Positions 1 through 45,491 of a stretch of 45,491 nt of DNA are shown here, in pieces. Under the pieces are notes generated by a model. That model did not search any database, was not told where the DNA came from, and saw only the letters and a list, made by a program, of their open reading frames with translations. Numbering within the stretch: the first letter of the stretch is position 1; each line of letters starts with the position of its first letter. Both the position numbers and the translations under genes were made by a program. Origin of the DNA: a virus; IMG/VR virus record IMGVR_UViG_3300024429_000004, positions 1 to 45,491 of that record. The stretch is one strand, 5' to 3'.

Positions 1-127
1 CAGTACCGGTGGGTTAATAATGTGCTTTGCCTAGAGGCTACGTTCGACACCACATATCCCATAGCTCCACAGACGGGGGATCGAGTGGCGTTAATCGCCA
101 AGGCGGGTGTTGAGCTTGTTGGGCACA
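1..127. repeat. Left copy of 127-bp terminal direct repeat (circular assembly overlap)
   Basis: The first 127 bases are identical to the last 127 bases of the window (45365-45491). A reading frame runs through the junction without interruption (45269 to 324). An exact 127-base overlap is what a k=127 assembler leaves at the ends of a circular molecule, so this is most likely one locus written twice rather than a biological terminal repeat. Confidence 0.95.
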
Positions 128-324
128 TCGAGAATCCGGTATGGGTACCAGGATCGAATGGGTCAAGGGGCCGATTTGAATGTGACAACTCGGATATGGT
201 TTGGAAAGGGTCGGCGGTAGGATCGGGGCGGATGGTGCGGATGGTTAAAGATAGCGCGCACACAATAACCTATGCGTGTGTGCGGAAGGGCATAAGGAAG
301 GGACGATGGTTTCCCGCGAGCTGA
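1..324 (+). CDS. Hypothetical protein, 3' part of the junction-spanning gene
   Basis: This is the downstream part of a gene that begins at 45269. Joined once across the 127-bp overlap it encodes 139 residues. The frame is continuous: 45365 is 96 bases (32 codons) past the ATG and matches position 1. An internal GTG at 22 is in the same frame but has no convincing ribosome site. The protein has alternating hydrophobic stretches typical of beta strands, a single cysteine pair too far apart to call a motif, and a basic C-terminus. I do not recognise the family. It is the first gene after the structured leader at 45122-45186 and is followed closely by two other small genes. Confidence 0.7.
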   Translation, partial: QYRWVNNVLCLEATFDTTYPIAPQTGDRVALIAKAGVELVGHIENPVWVPGSNGSRGRFECDNSDMVWKGSAVGSGRMVRMVKDSAHTITYACVRKGIRKGRWFPAS

Positions 325-362
325 TCGAGGCGATCGTGGGGGCGCGGGGATAGGGTGGTGTG

Positions 363-656
363 ATGAGAAATCAGAGTGAACCTGATTTGTCGGGGATGGA
401 TGCCTACATCGGTGATATGGAGCGGGACTACAGGGTCCCCGGTTACCGGTGTAGCTGTGGACGGTGGCACGATGTCCTGGGAATCAAGCCTGGGGTCGTC
501 GCGTTTGATCAGGAAAACGCAACGATAATGCGGCACTTAGGTAAACGGTTGATAGCGCAAGCCGAGGCGAAGGAAAAAGGAAGAGATGGTGACCATCATG
601 AGATCAGAACATACGACAAAGCGAGCGACCGAAATTGCTGCCCGGGTCTGGTGTGA
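363..656 (+). CDS. Hypothetical protein with a CxC motif
   Basis: The 97-residue protein starts at ATG 363, which overlaps an alternative GTG at 360; a G-rich ribosome site (ggggatagggtgg) precedes it. The N-terminal half is acidic and contains a short YRCSCGRWHD segment around residue 30 that could bind a metal together with the later CC pair near the C-terminus. The C-terminal half is charged and probably helical. No family is recognised. The downstream gene starts inside it at 586, so the two are probably translationally coupled. Confidence 0.55.
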   Translation: MRNQSEPDLSGMDAYIGDMERDYRVPGYRCSCGRWHDVLGIKPGVVAFDQENATIMRHLGKRLIAQAEAKEKGRDGDHHEIRTYDKASDRNCCPGLV

Positions 657-762
657 CCAGGACATGAGCGACATTGTCATGGACAGCCAAGCTGTTGAGG
701 CAATCGCGCATATCATTGCAGCAGTCTTGGAAGAGCAAGAATCACGGGCGACGATAACTTAG
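586..762 (+). CDS. Small helical hypothetical protein (58 aa)
   Basis: The frame from ATG 586 (or ATG 598) to TAG 760-762 has a strong purine-rich ribosome site, aaggaaaaaggaag, just upstream. The product is 58 residues, acidic, and looks like two amphipathic helices rich in Ala, Glu and Ile (around IAHIIAAVLEEQE). It overlaps the end of the preceding gene in another frame. It is the last gene before the terminator at 821-861. Function unknown. Confidence 0.6.
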   Translation: MVTIMRSEHTTKRATEIAARVWCDQDMSDIVMDSQAVEAIAHIIAAVLEEQESRATIT

Positions 763-820
763 GTTGCGGAGCAACGTCCGTCCGGTAGGCCAACCGGGCT
801 GATTTAAGCCAAAAGCTGAG

Positions 821-861
821 CGGCAGTATGGTGCCATACCACCATGCTGCCGTTTTCTTTT
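821..861 (+). terminator. Strong rho-independent terminator before the late operon
   Basis: A 13-bp stem (821-833 pairing with 840-852, one G-U wobble) encloses a six-base loop, ccatac, and is followed by TTTTCTTTT at 853-861. This is a textbook intrinsic terminator for rightward transcription. It separates the small genes of 45269-762 from the late structural genes starting near 891. Confidence 0.85.
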
Positions 862-890
862 GGCGCCCCGCCTGTTTCGGACTGAGCAAT

Positions 891-1349
891 GTGGGCAGAG
901 AGCGACTGCGAGATGTTGTTGAGGCGAGGCTGGACTTTGTTCGTAAACTTGTCATGGAGGGATGGCTTGATGAAGACATTGTTCGTAGGTGTCACAAGTC
1001 TACTCTGTTCATCAAGACGCGGTACGCAAGCAGTCACGTCAAGCACCGGATTGGTAAGCGGACGATCCGGCAATGCTACCTGTACCGCGCCAAAAAAGAG
1101 TTTCGCGAACACTATTTTGACACAGCAGAGGAAATCGCAAAAGCGTGTAACGACTTCGCCCGTGCGCTCAGTTATGCACATGAGAAGAAAAGCGCAGAGG
1201 GCGTGGCACGGGTGTGGCGCGAAAAGGGTCGCATGTTGGGCCTGCGCCGTGCGCCCGACGTTGAGCATGACTTCGATGGCGCGGCCCTACGGGAACAGGT
1301 CGAAGCGATGGACCTATCCATCGGGCCACCGGGCAAGGACGGCGATTGA
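891..1349 (+). CDS. Putative terminase small subunit / DNA-binding protein
   Basis: The 152-residue product has a basic N-terminal helical region with a segment around residues 10-35 (VRKLVMEGW then DEDIVRRC) that fits the helix-turn-helix of phage small terminase subunits. The rest is a charged helical middle and an acidic tail. The frame is open from 828, but that part lies in the terminator hairpin, so GTG 891 is the best start; ATG 954 would cut the HTH. Position at the head of the late operon supports a packaging role, although the large subunit lies 4 kb downstream after an adhesion module, an unusual order. A regulator of late genes is the main alternative. Confidence 0.5.
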   Translation: MGRERLRDVVEARLDFVRKLVMEGWLDEDIVRRCHKSTLFIKTRYASSHVKHRIGKRTIRQCYLYRAKKEFREHYFDTAEEIAKACNDFARALSYAHEKKSAEGVARVWREKGRMLGLRRAPDVEHDFDGAALREQVEAMDLSIGPPGKDGD

Positions 1350-1567
1350 TGGCTAGGGCGACTATTCTAATTGAAGCGGAGTTCGTCAATTCAGAGGCAG
1401 TGGCCGATCTCGCAATCGCCCGGCTCTTAGCGCATCAGCTCGACGATGACGATCAGCTAGTGGCCGAGATTCGGCGACGACTTGGCAAAGCGGTTCAAGG
1501 TCTTGTGATCCGATCGCAGTGTATGCGTCGACGGCCTGGAGTAGGGGGCGGTGAGCATGGGAGTTAG
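1349..1567 (+). CDS. Hypothetical small protein (72 aa)
   Basis: ATG 1349 overlaps the stop of the upstream gene (TGATG), a sign of translational coupling. The protein has a predicted beta strand (TILIEAEFV) followed by two acidic/basic helices and a glycine-arginine tail. No family recognised. Its position between the small terminase candidate and virion genes suggests a structural or assembly accessory role, which is inference. Confidence 0.5.
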   Translation: MARATILIEAEFVNSEAVADLAIARLLAHQLDDDDQLVAEIRRRLGKAVQGLVIRSQCMRRRPGVGGGEHGS

Positions 1568-1570
1568 TTG

Positions 1571-2020
1571 ATGGCCAACTTCATCTACAACGAGGCGAAA
1601 AACCAAATTCTCCTGGGCGGGATCGACTTCAGCAGTGACGACATTCGCGTGCTGTTGGTGATGAGCAACACGACGGCCGACACCGAAGACGACAAGGACA
1701 CGCTCGACGACTTCACGACGTTGGACGAATACGACGGGGCGAACTATGGCCGCGCGGAACTAGCTAACGAGGCGGTGAACGAGGATGCGGGGAACGATCG
1801 GGCGGAGTTTGATGCGGACAACGTGACGTTCTCGACCCTTGGGGTGGGCACTCGCCAGTGTCAGGCGGCCATCGTCTACAAGCACGTGGGCGCCGATAAT
1901 GCGAACATTCCAATCGTCTGGGTTGATACCGTGGGTTCCGGGCCGACGTTCCCCTTTGACGGGAACGGCGGCGACATCACATTGCAATGGAATGCCGAGG
2001 GGATCATGCAAGCCGCGTGA
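1571..2020 (+). CDS. Phage structural protein (FIYNEAKNQIL...DIRVLLV type)
   Basis: This 149-residue, strongly acidic protein starts at ATG 1571 (an adjacent TTG precedes it) behind a GGGAG ribosome site. The opening pattern, a short helix ending in a Gly then DIRVLLV, is characteristic of a widespread phage protein family found beside tail-fibre and adhesion genes. The remainder is beta-rich with many Asp and Asn, as in head- or tail-decorating domains. The next four genes are also virion-type and closely spaced, so I infer it is part of a surface or receptor-binding assembly. The exact role in these families is not settled. Confidence 0.6.
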   Translation: MANFIYNEAKNQILLGGIDFSSDDIRVLLVMSNTTADTEDDKDTLDDFTTLDEYDGANYGRAELANEAVNEDAGNDRAEFDADNVTFSTLGVGTRQCQAAIVYKHVGADNANIPIVWVDTVGSGPTFPFDGNGGDITLQWNAEGIMQAA

Positions 2021-2032
2021 GAGGGACTCGTT

Positions 2033-2296
2033 ATGGCCGTATTGTCTGACGCTGAGCGTCGAAAACTTTGGGCCGAATTCATGGACGGTCAATCGGCGGC
2101 GCGGGCGCAGATGGGCACATTGACGAAAGCTGAGTTACGGGCGGCAGTCGATGCGGTAGATGAGTGGGTTGACCAGAATGCGGTGAGTTACAACGCGGCC
2201 CTGCCGGAGCCCGCGCGTCAGCAATTGAGTGCCCGGCAAAAGGTGGCGATACTCGCAGCGGTGGTGCGGCGGCGAACGGAGGTGCAGCATGGCTAG
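2033..2296 (+). CDS. Conserved phage protein of the adhesion module (87 aa)
   Basis: The 87-residue protein is entirely helical in appearance. It follows a pattern common in siphovirus tail or adhesion modules: an opening LSDAERRKLWAEFM, then LTKAELRAAVDAVDEWVD, then LSARQKVAILAAVVRRR. It starts 13 bases after the upstream stop and its end overlaps the next gene by 8 bases. Related proteins occur next to fibre genes; their biochemical role is unknown. I infer a structural adaptor or assembly factor. Confidence 0.6.
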   Translation: MAVLSDAERRKLWAEFMDGQSAARAQMGTLTKAELRAAVDAVDEWVDQNAVSYNAALPEPARQQLSARQKVAILAAVVRRRTEVQHG

Positions 2297-2804
2297 CGGC
2301 GAGTTCATAGCGTCCATCAGCCCGGCAGAGCCGACGGGCACCGACTATGCAACATTCGATACGATTGAGGGCGGTTCGACTGTCCCAGAGCGTATTGGGG
2401 TCTATGACTTTTCCGGCTCGGACGAGGAGTTCATGGACTTCGCTTGTGTGCTGTTGCCTCAGTATGATGGCGGCGGCCTGACCCTGCGGATCATATGGAG
2501 TGCGTCAGTTGGATTTGCGAATCACACAGTGTGGCAAGCAGCAATTCGTCGGGTCGCCGATGATGCTGAAAATCTGAACACCAGCCACAATTATTCCTAT
2601 CAAATCGTAGAGGCGGCAGCACCTTCTGCCGTTGGCGAGGTGTCTTATGACGAGATTACCTTTACTGACGGCGAACAGATGGACGACCTGGAGGCGGGAG
2701 AGAAGTTCATCTTGCGGATCAAGCGTGATCCTGCACATCCTAACGACGATATGGCCGGCGATGCGGAACTACATGCCCAAGACCTGCTGATCAAGGAAAC
2801 CTGA
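2289..2804 (+). CDS. Putative virion beta-sandwich protein
   Basis: The product is 171 residues, starting at ATG 2289 inside the end of the previous gene. It is beta-rich: alternating hydrophobic strands such as LTLRIIWSAS and a C-terminal GEKFILRIKRDP are typical of jelly-roll or carbohydrate-binding phage head/tail decoration proteins. No catalytic motif is visible. Its stop overlaps the ATG of the LamG protein (TGATG), so the two are likely co-translated. A receptor-binding or decoration role is inferred from fold appearance and neighbours. Confidence 0.55.
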   Translation: MASGEFIASISPAEPTGTDYATFDTIEGGSTVPERIGVYDFSGSDEEFMDFACVLLPQYDGGGLTLRIIWSASVGFANHTVWQAAIRRVADDAENLNTSHNYSYQIVEAAAPSAVGEVSYDEITFTDGEQMDDLEAGEKFILRIKRDPAHPNDDMAGDAELHAQDLLIKET

Positions 2805-4696
2805 TGGCCCTCTATTTCGATCCCGGTGTGTCCGATCAGTACCTCGAGGCTGCATCCGTGCCAGTCAACGGACTGCCCCTGTCCTTCTCGTGTTGGGTGA
2901 ACATGCAAGGCGCAGCCGTGGGCTATAGGACACTCTTCGGCATCTTTAGTACCGTTGGTGGCAACGGCCTTTATTGCTTAAGGGCAAAAGAGGATCAAGG
3001 TTTCCCGACTAATCCACGATTCCAGGCCGAGTCCAATGACGGCACAAAGGGGGGGCGAATACTCGTTACGACGACTGCGGACTACGCGACCCATACGTGG
3101 CACCACATTGTTGGCGTCTTTTCGGATAGTACGCAGTGGATAATGATGGATGGGGACAATTACGATTCCGTAGGCGCGGCGAAGTCGTTTAGTAGCTCGG
3201 ACACGACAAGCATTGGGCACAAGATTGGAGCGGCTGGAGGAAGTAACGGAGTAGACGCTTACCTGGCTGAGCTTGCTATCTGGAATGTGGCGTTAGATGC
3301 ACCATATGAGGCGATTGCTCTTGCTCGTGGGAGAAAACCTAATCGGGTACGGCCGGGGAATCTCGTGTTCTATCGGCCCACGGTCCGGGACGAAGATATA
3401 GACATAGTGGGAAGAATGAGCATGATCCCCACGGGGCCGCCCACCGTCGCGCCTTCCCATCCTCCGATCATTGGAGACTATCGCGCCGGTCGGGGACTGT
3501 TTGTAGAGCCTGCGGTAGCCGAGGACCGCACTTTCCTGCCCGAACCAGCAGTGCTCACCCTTGCGCCCGTTGCCCCCGCGTTGTTGCCTGTCTTGCAGCT
3601 TGCCCCCGTAGCCACGGCCCTGGTCATGGGCGCGCCGGATGTAAGCATCGCCTTGGGGGCCTTGACCTTCGAGCCCGAACCGGTAGCTCTGACGTTAACC
3701 GCCCCGTCGATCACCCTAGACATAGAGATCACCGAACGGGTGTTCATGCCCACCCCGGTTGTGTTTCAAGTCCTTGCGCCGGATATCCTGTTGGGCCTTG
3801 GTGCGTTGGTTTTGCAACCGGCTGCCATCGCGATTGAGACTACTGCGCCAAGCATATCGATCACCCTCGGCGAATTGGTCTTACAGCCGACGACCACGCC
3901 ATTGACTCTGACCGCCCCGTCAATCGGCCTGGACGTCCAGCTGGTCCTACAGATCGGGCCGACGGCGCTGCAGCTCTCCGCCCCCGACGTAGCTCTGGGC
4001 TTGGGCGCGCTGACGCTACAGCCGGTAGCAACCGCCTTACAGATGACGGCACCAGATGTGTCGATCGTCTCGCTGCTCACTTTGCAGCCGACAGCCACGG
4101 TGCTCAACATCGTGGCGCCTGACATTGGGATTGAGCTTGGCGAGCTGTTGCTGCAACCATCGCCAACGGTGCTGCAACTCGGCGTACCAGCACCGACGAT
4201 AATCCTCGGCACCTTGACCCTTAACGCCGAACCGACGGCGCTCTTGCTGGGCGCGCCGGACGTGCTGCTGGGCTTGCAATTGACGCTCAACCCAAGCCCG
4301 ATCGTCTTGCAGGTGACTGCTCCGGACGTATCGGTGACCCGGGTTCTGACCCTGCACCCCGACGCGACGGTCCTGGCCATCGTGCCGAAAGACGTGGCGC
4401 TCGAGCTAGGGGCGTTGACTATCCAGCCCGTGCCGGTGGCCCTGACGTTGACCGCGCCGGACATTCGGATGTGGACCTACGGCCGCGAGATGGTACTCGC
4501 GACGTTGCAAATAACCAGACTTGTGGAGGCGACGTTAGCGATGGCTGAGGAAGTAGCTGTGACGTTGGACATCCGAAAAGAAGTGGCCATCGACCTAGCT
4601 GTGCGGCGAGAGGTTGATGTCACATTAGCCGTGGTCCAGGAGAAGGCTGAAACCCTGAGCATACGGACGGAAGTAGAAGCGGTCCTGGAGCGATAG
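2804..4696 (+). CDS. LamG-domain fibre protein with two classes of tandem repeats
   Basis: This 630-residue protein has three parts. Residues 1 to about 190 look like a LamG/concanavalin-like jelly roll (LPLSFSCWVNM near the start; ELAIWNVAL near its end), a glycan-binding fold common in phage adhesins. Residues about 243-557 are a tandem array of roughly 13-14 units of 21-23 residues, each close to LTLQPxPTxLxLTAPDVxLxLG. Residues about 566-630 switch to a 10-residue repeat (VxVTLxxRxE). The repeats probably form an extended beta fibre. With the flanking small beta proteins it is the best candidate for a head or tail fibre that contacts the host surface. It is unusual in lying before the large terminase gene. 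Confidence 0.75.
   Translation: MALYFDPGVSDQYLEAASVPVNGLPLSFSCWVNMQGAAVGYRTLFGIFSTVGGNGLYCLRAKEDQGFPTNPRFQAESNDGTKGGRILVTTTADYATHTWHHIVGVFSDSTQWIMMDGDNYDSVGAAKSFSSSDTTSIGHKIGAAGGSNGVDAYLAELAIWNVALDAPYEAIALARGRKPNRVRPGNLVFYRPTVRDEDIDIVGRMSMIPTGPPTVAPSHPPIIGDYRAGRGLFVEPAVAEDRTFLPEPAVLTLAPVAPALLPVLQLAPVATALVMGAPDVSIALGALTFEPEPVALTLTAPSITLDIEITERVFMPTPVVFQVLAPDILLGLGALVLQPAAIAIETTAPSISITLGELVLQPTTTPLTLTAPSIGLDVQLVLQIGPTALQLSAPDVALGLGALTLQPVATALQMTAPDVSIVSLLTLQPTATVLNIVAPDIGIELGELLLQPSPTVLQLGVPAPTIILGTLTLNAEPTALLLGAPDVLLGLQLTLNPSPIVLQVTAPDVSVTRVLTLHPDATVLAIVPKDVALELGALTIQPVPVALTLTAPDIRMWTYGREMVLATLQITRLVEATLAMAEEVAVTLDIRKEVAIDLAVRREVDVTLAVVQEKAETLSIRTEVEAVLER
3531..4475 (+). repeat. Array of ~22-residue coding repeats in the LamG fibre
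   Basis: Thirteen to fourteen units of about 63-69 bp encode the pattern L-L-x-P-x-x-T-x-L-x-L-x-A-P-D-V followed by a short hydrophobic G-ending strand. The units are diverged at DNA level but clear in protein, which suggests an old expansion under structural constraint. Confidence 0.85.
4500..4690 (+). repeat. Decapeptide coding repeats at the C-terminus of the LamG fibre
   Basis: About six consecutive 30-bp units encode VAVTLDIRKE-like decapeptides (VAIDLAVRRE, VDVTLAVVQE, KAETLSIRTE). The hydrophobic-TL-hydrophobic pattern and terminal Glu are kept in each unit. The period differs from the preceding 22-residue array, so a separate structural element is likely. Confidence 0.85.
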
Positions 4697-4697
4697 C

Positions 4698-5018
4698 ATG
4701 GTCGAAGGGCATGTACACCAGAATGATGTCGGTACCGTATTCGTAGTGACTGTCGAGGATAAGGGTGTCGTAGTAGACGTGTCGGACGTGGATGTCAAGC
4801 AACTCCGCTTCCGCAAACCCGATGGGACGGCGTTTGCCAAGGACGCGGCATTCGTTACTGACGGGACTGACGGCAAGATCAAATACGAGGTCGAGGACAC
4901 CACGATACTCGACCAGGCTGGCACCTGGGATTTACAGGCGTTCGTTCACTGGGAGACGGGCGATCAGTGGGGTACTGATTTGCACGAGAAGTTCCAGGTC
5001 AAGGAGAATTTGGCGTGA
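4698..5018 (+). CDS. BppU-like / Ig-like phage surface protein
   Basis: The 106-residue product reads as a small beta-sandwich: VGTVFVVTVEDKG, then VDVKQLRFRKPDGT, then AGTWDLQAFVHWETG. This matches the N-terminal domain pattern of baseplate upper proteins (BppU/DUF2479) and similar fibre attachment domains. It starts one base after the LamG stop and its stop overlaps the next start (GTGA). I infer that it anchors or decorates the fibre encoded upstream. Confidence 0.6.
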   Translation: MVEGHVHQNDVGTVFVVTVEDKGVVVDVSDVDVKQLRFRKPDGTAFAKDAAFVTDGTDGKIKYEVEDTTILDQAGTWDLQAFVHWETGDQWGTDLHEKFQVKENLA

Positions 5019-5281
5019 CATCGATCGATCTGACATTCGCCGATACTGCCCCGCCTGTAGTTACCATCCGTGATTCGGACACCGGCGAGGAGCTTCTAGT
5101 GACGAAGATGGAATTGATTTGGGACGTTCAAAAGCGCGGTCCCGCACAACCGCACGGTATCATATACCGTCTTATCCCCGATGCTGATGGCAACCCGCAG
5201 ATAAACGAGTTGGGTGACGGTCCACTCGACGAAATAAAATCGGTTGTAGTCAAGCATATCAACGGAGTGCGTGTAGCGTAA
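5015..5281 (+). CDS. Hypothetical protein of the adhesion module (88 aa)
   Basis: The start is GTG 5015, overlapping the upstream TGA, which is strong evidence for coupling. The protein is beta-rich and acidic with a central ELIWDVQKRGPAQPHGIIYRL segment and no recognised motif. It closes the group of small virion-type genes before the large terminase. A structural role is inferred from context only. Confidence 0.5.
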   Translation: MTSIDLTFADTAPPVVTIRDSDTGEELLVTKMELIWDVQKRGPAQPHGIIYRLIPDADGNPQINELGDGPLDEIKSVVVKHINGVRVA

Positions 5282-5290
5282 GAGTGTGAT

Positions 5291-6643
5291 ATGACTGCCG
5301 TTGCTGCCAATCCGATGCCTACTCGAGACCAGCTACCGGCCACGTGGTTCCCGCTCAAGCGCCACCCCGTACGCGAGGCGCTGTGGAACTGCAACAAGCG
5401 GTTCGTCTATGTCCCCGCCGGCCGCAGTTCAGGCAAGACCGAAATCGCCAAACGCCATCACGTCCGCTGGTTGCCGGTCCGGTTGGCGACTGATAAATCG
5501 TGGGTCAAGCGCATGTACTTTTTCGGCGCGCCGACCGAGCGGCAGGCCAAGCGCATTGCTTGGCAACACCTGTTGGACTTGATCCCGAAACGATGGGTGC
5601 CCGATGGTGGTATATCGATCTCTGAACTGCGCATTGAAACCGTGTTTGGCAGCATCTTGTACGTCGTTGGAATGGACAAACCAGAACGCATCGAGGGCGA
5701 CCAGTGGCATGGATGCACGCTTGACGAAAGCTGTGACCTCAAGCCCAAGACGTTTGAGCGGAACGTGCTCCCCTCCTTATCCCAGTTCAACGGCTGGTGC
5801 TGGCGGATCGGTGTGCCCAAGCGCCAAGGTCCATCCGCTGGCGAATTCCGGGCCGGTTACGAGGATGCAACAACTGGTGATGACCCGGACGCTGCGGGCT
5901 TCCAGTGGCCCAGCCGCGACATCGTGTCGCGTGACACACTGGAGGCCGCCCGGCGCCGGATGGATGCCAAGGAATACCTCCAGCAATTCGATGCCCAGTT
6001 CCTGGACGCCGGGGGTGGCGTGTTTCATGCCTTTAGCCGTACTCACAACGTCAGGCGATGCGAGTACAGTCCGCAATGCCCCATCGTCGTCGGTATGGAC
6101 TTTAACGTCGATCCCATGGCCTGGACGCTTGGCCATCGACAGGATGACGCCCTGTTCTGGTTCGATGAGCTATGGTTGCGGGACACCAACACTCCCGATG
6201 CGCTGAAGGTGTTGTGGGGCAAGTACGGCGACAGTCACAAGGGCGGGTGGAAGTTTTACGGTGATGCAACCGGGCGTGCGCGAAAGACCAGCGCAACCAC
6301 TACTGATTATCTGCACATCCTCAATCATCCGGGTTTCAAGGCGGCTGGGCGAACCGTTCACTTCCCGGACGTCAATCCCGCCCGCGAAGATCGGTTCGCC
6401 GCCTGTAATGCCATGTTCTGCAATGCGGCGGACGAGCGGCGGATGTTCGTTGATCCCTGCTGTGAACATCTGATCGAAGACCTGGAGGCCCGTGCTCGCC
6501 CACCGGGCAAGCGCGAGGTCGAGGATAAAGATGACCGGGGCCACATCACGGACGCCATGGGCTATGCCGTCCATGCCCTATTCCCCGTCATGTACGAGAC
6601 CGACTACAGGGGTGGGATCACCATCACTATGGGAGCGGACTAA
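5291..6643 (+). CDS. terL: Terminase large subunit
   Basis: The 450-residue protein is the ATP-driven DNA packaging motor and genome-cutting nuclease. The ATPase part shows Walker A GRSSGKT at residues 44-50 and Walker B ending LDES at 144-147. The C-terminal RNase H-like nuclease has the expected acidic residues at D270 (VGMDFN), D325 (GDATG) and D421 (DAMGY). Length and motif order are normal. It lies directly before the portal gene, the usual arrangement, but is separated from the small-subunit candidate by about 4 kb of fibre genes. Confidence 0.95.
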   Translation: MTAVAANPMPTRDQLPATWFPLKRHPVREALWNCNKRFVYVPAGRSSGKTEIAKRHHVRWLPVRLATDKSWVKRMYFFGAPTERQAKRIAWQHLLDLIPKRWVPDGGISISELRIETVFGSILYVVGMDKPERIEGDQWHGCTLDESCDLKPKTFERNVLPSLSQFNGWCWRIGVPKRQGPSAGEFRAGYEDATTGDDPDAAGFQWPSRDIVSRDTLEAARRRMDAKEYLQQFDAQFLDAGGGVFHAFSRTHNVRRCEYSPQCPIVVGMDFNVDPMAWTLGHRQDDALFWFDELWLRDTNTPDALKVLWGKYGDSHKGGWKFYGDATGRARKTSATTTDYLHILNHPGFKAAGRTVHFPDVNPAREDRFAACNAMFCNAADERRMFVDPCCEHLIEDLEARARPPGKREVEDKDDRGHITDAMGYAVHALFPVMYETDYRGGITITMGAD

Positions 6644-6644
6644 C

Positions 6645-8012
6645 ATGTTCGAGCGATGGCCACAATTGCGACGGGCTCTACAACTCAGCAAGGTCGATAC
6701 CGGCGTGGGCGAGCAGACGGGCGCCCAGACGGTGACGGTCGCCATGCACGGCGGGGAATTGTCCAAGACCCTGCCTGCGACGTACGCGACGTACCGGATC
6801 ATCCGCCGCCACCCGACGATCGCCCTCACCCGCGCGATGGTCGTCGCGCCCGTTGCGGCTGCCAACTGGGCCGTTGAGGCCGACGACGATGTGTCTGACG
6901 ACATCGTGACCGAAATTCGAGAGCAGTTTCTACCCCTGAGGGAGTCACTCATCAGAACCGCAATGACCTTCGGTCGTGTGGATTTCGGCTGGCAGGGGTT
7001 TGAAAAGGTGTTCGGTATCAAGCGTGGACGGGTGGTACTCCGCCGATTCAAGCCGTTGCTCCATGACATCACGACAATCCGCGTGGATGGCACGACCGGA
7101 GCATTCGCCGGATTCATTCAGCGTCCCCTTACCGGGAACGAGAAATCACTACCTCTGGAATACGCCCTTAACATTCCGTTCGACTGCGAAGGCAGCAGTT
7201 GGTACGGCGAGCCGTTGCTGGAGAATGCCAGGGCTTTGTATACCAAGTGGGACGAAGCTGATTCAGGTGCCGCTCGGTATGACAAGAAGATCGCTGGCAT
7301 CTTTCAGATCGTCAAATACCCGCGCGGCACTGAGCTGGTCGACGGGGTCGAAACGCCTAACGACGAAATCGCGGCCGCTATTCTCAAGGCGATGAAGAGT
7401 AGTGGCGGCATAACCATCCCGGTCGGTCGTGCCAGAGACGCACCTAACTTGGAAAACGCCGAGCCGAGCTGGGACATCAGCCTACTCACTGCGGCCGACA
7501 AACAGCGATCGTTCGTCGATCGGCTCAAGTATCTTGATGCCATGCTTGTCCGGGCCTTACTCGTACCTGAACGCGCGGTCTTGGAAGGCGAGTATGGTAC
7601 CAAGGCTGAGGCCGTTGCCCATCAGGGTATCGCGTTGACCAGTGCCCAGTTGGCCCACCAGTACATCACCCAGATGGTCAACGACCATGCGGTCGATCAG
7701 ATACTCGCCCTCAACTGGGGCGACGACATGCAGGGCAAGGTCCGGCTTGTGGCCTCGCCGATTATGGACGAACAGGCAGCATTCTTCCGGGACCTGTACC
7801 TCAAGTTGTTGCAGAGTCCCGACGCCCTGATCCGCGAACTGGATACCCTCGACCTTGATGCGATCAAGGATGTGTTGGGCCTGCCGAAAGTCGCGCAAGT
7901 GGACCACGACGACACATATCCACCGCTGCCTGGCGTAGATGTACGGGGACGCATGGGGACGCTCATTCGAGAACTGTTTGAACAGCGAGTGGAGTCGGGT
8001 AATGGCGACTGA
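6645..8012 (+). CDS. Portal protein (DUF935 / Mu gp29-like)
   Basis: This 455-residue protein starts at ATG 6645, one base after the TerL stop; the longer open frame upstream only overlaps TerL. It is typical of Mu gp29-type portals: an N-terminal region with SKTLPATYATYRIIRRHPTI, a central crown/clip with long helices (LKYLDAMLVRALLVPE), and a C-terminal acidic helix. It would form the dodecameric ring through which DNA enters and leaves the head and to which the tail joins. Its end overlaps the next head gene by 11 bases. Confidence 0.88.
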   Translation: MFERWPQLRRALQLSKVDTGVGEQTGAQTVTVAMHGGELSKTLPATYATYRIIRRHPTIALTRAMVVAPVAAANWAVEADDDVSDDIVTEIREQFLPLRESLIRTAMTFGRVDFGWQGFEKVFGIKRGRVVLRRFKPLLHDITTIRVDGTTGAFAGFIQRPLTGNEKSLPLEYALNIPFDCEGSSWYGEPLLENARALYTKWDEADSGAARYDKKIAGIFQIVKYPRGTELVDGVETPNDEIAAAILKAMKSSGGITIPVGRARDAPNLENAEPSWDISLLTAADKQRSFVDRLKYLDAMLVRALLVPERAVLEGEYGTKAEAVAHQGIALTSAQLAHQYITQMVNDHAVDQILALNWGDDMQGKVRLVASPIMDEQAAFFRDLYLKLLQSPDALIRELDTLDLDAIKDVLGLPKVAQVDHDDTYPPLPGVDVRGRMGTLIRELFEQRVESGNGD

Positions 8013-8889
8013 GGCTGATAGGCAACTTGTCCGTCGCATGGACGCCGATGTGTCGCGGGTGATTCGCAAGGGCCTTACCAGCGCGCGGCAGATCGGTGCA
8101 CGCGCCGAGCGCGCGGCCGTCAAGGCCTATCGCCAGGGGTTGGATTACGGGGCGGCGGTGACGACCGAAATGGAGGCCCTGACCGAACTGCTGGCCGATG
8201 CCATGCTCCTCGCCCGGTTGATGGGCATGAAGCGCGCTATCGCCAGTCGGCCAGTTGATATGCGGCGCAGTCCCTATACCACGATGCTGCGAAACCTGGC
8301 GTTTCTCTGGGGCGCTGATCAGTTGGCTTTGCGCCATGCCCAGGAATTCAGCATCGCCGAGGCCGAGCTTACGGTGGCCCAGACCGGCCAGCTCTTGCGC
8401 CGTCGTCTGGACCAAGCGGCTACGGTTGTCACCATGCAGGGCCTGCACGTCCGAGAAGGGACCAAACTCTTTCACCAGGTGTTTCGTGCCTCTGGTCTGG
8501 TACCCCGGAATTCTTTCACGGCGCAGAATCTCCTGCGGACACAGGCCCAGATGAGCTACGCGACCGGACGCTACGCCGCCGATCAGGACCCGGCGGTACA
8601 GAAACGACTGTGGGGCTACACCTACGCCACGGCAGGCGACGAGGCGGTGAGGCTCAATCATGCGGCATTGGATGGTATGACCTTACCGAAAGACGATTCC
8701 CGCTGGGAGACGATGTGGCCGCCTAACGGTTGGTCATGCCGTTGTCAGGCCATCCCGGTGTTTGATGAACGGCCGGTGACCAAACCCGATGCGACGGTAA
8801 CCATCGGCGGGGCGGAGGTTGTGCCCGGCCCGGACAAGGGCTGGGCATTCCATCCGGGTAGGAACGGCAGGACGGGATTAGCAGCGTAG
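8002..8889 (+). CDS. Minor head protein (Mu gpF / SPP1 gp7-like)
   Basis: The product is 295 residues from ATG 8002. The N-terminal two thirds are long charged helices. The C-terminal domain carries the signature of the Mu F-like head morphogenesis family: AGDEAVRLNHAALDG, then PPNGWSCRCQAIPV near residues 230-255. These proteins bind the portal and are packaged in the procapsid. Its place directly after the portal gene is standard. Confidence 0.88.
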   Translation: MATEADRQLVRRMDADVSRVIRKGLTSARQIGARAERAAVKAYRQGLDYGAAVTTEMEALTELLADAMLLARLMGMKRAIASRPVDMRRSPYTTMLRNLAFLWGADQLALRHAQEFSIAEAELTVAQTGQLLRRRLDQAATVVTMQGLHVREGTKLFHQVFRASGLVPRNSFTAQNLLRTQAQMSYATGRYAADQDPAVQKRLWGYTYATAGDEAVRLNHAALDGMTLPKDDSRWETMWPPNGWSCRCQAIPVFDERPVTKPDATVTIGGAEVVPGPDKGWAFHPGRNGRTGLAA

Positions 8890-8900
8890 GAGCGCATGAT

Positions 8901-10181
8901 ATGCCATACACAGCAGAACACGCTTGCCGGGTAAACGACCCGGGGAAGTACAAGAGCTTCCGGCGACAGACGGGCAAGGGCGACCAGCCGGATATGATCT
9001 TCGGTATCCGCGCCGACGGCAAATCCGAAGTCCAGTCCTTTCGGTTCCCCGTAGACCGCTTCACGGAAGCCGCAGCTAGGGCATTCTGCCGGGAGCACAA
9101 GGGGCGATTCGAGAAGTCGGTCAAACCGCAGGCCGCGCGACTGGTCCTCAAAACAGAACCGCCGGTCTGTATTTCGGCCGAGATCGCGGGCGATGCGGGT
9201 CCCTATCGTCGATTTCGTAAGCACCTGATCAGTATTGGCAAGTACGTCAAAGAAGATCAGGGCTTAGAGTTCACGGTCACCGATGCCGTCATGCGGCATT
9301 GGGTCGAAGCGTTCGATGCGATGACTGCCAATGGTGTGACCATCCCTATGCCGGACGCACACGAAACGGCTGGGCAGGCGGCACACAATATGGGATATGT
9401 CGAAAGTTTGTTTATCGATGGGGATAAGCTGATTGCCAATGTCAAGCTGATTGGGCGGGATGCTCTTGATGCTGCTGCTCGTAACGACGTGTCGATCAGT
9501 GTCCCTCTTGACTTTGTAGATGGAAAAGGTGTGCGGTATGGGCAGGCTATTGAACACGTGGCTTTCACGCCAGAGCCGCTGATTCCAGGCCTCGATCCGT
9601 TCATACCGTTAGCCGCTAGTCGATGGCGTGTGGAGAATGCGACAATGAATTGGGAAACACTCGAAAACGCTCTCGGCGTAGAGGGCTTGAATGATGACAC
9701 GGCCAATGACCTGATTACCAAAGCGTTTCAGGCGCAGAACAAGGACACGGCTACGCTTCAGGCGTCCCTCAATGCCAATGAGGCCAAGCTGAAGAGTACG
9801 GAGACGACACTCGCCGAAGTCCAGGCCAAGGTCCAGGCCGAGCCTGAAAAGTTGGGACCCGTAACTCTAGACATGGCGCGCAAGACGCAGGCCACGCAAC
9901 TGGACATGTTGGTCCAGGCGAGCAAGATCACGCCAGCCGTGCGCGATGGTCTGCACGCGCTATTCATCGGCGACAACGGCGACCGCATCCAGGCATCGGC
10001 CGCCAATGGCACGCATCGACTCTTCGATGACGTGATCAGTTTGTTCGAGAAGAATGACCCGGTGGCGCTCGGCGAAAAGACCGGCCCGCAGACGTACATG
10101 AAGCTGAGTCGCGAAGAGGCGTCTGCGGATTCGCTGCTCAACCGGGCCAAGGCCCGGTCTACGGCTGCGGTTGCGGGCTGA
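8901..10181 (+). CDS. Prohead protease / scaffold (Mu gpI-like)
   Basis: The 426-residue protein has three parts. Residues 1-70 form a small N-terminal domain ending AFCREHKGRFE. About 85-220 resemble the Mu I-type prohead protease (HETAGQAAHNMGYVESLFIDGDKL, then NDVSISVPLDF). A C-terminal region contains a long coiled coil (LQASLNANEAKLKSTETTLAEVQ, about 270-310), as in scaffolding cores. It probably guides shell assembly and then cleaves itself and other head proteins. The N-terminal domain is an addition relative to the simplest protease-scaffold fusions. Confidence 0.8.
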   Translation: MPYTAEHACRVNDPGKYKSFRRQTGKGDQPDMIFGIRADGKSEVQSFRFPVDRFTEAAARAFCREHKGRFEKSVKPQAARLVLKTEPPVCISAEIAGDAGPYRRFRKHLISIGKYVKEDQGLEFTVTDAVMRHWVEAFDAMTANGVTIPMPDAHETAGQAAHNMGYVESLFIDGDKLIANVKLIGRDALDAAARNDVSISVPLDFVDGKGVRYGQAIEHVAFTPEPLIPGLDPFIPLAASRWRVENATMNWETLENALGVEGLNDDTANDLITKAFQAQNKDTATLQASLNANEAKLKSTETTLAEVQAKVQAEPEKLGPVTLDMARKTQATQLDMLVQASKITPAVRDGLHALFIGDNGDRIQASAANGTHRLFDDVISLFEKNDPVALGEKTGPQTYMKLSREEASADSLLNRAKARSTAAVAG

Positions 10182-10212
10182 TCGCCAATTGTTGTAAGGA
10201 CAAGAACACAGA

Positions 10213-10237
10213 GTTGGCGGCACAACAGGGAGTATAA
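10213..10237 (+). promoter_or_regulatory. Repeated hairpin plus Shine-Dalgarno leader, copy 1
   Basis: A 25-bp segment that recurs with one mismatch at 11283-11307. It contains a small hairpin (GTTG-gcggca-CAAC) directly followed by a GGAG ribosome site, 3 bases before the ATG region of the decoration gene. Only this gene and the major capsid gene have it, so it may set strong, matched translation of the two shell proteins. Confidence 0.7.
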
Positions 10238-10240
10238 AAC

Positions 10241-11269
10241 ATGGCTACGCTTACTGAAGCGACTAGGGTCGCCGATCTGGTAAAACATGAGCCGGATAAG
10301 TACGCCGGCCGGGACACCCCGTTTGTAGACCAGAGCCAGGCGCTCACCATCGGCGAGATCGTCCGCCGGGGGGCATCCGGTCGGGTGGTTGCCTATGCGG
10401 CGGCGGCGAACGAAAAACAGCAATGTCTGGTCACGGGCGCCGATGGCGGGACATTCATCATTACCGTGACTCTGGCTAGTGGCGCACGGGTAGCGACCGA
10501 TCCAATCGCGCACAACGCCAACGCTGCGGGTATTTTGACCGGGTTAGATACCGCCTTCACGGGCGGGGACGTGGAGATCAGCGCCGGTACCACGCCGGCG
10601 GATTTCACGGTCCACTGGATTGGCGAAGATTACGTGGGCCGGCTGCAACCGTTGCTGGAGCTGGACATTTCGGCCCTGACTACAGCAGAGGACGCGACTG
10701 TTCTGCGCACGCAGACCGGCGGCTGGGGCGGTGCGGCGGTTAATGAGGTGCACACCTGTACCCAGGATGAGCTAGGAACCGCTGGCACGTTCACGATCAC
10801 CGTCGATCACTGGGATGGTACACGGGTCACCACGGCTGATATTGCCTATAACGCTACGCTAGCCCAGACCCAGACAGCCTTGGACTTGCTAACCGGAACT
10901 ATACCGCAGATTACCATCGCGGGCGAGATCGATACGGATGCCGACTTGGTCTTCACCTACGATGGATCGATGTACCGAGGTCGCAATATCAAGACCTTGG
11001 TATCAATCGATGTGAGTTCTCTGACAACCACCACGACCTCTACCGCTGTAGAAACCACGAAGGGCGGTCCCGGCGGCGAAGAGGCGCCGCATGGCATCTG
11101 CCTGAAGGACGTGATCACGGCCGGCGGGGCATACACGACAAGAGGGCTGTTCCTAACCGGCGGTCCCGCAGTGGTGGATGTGGCCAAGCTGGACTTCGGA
11201 AGTGGCATTCGACTGGACATCATCGAGGGCCTGCGAAAGCTGGGCATCACGTGCAGGGACGAAGCCTAA
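10241..11269 (+). CDS. Head decoration protein with two inserted beta domains
   Basis: This 342-residue protein directly precedes the major capsid gene. Its ends (residues 1-50 and about 285-342, including TRGLFLTGGPAVVDVAKLDF) look like a lambda gpD-type decoration protein. Between them are two diverged copies of a beta-sandwich module at about 52-150 and 165-275. Each has the pattern GTF-x-ITV, then A-x-I-A-x-N-A, then a strand ending LDIS or IDVS. A related module occurs in the fibre at 21849-23147. The insertions would project from the capsid surface. Cementing function is inferred from position and the terminal parts. Confidence 0.7.
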   Translation: MATLTEATRVADLVKHEPDKYAGRDTPFVDQSQALTIGEIVRRGASGRVVAYAAAANEKQQCLVTGADGGTFIITVTLASGARVATDPIAHNANAAGILTGLDTAFTGGDVEISAGTTPADFTVHWIGEDYVGRLQPLLELDISALTTAEDATVLRTQTGGWGGAAVNEVHTCTQDELGTAGTFTITVDHWDGTRVTTADIAYNATLAQTQTALDLLTGTIPQITIAGEIDTDADLVFTYDGSMYRGRNIKTLVSIDVSSLTTTTTSTAVETTKGGPGGEEAPHGICLKDVITAGGAYTTRGLFLTGGPAVVDVAKLDFGSGIRLDIIEGLRKLGITCRDEA

Positions 11270-11282
11270 GAACTGACTGAAC

Positions 11283-11307
11283 GTTGGCGGCACAACAAGG
11301 AGTATAA
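11283..11307 (+). promoter_or_regulatory. Repeated hairpin plus Shine-Dalgarno leader, copy 2
   Basis: Second copy of the 25-bp element seen at 10213-10237, differing at one base (AAGGAG instead of AGGGAG). It ends 3 bases before the start codon of the major capsid protein and provides a perfect ribosome site. Confidence 0.7.
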
Positions 11308-11310
11308 CCT

Positions 11311-12321
11311 ATGTCGATTTTGGACGTTTTCAATACGGACATATTCAGCGCCGTGTCGCTTACCCAATCAATGAACGTGGAGCCGCCCAAACCGATGCGG
11401 ATTGGTCAGATGGGACTGTTTACCACCCGGCCGCTCACTACCCGAACGGCGGTCCTTGAACGTAAAGACAGGACTATTTCCATCCTCCCAACGGCCGAAT
11501 GGGGTTCGTCCGGTACGGTCGGTAAGACGGACAAGCGTGTGGCGCGCCCGTTTTCCATCCCCCACACGCCCCACGACGATGTGGTGTTGGCCAGCGAAAT
11601 CCAGGGCGTCCGCAAATTCGGGACGGAGGACCAACTGGAGACCATACAGGACACGGTGCTCGACAAGCTGGACCGCATGAAAGCGAAGCACGAAGTCACT
11701 CATGAGTACCGCCGGGCCGCGGCCTTGACGGGCTACGTCTATGACGCCGACGGGGCAACAAAACTCGTTGATCTGTGGACGGACTTTAATCTCACTCGCT
11801 CTTCGCAGGATTTCGTGTTCGGTACCAGTACGTCAAATATCCGGGGGTTCTGCCTAGCTATCAAGCGGGTAATCGAACGGGCGCTCGGCAATGGCGGGCT
11901 GATCGGTCATATTCACGGCCTGTGCTCGGAGACGTTTTTCAACGCCCTGATTGAGCACGCAACAGTCACTACCGCCTACGAGCGATACCAGGCGGGTGAG
12001 CAACTGCGAAACGACCCGCGCCCGATGTTCCCCTACGGCGGGATCCTGTGGGAGGAGTACAGTGGCTCGGTCGGCGATAGAGCGTTCGTCACCGCAGGCG
12101 ATGCCAATGTATTCCCCGTTGGTGTGCCTGAGCTATTCCTTGAAGCCTTTGCCCCGGCTGACAACATCGACGCGGCCAACAGCGTGGCCTTGCCCTACTA
12201 CGCGATGCAGGAAGTGATGAAGATGAAAAAGGGCATCGACCTGCACACGGAATCGAACGAGCTGCCTCTGTGCTCCGTGCCTGAAGTGTTGGTCAGAGCC
12301 CATTCGAGTACGTGGGCCTAA
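11311..12321 (+). CDS. Major capsid protein (phage E family, HK97 fold)
   Basis: The 336-residue product matches the lambda gpE-type major capsid family. It has the N-terminal IFSAVSLTQSMN segment, PHDDVVLASEIQGVRKFG in the E-loop/spine region, and GDANVFPVGVPELFLEAFAPADN near the C-terminus. It forms the shell hexamers and pentamers. Its gene has the second copy of the strong repeated leader and is followed by a GC-rich hairpin at 12333-12357. Confidence 0.93.
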   Translation: MSILDVFNTDIFSAVSLTQSMNVEPPKPMRIGQMGLFTTRPLTTRTAVLERKDRTISILPTAEWGSSGTVGKTDKRVARPFSIPHTPHDDVVLASEIQGVRKFGTEDQLETIQDTVLDKLDRMKAKHEVTHEYRRAAALTGYVYDADGATKLVDLWTDFNLTRSSQDFVFGTSTSNIRGFCLAIKRVIERALGNGGLIGHIHGLCSETFFNALIEHATVTTAYERYQAGEQLRNDPRPMFPYGGILWEEYSGSVGDRAFVTAGDANVFPVGVPELFLEAFAPADNIDAANSVALPYYAMQEVMKMKKGIDLHTESNELPLCSVPEVLVRAHSSTWA

Positions 12322-12332
12322 TGGGCTGATCG

Positions 12333-12357
12333 CCGGGCTTCGGTTGCGAATGCCCGG
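12333..12357 (+). other. GC-rich stem-loop after the capsid gene
   Basis: CCGGGC at 12333-12338 pairs with GCCCGG at 12352-12357, with an inner TTCG/CGAA extension. There is no U-tract, so it is more likely an mRNA stabiliser or partial attenuator separating high-level capsid expression from the genes behind it than a full terminator. Confidence 0.45.
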
Positions 12358-12393
12358 ATGGGAATTGTGGACCGGTAGCACAGGAGACAGCGA

Positions 12394-12741
12394 GTGGAAG
12401 GCGTTGACTTGACCTCATTGGGGACTGGTGGCGCAGTTGGGATCGCCTTAGTGATTATCTTTCTTCTCGTTAAGCATGTGGTTGCGCGCACTGGCAACGA
12501 TAGGGAAGCTAACCGCTGGAAAGATCTGTTCGCATTGGTGCGCCAGATTCATCACTGGGACCGTGATCTACATGACTGGCATTCCGCTACTGATGCCGAG
12601 GGGGTCAAGATATGGTATGTACGACGGTCGCTAGAAGAGGCGATCGTCAAGTTGGCCGAGAACATTGACAAGCAAACAGAAATTCTGCGGCAGATGCACA
12701 TGGAGTTCATAGCTCTGCAACGGGAAAAAACTAAGGAGTAA
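12394..12741 (+). CDS. Membrane-anchored coiled-coil protein
   Basis: The product is 115 residues, starting at GTG 12394 behind an AGGAG site. One transmembrane helix spans about residues 13-27 (GAVGIALVIIFLLVKHVVA). It is followed by a charged helical region and a C-terminal amphipathic helix (EEAIVKLAENIDKQTEILRQMHMEF). With the lipoprotein gene that follows three bases later, the pair resembles an inner-membrane plus outer-membrane partner set such as spanins, but its place between the capsid and connector genes is atypical for lysis. A superinfection-exclusion or entry role is the alternative. Confidence 0.5.
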   Translation: MEGVDLTSLGTGGAVGIALVIIFLLVKHVVARTGNDREANRWKDLFALVRQIHHWDRDLHDWHSATDAEGVKIWYVRRSLEEAIVKLAENIDKQTEILRQMHMEFIALQREKTKE

Positions 12742-12744
12742 ATC

Positions 12745-13035
12745 ATGGTATCGATGGTGTGGGAATGGTTGAAGTTGTGGTGGCTGCTGGGATTGCTGCT
12801 GCCGTTTCTGGGCGGCTGCGAATCGGCTGGGCCGCAGGACTTTGATGATGTAGTGCTAATTGTGGACAAGGTACGAGTAATTGCCCAAGAACAGGGAGTC
12901 AGTTGGGCTGTTACTGCCGATTTCACTGGCGATTTCTACGTCTACGAAACGTTCAAAATGGGCCTCGATTCTGGAATCAGGGTCCGGGCGCATTTTCAGG
13001 GTAACGCTCAGGGCGGTCATGCTGGTAGTCCCTAA
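12745..13035 (+). CDS. Small phage lipoprotein
   Basis: The 96-residue product has a signal peptide rich in Trp and Leu ending in the lipobox LGGC at about residues 22-25, followed by ESAG. The mature domain is about 72 residues, mixed alpha/beta (VVLIVDKVRVIAQEQG, then FYVYETFKMG), and is not proline-rich like Rz1. It therefore lacks the usual outer-spanin look. It follows the membrane coiled-coil gene by three bases and is probably co-expressed with it. Possible roles are an outer spanin or a surface lipoprotein altering superinfection; neither is proven. Confidence 0.6.
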   Translation: MVSMVWEWLKLWWLLGLLLPFLGGCESAGPQDFDDVVLIVDKVRVIAQEQGVSWAVTADFTGDFYVYETFKMGLDSGIRVRAHFQGNAQGGHAGSP

Positions 13036-13118
13036 CTTGTGTCGCTCGCCGTCGCTGCGGATGGTTGCCGCCAAATCCGTCTGCGGCGGTGTAGCGGCAT
13101 AACCGGAGGTGCAGTGCA

Positions 13119-13544
13119 ATGGCGTATGCGACGCGGGCCGACATAGAGAACATTTTCGGCAAGAGCAATGTCGAACAGTGGGCGGATTTGGACAATCTTA
13201 AGGTCCAGGTCGATATCACTGCTCGGATCACAACCGCGCTTGCCGATGCCGTGGAGTTCGTTGACGACACCCTGCGGGCCGGTCCATACGCCCTGCCGTT
13301 AACGGGCACACACGCGACGCTCAAGCGGCTGACGGCCATCCTGGCGGGTGTTCGGTTGTACGAAGCCCGTGGTGTGCAGGACATCAATGACGTAACCGGC
13401 CAGCCGATCCACAAGTACGTCTGGCACAAACAGGATGCGGACCGAACCTTGAAACGTATTCTCGCCGGTCAACTGCGCCTCGATGAACCCGATGAGGCAT
13501 CGATGGTACCGGCAGTAGTTACGGAGGATGACGATGACGATTGA
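13119..13544 (+). CDS. Head-tail connector (Mu gp36-like, DUF1320)
   Basis: The protein is 141 residues. The opening AYATRADIENIFG and the following helical bundle with ALADAVEFVDDTL and LKRLTAILAGVRLYEARG are characteristic of the Mu gp36/DUF1320 connector family, which joins portal to tail. It ends in a run of acidic residues encoded by GAGGATGACGATGAC; this sequence also supplies the ribosome site for the next gene. Confidence 0.82.
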   Translation: MAYATRADIENIFGKSNVEQWADLDNLKVQVDITARITTALADAVEFVDDTLRAGPYALPLTGTHATLKRLTAILAGVRLYEARGVQDINDVTGQPIHKYVWHKQDADRTLKRILAGQLRLDEPDEASMVPAVVTEDDDDD

Positions 13545-13926
13545 CTGGGGAGCTGTGCGGAACGGGGTGCTGATGTTGGCCGACTTATTACCGGAACAGC
13601 CCCGCAACCTTCTGTTGGAGTATGCTGGGACATTTGATAAACAGGAATACGAGGGTCGTGATCCGACTGCGGAATTGCTGGGAGTTCAGGCCGGTTTGGT
13701 TCATTGTCGGAATGCAGGTCATTCCGGTGTTGGTAATGCCTTTGCCTTGGTATCGACACTCGTGATTCGGGCATTGGCTACTAGGGTTGTCGTAGTTCCC
13801 GGAACTGCGCCCGCTTCCGCCGATGCGGCTTCAGCGGACACAGCAAAGGGCGCCCACGTAGAACCAGGACAATCCCAGTCCATTTTTCAACCCCCAGAGA
13901 GTGAGGTAGATACCAATGGCGTTTGA
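13534..13926 (+). CDS. Hypothetical connector-region protein
   Basis: The 130-residue protein starts at ATG 13534, correctly spaced from the GGAGG at 13523-13527; the earlier ATG 13528 is too close. The first 85 residues look globular and helical (VLMLADLLPEQPRNLLLEYAG). The last 45 are low-complexity, rich in Ala, Ser and Pro. No family is recognised. Lying between a connector and a small structural gene, it is probably a head completion or neck protein. Confidence 0.5.
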   Translation: MTIDWGAVRNGVLMLADLLPEQPRNLLLEYAGTFDKQEYEGRDPTAELLGVQAGLVHCRNAGHSGVGNAFALVSTLVIRALATRVVVVPGTAPASADAASADTAKGAHVEPGQSQSIFQPPESEVDTNGV

Positions 13927-14302
13927 CGCGAATTTAACGGTAGGTGTGGGTATTGCGGGGGTGGTCATAGGCAGGACCCTGACTTTCACCGGTACAGGTC
14001 ATAGCGGCTTCGACGAGACGATAGATGCCGACCAGACCGACGTGGAGGTTGAATGGGCCGTCGATGTATCGGCCTTGAAGCTGTTGGTGATGGTCGCCGA
14101 TCAGGATGTCACGATCGAGACTAATGACGGGGGTAGCCCTGTCGATACGATTGATCTGATCGCCAACGAGCCACACGTCTGGCACACCGACAGCCTGTAC
14201 ACCAAGAAGCTGACAACTGATGTCACGAGCGTGTTCATCACGACCGGTGCGGCAGCCACCCGCATCCAGTGCGAGGCCCTGACGGACGCGACGCCGGAAT
14301 AA
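13916..14302 (+). CDS. Small virion beta protein
   Basis: The 128-residue product is beta-rich and acidic, beginning MAFDANLTVGVGIAGVVIG and including LKLLVMVADQDVTIETND and SVFITTGAAATRIQ. Related small proteins sit between connector and tail-completion genes in several siphoviruses. Its start overlaps the previous gene's end by 11 bases. I infer a tail or neck structural component without assigning a named role. Confidence 0.5.
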   Translation: MAFDANLTVGVGIAGVVIGRTLTFTGTGHSGFDETIDADQTDVEVEWAVDVSALKLLVMVADQDVTIETNDGGSPVDTIDLIANEPHVWHTDSLYTKKLTTDVTSVFITTGAAATRIQCEALTDATPE

Positions 14303-14315
14303 GGAATACCAGCCG

Positions 14316-14882
14316 ATGTCTGTCAAAGTGAACTTAGCACCGCTGCGGCGCTTCCAGGATGACATCCGGCGCGGTCTGGCCGGCGGCTCCGGCCCGATCC
14401 GGGACGCCATACGGGTCTGGGCCGCCATGTACCGGGCTTTCGTCCAGGAGCGGTTCAAGCGGGCCAGCCGGGGCGGTGGCGAATGGACGGGCCTCAAGGA
14501 GGCGACGATCAAGGCCCGCCAGAGGAGAAACAAGGCCGGGCGCCGCCGGGGCGCACGGGCTGCTGGTGCATCACGGGCGGCCATCTTGTGGCAGACGGGT
14601 ACCCTTGTCGGTGCCCTCCAGCCGCGATTCGGCGGGGTAGTCGGCCAACTACAGGAAGACGTCCCTTTTGGCATTCGTGTGGGGTACGGCCGCGATGCGC
14701 ATCCCGGAACCGATGGGCGGGTGACCGTTCAAGACCTGGCGACATGGCACCAGACGGGTGCGGGCAACCTGCCGGCACGCCCGATCATCGTCGATCCCGA
14801 TCGGCGAACGGTGGACATGATGCGCCGAGAGATGGAGGACGCGATCCGGCGATCGCTGCGGGCCAATGGCATCCGAGACTGA
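14316..14882 (+). CDS. Virion morphogenesis protein (Mu gpG / HK97 gp10-like)
   Basis: This is a very basic, 188-residue protein. It follows the pattern of the phage virion morphogenesis family: an N-terminal helix, then FVQERFKRASRGGGEWTGLK, a basic RRR tract, the WQTGTLVGALQPRF segment near residue 100, and a terminal HQTGAGNLPARPI motif. These proteins complete the head-tail interface or help attach tails. Its stop overlaps the next gene by 17 bases. Confidence 0.78.
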   Translation: MSVKVNLAPLRRFQDDIRRGLAGGSGPIRDAIRVWAAMYRAFVQERFKRASRGGGEWTGLKEATIKARQRRNKAGRRRGARAAGASRAAILWQTGTLVGALQPRFGGVVGQLQEDVPFGIRVGYGRDAHPGTDGRVTVQDLATWHQTGAGNLPARPIIVDPDRRTVDMMRREMEDAIRRSLRANGIRD

Positions 14883-15378
14883 TCCGTTTACGCAGGTCTA
14901 TGACGCCCTGTATGAGCTTCCATGGAAGCGGGAGGCGCTGTGTCGGTTGGTCCGCGCTGGCAATCGTGTGTCGTACGCGGATGATGATCGCGATCCCGTT
15001 AAATCAACCGTGACAACCGCCGATTTGCCGGAGCTGCGGTTAGTCCCGTTGGGCGGTACGCCGCACCTGCAGCGCACCAGCAGCAGCAGTACGTGGCTCA
15101 TGCGCTTCCAGTGGATGCTGGCTACGGCCGACCAACGTGTGCATAAATACCTATTCCCCGTCGAATGGGAGCTGCTGCGGGCCATGGCCGACTGGGGGAC
15201 CTACCTTAAAGCGCTGACGTGGAAAACTGAGACGTTTGCTAGAGTGATGAAGCTCACTGATGCGCGGCTGGGAATGGTCGATCCCGAAGTGAGTCGCGGC
15301 ATCAAGGGTTGGATATCCGTCTGGGCATGTGAGGTGCTCATGCAGTTTAGTACCGTAAACCTCATAGCAGAGGAGTAA
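14866..15378 (+). CDS. Putative tail terminator / completion protein
   Basis: The 170-residue product has the size, position (between gpG-like protein and tail tube) and alternating helix/strand layout expected for a tail terminator. It contains LPELRLVPLGGTPHLQRTSSSS, then STWLMRFQWMLATADQR. It overlaps its upstream neighbour and ends four bases before the tail-tube start. Assignment rests mainly on gene order. Confidence 0.55.
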   Translation: MASETDPFTQVYDALYELPWKREALCRLVRAGNRVSYADDDRDPVKSTVTTADLPELRLVPLGGTPHLQRTSSSSTWLMRFQWMLATADQRVHKYLFPVEWELLRAMADWGTYLKALTWKTETFARVMKLTDARLGMVDPEVSRGIKGWISVWACEVLMQFSTVNLIAEE

Positions 15379-15382
15379 CATT

Positions 15383-16219
15383 ATGGCAGTGATAAGTGGA
15401 ATTAGCGGCGCGGTCGAAAAGTCGGGCGCCGCGGATATTGCCAGCGTAGGTGCCTGGAGCATAAACCTGGAAAGTGGTGCGCCGAGCCATGGAGCCAGTA
15501 ACACACAAGGCGGCACGACTACGATCCCCGGAAATAACGATTGGTCCGGTTCGTATGAGGCCTTTGGCCACACCCCGAGCATTCTACCAAACCAATCACA
15601 TGGTTTCTATGGAAGCATCGATGGTGTGAACGGCGCACATGGACAAATCAGGTGCAGTGCTGTAGACATCTTCATCGACATCGAGAACGGTGCGCCCATC
15701 GTCCACACTGTGGAATTCGGCGCCGATGGTGCATTGACGATCGAGGCTGAGACTGCCGCTGATGCGACTATCATAGAAGAGCCATCTAGTGTTGGGTGCA
15801 AGTTAGAACTCGCCAATGTGACCGCTCCGTCTTACGCAGTGGTACCGGACGTACGGAATATCCGCATCCGAATCATGGCCGACCTCAAGTCTTTTGTGAC
15901 AAGTAATACCAGCGGCGAGACCGAGCGTGCGCCCGGTCGATTGACTTACGAGATCACCTTTAGCGTCTACACTAGTGATTTCAGCACCCTACCGGCGCCC
16001 AATGACGTTCAAGCTATACGAATCTATGTGACTCAAACTGAGTACTGGGAATTCCGATGGGGGCTCTTCACGGCCCTGAGTGACATGGGGGCGAACATTA
16101 ACGACGCCAGTTTGGTCGAGGCGACGCTCACTGCCGTTATGAAAGGCGTGGCCGAGGTGAGCGGTAACCCCACAGTAGGCTTTATCAAGAAGCCGGATAC
16201 ATCAACGCTCTGGCCATAA
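15383..16219 (+). CDS. Major tail (tube) protein
   Basis: The 278-residue protein is nearly all beta: an N-terminal ISGISGAVEKSG with a glycine-rich hairpin, then GAWSINLESGAP, and a C-terminal EITFSVYTSDF and VEATLTAVMKGVAEV. It sits immediately upstream of the tail chaperone and tape-measure genes, the conserved position of the tail tube gene, and has a strong GAGGAG ribosome site for high expression. It would stack as rings around the tape measure. Confidence 0.78.
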   Translation: MAVISGISGAVEKSGAADIASVGAWSINLESGAPSHGASNTQGGTTTIPGNNDWSGSYEAFGHTPSILPNQSHGFYGSIDGVNGAHGQIRCSAVDIFIDIENGAPIVHTVEFGADGALTIEAETAADATIIEEPSSVGCKLELANVTAPSYAVVPDVRNIRIRIMADLKSFVTSNTSGETERAPGRLTYEITFSVYTSDFSTLPAPNDVQAIRIYVTQTEYWEFRWGLFTALSDMGANINDASLVEATLTAVMKGVAEVSGNPTVGFIKKPDTSTLWP

Positions 16220-16235
16220 GGAATAGGCGGCACCG

Positions 16236-16724
16236 ATGACTACAACAGCACAAGCAACGGCAACCCCGACGACGGTCGAACTCGGCGGCAGGCAATACTG
16301 CGTGAGCCCGTTGCGCGACAAGGACTACGGCGAGTTCGAGAAGTGGGTGCAAGATCGCTACATGGATTTGGCCCAGCGCAATCTGGATTCGCTTTCGCCC
16401 GAGAACCAGGAAAAACTCCTCCATCACGCCTACGATCAAGCGGCTCGAATCACAATGGCCAGCCCGGAGGCCGTCCAGGCGGTCATCACCATGGAGGGCT
16501 CGGTCAAGCTCCTGTGGCTTCACCTGCGCCGTGAGCAACCCGACTTGACCGAAGAGACGCTGTTTGACCTGTTGGTGGATAGCGGCACCCAAGAAGTTGA
16601 TGTGGCCGCGATGGACGCCATGACCAAGGCCATCGAGCGGGTGACGCCAAAGGTGCGGACCGCCCCGGCGTCCAAAGGCAAACGGGGCGCAAAAAAAAAG
16701 CGGATACCGACGCGGCGCCGGTAG
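16236..16724 (+). CDS. Tail assembly chaperone, short (G-like) product
   Basis: This is the zero-frame product, 162 residues, preceding the tape-measure gene. It has an N-terminal beta-type segment (VELGGRQYCVSPLRDKDY), an acidic helical middle and a basic tail (KRGAKKKRIPTRRR). It is the G part of a lambda G/GT-type chaperone pair that binds the tape measure during tail assembly. A classic slippery heptamer lies 24 bases before its stop, allowing a longer product (see the 16236-16906 entry). Confidence 0.88.
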   Translation: MTTTAQATATPTTVELGGRQYCVSPLRDKDYGEFEKWVQDRYMDLAQRNLDSLSPENQEKLLHHAYDQAARITMASPEAVQAVITMEGSVKLLWLHLRREQPDLTEETLFDLLVDSGTQEVDVAAMDAMTKAIERVTPKVRTAPASKGKRGAKKKRIPTRRR

Positions 16725-16906
16725 ACCGGGGAGAGCTGTATCGTCAACTGGCCACGCTCTACGGCTGGCCGCCGGAGGTGGTGGCGAACATGACGCCGGA
16801 CCAGCAGATGATGTACCTGGAGGGCGAACCTCGGGAGGGCTATAGGAGTTTCGCCACAATGGCAGAGGCGCAGGCCTATTTAGATCAGAGGGCCAAACAT
16901 GGCTAA
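16236..16906 (+). CDS. Tail assembly chaperone, -1 frameshift (GT-like) product
   Basis: A -1 shift at A_AAA_AAG (16694-16700) joins the upstream frame to a second frame read from base 16700 and ending at TAA 16904-16906, giving about 223 residues. The extension begins ADTDAAPVDRGELYRQLATL and includes YGWPPEVVANMTPDQQMMYL, the typical T-domain pattern (aromatic-G-W followed by a helix with TPxQxxxYL). The second frame has no start codon of its own in a sensible place and overlaps the tape-measure start by 8 bases. This is the conserved architecture of lambda G/GT. Confidence 0.88.
16694..16700 (+). promoter_or_regulatory. Programmed -1 ribosomal frameshift site A_AAA_AAG
   Basis: A run of nine A residues (16691-16699) followed by G contains the heptamer A AAA AAG in the zero frame, the same slippery sequence used in bacterial dnaX. 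Slipping one base back places the ribosome in the T-domain frame. The surrounding codon phase (GCA AAA AAA AAG) confirms the register. Confidence 0.87.
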
Positions 16907-18680
16907 TCCATCGGTCACCATCGACCTAGTAGCGCGGGACAAGCGCTTCAACGCGGCGATGACGCGCCTACAGGGCGTGCTCAGAAATGTCGCGGCGCGC
17001 ATGCAGCGCGTTTCCCAGGCTGCCCGCCGGATGCTGCTGGTGGGCGGCCTGGCAATGGCCGGACTTTTGAAAGCAGCGTCTGATTACGAAGAGACTATCT
17101 CAAAGTTTAAGGCCGTGTTCAAGGACCAGAGCGATGCCGCTCAAAAGTGGTCGGTTGATACGGCCAGAGTCCTGAACCGATCTCGCACAAATCTTCTGGC
17201 CTATATGGCTACATTGCAGGATACATTTGTGCCCTTTGGTTTTGCACGAGATCGGGCGTTTGAGCTATCCAAGCAGATCACACAACTCGGTATTGATCTA
17301 GCATCATTTAACAACATGGCTGATAGTGAGGCGATTCAGCTACTTACCTCGGCTCTTGTTGGTAATCACGAAGCAGTTCGCCGTTTTGGTGTCCTCATCA
17401 CACAGGCGACATTGAATCAGAAGCTGTTTCAAATGGGTATTGCTGGTGGCACCAAAGCAGCCACAGAGCAAGAGAAGGTTCTCGCCCGTATCGCACTGTT
17501 ATTAGAAATGACATCTGACGCTCAAGGAGATGCTGCACGAACTGCCGAATCATTTGCGAATCAGCTTAAGGGACTCACGGCGGATGTAACTGACCTCGCC
17601 GTGGCACTCGGTCAAATCTTCATACCACGCATTGGACGTCTTCTCGAATTATTCAGGCGCATGACAAGTGCAGCTAAGGAATGGATCGCGCAAAACGTCG
17701 CACTAGCTAGAACGCTGGGGGACGTAGCACTTGGCGTCGGGGCGGTAACTTTTGCGGTTGCTGGTCTCTCCGCCGCTTTGGCTACGCTCGGTTTCGGCGC
17801 TGCGGGGCTTGCAGCTCTTAGTGCCTATGGGGCAAAGCTGGCCGTTGTCGCTGCTGTGATCGCGAAAGCGACGGCCGTACTGGCCGTACCCGCGCTTGTA
17901 GGTGGAATCGTTTGGGCTTGGGTCGATCAGGCTAATACCATCAAACGTGCTGCGGCAGAGGCAGAGTATTACAATGAACGGCTGGCGGCAATCGGCCGGA
18001 CATTTAGGGACTTGGCGTTGAATCCAACGCTTGCAAACCAACTCCGGGCATGGCAGGACATCAGGACGAATCTCAAAGACGTAGTCAAGACGCTGGGCGA
18101 TGCCTATCAGCCGATGCTGGACAATGCCATGCGCCGCGTTCTGGAGATACAACTCGCAATCAAGAAAGCCACCGCTGAACCCACACGTAGACGAGATATT
18201 CTTGCTCCCTTCCGTGGTGTACTCGAACTATTGCGAACGTTCGCGGACTTGAACGAGCGCGGTCAGCAATTCAACGATCAACTCCAAGAGCAGGCAGACC
18301 GCATCAAGGAGATCACGAAGACCACGCACGAACGTGTGCAAGAGGAATTGAAGCTGTTGGAAATACTACGGCTGCAAGGCTTGATTACAGAGCAAGATTA
18401 CGCCCGTCGCCGCAAGCAATTGGCCGAACAAGCTGCCCAAACGAGTGGGCAGGCACTAGCCGGTACATTTGAGGCCCTTACTGCAACGCATCGGCGCATT
18501 CAACAAGCGGCACTACGGCGAGCTGATCCAACTATCGCACCCATCGTACAGACCGCCCAGAACACGAAGATGGCTATCGCCGTCCAAGAGAAGATAGCAC
18601 GCGCGATCAAGAACGTACTCGATTGGTTGAAGAACATTCCGCAGCCCGGCACTGCGCTAGTCGGCATATACGGACCATGA
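16899..18680 (+). CDS. Tail tape measure protein
   Basis: The 593-residue protein is predominantly helical. It begins PSVTIDLVARDKRFNAAMTRL (typical of the family) and has a central pair of hydrophobic stretches at about 270-345 (VGAVTFAVAGLSAALATLGF; VIAKATAVLAVPALVGG), then a long coiled-coil C-terminal half. It sets tail length; 593 residues at about 0.15 nm per residue would give a tail near 90 nm. No lytic transglycosylase or peptidase domain is visible, so DNA entry through the wall is not aided by a recognisable enzyme here. Confidence 0.92.
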   Translation: MANPSVTIDLVARDKRFNAAMTRLQGVLRNVAARMQRVSQAARRMLLVGGLAMAGLLKAASDYEETISKFKAVFKDQSDAAQKWSVDTARVLNRSRTNLLAYMATLQDTFVPFGFARDRAFELSKQITQLGIDLASFNNMADSEAIQLLTSALVGNHEAVRRFGVLITQATLNQKLFQMGIAGGTKAATEQEKVLARIALLLEMTSDAQGDAARTAESFANQLKGLTADVTDLAVALGQIFIPRIGRLLELFRRMTSAAKEWIAQNVALARTLGDVALGVGAVTFAVAGLSAALATLGFGAAGLAALSAYGAKLAVVAAVIAKATAVLAVPALVGGIVWAWVDQANTIKRAAAEAEYYNERLAAIGRTFRDLALNPTLANQLRAWQDIRTNLKDVVKTLGDAYQPMLDNAMRRVLEIQLAIKKATAEPTRRRDILAPFRGVLELLRTFADLNERGQQFNDQLQEQADRIKEITKTTHERVQEELKLLEILRLQGLITEQDYARRRKQLAEQAAQTSGQALAGTFEALTATHRRIQQAALRRADPTIAPIVQTAQNTKMAIAVQEKIARAIKNVLDWLKNIPQPGTALVGIYGP

Positions 18681-18683
18681 CCA

Positions 18684-19517
18684 ATGGCAGCCATAACAGT
18701 CGAACATGCTGAACGCGATGACTCCCCCCAAACGCGGCGCGAGGGACTTCAGTTCGTAGCCACCCGGACACTTCAATGCGCATGGGAGGACCGCAAGAAG
18801 CTGGAAGCCGAACTGATAGCGTGGCCCGGCCATTTGTATCCCCATGCGACGAACATGCAGGCACGAGTACACAGCGTAGCGGTCAAGCCGTTTGGTAAAC
18901 AGGCCGCTGATGAAGATGGGCTTCCGGTATATATCGATGCGGTGCTGACTGTTGAATACCGAACGCCGGGCGCTTACACAGCGAGGAGTATCAGTGGTAC
19001 TGCCGATAGTGTATCGGGTAGTCAGATTTACAGTGATGTCAAATACGTTGAAAGCATCGAACCAGCGATCGACAACGTAGTGCTGGATCATTCCCGATTT
19101 TTGTGGGAAGACTACACAAAACTGGAACCCGCTGAAGCGCCCAGTCTGGCGCTTCCAAGTTGGGAATATTCTTTTCACGTGCTCAATGGAACCTTTATAC
19201 CGCCGGTGGCTCAAGAGGCTACTGGCAAGGTGAACAGTGGCGCGTTGACAACCCGCTTGGGGCACTTGTTCTTTAAGCCCGAGACCTTACTCTACCTCGG
19301 TCCATCAGTTAGCCGGACGATGGAACCGGGTCAAAGCGGCAGTCGGTTGGACATTCTACACAGATTCCTGTTCAAGCCCACCGGATGGAACCACTATGCC
19401 AGGTCAGCCGCGCCTACGGGCATGGAGAAATTTCAACGCATTGTACTTATAGACGCCGAAGATACTCCGTATAATACGTATGAGTTGATCAACTTGTTCA
19501 ACATCACGTTTGGATAG
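18684..19517 (+). CDS. Minor tail protein (distal tail region)
   Basis: The 277-residue product follows the tape measure by three bases, the position of distal tail proteins. It is mixed alpha/beta with many aromatic residues, including a central WEYSFHVLNGTFIPP and RLGHLFFKPETLLYLGP, and a C-terminal YNTYELINLFNITFG. I see no hydrolase motif. A role in the tail tip is inferred from order and composition. Confidence 0.6.
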   Translation: MAAITVEHAERDDSPQTRREGLQFVATRTLQCAWEDRKKLEAELIAWPGHLYPHATNMQARVHSVAVKPFGKQAADEDGLPVYIDAVLTVEYRTPGAYTARSISGTADSVSGSQIYSDVKYVESIEPAIDNVVLDHSRFLWEDYTKLEPAEAPSLALPSWEYSFHVLNGTFIPPVAQEATGKVNSGALTTRLGHLFFKPETLLYLGPSVSRTMEPGQSGSRLDILHRFLFKPTGWNHYARSAAPTGMEKFQRIVLIDAEDTPYNTYELINLFNITFG

Positions 19518-19543
19518 GGAATGACCCTGCCTAAGGCGCTTAC

Positions 19544-19969
19544 ATGAATCCACATCTGCTACGTACTCCACATCCCGGTGATCCGCTAAGTGCCGAACAG
19601 GGAGCGCTTATCACTCAGTTGTTGCGCCGGACATTCACGGGCGCTGGGGTCATGCAGACTTCGCGGGGTTGGACCATCACCCAGCGGCCCTCTACGCCTG
19701 TCGCAGCGCAACGCCTCGTTCGCATCACGGCCGTCCTATCCGATCGACTTCGCTGCCAGGAAGTGCGGATGATTGATTGGCGGGAATGGCAGAACGTGGG
19801 CGAGATATTCGACGCCGCGGCCTGGCCATCACAGGAACTTAGTGACTACGAGGGCGCGGACCAGATCATTATGAAGGCCGAGAAGTACGGCACGTACTGG
19901 GTTGTGCAGTTGATGGGCGATCGTCTGCACGCGGTCTACCCGGACGCATTCTGCGAGGCCTGCGCTTGA
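19544..19969 (+). CDS. Tail-tip module hypothetical protein (141 aa)
   Basis: The protein lies between the distal-tail gene and the cysteine-rich tail protein, one base from the latter. It contains a central beta region (QRLVRITAVLSDRLRCQEVRM), a WREWQNVGEIFDAAAWP segment, and ends with FCEACA, which may bind metal or form a disulfide with the following cysteine-rich protein. No family recognised. A structural tail role is inferred. Confidence 0.5.
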   Translation: MNPHLLRTPHPGDPLSAEQGALITQLLRRTFTGAGVMQTSRGWTITQRPSTPVAAQRLVRITAVLSDRLRCQEVRMIDWREWQNVGEIFDAAAWPSQELSDYEGADQIIMKAEKYGTYWVVQLMGDRLHAVYPDAFCEACA

Positions 19970-19970
19970 C

Positions 19971-21566
19971 ATGCTACTCGCCAACCAATGCTGTTGGCTG
20001 CTATTCACCGAGGTCCGGGCCAATCGCCCGACGACCATCGAGGGCGTCAACATCCCGATAGGCAAGACCTTTTGGGTGGCGGACGAGATGATCGACAGCC
20101 TAAGACCGGAGGGTGGCTGCCAACGACTCGTCGGTCTGCTGGTCCGTCATCCGACCGATCAGAGGATGCGGATACGCATCTGCAACTGCCCGGACGTCTG
20201 CTACCTGGAAGGGAAGATGACCCGCGATCCGGTCAGCCAACGGATGAAGTTCAAGGCCGAGATACCGCAAGACTGCTGCCAGTGTGAGGTCCAGCTTCGT
20301 ACCCTGCCGTATTGTCAACCCGTCCTGGACGTGCCGAAGGACTGTTACGACGTCACGTCCTACGATACGTGTGATCCCCCAACGTATAGCGATCAGCTTC
20401 ACAGCGGTACGGGTGTGTGTTACCCACGCGGCACGCTGTTCGAGACGACCTTCCCGGTCGTCATCACCCATGATGCTCGCCTCTATTACTTCAAAGAGGT
20501 TACGACCTACCTCTGTAGCCAGACCGCGACCACGCGCCGCAGTCGTTACGTGTCCTTGACGCTGCCTACGGAGGACGAATGCCCCGGGCGCTGCCAGGTC
20601 ATAATAGAGGCCCTTTACGAGCTGCCCTGTTGCCAGTGCGAGATCCGGCTGGTCTCTACCCCTAGCGCAAATGAAGACATAACGATCAGCCACAAGGACT
20701 GTGATAATCAAGGGCTGATAGTTCACTACGGGGATGTGCTCTGTTACCCGGCAGAGGACATAGTTGGTATCGATCTGCCGCTGACCATCAACGTAGGGGG
20801 CGAGACGTGGCGCTTTAAGCACGTGGAATGGTCTGTCTGTTATGATCCAACTCCGGTGACCTACTGGTGGGCTTCGTGGACAATCCACCTGCCGGACCTC
20901 ACACAGTGCCCGACCGACTGCTGGGTCCAGCTCCATGCCTACTATGTGCTGCAGTGCGTCGATAAGGGGTGCCTGGCCCTTATGGAGTTCATGAATAGCC
21001 CCAAATGGATTTTCGCTGGCCAATGTACTGTCGAACCATTAGATTGCTTCAGACTTCCGATTACCGGGTGCGGCGATCATCGTTGTATGGGCTGTCACGC
21101 CTGGGCCATGGAAAAAGCCGAGAACTATTTCCATGGGCTTGTCGTGCCGTTAGAAATACGGGACTGTGATTTGCGCTACATTTCGGGCCACCTTGAAGAG
21201 AGCGTGTGTCACGCCAGTGGTGAATGCATTATCACCAACTTCATCGAGTATGAGGTGCTGCTACGCATAAACTCGTTCCACTGGAACTGCGAGTCGGGTG
21301 AAACCACGATCTGTGGTAAGTTAGCCATCTTTGCCAAAGCGGGGTGGGGACAGACTATGGCGTGTTTCGAGGCGGGCTACTGTCGCGATTGCGAGGGCAC
21401 ACACGTGGGGAGTACGGCATATATGGGGACACATGCAAATGATCCGGTACTGATCGGCTTCTACGACACATGGGGAGAGGCTGCGCAGGCGACGATCAAC
21501 TGGCTGGAAACCAAACAATGGATGTTCGTCCCTGACGCAATCGGCGGTAATCTGATTTTGGAATAG
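19971..21566 (+). CDS. Cysteine-rich tail-tip protein with internal duplication
   Basis: This 531-residue protein contains 39 cysteines by my count (about 7%), very high for a cytoplasmically assembled virion protein. Residues about 102-223 and 224-330 are tandem copies of one unit. Each begins CCQCE(V/I)(Q/R)L, continues through a GVCYP/VLCYP hairpin and ends near C-x-x-x-C then a YELP/YYVL strand. A third cysteine-dense part (about 330-531) has CGDHRCMGCHAW and CFEAGYCRDCEG, which resemble zinc knuckles. It probably forms the rigid tail tip or host-binding hub, stabilised by metals or disulfides. No named family is recognised, and its enzymatic activity, if any, is unknown. Confidence 0.65.
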   Translation: MLLANQCCWLLFTEVRANRPTTIEGVNIPIGKTFWVADEMIDSLRPEGGCQRLVGLLVRHPTDQRMRIRICNCPDVCYLEGKMTRDPVSQRMKFKAEIPQDCCQCEVQLRTLPYCQPVLDVPKDCYDVTSYDTCDPPTYSDQLHSGTGVCYPRGTLFETTFPVVITHDARLYYFKEVTTYLCSQTATTRRSRYVSLTLPTEDECPGRCQVIIEALYELPCCQCEIRLVSTPSANEDITISHKDCDNQGLIVHYGDVLCYPAEDIVGIDLPLTINVGGETWRFKHVEWSVCYDPTPVTYWWASWTIHLPDLTQCPTDCWVQLHAYYVLQCVDKGCLALMEFMNSPKWIFAGQCTVEPLDCFRLPITGCGDHRCMGCHAWAMEKAENYFHGLVVPLEIRDCDLRYISGHLEESVCHASGECIITNFIEYEVLLRINSFHWNCESGETTICGKLAIFAKAGWGQTMACFEAGYCRDCEGTHVGSTAYMGTHANDPVLIGFYDTWGEAAQATINWLETKQWMFVPDAIGGNLILE

Positions 21567-21574
21567 GGTATTCG

Positions 21575-21847
21575 TTGAACGTCGGTACCAGCATGAGAAC
21601 AAGACGCATAGTTGTGGGAGCGGCCAGGAAAGCAATAAGCTATGTCAGAGCAGAAATCGGTCCACGCCTGACGGCCGAGGCCATCCAGGCCCGACTGGTG
21701 ATCTGTGAAGCTTGCGATCGATGTGAGCGGGAGGGAGAGAGATTGTATTGTAAACAATGCGAGTGTGGCCAGTGGTGGCGGAGTGAACTGCACGTTAAGA
21801 TAACAATGGCGCGGGCGCGCTGCCCGCTGAACAAGTGGGAGATATGA
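21575..21847 (+). CDS. Zinc-ribbon protein of the tail module
   Basis: This is a 90-residue frame starting at TTG 21575, or 84 residues from ATG 21593. The C-terminal half has four CxxC-type groups: CEACDRC, then YCKQCECG, then ARCPLNKW at the end. This pattern (CxxC, CxxCxC, CPxxKW) recurs in small phage zinc-ribbon proteins encoded next to tail fibre genes. It likely helps fold or attach tail-tip proteins, possibly the cysteine-rich protein before it. It ends two bases before the fibre gene. Confidence 0.6.
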   Translation: MNVGTSMRTRRIVVGAARKAISYVRAEIGPRLTAEAIQARLVICEACDRCEREGERLYCKQCECGQWWRSELHVKITMARARCPLNKWEI

Positions 21848-21848
21848 G

Positions 21849-23147
21849 ATGAGTCAAGTGTACTGGGTCGGTGGTGCTCCTGCCGTGGCGCAGATCACAA
21901 AGGTAACCGTGGGCGGGACACTGGCCGGTGAGACGTTCACGATCTCGATCGGCGGGGAGGTCATCGCCACACATACGGACGGCACGACCAACATCGCTGA
22001 TACGGTTGCCGCGCTGGTAGCTGCTTTCAATGAATCAACTTGTCCCTACGCGGCCGGAATAATCGCCGCGACCGATGACGACCCGGATGTCGTACTGACG
22101 AGCGAAGTGGACGGTATGCCGTTCGTCATAACGATTAACACGCCGGGCGGATCGGCCACCCTCGAACAGGCCACGCCGACGGCCAGCGCGGGGCCGAACC
22201 ACTGGGACGATGGGAATAACTGGAGCGACGGCGGCCCGCCTGATGATTCTGATAGTGTCATCATAGATGACCCAGATGCTCGCATTCTGTGGGGCATGGA
22301 TCAGAATGCGCTTACGAGTCTTGTTCTGCACCTGAATACTTTTTCGCTCTTGGGACTTCGTCGTGACATATTTATTACGTCGGCGGATGGTACGGCCCAC
22401 AGCGCCCATAGGCCAGAATACCGCTATCAATGGCTCTCCGCCGGATTCGCTGAGATAAACATAGGTAAGCTGACTGGAGGTAATATACCAGCAATCGGAC
22501 GATGCAAGATCGAACAGAACCAAGCAGACGCTAGCGTAGTCGTGCATCATACTGGTAACGCGAGCCTGGACCCAAACTTGCCATCTGTACGTTTCCTCAC
22601 TTCTGGTATATCTGTAACAGATGGCTTTGACATTCTGATCAACGATGCCCCTGGGGGCGTTGGTTTTGGCCTAGATAGAGATGGGGACGTAGAATGCGTA
22701 CTCGGCGATGTCAAAGTCCGGGGAGCCAACAGCAAGGTCGATTACTGCGTATACAGCAGCTCGGGCTATTTGACCATATGGTGGGATGCGTGGATTCAAG
22801 AAGCGGGCACAACGCGGATATACAGCGGGATACAGTCACCGAGTACCCTACCTGCTATGGTCGTTAATGGTGGAACGGTCTACTTAGAACCATACATGTT
22901 AATGGCGGGCCTCACTATCAATGATAGTGGAACAGTGTATGAGACCAATGTCGTATTGGAATCGGACGAGATTACCACAGTGAATCTAAATCGCGGCGGG
23001 CATCTCGACATGACTGGCAGCCGCGGCACCAAGACATATACGACGGTGAATCAGGAGAAAGGGTCTACTCTCGTTCGGAACGATTTGTTGACCATAGGGA
23101 CCTGGAATCTGCCGGCCGATCAAGACTACACCATGGCCCTGACGTAG
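21849..23147 (+). CDS. Tail fibre / spike-like protein
   Basis: The 432-residue protein begins with a beta module (GETFTISIGGEVIATHTDG, then ADTVAALVAAFN, about 15-110) that resembles the inserted modules of the decoration protein. There follows a WDDGNNWSDGGPPDDSDSVIIDD segment and then repetitive beta strands through the C-terminus (about 150-432) with right-handed beta-helix character. This is typical of a phage fibre or spike that binds cell-surface glycans. No catalytic acidic cluster can be assigned by eye, so binding rather than cleavage is the safer call. Confidence 0.68.
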   Translation: MSQVYWVGGAPAVAQITKVTVGGTLAGETFTISIGGEVIATHTDGTTNIADTVAALVAAFNESTCPYAAGIIAATDDDPDVVLTSEVDGMPFVITINTPGGSATLEQATPTASAGPNHWDDGNNWSDGGPPDDSDSVIIDDPDARILWGMDQNALTSLVLHLNTFSLLGLRRDIFITSADGTAHSAHRPEYRYQWLSAGFAEINIGKLTGGNIPAIGRCKIEQNQADASVVVHHTGNASLDPNLPSVRFLTSGISVTDGFDILINDAPGGVGFGLDRDGDVECVLGDVKVRGANSKVDYCVYSSSGYLTIWWDAWIQEAGTTRIYSGIQSPSTLPAMVVNGGTVYLEPYMLMAGLTINDSGTVYETNVVLESDEITTVNLNRGGHLDMTGSRGTKTYTTVNQEKGSTLVRNDLLTIGTWNLPADQDYTMALT

Positions 23148-23168
23148 GAAACGGAAAGGCGGTACGCC

Positions 23169-23528
23169 GTGATTAGTGTGATGACCAATCGCAACCAATC
23201 GTTGCTGGGGCTGTTGCTGATCATCGTCTGGGCGGCAATCATCCTGGCCTGCATCATAAGCGGGTGCGCCACGCTTCGCTTGGCCGATGACGTGGGCGAA
23301 GTCCGCACGTCGCTGATCGCGGCTGAACAGCGGATCGGTGAGGTTGACGCCCGGATCGGTGAGATCAACATCGGGGGCGGCGGCGACAACCTGACGACCT
23401 GGATACTGGCGGCGGGTGCCGCGCTCTACTACCCGATGGTCGGGCGTCGCCTACGAAAGCGCTGGGAGAAGGGCGTCAAGCGAAAGCGGTGGGAGAAGCA
23501 TCTCCAGACACAAAACGGCAAGACGTGA
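23169..23528 (+). CDS. Lipobox plus C-terminal TM protein (u-spanin-like candidate)
   Basis: The protein is 119 residues from GTG 23169 (ATG 23181 possible). An N-terminal hydrophobic segment ends in a lipobox-like IISGC at about residues 33-37. It is followed by a heptad-rich helix (VGEVRTSLIAAEQRIGEVDARIGEI), a glycine linker, a second hydrophobic segment (TWILAAGAALYYPMV) and a strongly basic tail. Lipid anchor plus C-terminal TM is the topology of unimolecular spanins, which fuse inner and outer membranes at lysis. Position as the last late gene before the terminator is compatible with this. It is shorter between the anchors than known u-spanins, so the call is tentative. Confidence 0.5.
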   Translation: MISVMTNRNQSLLGLLLIIVWAAIILACIISGCATLRLADDVGEVRTSLIAAEQRIGEVDARIGEINIGGGGDNLTTWILAAGAALYYPMVGRRLRKRWEKGVKRKRWEKHLQTQNGKT

Positions 23529-23546
23529 GCGCTCCGTCTTTGCCTC

Positions 23547-23585
23547 CGCGGCCCGTGGGCTACGGCTCGCGGGCCGTGTTTGTGC
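23547..23585 (+). terminator. Terminator-like hairpin closing the late operon
   Basis: A 12-14 bp GC-rich stem (from 23547 pairing out to 23578) closes on a TACG tetraloop at 23561-23564 and is followed by a short T-rich tail (tgtttgtg). It lies 18 bases after the last late gene and faces the leftward genes beyond. Confidence 0.65.
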
Positions 23586-23781
23586 TAATCTGGCACAGAT
23601 TAGTAAGTCATTAGCAAGTGGTGCGCGGGACAGGCCGGGTGCAGCCTGACGGAGTGGACTCGGCAGGCTATTGTACGAGCGACAAAGCGGGGCAAGTAAG
23701 GCCCGTCGACCTGCTTAACTCGTTTGCAGCAAAGGGGTTAGGGCGCCGGCTGGGGTCACCACGGCCAATCCGTCGACCCGG

Positions 23782-24492
23782 CTAACGGAGATCCCAGCCT
23801 TCACGGCTTGCACGCCCGGCAGGGCTTCTTGCCGTTGAACTCGGCGTCGATGCGGGTGACGTGCGAGGATGGCAATTGAAACAGTGGCTAAAACGTTGTG
23901 GTTTTCTCAAGGAATGTTGTGATTCATTCCTGGAGCATTCCGGCAGAACTTGAAACCATATCCCGTTGAGCTTGCCTTCGACAAAGTAGGGGAAAGGCTG
24001 GTCAAAAGAGAGTATGCCCGTGGGCGGAAGCGTTCCCCAGCTCCGCCAGAAGCCTACCCCAGCATTGGGAGTGGGTGTCTTCGCCAAAAATCTAAGCAAG
24101 TACACCTTCAGAGCACTCCCATCCACGGGCAGCTCTTGACTAGGCGATACTGTGCCGCGGTAGAACAATCGCCCGACCGCCCACCAGTCCTCGGCAGAGA
24201 CGCCACGCACCGGATAAAACTCTACATCCCGACTCTCCCAAGAAATGCCGATCATTTTCCACAATCCCTGGAACTCGAATCGCTCCGGGTCCCAAGCCAA
24301 AGAAATCTCAAACACATCGAATGACGCGGGCTCTTTCGCATGCGCCCAAAGCCGTAGCTCGAACACCTCGCCGACCCTTACCCACTCTGCCGGACCTATC
24401 CCCGCCCCCTGCCCTAGGCTCAGGTGTACGTCGATCAGTTGTGCCGGCGACAGAGAAGTCAACATCAACCAAATCCATAGACTTTTCATCAT
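23782..24492 (-). CDS. Secreted cohesin-like protein (possible lysogenic conversion gene)
   Basis: The 236-residue protein has an N-terminal signal peptide (SLWIWLMLTSLSPAQ). Residues about 18-160 have the cohesin / carbohydrate-binding-like pattern: FDVFEISLAWDPERFEFQGL, a middle strand region, and ALKVYLLRFLAKTP. A second phage protein at 41635-42264 has the same layout. It is transcribed leftward, against the late operon, in a two-gene unit with the 24492-24710 gene whose end it overlaps; this is the usual place for genes expressed from a prophage. The last 45 residues are low-complexity, and the DNA there also encodes a more protein-like tail in another frame, so the true C-terminus may be frameshifted. 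Confidence 0.6.
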   Translation of the reverse strand: MMKSLWIWLMLTSLSPAQLIDVHLSLGQGAGIGPAEWVRVGEVFELRLWAHAKEPASFDVFEISLAWDPERFEFQGLWKMIGISWESRDVEFYPVRGVSAEDWWAVGRLFYRGTVSPSQELPVDGSALKVYLLRFLAKTPTPNAGVGFWRSWGTLPPTGILSFDQPFPYFVEGKLNGIWFQVLPECSRNESQHSLRKPQRFSHCFNCHPRTSPASTPSSTARSPAGRASREGWDLR

Positions 24493-24710
24493 CAGGCAAA
24501 CCTCCTCTTGCTGATTACCTCTCTCTTGGCGAACAGCCCCAGCGAAATCTCCTCAGCCAGCCACCAGCCAGGATGCCCGGGCGCGGACAGCACGTCATGC
24601 TCCCGGAGCCAGGCGGCTACCCCCACGGAATCATAGGCGGTCCCGTTCTCGGCGGCCAGGCTCGCCGCCAGACGGTCGAGGTCGAGCTGGATCAGAAACG
24701 AGTCGGCCAT
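24492..24710 (-). CDS. Hypothetical protein of the leftward unit (72 aa)
   Basis: The 72-residue protein has an acidic N-terminal helix (LIQLDLDRLAASLAAENG), a middle VAAWLREHDVLSAPGHPGWWLAEE segment and a basic end. Its last base overlaps the start of the cohesin-like gene, so the two probably form one transcript. It starts near a divergent intergenic region with an inverted repeat (24734-24770). No family recognised; a small regulator or accessory protein of lysogeny is possible. Confidence 0.55.
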   Translation of the reverse strand: MADSFLIQLDLDRLAASLAAENGTAYDSVGVAAWLREHDVLSAPGHPGWWLAEEISLGLFAKREVISKRRFA

Positions 24711-24733
24711 ATCACACCAAAAGGGTCAGAATT

Positions 24734-24770
24734 CGCCAGCCCGATAACGTCCAGTTTCGCTTGGCTGGCG
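24734..24770. promoter_or_regulatory. Inverted repeat in a divergent intergenic region
   Basis: CGCCAGCC at 24734-24741 is repeated inverted as GGCTGGCG at 24763-24770. The pair lies between the leftward gene at 24710 and the rightward start at 24844, where promoters for both would be expected, so an operator or RNA hairpin is plausible. Confidence 0.4.
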
Positions 24771-24843
24771 GTCGGTCGATATCGTACGGTGAAGGCGACA
24801 CGTCCGCTCGATTCGGGGGCCCGCAACGCGGGGGGAGGGAACC

Positions 24844-25023
24844 ATGCCATCACCGGAACCATCGTTCAATCTGACTGTACAGGAAATCGAACTGATTACC
24901 CTGTATCGGCTTCTGGGGGCCGACGATCAGGCTTCTTTGGTCGCCGCCGTCGATCGGCTTCTACCTCCGCCTCAACGACTTCTCCGAAGTCCTTGTCCAC
25001 CGTCGAGCGAAGCCACGCCCTAA
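24844..25023 (+). CDS. Small helical protein, possible regulator (59 aa)
   Basis: ATG 24844 has a very good ribosome site (ggggggaggga). The 59-residue product has a clean helical N-terminal domain (LTVQEIELITLYRLLGADDQ, then VAAVDRLL) and a proline-rich end. Its last 128 bases overlap, on the opposite strand, the end of the leftward regulator gene at 24896-25246, so the two transcripts would be antisense to one another. Short regulators such as this are common at lysogeny switches, but the identity is unproven. Confidence 0.45.
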   Translation: MPSPEPSFNLTVQEIELITLYRLLGADDQASLVAAVDRLLPPPQRLLRSPCPPSSEATP

Positions 25024-25246
25024 TCTGTTTCGGCGTTTTGGGCTCCGTCTCAAATTGCTCAAGCTCATCAAGAGCAACCTGCCTGAATTGGGGATGCTGG
25101 AAAAGCCAGAGCATGCCCGCTAGCACCAAGCGACCGTTGTTAAGCCCAAGAACGGTGCTGGCCCCCTCGTAGGCCGACTTCAACGATGCTGTTGCCTGTA
25201 CGTTGATCTGCGGTTTGTTTTTCCGCTGGTTTTTTGTTGCTGCCAT
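24896..25246 (-). CDS. Ribbon-helix-helix-like regulator, leftward
   Basis: The 116-residue protein starts at ATG (25244-25246 on this strand) behind TAAGG; the longer open frame upstream covers the operator region and is not used. The N-terminus is basic (MAATKNQRKNKPQ), then INVQATASLKSAYEGASTVLGLNNGRLVLAGMLWLF fits a ribbon-helix-helix or Arc/MetJ-like DNA-binding fold. The middle is acidic and the C-terminal tail very basic. It is divergent from the gene at 25379, with CTAG-centred repeats between them, and is the best candidate for the phage repressor. Confidence 0.55.
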   Translation of the reverse strand: MAATKNQRKNKPQINVQATASLKSAYEGASTVLGLNNGRLVLAGMLWLFQHPQFRQVALDELEQFETEPKTPKQIRAWLRSTVDKDFGEVVEAEVEADRRRRPKKPDRRPPEADTG

Positions 25247-25282
25247 AACCTTAGCGTCTATCGAGACTTGCGACGAATCAAG

Positions 25283-25342
25283 TCTAGAAAAACGAAATCT
25301 TCTAGAAATCCTCTTGACACCAGACGAATGGTGTGTTAGGTT
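25283..25342 (+). promoter_or_regulatory. Switch promoter with repeated CTAG operator-like sites
   Basis: TCTAGAAA occurs at 25283-25290 and again at 25301-25308, 18 bp (about two helical turns) apart. A third imperfect CTAG site lies at 25345-25348. Between and beside them is a good rightward promoter: TTGACA (25314-25319), 17-bp spacer, TAGGTT (25337-25342). The block lies between two divergent regulator-like genes, as expected for a repressor-controlled early promoter. Confidence 0.65.
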
Positions 25343-25378
25343 TCCTAGAGAATCTAAGAGCATCGGAGAACCGAGCAC

Positions 25379-25597
25379 ATGAGTGATAAGATCACCCTTT
25401 TAGTAGATGAGGATCCGGTCAAACGCCTTGAAGCGATGGCCCCGACGTACCTGCAGGGCAAGAATTTCGCCTCGCGACGCTTTGAGTGGGCGGTTGAGCA
25501 ACTCGAGCGCCTCATGGGCAACGGCCCCCCTAACAACAACCCCGGCGCCAACGAGGACGCCGGCAAGGATACGGACAAACCCGCACGGGACGGGTGA
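25379..25597 (+). CDS. Small regulator-like protein, rightward (72 aa)
   Basis: The 72-residue protein starts at ATG 25379, 37 bases after the -10 element and behind a GGAG sequence. KITLLVDEDPVKRLEAMAPTYL, then SRRFEWAVEQLERLM gives a strand followed by two helices, compatible with a ribbon-helix-helix fold. The C-terminal 25 residues are Asn/Pro/Asp-rich and disordered. Divergent from the leftward regulator across shared operators, it may be the counter-repressor (Cro-like). Confidence 0.5.
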   Translation: MSDKITLLVDEDPVKRLEAMAPTYLQGKNFASRRFEWAVEQLERLMGNGPPNNNPGANEDAGKDTDKPARDG

Positions 25598-25621
25598 GCG
25601 ACTTCCCGTACCACCAGGGGC

Positions 25622-25664
25622 CACCGGCGGGCGCCGCGGTTTGTCCCATGGCCGCCTGCCGGTG
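25622..25664 (+). other. 12-bp stem-loop in a leader region
   Basis: CACCGGCGGGCG (25622-25633) pairs with CGCCTGCCGGTG (25653-25664), with one G-U wobble, around a 19-base loop. It lies in the 183-bp gap between the genes at 25597 and 25781, which holds no convincing frame longer than 24 codons. It lacks a U-tract, so a regulatory leader structure is more likely than a terminator. Confidence 0.5.
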
Positions 25665-25780
25665 AGCCCCATTGAAACGTACACCGGGCCGGAGCCCGGA
25701 CAATGGCGAATTCGGTAGCAAGTTCAACACGGACGTTAGGACAAGGGCGAGTGGAGTGACGGTGATGCGCGGCGAGACCA

Positions 25781-26026
25781 ATGGCCAGAGACGGATGGAG
25801 TCTGAAGGATGCGGGTGCGGTTCTGCACGTTCATCCCAACAAGGTCACCCAGGCGATGACGCCGGCGTTTCTCAAGGTCGCCAAGCTCATGATGCACGAC
25901 CCGCTGAGGACCTGGATCGAACTGCTGCTGGCCATGGAACAGGTGGAGCAGGACCTCATCAGGGCAAAGCTCAAGCAGTCGTCGATCATGCCGACTTCGC
26001 TCAAACGGCAGCACGGGTCCGCGTGA
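25781..26026 (+). CDS. Helix-turn-helix protein (81 aa)
   Basis: The 81-residue product has a clear HTH pattern near the N-terminus: WSLKDAGAVLHVHPNKVTQAM, with a short turn before the presumed recognition helix. It is followed by helices (FLKVAKLMMHDPLRTWIELLLAMEQVEQDL) and a basic tail. It may act as an early regulator or as a delayed-early activator of the operon beginning at 26147. It starts within an overlapping frame with no better start. The DNA-binding call is solid by pattern; the target is unknown. Confidence 0.6.
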   Translation: MARDGWSLKDAGAVLHVHPNKVTQAMTPAFLKVAKLMMHDPLRTWIELLLAMEQVEQDLIRAKLKQSSIMPTSLKRQHGSA

Positions 26027-26048
26027 ATTCGAGGCCGTCTCCTAAAGG

Positions 26049-26117
26049 CAGGCCGGGGGTGCCGAAGCGCGTCGCGTACTGTTCTACGGACAGACAGCCA
26101 CAACGGCCCCCGGCCTG
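26049..26117 (+). other. Long perfect-stem structured element (69 nt)
   Basis: CAGGCCGGGGG (26049-26059) pairs perfectly with CCCCCGGCCTG (26107-26117), an 11-bp stem around a 47-base loop, followed by tttgtg. It fills most of the gap between the HTH gene and the first gene of the early operon. It could be a terminator with a large loop, a leader riboregulator or a small RNA. Confidence 0.55.
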
Positions 26118-26146
26118 TTTGTGCGTCGAACAGAGGAGAATCAGCT

Positions 26147-26383
26147 ATGACAGTTGCGGAACTGAAGGCTGAACTAGAAGGGTTTCGCCCTGATTGTCCT
26201 GTGGTATTCTTCGACTGCGATGAATCACAGGGCTCCCCATACTGCAACATCGTGACGTTAGAATTCGGTAACAACGAAGCAGGCACCCTGTGTTGTGTCC
26301 TGACGGGCAGTGTAGACGGGATGAGACACAGGTCATGCGGCAGCGGCGTGGCGACCAATGACAGTCACAGGCGAACGCATTGA
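26147..26383 (+). CDS. Conserved small phage protein (MTVAELKAEL type)
   Basis: The 78-residue protein opens TVAELKAELEGFRPDCPVVF, a pattern shared by many small phage and host proteins of unknown function (helix then acidic strand). It has several cysteines (FDCDES, PYCNI, LCCVL). It begins behind GAGGAG and its end overlaps the next small zinc-knuckle gene. It appears to be the first gene of the long rightward early operon. Confidence 0.6.
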   Translation: MTVAELKAELEGFRPDCPVVFFDCDESQGSPYCNIVTLEFGNNEAGTLCCVLTGSVDGMRHRSCGSGVATNDSHRRTH

Positions 26384-26534
26384 CGATAAACATGTTCGTT
26401 GTCCATGTGGTGAGCGCATTCGCTTGCCAGTCAATGACTGGCCAGTCTTATGCGATGAGGGTGAAGTGTATTTACCGCGACTTCTCGCAGTGCGATGTCC
26501 GACGTGTATGGCTGAAGTGCGACTAGATGACTGA
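26358..26534 (+). CDS. Zinc-knuckle small protein (58 aa)
   Basis: The frame runs from ATG 26358 to TGA 26532-26534, starting inside the end of the upstream gene. The product has two cysteine pairs, RCPCGERIRLP at about residue 15 and RCPTCMAEVRL near the end, separated by 30 residues. This spacing fits a small zinc ribbon. The stop overlaps a following ATG (TGATG). Function unknown. Confidence 0.6.
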   Translation: MTVTGERIDDKHVRCPCGERIRLPVNDWPVLCDEGEVYLPRLLAVRCPTCMAEVRLDD

Positions 26535-26644
26535 TGCGGCGGCGGCGTGTGGGAAACGCATGGGGTATAGGCGGTCGGAGTTGTCCAATGAACCGTAGCC
26601 CCTGGCAACAAGTCGGTTCGAAGCCGATCCGCCGCAGTGAATGA
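26534..26644 (+). CDS. Tiny basic ORF over a structured segment (36 aa)
   Basis: A 36-codon frame is coupled at both ends (TGATG with the upstream gene, ATGA with the downstream ORF). Its product is very basic and starts MRRRR. The same DNA (26536-26636) has GCGGCGG at the start and CCGCCGC at the end, with a hairpin of T-arm geometry next to the 3' strand. I cannot decide whether the peptide or the RNA structure is selected. Confidence 0.3.
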   Translation: MRRRRVGNAWGIGGRSCPMNRSPWQQVGSKPIRRSE

Positions 26645-26880
26645 GTCGTGGAATGCGGATAGAACTGATAACCATAGAGCAGTGCCAAACCGACTACCAC
26701 TGTGTTGTGATGATTAGCGTAAGTACGGCAGCACAATTTACTACCGTAAACCGAAAGGCAGAATGTCTTACGTGGTTCTGGCCTTGGGCACTAATGCGAG
26801 CGTGGTGGACGGCGATGTGGCACGGTTGGTGGCTAGAAAAAACAGAACGGCCCAAGCGTAAGTTAGCCGGATGGGGTTGA
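26641..26880 (+). CDS. Uncertain small ORF region (79 aa or internal 32 aa)
   Basis: The longer frame gives a 79-residue tryptophan-rich product that looks unlike normal proteins. Inside it, another frame from ATG 26763 to TAA 26859-26861 has a good ribosome site (gaaaggcag) and a more natural 32-residue product (MSYVVLALGTNASVVDGD then VARLV). At least one is probably translated; the shorter frame is my preference. Confidence 0.35.
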   Translation: MSRGMRIELITIEQCQTDYHCVVMISVSTAAQFTTVNRKAECLTWFWPWALMRAWWTAMWHGWWLEKTERPKRKLAGWG

Positions 26881-26882
26881 AT

Positions 26883-26960
26883 GCGGCGGATGGCAGACAA
26901 CAAGATGCACAGGAGTGCTCTGTAGGGGTGCTACAGCCAGAGCAAGACTGGCCCGCCGCA
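26883..26960 (+). other. Cloverleaf-like structured element
   Basis: GCGGCGG (26883-26889) pairs with CCGCCGC (26953-26959). Inside are three hairpins: GCAC-AGGA-GTGC, CTGTAG-gggtg-CTACAG, and GCCAG-agcaaga-CTGGC directly against the closing stem. Total length with the following A is 78 nt, tRNA-sized, but the loops lack tRNA consensus bases. A sister element with the same ends lies at 26536-26636. Confidence 0.45.
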
Positions 26961-26975
26961 GTGAAAGGGTGAGGT

Positions 26976-27191
26976 ATGAGGATAAAGAAAATCGTATCGC
27001 AAAACCGGCGTGACATTCTCGTCATTTTCTATTGTGAACACTGCGGCCACGACTATGAGGGCTGGGCCTATGACGACAGTTATTTTCACAGGTCCGTCTT
27101 GCCGAAAGAGGAGTGCCCTGAGTGCGGACGAACGGCAGGGCAGAATTCCCAGCCACGGGCCACTAAGTATCCAGACGAGGCCGTAGTGTGA
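26976..27191 (+). CDS. Zinc-ribbon protein (71 aa)
   Basis: The 71-residue product has a basic N-terminus, then FYCEHCGHDYEGW and EECPECGRTAGQ about 28 residues apart, forming a classic CxxCG...CxxCG zinc ribbon. It starts behind GTGAGG and its stop overlaps the next gene. Such small ribbons in phage early operons often bind nucleic acid or host RNA polymerase; the specific target cannot be seen. Confidence 0.65.
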   Translation: MRIKKIVSQNRRDILVIFYCEHCGHDYEGWAYDDSYFHRSVLPKEECPECGRTAGQNSQPRATKYPDEAVV

Positions 27192-27481
27192 TGACCGACC
27201 ATGAACCGGGGACAGGCGTGTGGATGTGGGCACAGGGCTCGTGGGCCGAGCTGTCTACTTGTAGACCTGAACAGCGTCCACAACGTGACAAGTTTTCGAC
27301 GTGGTACAACAGCGATACGTCAATGATGCTCCGTGACCACCTAGACGCACTCCGAGGCATTCGTGGCCCAACTGATCCTAATGAACTGTGGTGGGTGCCG
27401 ACCGGCCAGGGTCAACCCGAACTTGTGACAACGGCACGATGGACGGCCGACGGCCGCCGCGTCGAAGTGGAGGGCGGGTGA
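27191..27481 (+). CDS. Hypothetical early protein (96 aa)
   Basis: The start overlaps the upstream stop (GTGATGA). The 96-residue product is rich in Trp, Arg and Asp with no low-complexity region, and includes RDHLDALRGIRGPTDPNELWW. I recognise no family. Both ends overlap neighbouring genes, which supports it being translated. Confidence 0.5.
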   Translation: MTDHEPGTGVWMWAQGSWAELSTCRPEQRPQRDKFSTWYNSDTSMMLRDHLDALRGIRGPTDPNELWWVPTGQGQPELVTTARWTADGRRVEVEGG

Positions 27482-27723
27482 TGAGCCACTATCCCGCCGG
27501 AGTGACTGAAGCGGATGTCTCGGGGCCGCCCCTGGAGGACTACCGCGTTTCGGAAGACTTTAGTGCTACCGTGCGCGTGAGCAGAGTTGTCGAAGCCTAC
27601 AGCCTGGAGGACGCTGAAGAGGCGTTCGATAAAGCACAATGCGATCTTGGCAACCACGAGGCGGAACAAACGATCGTCGAGCTGTTCGAGCCCTGTGGGT
27701 CCGTCGAAGTTGAAAAGGTGTAA
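27481..27723 (+). CDS. Hypothetical acidic early protein (80 aa)
   Basis: ATG 27481 overlaps the preceding TGA (ATGA). The product is acidic: a strand-rich start (DFSATVRVSRVVEAYS), then a helix (LEDAEEAFDKAQCDL) and a final strand. It resembles small alpha/beta phage proteins that act as inhibitors or adaptors, but no family is recognised. Confidence 0.5.
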   Translation: MSHYPAGVTEADVSGPPLEDYRVSEDFSATVRVSRVVEAYSLEDAEEAFDKAQCDLGNHEAEQTIVELFEPCGSVEVEKV

Positions 27724-27727
27724 GACT

Positions 27728-27865
27728 ATGACAATCCTCGCGAGTGAGTTGCGAAAACTGGCTGACCTTTTGGATCACGACTGGGACAAGAATATTGGCT
27801 ATGTCGGTGTTCGACTCTGCAAGATTGTCGGCAACATCATTAAGGACAATGTGCGTCAGGTCTAA
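27728..27865 (+). CDS. Small hypothetical protein (45 aa)
   Basis: ATG 27728 lies four bases after the upstream stop. The 45-residue product begins MTILASELRKLADLLDHDWD, a helical amphipathic pattern, followed by VGVRLCKIVGNIIKDNVRQV. It starts the next gene's leader. Size and coupling fit a real small gene of unknown role. Confidence 0.5.
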   Translation: MTILASELRKLADLLDHDWDKNIGYVGVRLCKIVGNIIKDNVRQV

Positions 27866-27866
27866 C

Positions 27867-28097
27867 ATGCTACGACTTGCCCAGTGGCGATCGATTCTGT
27901 GTGGCTTCTTTCGGCTGGCCGGGGCGTTCACGGCTGGGCGCCCCGCGCCAGTTATTCCTGACCGTTCCATGCCGCGACAGCCGGATCGGGGTGCGCCTCG
28001 AAGCGCCCCCGATTCGGTGGCCTGGGCGAACGTGATGACGGCCTACGATGAACTGGAACGGCGCGCAGTGGCGAGCGGTGCGGATGTAGTGATGTGA
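27867..28097 (+). CDS. Hypothetical basic protein (76 aa)
   Basis: The 76-residue product has an amphipathic basic N-terminal helix (LRLAQWRSILCGFFRLAGAF), then a disordered proline/arginine-rich linker and a C-terminal helix (VMTAYDELERRAV). It starts one base after the upstream stop and ends at the ATG of the next gene. No family recognised. Confidence 0.45.
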   Translation: MLRLAQWRSILCGFFRLAGAFTAGRPAPVIPDRSMPRQPDRGAPRSAPDSVAWANVMTAYDELERRAVASGADVVM

Positions 28098-28324
28098 TGA
28101 AACAAGAGCAAGCCAAAGTAGTTATGGATGCCGCTTACGGATTCACCGAGGATGGGGATTCTATGATACCCACCAGTCCTGTGGCGTATCATACATTGCG
28201 CGGTGCAGTTGGTGATTTGCCCGATTCGGATTTCTGGGGGTCACCTCGCATACGCGATGAATGGGCGAAGATACTTCGGGAACTCGCGGTCGCCCTGGAG
28301 CAAAAGGAGACGAACGATGCCTAA
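28097..28324 (+). CDS. Hypothetical early protein (75 aa)
   Basis: The start ATG 28097 overlaps the preceding stop. The product is helical and acidic with a central SDFWGSPRIRDEWAKILRELAVALEQ and ends KETNDA. The codons of this ending contain the 16-bp ribosome-site sequence (28305-28320) used by the next gene, and the same sequence recurs at 28531-28546. Confidence 0.5.
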   Translation: MKQEQAKVVMDAAYGFTEDGDSMIPTSPVAYHTLRGAVGDLPDSDFWGSPRIRDEWAKILRELAVALEQKETNDA

Positions 28325-28562
28325 CTTGCCTCATAGTCCGCGACCGTGGAAAGCCGGTCCTGGACGCGGAATAGTTTATGACGCCAATGGCATAATTATA
28401 ACGACCCCCTGGGGTGAAATGCCGCAAGTAGACGAGCGCCGCGACTACATTATTGCTTGTGTCAATGCCGTGCATGAGGTCGGGGGCGATCCGCAGACGG
28501 TATTCGAGCTGCTCAAAGCGAAGGCAGAACAGGAGACGAACGATGCTAGTCCCTGCGCGTGA
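28317..28562 (+). CDS. Conserved phage protein (81 aa)
   Basis: The 81-residue product starts at ATG 28317 behind AGGAG. PRPWKAGPGRGIVYDANG, then DYIIACVNAVHEV matches a common pattern in phage early genes of unknown function (a small alpha/beta domain ending in an ACVNA helix). Its tail QETNDA repeats the ending of its upstream neighbour. Confidence 0.55.
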   Translation: MPNLPHSPRPWKAGPGRGIVYDANGIIITTPWGEMPQVDERRDYIIACVNAVHEVGGDPQTVFELLKAKAEQETNDASPCA

Positions 28563-28815
28563 CGAAGGGTACGAATGCGATTTCAACGACAGGCGGTGTC
28601 GCGCGGAGGCGCATAACGTCGAGATTTTTCTCCAGGTTCGCCTCGACGAAGGCAACATCGCCGACAACACCACCGTAGATTTTGTAGATTTGTGTGAAGA
28701 GCATAAGAAGATGCTGTTCGACTGTTTGCGCGAAGCACTCGCCAAGTTCCTCGCCAAACGTCGCAAGCCCCGCCGACCGCGCGAGCAGGTGGCGACGGAG
28801 GAGCCAGCACAATGA
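28543..28815 (+). CDS. Hypothetical protein upstream of the helicase (90 aa)
   Basis: The product is 90 residues from ATG 28543. Cysteines (YECDFNDRRCRAEAHN, then VDLCEEHKK) could form a small zinc site. The C-terminal half is a strongly basic helix. It ends in the first codons of the helicase gene, so the two are coupled and may act together. No family recognised. Confidence 0.5.
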   Translation: MLVPARDEGYECDFNDRRCRAEAHNVEIFLQVRLDEGNIADNTTVDFVDLCEEHKKMLFDCLREALAKFLAKRRKPRRPREQVATEEPAQ

Positions 28816-30320
28816 TGGACGAGCTGGATACGAAAACCGAAGTGATCCGGCAGACGACGGGCTTCCCTACCGAGGAACGCCAAGTCGTCCCCCTTCGGCT
28901 TACCAAGACCGAACCCTGGCCGCATCAAGTACAGGCCGCGCGGCTGCTGGAATCGCAGACGGCTACGATGTTGGCACACGACATGGGAACGGGCAAGACG
29001 AAAGTCGTGATCGATGCGATTGTGAATTTCGGCTGGCACCAAACGCTCATCGTTTGTCCCAAGTCCGTCATCCCCGTCTGGCCCGAAGAGTTTGCCAAGC
29101 ACGCGGCTCGGCCGGTCAAGGTCATCGCGCTAGGGGAGGGCCCGGTCAGCCAACGCACGGAGCGGGCTAAGCAAGCGCTGGACCTCGCTCATGTACGCGA
29201 CGAGCAGATCGCTCTCATCGTCAACTACGAGGCGGTTTGGCGAGCTCTTTTTGGCCTGTTCGTTCTCGACCAAAGATGGGATCTGATCGTCTGCGACGAG
29301 ATACATCGCATCAAGTCCGCCCGCGGCCGGGCCAGCCGATTCATGAAGCGCACGGCCTCCCTGGCGAGCCGGCGGGTCGGACTGACGGGTACGCCCATGC
29401 CACACAGCCCGCTCGACATCTTCGGCCAGTACCGCTTCCTCAACTGCCATATCTTCGGCCGGTACGTCACGAACTTTCGCAACCGCTATGCCGTCATGGG
29501 TGGCTACAGGCCGCCGGGAGCGACCCGGGGCGTCGAGGTCTTGGGCTACCAAAACCTGGACGAGCTGCAAGAGAAGTTCCGGTCCATCGCCCACCAAGTA
29601 CGCAAGGCCGACGTGTTGGACCTGCCGCCGACGACGCACGAGAGGCGCCACGTCGAGCTCGCGCCGCCGACGCTGAGCGCCTACCGGCAGATGGAGCGCG
29701 ATTTCGTTGTCCAGGTCGAGGCCGGAACGGTCACCGCGGGCAATGCCCTGACCAAGCTCTTGCGAATGCAACAGCTTACCAGCGGGTTCTTGCGCGTCGA
29801 TCCGGAGGAGACGCGGGGTGAGATCGTCGAGCCGGAGATCGGGACCGAGAAGCGGGATGCCCTGATTGAATTACTGGAGGACATCCGATCGGACGAGCCG
29901 GTCGTCGTCTTCTGCCGGTTCCGCCACGACCTGGACGCCGTGGGGAAAGCCACTTTTCAAGTTGGTCGTCAGGTCTATGAACTGAGCGGCAGGCGAAATC
30001 AACTGGCTCAATGGAAAGGCAGCGAGGCCGGAGCCGTCCTGGCCGCCCAGATACAAGCGGGTAGCGTCGGTGTGGACTTCAGCCGGGCGGCTTACGCCGT
30101 CTACTTCTCTCTCGGTTTTTCCCTCGGCGATTACCAGCAGTCCCTAGCACGCCTGGACCGTCCGGGCCAAACGCGGCCGGTGACGTACATCCACCTCGTG
30201 GCCACCGGAACGATCGACGAGCGGGTATACCAGGCGCTGCAGCGTCGCGAGCAGGTAGTCAATCACGTACTGGGGATAATCCAGAAAGGAGAGCAGTTGT
30301 GTCTGGCACAGCAGAAGTAA
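28815..30320 (+). CDS. SNF2-type DNA helicase/translocase
   Basis: This 501-residue superfamily 2 enzyme has Walker A GTGKT at 58-62, a DEIH box at 161-164, LTGTP at 190-194, and a C-terminal motif VI region SLARLDRPGQ followed by TYIHLVATGTIDERVY. The arrangement fits compact phage SNF2/DEAD-type proteins that remodel replication or recombination complexes. There is no HARP or extra domain. It lies before the primase and UvrD-like helicase genes, which suggests a replication or recombination role. Confidence 0.9.
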   Translation: MDELDTKTEVIRQTTGFPTEERQVVPLRLTKTEPWPHQVQAARLLESQTATMLAHDMGTGKTKVVIDAIVNFGWHQTLIVCPKSVIPVWPEEFAKHAARPVKVIALGEGPVSQRTERAKQALDLAHVRDEQIALIVNYEAVWRALFGLFVLDQRWDLIVCDEIHRIKSARGRASRFMKRTASLASRRVGLTGTPMPHSPLDIFGQYRFLNCHIFGRYVTNFRNRYAVMGGYRPPGATRGVEVLGYQNLDELQEKFRSIAHQVRKADVLDLPPTTHERRHVELAPPTLSAYRQMERDFVVQVEAGTVTAGNALTKLLRMQQLTSGFLRVDPEETRGEIVEPEIGTEKRDALIELLEDIRSDEPVVVFCRFRHDLDAVGKATFQVGRQVYELSGRRNQLAQWKGSEAGAVLAAQIQAGSVGVDFSRAAYAVYFSLGFSLGDYQQSLARLDRPGQTRPVTYIHLVATGTIDERVYQALQRREQVVNHVLGIIQKGEQLCLAQQK

Positions 30321-30745
30321 CTGAGGCAACGACTGAGGCTGTAACCGATACCGGACTACAACCACTCAAACGTTATGCCCAGTTGGCGAACCGTCGCCGT
30401 GAACTTAAGGATGAGCTGGAGACAATCGAAAGCGAGTTGAATGGTGCGGCGGAAATAGTCTTGCGTCTCATGGAGGAAATCGGCCTCGGCCCATTTACGA
30501 TAGACGGCTTGACCGTCTACTTGCGGCACCAGATATGGGCCTCAGCGACCGATGTGCCCGCATTGGCTGGCTATGCCGACACGGCCGAGTTCGTCAAGCC
30601 GACGGTCAACGGCAACACAATGTCCGCATGGGTCAGGGAACTGCCTAGAACTGACGAAGGACTGCCAATCCTGCCCGATGAGATTAAGGACGCGGTGAAA
30701 GTGACGGAGAAAAGTACGGTGGAAAACAGGAAAGCGAAAGGTTAA
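30299..30745 (+). CDS. Hypothetical replication-region protein (148 aa)
   Basis: The start is GTG 30299, overlapping the end of the helicase gene. Residues 20-65 form a coiled coil (QLANRRRELKDELETIESELNG); the remainder is mixed alpha/beta with a C-terminal helix. Similar proteins, a coiled coil followed by a compact domain with VTEKSTVENRKAK-like ends, are found next to phage replication genes. It may stabilise the helicase or recruit ssDNA-binding partners. Confidence 0.5.
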   Translation: MSGTAEVTEATTEAVTDTGLQPLKRYAQLANRRRELKDELETIESELNGAAEIVLRLMEEIGLGPFTIDGLTVYLRHQIWASATDVPALAGYADTAEFVKPTVNGNTMSAWVRELPRTDEGLPILPDEIKDAVKVTEKSTVENRKAKG

Positions 30746-30748
30746 CTG

Positions 30749-31477
30749 ATGGCAACGACTGAGATGGTAAAGGTAGGCGAATATCCAATCGTCAAGATGG
30801 ACGCCCAGCGCTTCGCGGAAGTCATACGAGAGAACATCGGTGCGGCCGGCGTGTCGCAGTTCGACCTAGACCGGGCAAAGATTCCGACCGGCGAAGGAAC
30901 GATGTTTGAGCTGCCAACCGGCGATGGCTCTGAAAAAGTGGCGTCAATCACGGGGGTAATCATCGGTTTCCGCGACGTGCGGGTCTACTTCGAAGGAGAG
31001 TATGACGGCGGTGGATCGCCGCCCGATTGCTTCAGTGATGACTGTGAAACCGGCCAGGGTATGCCCGGCGGTCCGTGTGCAGAATGTCCACTATCGCGGT
31101 TCGGTACGGCCCGCAACGGCCGGGGCCAGGCGTGCTCACAGCGCCGGTTGCTGTTCATCGCCCGGCCCGAGTCATTGCTGCCGCTTGTTCTCAGCCTGCC
31201 GCCGACATCGCTGGCCAACGCACGCAAATATTTCTTGAACCGGTTAGCCGGCCAGCAGCTCGTGTACTACGGTGTGGTCACACACATCGGGCTGGAGACG
31301 GCCGGCGGTAACGGCACTCCGCCACACGCAAAAGCGACGTTCAAGATCGTCGAAAAACTTGATGATGAGATTACAGCTCGGATGAAAGCGGTCAAGAGCC
31401 ACCTGACACCGCATTTGAAGCGCGTAGCGGCCGACGTGACGATCAATGACGGTGATGAGACGAACGTATCGGCCTAG
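30749..31477 (+). CDS. Conserved phage protein with cysteine cluster (ssDNA-associated candidate)
   Basis: The 242-residue protein contains a conserved cysteine cluster: PPDCFSDDCETGQGMPGGPC, then AECPLSRFG and GQACSQRRLLF. It is followed by an LPLVLSLPPTSLANARKYF segment characteristic of a recurring phage replication-region family. The arrangement suggests a zinc-stabilised nucleic-acid-binding fold. Position immediately before the primase supports a replication role, possibly ssDNA binding, but the activity is not established. Confidence 0.55.
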   Translation: MATTEMVKVGEYPIVKMDAQRFAEVIRENIGAAGVSQFDLDRAKIPTGEGTMFELPTGDGSEKVASITGVIIGFRDVRVYFEGEYDGGGSPPDCFSDDCETGQGMPGGPCAECPLSRFGTARNGRGQACSQRRLLFIARPESLLPLVLSLPPTSLANARKYFLNRLAGQQLVYYGVVTHIGLETAGGNGTPPHAKATFKIVEKLDDEITARMKAVKSHLTPHLKRVAADVTINDGDETNVSA

Positions 31478-31488
31478 GGGGGACGAGC

Positions 31489-33168
31489 ATGGAGGCCGTC
31501 GCGCGATGGTTTTTTGATGCCCTGTTCGGGCTGGCGGTCAACGATTGCGCACTGATAGCCGTGTGGACCTTACCTGACAAGAGAACGCGATTTTTTGACC
31601 AGACGGCCCAGGCTGCGGACTATGCCATGTCGCGCGCTGGGGATTCGGACGTCTACATGGGCGTCTGCCTCTACCCGCCGGGGATCAAACGCGGGCGAGG
31701 CCGGGCCGCGGATGTGGTGGCATGTCCGGCCATGTGGGCCGACATCGATTTCGGCCCACACCACAAGAAGCCGAAGCTGCCGCCCGATCTGGACGCCGCA
31801 CACGAAATCCTACGGGGAGTCGGTATCGGCCCGTCGATCGTCGTCAACAGCGGCCACGGCTTGCACGCCTACTGGCCGTTCGTCGAGGCGATGAGCCCAG
31901 CCGACGGCGCGGCTGAGCTGGCCCGCCAATGGTCGGCAACCGTCCGGGCGGTCGCCCGAGCACGGGGTTACGACCTGGACAGCGTGGGCGACCTGTCACG
32001 AGTGCTGCGAGTGCCCGGCACGTTCAACCGTAAGGACAGGCCTATCCGCGTCGACGTCATCTCCGGCATAGGTGTCGCCCCCGCCCGGTGCGAGCCAGAC
32101 GACCTGCGAAGCTGGTGTGCCGAGCCACAGTACGACGCGGCCAATCCGATGGCCGTTGCGACGGTCGATATGCTGGTGCTGCGAGCCGAGGCCGAGCCGC
32201 CGGTGGGGAAGTTTACGGCCCTACGCGAGAACGACCGGCGGTTCCGCCGAACATTCGATCACGACCGGCCGGATCTGACCGACCAGAGCCCAAGCGCGTA
32301 CGACCTGGCGCTGGCCAACACGGCGCTGGCCGCCGGGTGGACCGACCAGGAAGTGGCGGACCTCATCGGCTACTTCCGCTGCCAACATGACCTCGCGCCG
32401 GCCAAGGCCCTACGACTGAACTACGTTCAGCGAACGATCGGAACGGCCAAGGCGCACCAGCAGGTAGGAGCGGCGGTGGGGGAATTGGAGCGGATGGGAC
32501 GGCCTGCCCATTCAGCCGGCGACGAACCGGTCGAGGATGCTGACCGAGAAAAGATTTTAGCCCTACTTAGTAAGATCTTGGGCGTTCCGATCGTTCGGTG
32601 GGTTCAAGACAGTCGTGAGGAAGCGATTTACAGCCTGATTTTACGAGACGGGACGGACATTTTGATCGGGCCGGTCACGAATGTGATGAATCAGGTGGCG
32701 TTTCGCGGCCGTCTGTATGAGACGACGGGCACAGCAAGCAAGAATGTCAAGGGCCACCAATGGGCCCAGGTGCAAAACTATCTGGGATTGATCCGCGAGC
32801 TAGATGAAAACCCGGAAACCGGGAGGGTGAATCGGCTACGAAATTGGGTATCTGCCTACACGGAACACGTCACGGTCTACCCCTCCGAAGACCGCACCCA
32901 AGCGGCTGGCGGTGGCCATCCATTTACACACGAAGGAGAGCTGTTCCTGCAGGCGAACGCCTTGGCTCGGTTCGTCCGCTACTCGCTGGATGAGCCTGTG
33001 AAAAAACGGGAGGTACTGATGCTTTTGCGGTCTGCCAGCTTCTCACCGCGTGTCATTTTCGCCCGCGGCAAAAGTGGCAATCCAACCACGCGTCACTACT
33101 GGACGGTCCTGCAAAACGAAATAATCCAGGGGGGTACAGAGGGGGTAAAAGCGTTTCGAGAAACCTAA
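31489..33168 (+). CDS. Archaeo-eukaryotic-type primase
   Basis: The 559-residue protein has the AEP/RepB-primase signature: DID at 85-87 for metal binding, SGHGLHAYW at 121-129, and LSRVLRVPGTFNRK at 169-182. The C-terminal half has no Walker A, so the helicase activity must come from another gene (28815 or 33293). Such primases synthesise primers, or primers plus DNA, on phage DNA. It ends directly before an AT-rich repeat segment (33169-33292), a possible origin. Confidence 0.85.
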   Translation: MEAVARWFFDALFGLAVNDCALIAVWTLPDKRTRFFDQTAQAADYAMSRAGDSDVYMGVCLYPPGIKRGRGRAADVVACPAMWADIDFGPHHKKPKLPPDLDAAHEILRGVGIGPSIVVNSGHGLHAYWPFVEAMSPADGAAELARQWSATVRAVARARGYDLDSVGDLSRVLRVPGTFNRKDRPIRVDVISGIGVAPARCEPDDLRSWCAEPQYDAANPMAVATVDMLVLRAEAEPPVGKFTALRENDRRFRRTFDHDRPDLTDQSPSAYDLALANTALAAGWTDQEVADLIGYFRCQHDLAPAKALRLNYVQRTIGTAKAHQQVGAAVGELERMGRPAHSAGDEPVEDADREKILALLSKILGVPIVRWVQDSREEAIYSLILRDGTDILIGPVTNVMNQVAFRGRLYETTGTASKNVKGHQWAQVQNYLGLIRELDENPETGRVNRLRNWVSAYTEHVTVYPSEDRTQAAGGGHPFTHEGELFLQANALARFVRYSLDEPVKKREVLMLLRSASFSPRVIFARGKSGNPTTRHYWTVLQNEIIQGGTEGVKAFRET

Positions 33169-33292
33169 AAACCCCCCTAAATTAAAGAAATAGCTAAATA
33201 ACCCTTATGGCATAAGGACTTAGCAATCAGAACATTGTGAAATCATTTAGAGAAACGCTAAATGGCGCGCGCAAGTATTGGTAATTGTTAAA
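33169..33292. other. AT-rich intergenic segment with repeats (origin or promoter candidate)
   Basis: This gap between primase and helicase genes is much more AT-rich than its neighbours. It contains a perfect palindrome CCTTATG-G-CATAAGG (33203-33217), an inverted repeat ATTTAG/CTAAAT (33245-33263), and extra CTAAAT-like copies near 33178 and 33194. Such features are typical of phage origins or regulated promoters. Confidence 0.5.
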
Positions 33293-35002
33293 ATGGGTAA
33301 GACAGAATTGGTCATCGGCCCCCCGGGGTGTGGTAAAACGACTGCCCTGGGAGCTAAAACGCGCGAGGCCGTTACTAATGGATCACGGGTCTTAATTTGC
33401 AGCCTGACTCGAACAGCCGCACGTGAGGTGGCAGGCCGGGACCTACCGGTCAGTCAGGAGTGCATTGGAACACTTCACAGCCATGCCTATCGCTCGCTGG
33501 GGCGCCCGGGGGTGACAGAGGCCCACCTGCCGGACTTCAACGCCGTGGCGCCCGGGTATGGGCTATCCAGCGGGATCGTGGACGGTGATGACCCCTACCA
33601 ATCTCGTGGAGGACAGACGCTCGGTGATGAATTGCGGCAGGAGTACGACCTGCTCCGGGCCCGCATGATCGACCGGGCCCTCTGGCCAACCCGCGTCCAA
33701 GGCTTCGCCCAGGCGTGGGAGGATTGGAAACAACAACTGGGCGTCCTAGACTTCGCCGATATGATCGACCATGCACGCGAGGGCGGCGGTCCGGCGCCCG
33801 GCAATCCCAACGTCATTCTCGTCGATGAGTGTCAAGACCATAGTCGAGCGGAGCTTGAACTTCTACGAACCTGGGCGAGATATGCCGATCAGCTCGTCCT
33901 GGTCGGCGACCCCTGGCAATCGCTCTACACCTGGCGGGGGTCCTATCCGGAGATGTTTGCCAGCCCCCGCGTGGGTCTCGAATCTCGGTCCGTCCTGTCT
34001 CAATCCTACCGAGTGCCGCGGGCGGTCCATCGGGCGGCCCTGCGGTGGATCGGGCAGCTCAGTACGTATGAGCCGATTCGCTACGAACCACGGGACGAGG
34101 ACGGGCTGACGACGGAGATGCCAACCACCCGGCTTGCCCCGGAGTCGATCATCGATCAGGCCGAGCAGTGCGTAGCCGATGGCCAGACGGTGATGATCTG
34201 CGCCACAGCGGGATACATGCTCAGCCCGACGCTGCGCGTCCTGCGCGACCGGGGCGTGCCGTTCAGCAACCCGTGGGGAGCAAAAAAGGGGCAGTGGAAC
34301 CCGCTACGCGTTACACGGGGGGTATCGACGGCCGAGCGTATTCTGGCACTATTACGGTCATTAGTACGTGAGCGCCACGAACGGGGTGAAGGCGGGATTT
34401 CCTTCAATTTTGGGTGGAATGATTCCGACGGGGACGTAAAGTCCACGATTGCTGCACTTTTTCAAACGTGCGATGCTTACAAATTTCTTGCCCTCACCAC
34501 GGGAGTCTTACGAAAAGGTGCCAGGGACGAGCTAGCTCGGTGTGCAGCCGGTGACAGCGCGCTTTCACATCAGCCATTCACGGACGAGCACGTAGATCGC
34601 TGGATCAAGCCGGACCAGGCGCCGATCGTGCATCGTCTTATCAACGGCGAGCTCTCAGCCGACGTGGCGTTGCGCTGGTGGGAGGACCATCTACAGGCCG
34701 GCCGACGACAGGGCGCCCAGTACCCACTCCGTGTCGTCCAGACGCACGGCACCGTCGCCCTGGCCGAATTGCCGCGGCTCTATATCGGGACCGTCCACAG
34801 CTTTAAGGGCGCGGAGGCGGACGTGGTGTTCATCTATCCCGACCTGTCACCGGCGGCCATGCGCGAATGGCTTTCACACGGCACCAACCGGGATGTCGTG
34901 CTGAGGGTGTTTTACGTCGCGCTGACCCGCGCGAGGCGCGCCGTATACGTCTGCCGTCCGTCCAGCGGGATGTCGGTGAACGTGGGGGAGTATGTGAACT
35001 AA
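33293..35002 (+). CDS. UvrD/Rep-like superfamily 1 helicase
   Basis: The protein has 569 residues from ATG 33293 (TTG 33278 is possible). Motifs are Walker A GPPGCGKT (9-16), motif II DECQD (178-182), motif III GDPWQSLYTWRG (about 204-215), TVHSFKGAEAD and ALTRARRAVYVC near the C-terminus. The order is normal for 3'-5' SF1A helicases. It is followed, with overlap, by a VRR-NUC nuclease, as in RecB/AddA-like split systems, and so is likely to work in recombination-dependent replication or end processing. Confidence 0.92.
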   Translation: MGKTELVIGPPGCGKTTALGAKTREAVTNGSRVLICSLTRTAAREVAGRDLPVSQECIGTLHSHAYRSLGRPGVTEAHLPDFNAVAPGYGLSSGIVDGDDPYQSRGGQTLGDELRQEYDLLRARMIDRALWPTRVQGFAQAWEDWKQQLGVLDFADMIDHAREGGGPAPGNPNVILVDECQDHSRAELELLRTWARYADQLVLVGDPWQSLYTWRGSYPEMFASPRVGLESRSVLSQSYRVPRAVHRAALRWIGQLSTYEPIRYEPRDEDGLTTEMPTTRLAPESIIDQAEQCVADGQTVMICATAGYMLSPTLRVLRDRGVPFSNPWGAKKGQWNPLRVTRGVSTAERILALLRSLVRERHERGEGGISFNFGWNDSDGDVKSTIAALFQTCDAYKFLALTTGVLRKGARDELARCAAGDSALSHQPFTDEHVDRWIKPDQAPIVHRLINGELSADVALRWWEDHLQAGRRQGAQYPLRVVQTHGTVALAELPRLYIGTVHSFKGAEADVVFIYPDLSPAAMREWLSHGTNRDVVLRVFYVALTRARRAVYVCRPSSGMSVNVGEYVN

Positions 35003-35394
35003 TGCCTACTGAATCCACCATCGTCCGTGCGATCATCCGCCATCTACGAGAGCTCCCCGACTCCTGGGTGCTGAAGGTCCACGGCTCGTCCTTCCAGCGG
35101 CGCGGAGTGCCGGACATCCTGTTCATCTGGCATGGCCGGTCATACGCCTTTGAAGTCAAGTGTCCGGGCAAGCGCTTGACACGGATACAAGAGGTGGAGA
35201 TCGAACGATTGCGCAAAGCCGGTGTGCTCGCTGTAGTGGTGCATAATGAGGTCGATGTGATCCATGAGCTGATGATGGATCCCCGCCGCGCGGCGAAAAC
35301 AGAAAGTGCCTCCGGGGCGGCCGGGAAGCGTTCACAATCGCCGGATTGTGCCCGGCCGCCCATACTTCAAGACGAGAGGAGTCAACAACGATGA
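35002..35394 (+). CDS. VRR-NUC nuclease
   Basis: The 130-residue product matches the VRR-NUC PD-(D/E)XK nuclease family: E4, GVPD with D38, EVK with E51 and K53, then Q63. The last 35 residues form a charged tail. The ATG overlaps the upstream helicase stop. VRR-NUC proteins cut branched DNA; with the helicase next door it probably resolves recombination intermediates or processes replication forks. Confidence 0.88.
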   Translation: MPTESTIVRAIIRHLRELPDSWVLKVHGSSFQRRGVPDILFIWHGRSYAFEVKCPGKRLTRIQEVEIERLRKAGVLAVVVHNEVDVIHELMMDPRRAAKTESASGAAGKRSQSPDCARPPILQDERSQQR

Positions 35395-35621
35395 CCACCA
35401 CAGCATGGTGCCCGAAGTGTTTGGCAGAGCGGAAGCCTGGCATTGACACGCATTGCGGAGAGACGAGTTTTTATCTGTGCAAGGTGTGTAATGTGGGTTG
35501 CAGCATAGTCACAATGGACGAATTGGTGATGAGAAAGTACAGATCCAACGGTCGAAGCGCATATGGAGAGCCGCAGGAACGGGCTGCCGAAGCACAAATG
35601 GAGCTCGATGATGGCGGGTAA
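35391..35621 (+). CDS. Zinc-finger small protein (76 aa)
   Basis: The 76-residue product starts ATG 35391 overlapping the upstream stop. TTAWCPKCLAERK, then THCGETSFYLCKVCNVGC provides two CxxC pairs and extra cysteines for a zinc finger. The C-terminal half is charged and helical. Unknown role, expressed with the nuclease/helicase genes. Confidence 0.55.
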   Translation: MTTTAWCPKCLAERKPGIDTHCGETSFYLCKVCNVGCSIVTMDELVMRKYRSNGRSAYGEPQERAAEAQMELDDGG

Positions 35622-35820
35622 CGAACTGAAACTCTTAGCTCGAATTGAGAACTTGGAATTAGCAGTGTTGATTCTGACTAGAGCTTGTAGCGAGCACCCT
35701 CAGGTGCAATACCATCTCAATAGAGCACGGAAGGAATTTCAGCCTGCTGTCGATGTGGAACATTCATACAGTCCAATCGTGGCCTTCAACGACTCAGAAC
35801 CAGGTGATGATGACAGGTAA
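35611..35820 (+). CDS. Small helical protein (69 aa)
   Basis: The 69-residue product has an N-terminal helix (ELKLLARIENLELAVLILTRAC) with heptad spacing and an acidic end. It starts at the second of two adjacent ATGs (35608, 35611) inside the end of the previous gene and ends overlapping the next. No family recognised. Confidence 0.45.
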   Translation: MAGNELKLLARIENLELAVLILTRACSEHPQVQYHLNRARKEFQPAVDVEHSYSPIVAFNDSEPGDDDR

Positions 35821-35998
35821 AGAACTCGGCGAACGGTCGGCGTTTCCGACACACTATGAAGAGGATCTTGAGGGCTTTACCAAATGGGAAGTCGCCACAC
35901 TGGTGTTCCTACGAATGTCGGCCGGTTTAGCGTCCGGGCGTGACAATCAGGCAATACAGTGGGCATGTGAACAGGCCGACACACTGTTCGAGGAGTAG
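35810..35998 (+). CDS. Hypothetical early protein (62 aa)
   Basis: The start is ATG 35810 (or 35807), overlapping the preceding gene. The product is acidic and helical (KWEVATLVFLRMSAGLASGRD) with a final WACEQADTLFEE. It is followed by a short noncoding segment before the membrane protein at 36063. Function unknown. Confidence 0.45.
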   Translation: MTGKELGERSAFPTHYEEDLEGFTKWEVATLVFLRMSAGLASGRDNQAIQWACEQADTLFEE

Positions 35999-36062
35999 GC
36001 GCGGCGCCGGGTGGAAGCGGAGGGCAAGTAGATGACGACAACCGAGAAAGAAAGGAACCTGA

Positions 36063-36275
36063 ATGATGACGCAACAAACTAGCCTAACGACGTGGGGTGA
36101 TTTTCTGTGGTATCGAGAGACGACACAAGATTCGCCCATGGTTGATCATGCTCGTGTCGTGCGTATCAGTCCATCGTGTTATCGTGCAGGCCATCAATGC
36201 GGCATTGTTGTGGGACTGGTATCGGGCGGAGTGATAGGTTTTATGGTTGCGTGTGGCTTATTCGGAATACTTTAA
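36063..36275 (+). CDS. Small C-terminal membrane protein (70 aa)
   Basis: The 70-residue product has a soluble N-terminal half and a C-terminal glycine-rich hydrophobic stretch (GIVVGLVSGGVIGFMVACGLFGIL) that could be one TM segment. A strong AAAGGAA ribosome site precedes two ATGs (36063, 36066). It is one of several small TM proteins in this phage and, with no obvious holin elsewhere, a holin-like role is possible but unsupported by class features. Confidence 0.5.
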   Translation: MMTQQTSLTTWGDFLWYRETTQDSPMVDHARVVRISPSCYRAGHQCGIVVGLVSGGVIGFMVACGLFGIL

Positions 36276-36289
36276 CGAAGGGCGGGTAG

Positions 36290-36763
36290 ATGACGGGCGA
36301 GACGGTATCGCATCAACGTCTAACGCAAATTCGCTGGCAAGGCGAGGGCAGGTGTATTACCTGTGGAAAGTTGCGCGAACTGGCTGGTACGACCCATCAC
36401 TGCGCACTCCACGCTTCTAAACATCGCATACGTAATCGCAAGCGTGCTGGATGTAAACCCTGGCACCCCGGCGGTCGCGGCAGGCCGCCGATAGGATCGA
36501 AAAGAAGAGACCGCAAGATGAATCTGTATGCGTTTCTAGGTGTTACTGGCAGAGTGATGATAACTTCCAAATGTCCGGTCTGGGAGTTATTTGAAGGAAC
36601 AGAAAATTGGGAAAGAGAAGCATGGTCCGATGTGGAAGGCATTATCAAGCTTAAGCTCTTCGCTCGGTTTTTCGGCTACGTGCTAACAAAGAAGGATTCG
36701 GCGGACCTCCTACGCTTCAACTCCCGGACGCTGAAGCTCACCGGCTCGTGGACGATGGCGTAG
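36290..36763 (+). CDS. Zinc-finger plus LYAF-domain protein
   Basis: The 157-residue product has a basic N-terminal part with CITCGKLRELA, then CALHASKHRIRNRKR, a metal-binding/DNA-binding look. From about residue 77 (nt 36518) there is an MNLYAF domain: TSKCPVW, then W, KLFARFFG, LLRFNSRTLKL. This second part is homologous to the separate protein at 40620-40913. Thus a domain that stands alone elsewhere in the genome is fused here to a finger-like module. Function unknown. Confidence 0.55.
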   Translation: MTGETVSHQRLTQIRWQGEGRCITCGKLRELAGTTHHCALHASKHRIRNRKRAGCKPWHPGGRGRPPIGSKRRDRKMNLYAFLGVTGRVMITSKCPVWELFEGTENWEREAWSDVEGIIKLKLFARFFGYVLTKKDSADLLRFNSRTLKLTGSWTMA

Positions 36764-36794
36764 TTCTGGAAGTAGCTCAAGGGAGTGTTTGGTG

Positions 36795-36992
36795 ATGACT
36801 GACAAACCGGCCTTACCACCGTTTGACGAATCGACGCAATGTCCGAAGTGTGGCGATTGCGACATCGCGATATGCTTTTGTAAGGGAAGTATCTGGTCAT
36901 GGGAATGTGCCTTTCGCCAACGGGGCGAACACCTACACCGCCAGTGCCGTCGATGTCACTATGCGTGGCTGGAGGCGTGTCGTGATGACTGA
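36795..36992 (+). CDS. Zinc-ribbon protein (65 aa)
   Basis: This 65-residue protein has CPKCGDCDIAICFCKG followed by W-rich spacing and QCRRCHYAW near the end, giving CxxC...CxxC in a classic ribbon. It starts at ATGACTGACAAA, a start sequence shared with neighbouring genes. No family recognised beyond the metal-binding pattern. Confidence 0.6.
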   Translation: MTDKPALPPFDESTQCPKCGDCDIAICFCKGSIWSWECAFRQRGEHLHRQCRRCHYAWLEACRDD

Positions 36993-37113
36993 CGAACAAT
37001 TGCGACGGATTATCGAGGCGCTGATCGGGCTCCAGAACACGGTGCGCCTAGCAGTTATTTGGTTGGGCTTGCTCCTTGTAGTGCTCATGGTGGCGGTGTT
37101 ATTCCGAAGCTAA
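36985..37113 (+). CDS. Small single-TM protein (42 aa)
   Basis: ATG 36985 overlaps the upstream gene's end. The 42-residue product has an N-terminal charged helix (TDEQLRRIIEALIGLQN) and one C-terminal TM segment (LAVIWLGLLLVVLMVAVLF). It resembles small phage membrane effectors. Function unknown; it could modulate host membrane or holin activity. Confidence 0.55.
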   Translation: MTDEQLRRIIEALIGLQNTVRLAVIWLGLLLVVLMVAVLFRS

Positions 37114-37124
37114 GAGGCGATGCG

Positions 37125-37430
37125 ATGACTGACAAAGAACTGGAACCAATTAGGAAACGGATCACGGACGGGCTACCGACCGTGATGAAAGGACTTCGAG
37201 AGCAGCACACGTTTCCAGAAGTTGCCAGATACGTTGCAGTATCTCGCACCTTCTTAATAGCCGCGTGTGAAGACGCTTCACGAGTACTCGACGAGGTGGA
37301 TCACTTGCAAAACGGCCTGCGCGAAGTATGTCGTGGCCTATTGGGCGAACGGCCGAAAACCTGTTCGGCACGTGAAGCTGGGGCATGGGATGTGGTACGG
37401 GAATGCCGGAAGAACGATCCGGCGGAATGA
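37125..37430 (+). CDS. MTDKE-family small protein, paralog 1
   Basis: The 101-residue product begins MTDKELEP and contains VARYVAVSRTFLIAACEDASRVLDEVDHLQNGLREVCRGLLG. Its start region and the helix with VL-DEVD-L are shared with the next gene (37456), indicating a tandem duplication. A 20-bp sequence follows each of the two genes. No known family. Confidence 0.5.
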   Translation: MTDKELEPIRKRITDGLPTVMKGLREQHTFPEVARYVAVSRTFLIAACEDASRVLDEVDHLQNGLREVCRGLLGERPKTCSAREAGAWDVVRECRKNDPAE

Positions 37431-37431
37431 T

Positions 37432-37451
37432 CCAACAGCGGCCAGTGAGGG
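37432..37451. repeat. 20-bp intergenic repeat, copy 1
   Basis: CCAACAGCGGCCAGTGAGGG lies between two paralogous MTDKE genes and recurs exactly at 37662-37681, 230 bp downstream, after the second paralog. It contains the ribosome-site GAGG. It marks the unit of a tandem duplication or a recombination site. Confidence 0.75.
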
Positions 37452-37455
37452 TATG

Positions 37456-37659
37456 ATGACTGACAAAGAATGGGCGGACCTCAAGGAACGGGCAATGACG
37501 GCTGGTAAACAATCTGAAGCCCATAAGGTGATCTTGGAAGTGGTCGATGAGGTGGACCGACTGCGAGAAGGATTCGCCTCTGTAAACAAGGAATGGAGCA
37601 GTTTCGAGATGCAGTATGATTGGCTTAAGAACACAATAGAGGAGTGGTGTTCGACGTAA
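37456..37659 (+). CDS. MTDKE-family small protein, paralog 2
   Basis: The product has 67 residues from ATG 37456 (37453 also possible). It opens MTDKEWADLKERAM and contains VILEVVDEVDRLREGFASVNKEW, aligning with the VLDEVDHL helix of the gene at 37125. It is shorter than paralog 1, and each gene is followed by the same 20-bp repeat. A helical, probably coiled-coil protein of unknown function. Confidence 0.5.
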   Translation: MTDKEWADLKERAMTAGKQSEAHKVILEVVDEVDRLREGFASVNKEWSSFEMQYDWLKNTIEEWCST

Positions 37660-37661
37660 AC

Positions 37662-37681
37662 CCAACAGCGGCCAGTGAGGG
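37662..37681. repeat. 20-bp intergenic repeat, copy 2
   Basis: Exact copy of 37432-37451. The following start codon (37687) is a different gene, so the repeat is retained at the end of the duplicated unit. Confidence 0.75.
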
Positions 37682-37686
37682 CGGCG

Positions 37687-37806
37687 ATGAGCACGATTGT
37701 GGTACCTGACTTCACTCCAACCAAACGCTCGCCGTGCGCCTGCCTGTGTGGGCGGCGCCCGCTGTTCTTTTCGGAGCTGAACGATGAATCAGATGCCGTT
37801 GATTGA
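37687..37806 (+). CDS. Tiny cysteine protein (39 aa)
   Basis: The frame runs from ATG 37687 to TGA 37804-37806 behind the GAGG in the 20-bp repeat. The product has CACLCGRRPLFFS, a short CxCxCG cluster that could bind zinc, and an acidic end. Overlap with the next gene's start in another frame is typical of this region. Too short for family assignment. Confidence 0.4.
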   Translation: MSTIVVPDFTPTKRSPCACLCGRRPLFFSELNDESDAVD

Positions 37807-38035
37807 TGCAGAAGTGATTGAAGCTAGTGAGGTGCCTGCTAAACCGTTGGATGTATTTCAGGTGGTGGGATATTACAACCCTGAACAACGTTGGGTAGGT
37901 AAAGGCCTATACTCGAGCAAACTGTTTGCAGATGCAGCGGTTGAACGTCTGCTGGCCAAGCCGAACTACACTCGTGTAGTCATCTTTCGCCTTGTGTACG
38001 ATCCGAACGCGGAGAGCGGTGAGGCAACACAATGA
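37784..38035 (+). CDS. Hypothetical protein (83 aa)
   Basis: The 83-residue product has an acidic N-terminus (IDAEVIEASEVPAKPLDVFQVVGYYNP) and then a compact alpha/beta region (LFADAAVERLLAKPNYTRVVIFRLVYD). Similar small proteins occur in siphovirus early operons, but no function is known. It ends overlapping the DUF5131 gene (ATGA). Confidence 0.5.
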   Translation: MNQMPLIDAEVIEASEVPAKPLDVFQVVGYYNPEQRWVGKGLYSSKLFADAAVERLLAKPNYTRVVIFRLVYDPNAESGEATQ

Positions 38036-38865
38036 CCAAGATCGCGTGGGTACGTAGGGAAGACACAGTCCCCGTAAGTTGGAACGTCACCACGGGGTGC
38101 AGCCCGATCAGTGCTGGGTGCCGGAACTGTTACGCGGCAGGGATAGCGGTCACGCGGCTAAAGCACCACCCACGATACGCAGGGCTGGCAAACGATGGGG
38201 GAGACGGGGCTTTTTGGACCGGTGAAGTCCGCTGCCACGATGAGCTGCTCGCCGTGCCGCTCCGCTGGCGGAAGCCGCACACGGTGTTCGTCGATTCGAT
38301 GAGCGATCTCTTTCACGACGGGGTGCCGAGCAGTTTCATCCAGCGCGTGTTTGCGGTAGCACATTCGCGCCCCGAGCATACGTTCTTGTTTTTGACCAAA
38401 CGGCCAGAGCGGATGGCTACGGAGGTTGAACTATTCTTGTGCTTTAGCCAAAAGGAGAGGCAAGATCCTCCTGCTAACGTCTGGCTCGGCACGACGGTCG
38501 AGAACGGGGCCAACTTCGGGCGGGTTGATGAGCTGCTCAAGTGTCCGGCGGCCCTGCGGTTCCTCTCGTTAGAGCCGTTGCTGGGGCCGATCCATATTCC
38601 GATGGACGCATGGCCATGCTACGACAGCGGAGAGGACATTCCACCGGAGGAGCGGGGCGAATGGGGTCTGCCTGCTCGTATCCCTGGCATCGACTGGGTC
38701 ATCGTCGGGGCCGAGACCGGCCCGCACGCCCGGCCGATGGAGCTGGAATGGGCGATGAAAATCCAAGAGCAATGTCGTGATGCGGGGGTGCCGTTCTTTT
38801 TCAAACAAGGACCAAAGGGTGTGGTGATTCCGGCCGAGCTGTGCGTGCGGGAGTTCCCGCGATGA
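38032..38865 (+). CDS. DUF5131 (phage Gp37/Gp68 family) protein
   Basis: The 277-residue protein has the family signature near the N-terminus: NVTTGCSPISAGCRNCYA with cysteines at 23, 30 and 33. It also has the downstream DSMSDLFHDGVP and FLFLTKRPERM segments and a C-terminal GAETGPHARPM, then FFFKQ region. The cysteine triad and the conserved layout suggest an iron-sulfur or radical-SAM-like fold, although biochemical function is unknown for phage members. It lies in a run of DNA-metabolism genes, so DNA modification or repair is a natural hypothesis. Confidence 0.88.
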   Translation: MTKIAWVRREDTVPVSWNVTTGCSPISAGCRNCYAAGIAVTRLKHHPRYAGLANDGGDGAFWTGEVRCHDELLAVPLRWRKPHTVFVDSMSDLFHDGVPSSFIQRVFAVAHSRPEHTFLFLTKRPERMATEVELFLCFSQKERQDPPANVWLGTTVENGANFGRVDELLKCPAALRFLSLEPLLGPIHIPMDAWPCYDSGEDIPPEERGEWGLPARIPGIDWVIVGAETGPHARPMELEWAMKIQEQCRDAGVPFFFKQGPKGVVIPAELCVREFPR

Positions 38866-38948
38866 CCACTCGATTCATCGAAGCCGACGTGCTGCCCGGT
38901 GTCAACCCGCTGTTTGCGGAGGTGGATGATGCTGTCGTACCCACGTGA
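38862..38948 (+). CDS. Tiny hypothetical protein (28 aa)
   Basis: ATG 38862 overlaps the DUF5131 stop (ATGA). The short product MTTRFIEADVLPGVNPLFAE... is acidic. Its GGAGGTGG codons serve as the ribosome site of the next gene, so it may exist mainly as a leader peptide that couples translation. Confidence 0.4.
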   Translation: MTTRFIEADVLPGVNPLFAEVDDAVVPT

Positions 38949-39120
38949 AGGTCAGGTAGTCCAGATGTGGTACCGTGACAAGACGATGCCCTTGCACGGT
39001 CTGACCGGCACGATCGTGATCGTCTCGCGTGGGCCGGGGCCCCGTAATCACGGGATCGCGGTTGATGGGGTGATGTACGTCGTCAACCGTGGGCATTTGC
39101 GAAAGGTGGGCGATGAGTAA
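38926..39120 (+). CDS. Small beta-barrel-like protein (64 aa)
   Basis: The protein has 64 residues, starting after GGAGGTGG at ATG 38926 (or 38929). It is nearly all short strands: EGQVVQMWYRDKTM, then GLTGTIVIVSRGPG, then GVMYVVNRGHLRKV, an SH3-like or KOW-like barrel pattern. It overlaps the next nuclease gene. Possibly a DNA- or protein-binding accessory; no family is claimed. Confidence 0.5.
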   Translation: MMLSYPREGQVVQMWYRDKTMPLHGLTGTIVIVSRGPGPRNHGIAVDGVMYVVNRGHLRKVGDE

Positions 39121-39535
39121 GCCCGGTCGCGTAACGGAACAGCAACTCGTGGATGTGCTTGTCCAGTATTTCGAGGCCGACCACATCGTGGGCTATGAAG
39201 TCGAGCACTATGAGCGGCGGATCGACGTAGTTGTCTTGCGGTCGGACACGGATGAATTGTGGGCGATAGAAGCCAAGGTTGCGGCCTGGAAACGGGCGAT
39301 TTCGCAAGCTGTCGTAAGTCAGGTTGCGGCGCAGCGGTCATATGTCGCGATGTACGACAAACACGCACATCGCGTCGACCGCTCTCTTCTCGACGAACAG
39401 GGCATCGGCCTGATTGCCGTGGGGACACGCAGGGGGCAGGTCAAGATTCTCAAAGACGCTCCCATCAGCCGCTATATGAATCCCCTGATGGTGAACAACA
39501 TTCGATCGCAGTTGTTAATGTGGAGTAAGCGATGA
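39113..39535 (+). CDS. PD-(D/E)XK nuclease-like protein 1
   Basis: The 140-residue product has the restriction-endonuclease-like pattern: basic N-terminus, RRIDVVVL with D38, then WAIEAKV with E53 and K55, and a following helix. Length and spacing fit the small MmcB-like/PDDEXK group. It starts at ATG 39113 inside the end of the SH3-like gene and overlaps the second nuclease. Likely functions in repair or recombination, or in degradation of host DNA. Confidence 0.75.
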   Translation: MSKPGRVTEQQLVDVLVQYFEADHIVGYEVEHYERRIDVVVLRSDTDELWAIEAKVAAWKRAISQAVVSQVAAQRSYVAMYDKHAHRVDRSLLDEQGIGLIAVGTRRGQVKILKDAPISRYMNPLMVNNIRSQLLMWSKR

Positions 39536-40086
39536 TGACTGAGGGGCAGGTACAACTGGCGATCTACTGGCGACGGCGCAGTGCGCGGCTGGTCATGCCG
39601 AACTACACACCCGCCGGGTGGTGGGAATGTGATATGTTTGTCGTCATGCGGTCTGGCTATTGGCATGAGTTCGAGATCAAGCTGACGGCCACCGATCTTC
39701 GGGCGGACGAACAGAAGGTCCGACAGGGGCGAGCCTGCTTCTACACCGGTCGGTCTCCGCCAAAACGATGGAAGTATTCCCAGCTCGCGGCGGGCGACCC
39801 CAAGGGGCCATCCCGCTTCACCTACGTCGTGCCACAGGCGTTGGCAGAGGAGAAGTTCCCCGATTGGGCGGGCATTATGCACGCCAACCAGAACGAGAAC
39901 GGCAAGATCTACCTGGAGGAAGTCCGGCGGCCACCGGCCTTACACCGGCACAAGGTCGATCAGCGGGTGATCGAGCACGCGCGCGGCGTCTGCTACTACA
40001 GGATGTGGAACGAGCGGCTACGGGCTGAAACGCTGGCTGACGACCGGCACAAGGCGGCGGTGGAAAGGAGCCAAAGCGATGAGTAA
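39535..40086 (+). CDS. PD-(D/E)XK nuclease-like protein 2 (MmcB-type)
   Basis: The 183-residue protein has NYTPAGWWECDMFVV with D33, then WHEFEIKLTATDLRADEQK with E47 and K49, followed by a basic YTGRSPPKRWKYSQ region. This matches a widespread phage/bacterial nuclease group related to MmcB. It is adjacent to nuclease 1 and to a RuvC-like gene, forming a compact DNA-processing cluster. Confidence 0.78.
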   Translation: MTEGQVQLAIYWRRRSARLVMPNYTPAGWWECDMFVVMRSGYWHEFEIKLTATDLRADEQKVRQGRACFYTGRSPPKRWKYSQLAAGDPKGPSRFTYVVPQALAEEKFPDWAGIMHANQNENGKIYLEEVRRPPALHRHKVDQRVIEHARGVCYYRMWNERLRAETLADDRHKAAVERSQSDE

Positions 40087-40627
40087 GCTTCCCACCATCC
40101 GTCTCCTCGGCGTAGACCCATCATCAACCCGCACCGGCTGTGTCATTATGAGCAGCCCGACCGAGATTGAGGACGCAACAATATGCCGTCCTTGTGATGC
40201 GAAGGCATCGCCTTTTGAACGGGCGATGTCGATGGCCACTGACGTAAGGGCGATTATCTGGAACAAACAAATCACCCACGTCGTGATCGAAACGCCAGCT
40301 CTACATGCCCACGGTCATGTTCTGCCTCGCGCCCGAGGCCACGGGCTAGCCATTTACGGGATGGCCGTAGGGGTAATTCTCTACGCCATCGGTGCGGCAA
40401 TTGATTGGCAGAACATGACTGCCCTGCCGGCCGACGAATGGGTAGCCCCCCGCACGTCCAAGGCACGGCGACAGGCGCTAATTGCTGCTGAGTTCCCGGC
40501 CTACCGCACGATCATGGATGCGGGCAAAGACCCCGGTCGCGATATATCTGATGCGATTGGACTGTGTGTGTGGTGGCGGGGCCAGAGACAGAAAGAACAG
40601 GCGTTACGGGAGGTCCAAGATGAATAG
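40079..40627 (+). CDS. RuvC-like Holliday-junction resolvase
   Basis: The 182-residue product follows the RuvC/RNase H pattern with D13 (LLGVDPSSTRTG), E71 (VVIETP), and D155/D158 (GRDISDAIGL). Length is normal. It overlaps the upstream nuclease and would resolve branched DNA before packaging, consistent with the recombination-type helicase and nucleases upstream. Confidence 0.88.
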   Translation: MSKLPTIRLLGVDPSSTRTGCVIMSSPTEIEDATICRPCDAKASPFERAMSMATDVRAIIWNKQITHVVIETPALHAHGHVLPRARGHGLAIYGMAVGVILYAIGAAIDWQNMTALPADEWVAPRTSKARRQALIAAEFPAYRTIMDAGKDPGRDISDAIGLCVWWRGQRQKEQALREVQDE

Positions 40628-40913
40628 ACCCAACAAGCTGTATGCGTTTGCGGTAGGTGATGAGCCCAATGGTCCTGCTGTGGCGGTGTATTTGACCAGT
40701 AGACCCCCTACGTGGTTTAAGGATTTCCATGAATGGCAAGCTGACATACACAATGAGGGCGTGGTGGGCAGTCTGGACCCCTGGCTATTCGCTGCCCTTT
40801 TCCCCCATGCTGGTGATATGGACGACAAGCGGCGCTTGCTTACGTTCGATGCTCACAGCCTGAAGCTGTTGAAGTCGTATTACCACAAGACCGCAACGGA
40901 GCAATCGAGATGA
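40620..40913 (+). CDS. LYAF-domain protein (stand-alone copy)
   Basis: The 97-residue product begins MNRPNKLYAFAVGD and continues VAVYLTSRPPTWFKDFHEWQ, then PWLFAALFP, then LLTFDAHSLKLLKSY. These positions match the C-terminal half of the zinc-finger protein at 36290-36763, so the two are paralogs. It overlaps RuvC and the next gene, indicating close co-expression. Unknown function. Confidence 0.55.
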   Translation: MNRPNKLYAFAVGDEPNGPAVAVYLTSRPPTWFKDFHEWQADIHNEGVVGSLDPWLFAALFPHAGDMDDKRRLLTFDAHSLKLLKSYYHKTATEQSR

Positions 40914-41158
40914 AACGGGTGAGGTGGGTTAAAAAGCGTTGTATCGGATACAGCTCTTACGCTACGGCGAAGCTGGGAAACTTACGCTTCTGTGTCAAGC
41001 GCACCAAAGGCACTCCAGTATTCCGTGGGGAGGCTACCTCGACAGAATCTCATATCTTCTTGCTATTAGTATATTGCCCCACAGCCCTGGCGGCCAAGCG
41101 AGCTATCGTAAGAGACACCCGCGAGTTCTTGGAGGAAGCACTGGAGACCCTGAGGTGA
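40910..41158 (+). CDS. Hypothetical protein (82 aa)
   Basis: The start is ATG 40910, overlapping the preceding stop. The product has a basic N-terminus, a central SHIFLLLVYCPTALAAKRAIV stretch that is amphipathic rather than a clear TM, and a C-terminal acidic helix. Its stop overlaps a GTG start. No family recognised. Confidence 0.45.
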   Translation: MKRVRWVKKRCIGYSSYATAKLGNLRFCVKRTKGTPVFRGEATSTESHIFLLLVYCPTALAAKRAIVRDTREFLEEALETLR

Positions 41159-41373
41159 CGACCACAACGACCTATCGGGTGGAAGAGAGACAACCGTGGT
41201 GGCCTGAAGGGAAGTGGGCACAAGGTTGTGTGTCTGTCCGTGATTGTACTGCTCTTGCGTCTGTGCGAAGGCGGTGTGAATGGATGTATAACCGCGAGAC
41301 CCTGCGGAGCTGTGTTCGCATTATCGAAATCAAAACGACCGAGACGATAGTGCAGGGGCTGAGAGTGGAGTAA
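41155..41373 (+). CDS. Hypothetical protein (72 aa)
   Basis: GTG 41155 overlaps the previous TGA. The product is Thr/Trp-rich at the N-terminus (MTTTTTYRVEERQPWWPEG), then has RDCTALASVRRRCEWMYN and a final strand-helix. Cysteines are not arranged as a zinc site. Unknown. Confidence 0.45.
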   Translation: MTTTTTYRVEERQPWWPEGKWAQGCVSVRDCTALASVRRRCEWMYNRETLRSCVRIIEIKTTETIVQGLRVE

Positions 41374-41396
41374 CGACCTGACAAAGGAGCGTTTGG

Positions 41397-41618
41397 ATGT
41401 ATGACGATGCAAGGGCAGAGCTTAAGGAACGGGACAACGACTGCGAGAGGCTGCAAGTCCAGCTCACAGCTCAACGGCAGGTGATTGAGGCGGCGTGTCA
41501 CTATGTGGTGATGTGCGATAATACAGAGAGCGTTGATAGTCCGAAGGTACATGTGGCCCTGCGTCGTCTGCGGGACGCCGTTCGCGAGTACCAAGAAAAG
41601 GTTAAAGGGAAGACCTAA
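41397..41618 (+). CDS. Small coiled-coil protein (73 aa)
   Basis: The 73-residue product has heptads over most of its length (ARAELKERDNDCERLQVQLT, then VALRRLRDAVREYQEK). It starts behind AAAGGAG. Such short coiled coils often act as assembly factors or inhibitors, but no function is visible. Confidence 0.45.
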   Translation: MYDDARAELKERDNDCERLQVQLTAQRQVIEAACHYVVMCDNTESVDSPKVHVALRRLRDAVREYQEKVKGKT

Positions 41619-41634
41619 CAAAGGAGTTTGAACG

Positions 41635-42264
41635 ATGGTCAAAAGACTAATCCTAGCGTGTGTGCTGTTGCTGGCAGTGACCCTGTCGGCCTCAGCCCAA
41701 CAGATGAGATTGACAATCGAGCGCAAGGCCGATGTGATCGTTGGCAGGGAAGCGTGCTTCCACCTTGTCGCCACCCCGGTGGGGGAGCCGGTGAAGGTCA
41801 CGGCCATCAAGGTGGTGGTGAATTTTGACCCGACGATCCTGAAGTTCTTAGCCGTCGAGCCGGCCGACATCGGATGGGGCATCACGGCCGTCGGCGCGGA
41901 CGGCACGAAGTCGCACGAGGACCTGGTCAAGGAGGGGGTATCCCTATTCATGGCCGTGCTGTTCGACCGGAGCAATCCCCATGCGAGCTTCACACCGGCG
42001 GAGGGCGGTAGCGTCCTGTTGACGTACCGATTTCGTGTACTCAGAGAAGCCAAGTATTCGGCAGTGCGGATCAGCCCGTCTTACGGCAAAGACACCGGTC
42101 ACTGGCGGACGATGGTCCAGTCCGTCATCCTTGTCGGCGACCGCAGCGAACCGATCGACGTGATGATCCCGTTGGACGCTCAGGCATTATGTGCGCGCCC
42201 GATGGATGGTCGGGTGACACCCAGGGACCTAATCAAGGCACGTCAGGCGGATGTGCCGTGGTGA
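41635..42264 (+). CDS. Secreted cohesin-like protein
   Basis: The 209-residue protein has a clear Sec signal peptide ending ASAQQ near residue 22. Residues about 23-185 show the cohesin / immunoglobulin-like pattern: VTAIKVVVNFDPTILKFLAV, then VSLFMAVLFDRS, then SVLLTYRFRVL, and a final strand region. It shares layout and key segments with the leftward protein at 23782-24492. Cohesins anchor enzymes to surface complexes, so this may alter the host cell surface or compete with host cohesin-dockerin pairs. Being in the lytic operon rather than a prophage moron makes it unusual. Confidence 0.72.
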   Translation: MVKRLILACVLLLAVTLSASAQQMRLTIERKADVIVGREACFHLVATPVGEPVKVTAIKVVVNFDPTILKFLAVEPADIGWGITAVGADGTKSHEDLVKEGVSLFMAVLFDRSNPHASFTPAEGGSVLLTYRFRVLREAKYSAVRISPSYGKDTGHWRTMVQSVILVGDRSEPIDVMIPLDAQALCARPMDGRVTPRDLIKARQADVPW

Positions 42265-42268
42265 TGTT

Positions 42269-42499
42269 ATGAAAACTCCACCACACCTACGATTGGTTGA
42301 CGCCGATCGCTTAAAGGTACAGATCCAGTTTGAGCCACGGGATATGTGGATTGGTCTGTTCTGGCGAGTGACGAGGGATGTGCCGGCCCCGGCGAGCATT
42401 GTCCATTTATATGTGTGTCTAATCCCGTGTTTCCCCTTGCATCTTACGTGGCTACGGGACGGAGACGCAACTGCCGCCCGCAAGGCGGGGGTGCCGTGA
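42269..42499 (+). CDS. Conserved small phage protein (76 aa)
   Basis: The 76-residue product (ATG 42269) contains RDMWIGLFWRVTRD, then VHLYVCLIPCFPLHLTWLR, a pattern of hydrophobic/basic strands found in several phage early proteins. The hydrophobic portion is too broken by charges and prolines to be a confident TM. Its stop overlaps the next membrane gene. Confidence 0.5.
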   Translation: MKTPPHLRLVDADRLKVQIQFEPRDMWIGLFWRVTRDVPAPASIVHLYVCLIPCFPLHLTWLRDGDATAARKAGVP

Positions 42500-42729
42500 T
42501 GATGATCTGCCTGCCGATCGCTGTCGCGCTCTGCCTGCTCTTGCTTGCTCTTGTACTACTCGGGTGGGATCGACCGGGCCTGCTCTTCTTGATCGCGTTG
42601 GCTAGCCTGGTGGGGGGACTAATTTATGGCCACTACTATCCGGCGTATTGGGTAGTGGCGGTCACTCTGTACTTTAGTGTCGCACTCGTGATGGGCGCGG
42701 CGGCGTTCTGGGCCAAGCTCAGTGATTAG
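42499..42729 (+). CDS. Small three-TM membrane protein (holin candidate)
   Basis: The 76-residue product has three hydrophobic segments: CLPIAVALCLLLLALVLLGW, then LLFLIALASLVGGLIYG, then VVAVTLYFSVALVMGAAAFW, with few charges, resembling a class I holin in topology. It is followed by a broken gene for another small membrane protein. Without an endolysin nearby the lysis role is only a suggestion; a membrane-remodelling moron is the alternative. Confidence 0.6.
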   Translation: MMICLPIAVALCLLLLALVLLGWDRPGLLFLIALASLVGGLIYGHYYPAYWVVAVTLYFSVALVMGAAAFWAKLSD

Positions 42730-42750
42730 GCGACCTACCTGGAGCACCAT

Positions 42751-42898
42751 ATGGTCTCGACCTGGATGATGATCGCCCTAGCGATTGCGTACGCTGATCG
42801 TTCTTGCCGCTGCGTGTGAGCGGGATTGGTCGCGTGCTTTGTATTTCGTCGGGGCGATCCTGATTACCGTGGCGATACTGTGGATGGGGCATAAGTGA
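42751..42898 (+). pseudogene. Frameshifted small membrane protein gene
   Basis: From ATG 42751 the frame reads MVSTWMMIALAIA and stops early at 42819. A second frame (42788-42898) continues naturally: RTLIVLAAACERDW, then YFVGAILITVAILWMGHK. Joining them needs a one-base shift near 42785-42790. The joined product would be a typical small phage membrane protein, so this is either a recent frameshift mutation or an assembly error. A TTG at 42785 could also start the second part alone. Confidence 0.5.
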
Positions 42899-42907
42899 GG
42901 TAAGGCG

Positions 42908-43141
42908 ATGAGTAAAGCAATGACCGTTGACGATGCGGAGGCGGCTCTTCGGCTGGCAGCTATTGAGTACGCGGCAGCGCGCAGAGCATGGTGTCGCAGC
43001 CAGAGTAGTGGCCAGCCATCGCTTAGTTTGCGGAGGGATTCCATAGAAGAATTGCACCATCTAGGCCGCGTAGCCCGTGCGTATTGCGATGTGATGGAGG
43101 AGCAAACTGAGGGCAAAGGGGAGGAGTCCGATGAGAGCTAA
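42908..43141 (+). CDS. Hypothetical helical protein (77 aa)
   Basis: The 77-residue product has a clean helical N-terminal domain (VDDAEAALRLAAIEYAAARRAW), a basic middle and an acidic C-terminal end. It is coupled to the next gene by overlap (GATGAGAG). No family recognised. Confidence 0.45.
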   Translation: MSKAMTVDDAEAALRLAAIEYAAARRAWCRSQSSGQPSLSLRRDSIEELHHLGRVARAYCDVMEEQTEGKGEESDES

Positions 43142-43322
43142 GGTCAATATCCCGCTGTGGATGAATGCCATGATCTGCGACGAGATGATGGAATACTGCA
43201 AGGTCCACGGCGTGTTACCGACCGACTTGGTCTACCCCGCTGACAAGGACAGGAAAACGGTTGAGGTCCGCTGGGGGCTGATCAAATGGATGCACGAGAC
43301 GTTCGCCTACAAACGCGCTTAA
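43131..43322 (+). CDS. Hypothetical protein (63 aa)
   Basis: The 63-residue product begins MRAKVNIPLWMNAMICDEMMEYCK and ends LIKWMHETFAYKRA, short alternating strands and helices. In the same frame directly after the TAA, an apparently helix-turn-helix reading frame continues (43323-43532), raising the possibility of an ancestral longer protein. No family recognised. Confidence 0.45.
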   Translation: MRAKVNIPLWMNAMICDEMMEYCKVHGVLPTDLVYPADKDRKTVEVRWGLIKWMHETFAYKRA

Positions 43323-43532
43323 CCGGGCCGACCTGCACAATTCGCGCTTGCGACGTCAGAAACGGCGATACTGGGTAAGTGGCCCTCGGTCTCGCATCCG
43401 GTGATCGAGCGCATCCTGCGGATAGACCAAAGTACGGTCGCTCATGCGCGAAAGAAGATGCGGAAATGCGAAGCGGCTGAGGCGGCGATGCAGTTACACG
43501 AGATGGCCGTGCGGGATGGAGAGTGTGGGTGA
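43323..43532 (+). pseudogene. HTH-like reading frame without a normal start
   Basis: After the TAA at 43320-43322 the same frame stays open for 69 codons to TGA 43530-43532. It contains WPSVSHPVIERILRIDQSTV, a good helix-turn-helix pattern, followed by a basic helix and an acidic end. The only plausible start inside it is GTG 43401, which would keep 43 residues and lose the first helix. It may be a remnant, a readthrough product of the upstream gene, or use a rare start. Confidence 0.4.
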
Positions 43533-43535
43533 ACA

Positions 43536-43742
43536 ATGAATGAGAAGATATGCCGTGTCTGTCGGTGGTATGAACAGCTCAATCCTAACGACCCGAACCC
43601 TTTCGGTCTGTGTCATCGTTATCCGCCTTTTGTGTTTTTCGGTGATGACCCGGAGGACTACGTGGCGTGGCCTGAAGTAGAGCAGTCGGATTGGTGTGGC
43701 GAGTGGGCGAAGAGTGATGAAGAGAATACTGAGCTCGAATGA
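43536..43742 (+). CDS. Phage cysteine/aromatic small protein (68 aa)
   Basis: The 68-residue product has CRVCRWYEQLN, then LCHRYPPFVFF, then WPEVEQSDWCGEW. This four-cysteine pattern with the WP...DWCGEW ending is common in small phage proteins that probably bind zinc. The next gene starts inside its end (ATGA). Function unknown. Confidence 0.6.
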   Translation: MNEKICRVCRWYEQLNPNDPNPFGLCHRYPPFVFFGDDPEDYVAWPEVEQSDWCGEWAKSDEENTELE

Positions 43743-44038
43743 CCGACCTTCCCCACATGCTGACCGTCCGCCAGGTTGCGGAGACCCTGCACCGCCGACC
43801 ACAGTACGTCCGCGACCTGATCCAGGGCGGTCAGCTCCGGGCTACGCGCATTGGCCCCCGCGGCGAGTGGTTGGTGTTCGCGGATTCGGTGTGGGTCTTG
43901 CTCGGCGTTTCGATTCGGAAGCAACGGAAGCCGCAGTCTTACTATGATCGGCGGGCGGCACTTGCAAGGGCGAGACGAGGCTACGTGCCACGTGCCGAGC
44001 GCGAGCGTCACGCACTTGTGCGTAAATCTGGACGATAG
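43739..44038 (+). CDS. Excisionase-like HTH protein
   Basis: The 99-residue protein has a MerR/Xis-type winged HTH near the N-terminus: MLTVRQVAETLHRRPQYVRDLIQ, then GQLRATRIGPRGEWLV. A basic C-terminal tail follows. It is adjacent and convergent to the integrase gene, and its 3' part overlaps the integrase end on the opposite strand for 197 bp, so expression of one would produce antisense RNA to the other. This fits a recombination-directionality factor that controls excision. Confidence 0.7.
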   Translation: MTDLPHMLTVRQVAETLHRRPQYVRDLIQGGQLRATRIGPRGEWLVFADSVWVLLGVSIRKQRKPQSYYDRRAALARARRGYVPRAERERHALVRKSGR

Positions 44039-44909
44039 ACAGGTCACGATGTCCGAGCGCAGCGGCCACATCCGATATATCGCATCCCTGATCCAGCATC
44101 GTTTGAGCACGGGTATGCCGGAGCGAATAGATCGTTTGCAGACCGTGCCGTTGAAGGATCGACCGAAGCCCCGCTACGGTGTAGGGCTTGCCGAGTTGGC
44201 TGCGGAAAACGTATCCGGTCCGTGTAGGAACGGTTCGCAGAACGGCTATCGCGTCGGGTGACAGATACAACGTGCGTGCGGTACCTGTCCGTGCGGTCTT
44301 ATGCTTGCCAAGTACGCAAACGGCTCGCGGCAATTGTACGTCTTCCCATCGCAATCCAACGGCTTCACCAGGACGGGCGCCAGTTTCCAAGATGAAGCGT
44401 AGAACATTGCGGGCCCGTTCCGGCAGGCTGGCAAAGGTCGCCATCAATTCCGCCGGCCGGGCATCGCGTGGTCGAACGAGCGGTTTGGGAAGATTGGGCG
44501 CCTCCGGTAGTGTCGCCAAATAGTCGTTTTTGATGCACCACCGCAGAACGCGAGTGGCAAGCCGGACCTTGTGGCGGATGGTGCTGGCGGCTTGCTTTTG
44601 TCGCCTGAGGTGACGTGTGTATTTGGCCAGATGGTCCAACCCAAGGCGATCGAGTTCCGTGGTGCCAGCAAAGTCGTCCCAGGCATTCAGTATCCAAACC
44701 TCCCACTTACCGCCGTAGATGAGTTGCCAGGCGGCGATAGCCTCGGCGACGGTCTCAGGTCGGTCGGTGGGCGCCTCGTGGCCTACGATCTCGCCGAACC
44801 GGCGATATGCCTGGGCCATTTTGGTTCCGAGGTAGTATTTCCGGTTTCGATACCGGCAGAACCACGAATTCCGGGACTTGTCGTATCGTGGTTGCGATGT
44901 CCAGCCCAT
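43842..44909 (-). CDS. int: Tyrosine site-specific integrase
   Basis: The 355-residue recombinase has an arm-binding N-terminus, a SAM-like core-binding domain (about 55-140) and a catalytic domain with R179 (GARPGEAVG), a Lys at 202-204, R264 and H287 (YSLRHTR, LGHRDL), and the nucleophile Y296 (QIYAQV). The usual first His of the HxxR box is Tyr261. I take ATG at 44907-44909 as start, because TTG 44978 lies within the promoter (44949-44978). It reads away from attP, which is 94 bp upstream, and integrates at tRNA-Pro. Its last 59 residues are basic/disordered and antisense to the excisionase gene. Confidence 0.9.
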   Translation of the reverse strand: MGWTSQPRYDKSRNSWFCRYRNRKYYLGTKMAQAYRRFGEIVGHEAPTDRPETVAEAIAAWQLIYGGKWEVWILNAWDDFAGTTELDRLGLDHLAKYTRHLRRQKQAASTIRHKVRLATRVLRWCIKNDYLATLPEAPNLPKPLVRPRDARPAELMATFASLPERARNVLRFILETGARPGEAVGLRWEDVQLPRAVCVLGKHKTARTGTARTLYLSPDAIAVLRTVPTRTGYVFRSQLGKPYTVAGLRSILQRHGLQTIYSLRHTRAQTMLDQGCDISDVAAALGHRDLSIVQIYAQVRDARARHVARSLVSPLQVPPADHSKTAASVASESKRRARPTPNPRTPTTRRGGQCA

Positions 44910-44948
44910 AATCAAGCGTCCGAGTCGACGGCTAAGCGCCCGATGCTT

Positions 44949-44978
44949 AGTATACCATACGCCGGATGTCTGTTGCAA
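44949..44978 (-). promoter_or_regulatory. Integrase promoter
   Basis: On the minus strand, TTGCAA (44973-44978) and TATACT (44949-44954) are separated by 18 bases and sit 40-70 bases upstream of the integrase ATG. The TTGCAA overlaps one of the arm-type repeats of attP, so Int binding could repress its own promoter. Confidence 0.6.
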
Positions 44979-45002
44979 CCCCTTGTCAGATAAAGACTTA
45001 TG

Positions 45003-45049
45003 TCGGGGCGACTGGATTCGAACCAGCGACCTCTTGACCCCCAGTCAAG
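45003..45049 (-). other. 3' half of tRNA-Pro(GGG), attP core
   Basis: On the minus strand the sequence reads CTTGA, loop CTGGGGG, TCAAG (anticodon stem-loop with anticodon GGG), a short variable loop, GCTGG-TTCGAAT-CCAGT (T arm), and CGCCCCG plus A (3' acceptor strand). The 5' acceptor strand and D arm are absent. This is the segment that restores a host tRNA-Pro gene after integration. Confidence 0.85.
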
Positions 45050-45053
45050 CCCC

Positions 45054-45069
45054 CGTTTCACGTGAAACA
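45054..45069. promoter_or_regulatory. parS: parS-like palindrome (ParB-binding site)
   Basis: CGTTTCACGTGAAACA matches the chromosomal parS consensus TGTTTCACGTGAAACA at 15 of 16 positions and contains its full 14-bp palindrome. A 14-bp exact match is expected about once in several thousand such genomes by chance. No ParA or ParB gene is present in the window. It lies 4 bp from the tRNA-Pro core of attP. Confidence 0.7.
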
Positions 45070-45107
45070 TTTTACAACCCCTTGCCTCATAGGGGTTTAC
45101 GTGTTAG

Positions 45108-45113
45108 TATACT
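45108..45113 (+). promoter_or_regulatory. -10 element before the structured leader
   Basis: TATACT at 45108-45113 is a near-consensus -10 hexamer located so that transcription would start at about 45121, the first base pair of the hairpin at 45122. The -35 region is weak (TTGCCT at 45082-45087 is 20 bases away), so activation by a phage factor may be needed. Confidence 0.45.
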
Positions 45114-45121
45114 TTGTGTAG

Positions 45122-45186
45122 ACTCGGTCGCTCGGTATTGTCAGACGGCCCATCAGGGCGGGAGATTGACGGGCAAGCGACCGAGT
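45122..45186 (+). ncRNA. Nested stem-loop leader or small RNA
   Basis: ACTCGGTCGCT (45122-45132) pairs perfectly with AGCGACCGAGT (45176-45186). Inside, GTCA/TGAC and GCCC/GGGC (loop ATCA) form further stems, giving a nested 65-nt structure. A second hairpin (CGGCCCC/GGGGCCG) follows at about 45191-45226. It lies at the predicted 5' end of the transcript for the junction-spanning gene, so it may be a riboregulatory leader or a separate RNA. Confidence 0.5.
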
Positions 45187-45268
45187 GCTGGCGGCCCCGC
45201 AGGGTGCCGTCAGGGGCCGTGTAATGGCGCGTGGCGGCCTGAACGCGGGCAGGTGATGTGATGGAACT

Positions 45269-45491
45269 ATGATCGATTTGCGCCTCAAGCGGGTCACGAT
45301 CAACGTTGAGTTGCGAACGACGAAAGAGCACCGCACGATTGGCTTGTGGCGCTTTCGGCGTCAACAGTACCGGTGGGTTAATAATGTGCTTTGCCTAGAG
45401 GCTACGTTCGACACCACATATCCCATAGCTCCACAGACGGGGGATCGAGTGGCGTTAATCGCCAAGGCGGGTGTTGAGCTTGTTGGGCACA
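45269..45491 (+). CDS. Hypothetical protein, 5' part of the junction-spanning gene
   Basis: The gene starts at ATG 45269 (overlapping a four-codon ORF, ATGGAACTATGA, at 45261) and continues over the circle junction to 324. The first 32 codons lie before the overlap: MIDLRLKRVTINVELRTTKE and then GLWRFRR. The opening is beta-like and basic. The shared frame across the overlap shows that the circle is correctly closed. See the 1-324 entry for the rest of the product. Confidence 0.7.
   Translation, partial: MIDLRLKRVTINVELRTTKEHRTIGLWRFRRQQYRWVNNVLCLEATFDTTYPIAPQTGDRVALIAKAGVELVGH
45365..45491. repeat. Right copy of 127-bp terminal direct repeat
   Basis: Exact copy of bases 1-127; the genome should be counted once across this overlap, giving a circle of about 45,364 bp. 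The repeat lies inside a gene with no border features, which argues for an assembly overlap instead of a packaged terminal repeat. Confidence 0.95.

Follow-up and report, generated by a model that had tools for sequence, protein, structure and literature searches.

A cysteine-framework protein with a tandem duplication in the tail-tip gene cluster of a phage genome

The reading frame at 19971-21566 (+) of the virus record analysed here, which at its full length of 45,491 bases is referred to as the window, encodes a real, unusual and hitherto unclassified cysteine-framework protein of the tail-tip cluster. Around the observed reading frame, duplication, conserved cysteine frame and gene order, our best explanation, to which we give an even chance of being correct, is that the protein is a disulfide-braced component of the tail tip or adsorption apparatus, composed of an N-terminal part, two Cys-framework domains and a third Cys-dense part. 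The genes of the cluster and the parts of the Cys-rich ORF are as follows.

16899..18680 (+): tail tape measure protein (phrog_1535 and others)
18684..19517 (+): post-tape-measure protein, a remote family member, possibly with a Dit-like N-terminal domain (profile alignment; weak fold matches)
19544..19969 (+): 141-aa protein ending FCEACA (no family match above the cut-off)
19971..21566 (+): Cys-rich ORF, 531 aa with 39 Cys, 7.3% (ORF translation, Cys count, codon-score test)
19971..20273 (+): N-terminal part of the Cys-rich ORF, residues 1-101, 6 Cys
20274..20627 (+): repeat unit 1, residues 102-219, 10 Cys (unit alignment)
20628..20954 (+): repeat unit 2, residues 220-328, 8 Cys, each matched in unit 1 (unit alignment)
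20955..21392 (+): third Cys-dense part, residues 329-474, 15 Cys (Cys count)
21575..21847 (+): small Zn-ribbon-like protein with 7 Cys, alternative ATG start at 21593 (phrog_13558)
21849..23147 (+): large fibre-like protein, here called fib, 432 aa, the anchor for finding related contigs (fibre-motif scan)

Spurious Cys-rich ORFs are common in the wrong frames of GC-rich DNA, many having been met among the contigs of the fibre-motif scan, and for this reason the frame was tested. The ORF is free of stops in its own frame as compared to 7-29 stops in each of the five others, and its synonymous-choice score is 0.141 against 0.017 for the best other frame. When all codons are considered the score per codon is 0.132 against 0.104 for the best other frame (antisense), but this small margin is explained by the rarity of Cys codons in the training genes, and without Cys codons the values are 0.274 and 0.138; for comparison, five phage genes, each taken over its full length and in its proper frame, gave 0.23-0.33 per codon. 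The ORF furthermore sits within one strand-consistent row of genes, and we conclude that 19971-21566 is a genuine coding frame.

Phage structural proteins are usually poor in cysteine, being made in the reducing cytosol. A first-pass annotation of this DNA had called a content of about 7% very unusual for a tail protein, and the exact count bears this out, since the 16 head and tail ORFs between 6492 and 19517 hold just 0-1.2% Cys. The cysteines of the protein are spaced as C-C-x-C and C-P-x-x-C with isolated residues in between, and a regular series of CxxC knuckles is absent; CxxC does occur at residues 102-105, 220-223, 372-375 and 471-474, together with several CxC and CxxxC pairs, and residues 475-531 are devoid of Cys.

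The two tandem copies of about 115 residues proposed in the first-pass annotation are confirmed as residues 102-219 and 220-328, which are 30% identical, and judging from the alignments the duplication is real. Local alignment of residues 102-220 with 220-329, in which the gaps are placed slightly differently than in the unit alignment, scores 116, a value reached by none of 2000 full shuffles and likewise by none of 2000 shuffles with Cys fixed in position. When Cys is masked the similarity is weak, 17 of 2000 shuffles reaching the score, and Cys accounts for 9 of the 33 identical columns. Eight Cys are common to both units and unit 1 carries exactly two more, at residues 115 and 125, the latter within an insertion of eight residues. 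The third Cys-dense part that had also been proposed is present as well, but its kinship to unit 2 is marginal: the score of residues 388-448 against unit 2 is reached by 16 of 1000 Cys-fixed and 15 of 1000 full shuffles, so that this stretch may, with weak support, represent a degenerate third copy of the repeat. The N-terminal part showed no detectable kinship to the repeat units when aligned and compared with shuffles.

With respect to genomic setting, PHROGs matches in the window include a terminase, a portal, a head protease and a major head protein, and the Cys-rich ORF follows the tape measure, post-tape-measure and 141-aa genes and precedes the Zn-ribbon-like ORF and fib. It thus comes after the tape measure and hub genes and in the neighbourhood of a fibre gene, as expected of tail-tip or adsorption genes, and this gene order supports its membership of the tail-tip/adsorption cluster, by which the protein would be part of the virion. 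The earlier designation as a tail-tip protein accordingly stands as far as gene order reaches, and drew no other support. Both neighbours that had been pointed out, the Zn-ribbon gene and the preceding protein ending FCEACA, do adjoin the ORF, but the metal-loading or oxidation pathway that had been read from them found no backing, since the Zn-ribbon-like ORF matches only phrog_13558, whose function is unknown, and the 24 window proteins put through Pfam gave no match to a thiol oxidoreductase.

The assignment of the post-tape-measure protein derives from a profile of eight sequences of a family whose members come after the tape measure gene in related contigs, and with this profile it aligns at 89% hhalign probability over 62 columns, whereas single pairs gave close to nothing; the pattern NS...F.P.TLL...GW is visible in it. 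The fold of the family was modelled on the post-tape-measure protein of another contig, L114, from seven sequences, the window protein entering as an alignment row only, and this model reached a mean pLDDT of 80.5. Its best matches among solved structures are the monocin tip (Z 5.9) and the 80alpha baseplate (Z 5.7), each over 82 residues at 3.4 A, with unrelated chains at Z 5.2, while the distal-tail matches in Foldseek are weak (E 0.25 and 0.31, none under 0.25). In a library of viral models 12 proteins matched at E up to 0.001; three of these are nameless, and the other nine come from uncultured Caudovirales and are uncharacterised. The model suggests, and does no more than suggest, that the protein at 18684-19517 is a Dit-like hub protein.

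No family was recognised for the Cys-rich protein in the first-pass annotation, and this holds in Pfam (E up to 1), PHROGs, NCBIfam and the PDB sequences; a literature search likewise returned nothing on it. Peptide-pattern scans of viral contigs gave no hit with the whole protein and 15 stretches with the unit alignment, none of them confirmed, and a scan of genome contigs gave three stretches, again with none confirmed, although such scans rely on short exact peptide patterns that remote relatives can escape. By tblastn no credible relative was found in 50,697 phage records, and none in 72,556 plasmid records or in 18 selected records; three phage records with a best E of 4, from two Vibrio phages, were judged to be chance. 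In the libraries covered, no relative of the protein was thus found. Structure prediction from the one sequence gave a mean pLDDT of only 35 and no usable fold.

Proteins of similar kind are however found in related contigs of uncultured phages, which were located by a DNA pattern for the fib motif N-[HY]-W-D-[DN]-x-x-N-W. The pattern gave 29 viral stretches, 17 of which hold fib relatives (tblastn, E up to 0.01). In L093 the order is tape measure, a 273-aa and a 239-aa ORF, a Cys-rich ORF (659 aa, 41 Cys), an 85-aa ORF and fib, and in L109 it is tape measure, a 295-aa and a 230-aa ORF, a Cys-rich ORF (649 aa, 40 Cys), a 100-aa ORF and fib; L096 has a 649-aa ORF seemingly identical to that of L109, and L150 a further Cys-rich copy with 62% identity to that of L093. 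These ORFs are, like the window protein, loaded with Cys (40-41 Cys, 6.2%), and in L093 and L109 they occupy the same slot between the post-tape-measure genes and fib and are followed by a small Cys-containing ORF, but unlike their position their sequences have no detectable similarity to the window protein: tblastn gave no match to the ORFs of L093 and L109, and no pair of parts exceeded z 2.5 against shuffles. A common origin of the window units with the C-terminal domains of the L093, L109 and L091 proteins, or with a 173-aa ORF of record G004, was considered and set aside on unconvincing alignment scores, and the likeness to the L093 and L109 ORFs is one of kind and place rather than of proven descent.

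Other contigs are arranged differently. The Cys-rich ORF of L091 is 385 aa long and has 21 Cys, the ORF after it is of 145 aa and has 10 Cys, and here a 428-aa ORF bears the fib motif although a tblastn match to fib is absent; in G004 the 173-aa ORF, with 15 Cys, lies 20 kb from the fib relative; and in L107 and L111 fib comes directly after the post-tape-measure gene with no Cys-rich ORF in between. At least 5.5% Cys was found in four ORFs (three distinct; L109, L096, L093 and L091) of 709 that are at least 250 aa long and not overlapped by a longer ORF, in 144 loci, and all four come from the fib-motif scan, which, the loci having been picked by the fib motif or other similarities and the numbers being small, is an association within the set and not a rate. 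Between the L093 and L109 proteins Cys is the best-kept residue, with 37 of 40 aligned Cys retained as compared to 379 of 599 other aligned residues, and all 31 Cys in the first 536 residues of the L093 protein are kept in L109. Such conservation supports a structural duty of Cys in the proteins sharing this slot; for the window protein it can be assessed between its own two units only.

The small Cys-containing ORFs directly after the Cys-rich ones are at 9935-10189 in L093, 5629-5928 in L109 and 2609-3043 (-) in L091, and inspection shows a recurrent C-x-C pair close to their C-terminal half. Those of L093 and L091 match phrog_32048 and phrog_13952 weakly and represent at least two unrelated types, both other than that of the window, so a common partner is not shown. 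A scan with the L093/L109 alignment gave four loci, one of them new. Phage records held no tblastn match to fib or to the Cys-rich ORFs of L109 and L091, and peptide-pattern scans with the 141-aa protein and with fib gave no hits. Relatives of the major capsid protein occur in 80 loci at about 40% identity, and in these no tail-tip genes in common with the window were found apart from one marginal match, that of L064 to the post-tape-measure protein (43 residues, E 0.029), which was judged to be chance.

That the Cys-rich protein is cross-linked by metal or disulfides, as had been proposed, is plausible from its sequence, and of the two we judge disulfides the more probable. This leaning stems from the eight-Cys frame common to the units, from the fact that CxxC does not recur in a regular series, and from the surplus of two Cys in unit 1, a pairwise change as expected of a disulfide. 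The supporting gene order is found again, around different Cys-rich ORFs, in L093 and L109. Each of the two tandem domains of about 110 residues would be small and braced by about four intradomain disulfides, whose formation would await exit of the particle from the reducing cytosol. The outer part of the tip would in this way be compact and resistant to stress, and there the protein may support or perform host binding together with fib. No obvious N-terminal export signal is seen by inspection, and disulfides would consequently have to form late. The CxxC and CxC pairs would suit metal as well, and the weak likeness of the units once Cys is masked also speaks against the disulfide-braced explanation. 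Binding of Zn, or of an Fe-S cluster as in lambda gpL, would give metal-stabilised domains that fold in the reducing cytosol, and this tentative alternative draws on the four CxxC and the several CxC and CxxxC pairs as well as on the adjoining Zn-ribbon-like gene; it sits poorly with a unit that has two extra Cys without two more for a tetrahedral site, and with the absence of a Pfam family. At E up to 1 the ORF likewise has no match to the gpL family, which is marked by four Cys coordinating a [4Fe-4S] cluster and of which Pfam presumably contains a model.

Alternatively the protein could be non-structural and occupy an accessory slot of the tail operon, as an assembly factor, a moron or an effector against hosts or rival phages. 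The absence of a Cys-rich ORF between the post-tape-measure and fibre genes of L107 and L111 shows it to be dispensable in the wider group, and those of L091 and G004 are located elsewhere, but this is made unlikely by the tail genes that flank such ORFs in the window, L093 and L109, as well as by the length and repeat structure of the protein, which are of a sort usual for adhesion proteins. A wider reading, which we regard as slightly more doubtful still, is that in a group of uncultured phages the tail tip has an exchangeable slot, filled by Cys-framework adhesins from a number of lineages that are unrelated or have diverged fully. Each adhesin would be paired with a small Cys-containing protein that helps to load metal or to steer disulfides, the two genes making up a "thiol module".

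Elsewhere in the window, a 65-aa ORF at 36795-36989 (+) has 9 Cys in zinc-finger-like pairs and no match in a Pfam scan, and the ORF at 38032-38865 (+) has a strong match to DUF5131/phrog_2045, of unknown function. Upstream of the terminase, the protein encoded at 2804-4696 (+), 630 aa in length, bears a laminin-G/concanavalin-like domain (PF13385, E 2.4e-14) and is a candidate second host-binding protein. A tyrosine integrase is encoded at 43845-44909 (-) (PF00589, E 2.6e-20), and beside it a stretch at about 45003-45049 (-) reads by inspection as the 3' half of a tRNA-Pro with anticodon GGG, in which ARAGORN found no whole tRNA. This half is likely attP, and taken together with the integrase it marks the phage as temperate, with a tRNA-Pro gene as the probable site of integration.

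As to the host, motifs tentatively suggest Planctomycetes. Searches of 291 and 297 genomes did not recover the tRNA half. Of 297 genomes from the same phylum as an Acidobacteria MAG, fib matched that MAG alone, on a contig seemingly identical to viral contig L099, and its absence from the other 296 makes the bin doubtful as host evidence; fib was likewise absent from 387 genomes of the phylum of a Verrucomicrobiales MAG and from 201 of that of another MAG. L131, a 9,448-base contig binned in the Acidobacteria MAG, appears to be the same as the viral contig L099.

That a tip protein should have 39 Cys arranged in a repeated frame, with look-alikes in the same slot of other uncultured phages, raises the question of how proteins of this sort fold and of whether oxidation locks the tip when the particle is released. 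Such a protein would also be a new domain type in the adsorption machinery of phages without cultured relatives. A precedent is Agrobacterium phage Milano, in which disulfides link Cys-rich structural proteins and hold the virion together, and DTT weakens it; its structural proteins have 2.4% Cys, spread over head, neck, collar and tail, as compared to 0.9% in the T4 proteome (PMC10491603). The sequence comparison with the Milano proteins was by way of the phage tblastn. Unlike in Milano, the Cys in the window are confined to one tip protein, and the raised content across structural proteins is not seen in the 16 ORFs between 6492 and 19517. Lambda gpL resembles the window protein in being a tail-tip protein whose Cys matter, but its cluster Cys are four in number and lie in a single C-terminal domain (PMC10721106), whereas the window protein has its Cys in repeated units and lacks a Pfam match. 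With disulfides established in Milano and Cys-bound metal in the tail tip of lambda, both are possible for the Cys-rich protein.

Follow-up and report, generated by a model that had tools for sequence, protein, structure and literature searches.

A putative exported cohesin-like protein encoded near the integrase of a most likely temperate phage

Do tailed phages export cohesin-like proteins, and can a pair of them be recognised in a single genome? The question is raised by IMG/VR record IMGVR_UViG_3300024429_000004, a complete circular phage of 45,364 bp whose 127-bp start is repeated at the end. The whole stretch of 45,491 nucleotides is referred to here as the window. The initial annotation had assigned signal-peptide proteins of the cohesin type to two places, 41635-42264 in a lytic operon and 23782-24492 in leftward orientation next to a lysogeny region, and had regarded them as a related pair undescribed for phages.

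The window carries structural genes of a tailed phage (terminase, portal, Mu-F-like, protease-like, capsid E and tape measure) as well as those for SNF2 and UvrD-type helicases, a primase-like protein and a RuvC-like resolvase. A 630-aa protein encoded at 2804-4696 (+) has a lectin-like Laminin_G_3 domain within residues 1-166, and a BppU_N-like protein is encoded nearby; the former is a probable receptor-binding part.

Gene 41635-42264 and its surroundings

The open reading frame at 41635-42264 (+), hereafter the 41635 gene, encodes 209 aa laid out as a signal peptide, a cohesin-like domain and a short C-terminal tail. It is preceded by a strong Shine-Dalgarno sequence (acaaaggag), and phage-like codon use was observed in this frame only (+0.27 bits/codon), the other five frames being negative. 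The signal peptide, MVKRLILACVLLLAVTLSASA/QQ, spans about residues 1-21/22 and is of the textbook type. Signal-peptide calls were made with a simple hydropathy filter, not a dedicated predictor. When this filter was run on the window ORFs with a length of 110 aa or more, the 41635 protein was the sole clear match; one other match lies antisense to the terminase.

The gene is located outside the structural part of the genome, between the resolvase-like gene and the genes of an excisionase-like protein and an integrase. It stands at the right-hand end of a rightward gene run, where it is tightly packed with its neighbours and separated from them by small gaps. The run ends on the right with the gene of an HTH_17 excisionase-like protein at 43739-44038 (+), for which the PF12728 match is sub-threshold (E=5.6e-05, 23.8 bits vs a cut-off of 27). 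A tyrosine integrase of 378 aa is encoded at 43842-44978 (-) and scores above the cut-off for PF00589 (73-75 bits). Because of this integrase, the phage is most likely temperate. The integrase and the excisionase-like gene are about 1.5-1.6 kb away from the 41635 gene, and it is therefore this gene, not the one at 23782-24492, that adjoins the lysogeny cassette at 43.7-45.0 kb. Thus, the contrast initially drawn between a gene in the lytic operon and a gene by the lysogeny region turned out to be reversed.

Upstream of the integrase, the minus strand of positions 45008-45055 resembles a tRNA 3' half that has the anticodon GGG (TTGACTGGGGGTCAAGAGGTCGCTGGTTCGAATCCAGTCGCCCCGA). Judging by this resemblance, the stretch is likely the attP, with a tRNA-Pro gene as the site of integration. 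Additionally, it could point to the identity of the host.

In the region beside the integrase/excisionase cassette, phages often carry lysogenic-conversion genes. Like the exported envelope genes of this kind ('morons'), the 41635 gene appears to be a small exported accessory gene next to such a cassette; the phage is most likely temperate, and the gene adjoins the integrase. Our preferred reading, to which we give an even chance, is that the 41635 product is an exported binding protein with a cohesin-like sandwich that acts at the surface, encoded by an accessory and possibly lysogenic-conversion gene of a temperate phage. The co-orientation of the gene with the replication genes counts against this reading.

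The same neighbourhood would also suit a passenger gene, acquired from a host rich in cohesin/dockerin surface proteins and playing no role in the phage, since the vicinity of an integrase is where host genes get picked up. Consistent with such an origin, neither a cohesin match nor a relative of the 41635 protein was found in the terminase-related phages (44-58% identity); most of these are fragments, so this absence is a weak argument. We nevertheless consider a passenger unlikely, as the gene is intact, uses phage-typical codons, has a strong ribosome-binding site and is tightly packed among other genes. In general, searches of viral contigs, genomes, phages and plasmids yielded no relatives of the 41635 protein, and conservation therefore gives no argument for function. 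Helicase and capsid scans of viral contigs, and a DUF5131 scan of genome contigs, gave no usable result.

Two genes downstream, at 42500-42729 (+), lies an ORF for a small protein with about three membrane helices predicted from hydropathy. Its start codon is uncertain, its Pfam search returned no match, and it is holin-like by size only. A possible holin at this distance would agree with a role of the 41635 protein, exported late, in lysis or release. We find such a role very unlikely, given that no endolysin was recognised near the 41635 gene in this phage and that the gene has the resolvase-like gene on one side and the lysogeny cassette on the other, away from the structural part.

Cohesin likeness of the 41635 protein

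The cohesin-like domain covers approximately residues 24-180 and has the core motif IKVVVNFDPTILKF. When the protein was compared with 24,736 Pfam families, Cohesin (PF00963) was the sole match (12.6 bits, E=0.16) and covered 95 residues. In the reverse search of PF00963 against the whole genome, the 41635 protein was again the only match (E=0.003). The scores of 12.6-12.9 bits fail the Pfam cohesin cut-off of 24.1.

Comparison with known cohesins points in the same direction. The protein shares the strand motif of the CipA cohesins of Clostridium thermocellum (PF00963), and its pairwise scores with three of them beat 99.6-100% of shuffles. The CipA cohesins differ from it in being modules of a bacterial scaffoldin with known dockerin partners, whereas the 41635 protein is a stand-alone domain that stays under the cut-off. 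A cohesin profile built without the 41635 protein ranked it first among 76 window frames; in a second profile test it came first once more, and no shuffle reached as high a score.

The single-sequence AlphaFold model of the protein is beta-rich and poor (pLDDT 39). Among 350,542 PDB chains searched with Foldseek, the top two matches to this model were the Clostridium cohesin modules 2jh2 and 2vo8, with a probability of 0.97-1.00, an E-value of about 0.011 and a TM-score of 0.31-0.48; no chain matched at E<=0.001. Because the model is poor, this fold match is only a hint. Further down the list, below the cohesins, were enzymes bearing CBM3 as well as immunoglobulin-like proteins.

Taken together, the Pfam, fold, shuffle and profile results make it probable that the 41635 protein has a cohesin-like fold, that is, a beta-sandwich. 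The part of the initial annotation that concerned this gene was thus largely borne out: the gene is real and its signal peptide is clear, and the likeness to cohesins is weak but consistent, remaining under the threshold.

The protein might also be an exported beta-sandwich of another family, Ig-like or carbohydrate-binding, that has in common with cohesins only the strand motif hydrophobic-x-hydrophobic-x-aromatic-D-P-x-x-L-x-F. The sub-threshold Pfam score fits this possibility, as do the CBM3 and immunoglobulin-like entries in the Foldseek list and the hhalign match, which is limited to about 20-23 residues around the motif. A shared motif accounts poorly, however, for a Pfam match of 95 residues, for two cohesin modules as the best fold matches and for CipA scores in excess of nearly all shuffles, and we regard membership in another family as rather unlikely.

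The C-terminal tail includes MDGRVTPRDLIKARQ (42202-42246, +), which resembles half of a dockerin calcium loop with the first acidic positions missing. Searched with dockerin PF00404, the tail gave no match even at E=10, and it contains one incomplete loop only. The other occurrence of the half-loop, at 14316-14882, falls within a protein that by eye resembles head/tail morphogenesis proteins; this second motif is probably due to chance, and the half-loop was rejected as a sign of a virion dockerin. In the genes of the phage as a whole, a search for PF00404, the dockerin check proposed along with the initial annotation, recognised none.

The leftward gene and the question of a pair

At 23782-24492 (-), the second ORF encodes 236 aa with a putative signal peptide. 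It is preceded by a strong Shine-Dalgarno sequence (gaggagg) and overlaps the end of the preceding gene, an ORF of 72 aa at 24492-24710 (-) that lies directly upstream in the same leftward operon. Codon use is coding-like over residues 1-180 and not over the last 57 (23782-23952). Since the codon signal stops near residue 180, the gene may have a worn end or a frameshift there. The signal peptide, MMKSLWIWLMLTSLSPA/Q, is plausible, weaker than that of the 41635 protein and under the threshold of the hydropathy filter; on this basis, the product may be secreted.

A second gene for a presumed exported protein therefore exists on the minus strand as annotated, but its assignment to the cohesins found no support in Pfam, shuffles or profile. 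Comparison with the 24,736 Pfam families gave no match, comparison with the CipA cohesins gave no score excess over shuffles, and the score against the cohesin profile was reached by 13/100 and 75/1000 shuffles. With a model of pLDDT 40, the fold search for the 23782-24492 protein is meaningless. No close relatives of this protein were found in viral contigs or phages.

Direct comparison of the two proteins by BLASTP gave a co-linear alignment with E=0.06 and 24% identity, and the pairwise score was reached by 3% of shuffles. The strand motif recurs as FEISLAWDPERFEF at about the same position in the 23782-24492 protein. The relatedness of the two appears marginal: the position of the motif keeps the idea alive without establishing a related pair of cohesin-type proteins. 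We take the leftward gene to encode a separate small and possibly exported protein, with an unproven relation to cohesins.

Further upstream, a leftward ORF at 24896-25378 (-) has a start that is ribbon-helix-helix-like by eye; this is not an integrase region. It is divergent from an ORF at 25379-25597 (+), and both resemble, again by eye, small ribbon-helix-helix regulators. Together they are possibly the control switch of the leftward operon. Among the leftward genes at 23.8-25.4 kb, no lysogeny function was recognised.

Secreted cohesins of other phages and the possible role of the 41635 protein

Cohesins of other phages came to light when 2.9 million viral contigs were scanned for a motif. 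The stricter first scan returned chance frames, and a relaxed scan led to the cohesins of large phages. These are proteins of about 640 aa with a signal peptide, a cohesin domain at Pfam level, a weak dockerin and a type IX secretion tail, encoded on the uncultivated large-phage contigs L106, L110, L111, L112 and L113 (38-174 kb). The 79- and 174-kb contigs have a strong terminase match and thus belong to true large phages. In the 174-kb contig, the neighbouring genes encode SSB, UvsX, DnaB, ribonucleotide reductase and an endolysin, and a portal is present in a related contig. The proteins of the five contigs are similar to the 41635 protein in that a signal peptide is joined to a cohesin or, in the case of the latter, probably cohesin-like domain in a phage genome. 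They differ in their multi-domain build, in which an extra beta domain, the weak dockerin and the secretion tail accompany the cohesin, and in the size of the contigs.

The large phages are relatives of Flavobacterium phage vB_FspM_immuto (NC_055915), whose gp15 (YP_010114427.1) is already annotated as a 'cohesin domain-containing protein' and scores 36.7 bits in Pfam, over the cut-off. At 11598-13422 of NC_055915.1, two adjacent genes, gp14 and the downstream gp15, take the place of the one long gene seen in the contigs, the cohesin and the secretion tail being in gp15. Like the 41635 protein with its probable cohesin-like domain, gp15 is a cohesin-type phage protein bound for export and encoded outside the structural genes. 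It differs in its Pfam score above the cut-off, its type IX secretion tail and its origin from a 160-kb phage of Bacteroidota, and the only resemblance found between the two is the cohesin-like core motif.

The suggestion that such proteins are undescribed for phages is therefore contradicted by gp15 and by its homologues in contigs of large tailed phages. Since genuine secreted phage cohesins are already in databases, the 41635 gene is an unusual, not an unprecedented, phage accessory gene. In the titles and abstracts of the open-access literature, we found no papers on the role of phage cohesins; as far as these show, the proteins are known at the database level and their function is unstudied. 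If export and cohesin identity both hold for the 41635 protein, secreted cohesin-type domains would be present in two or more unrelated phage groups.

The other phages also bear on a role in lysis, and in opposite directions: in L112, an endolysin gene follows the secreted cohesin gene at a distance of about 5 kb, whereas in immuto the cohesin gene comes after ribonucleotide reductase and nuclease genes.

Returning to the exported binding protein that we prefer, the signal peptide suggests that the 41635 product would leave the cytoplasm via the Sec pathway and would then fold as a single cohesin-like beta-sandwich. Outside the cytoplasm, the domain would most likely bind a partner in the host envelope or the extracellular space. 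Such binding could give infected cells or lysogens a different surface, for instance one with a masked receptor or a held host surface protein, and the phage or the lysogen may benefit. The recurrence of exported cohesins in unrelated phages makes this idea biologically plausible. Receptor masking, capture of host surface proteins and passenger status are not distinguishable with the present data. A much broader proposal, which we consider decidedly improbable, is that temperate phages of unrelated groups have independently come to direct stand-alone exported cohesins at the dockerin-bearing surface proteome of their hosts, thereby altering the surface or the enzyme display of the lysogen.

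Because the immuto phages were isolated on cultured Flavobacterium, the role of a phage cohesin is directly testable in them. Their uncultivated relatives hold a further feature of interest. In L112 (IMGVR_UViG_3300028025_000091, 173,789 bp), positions 8735-15063 encode a run of signal-peptide-like proteins that is conserved in L110, L106 and L113. The run starts with the secreted dockerin/cohesin protein with its type IX tail and, in L112, is placed after ribonucleotide reductase and before the endolysin. An exported gene cluster of such size in a large phage merits a study of its own.
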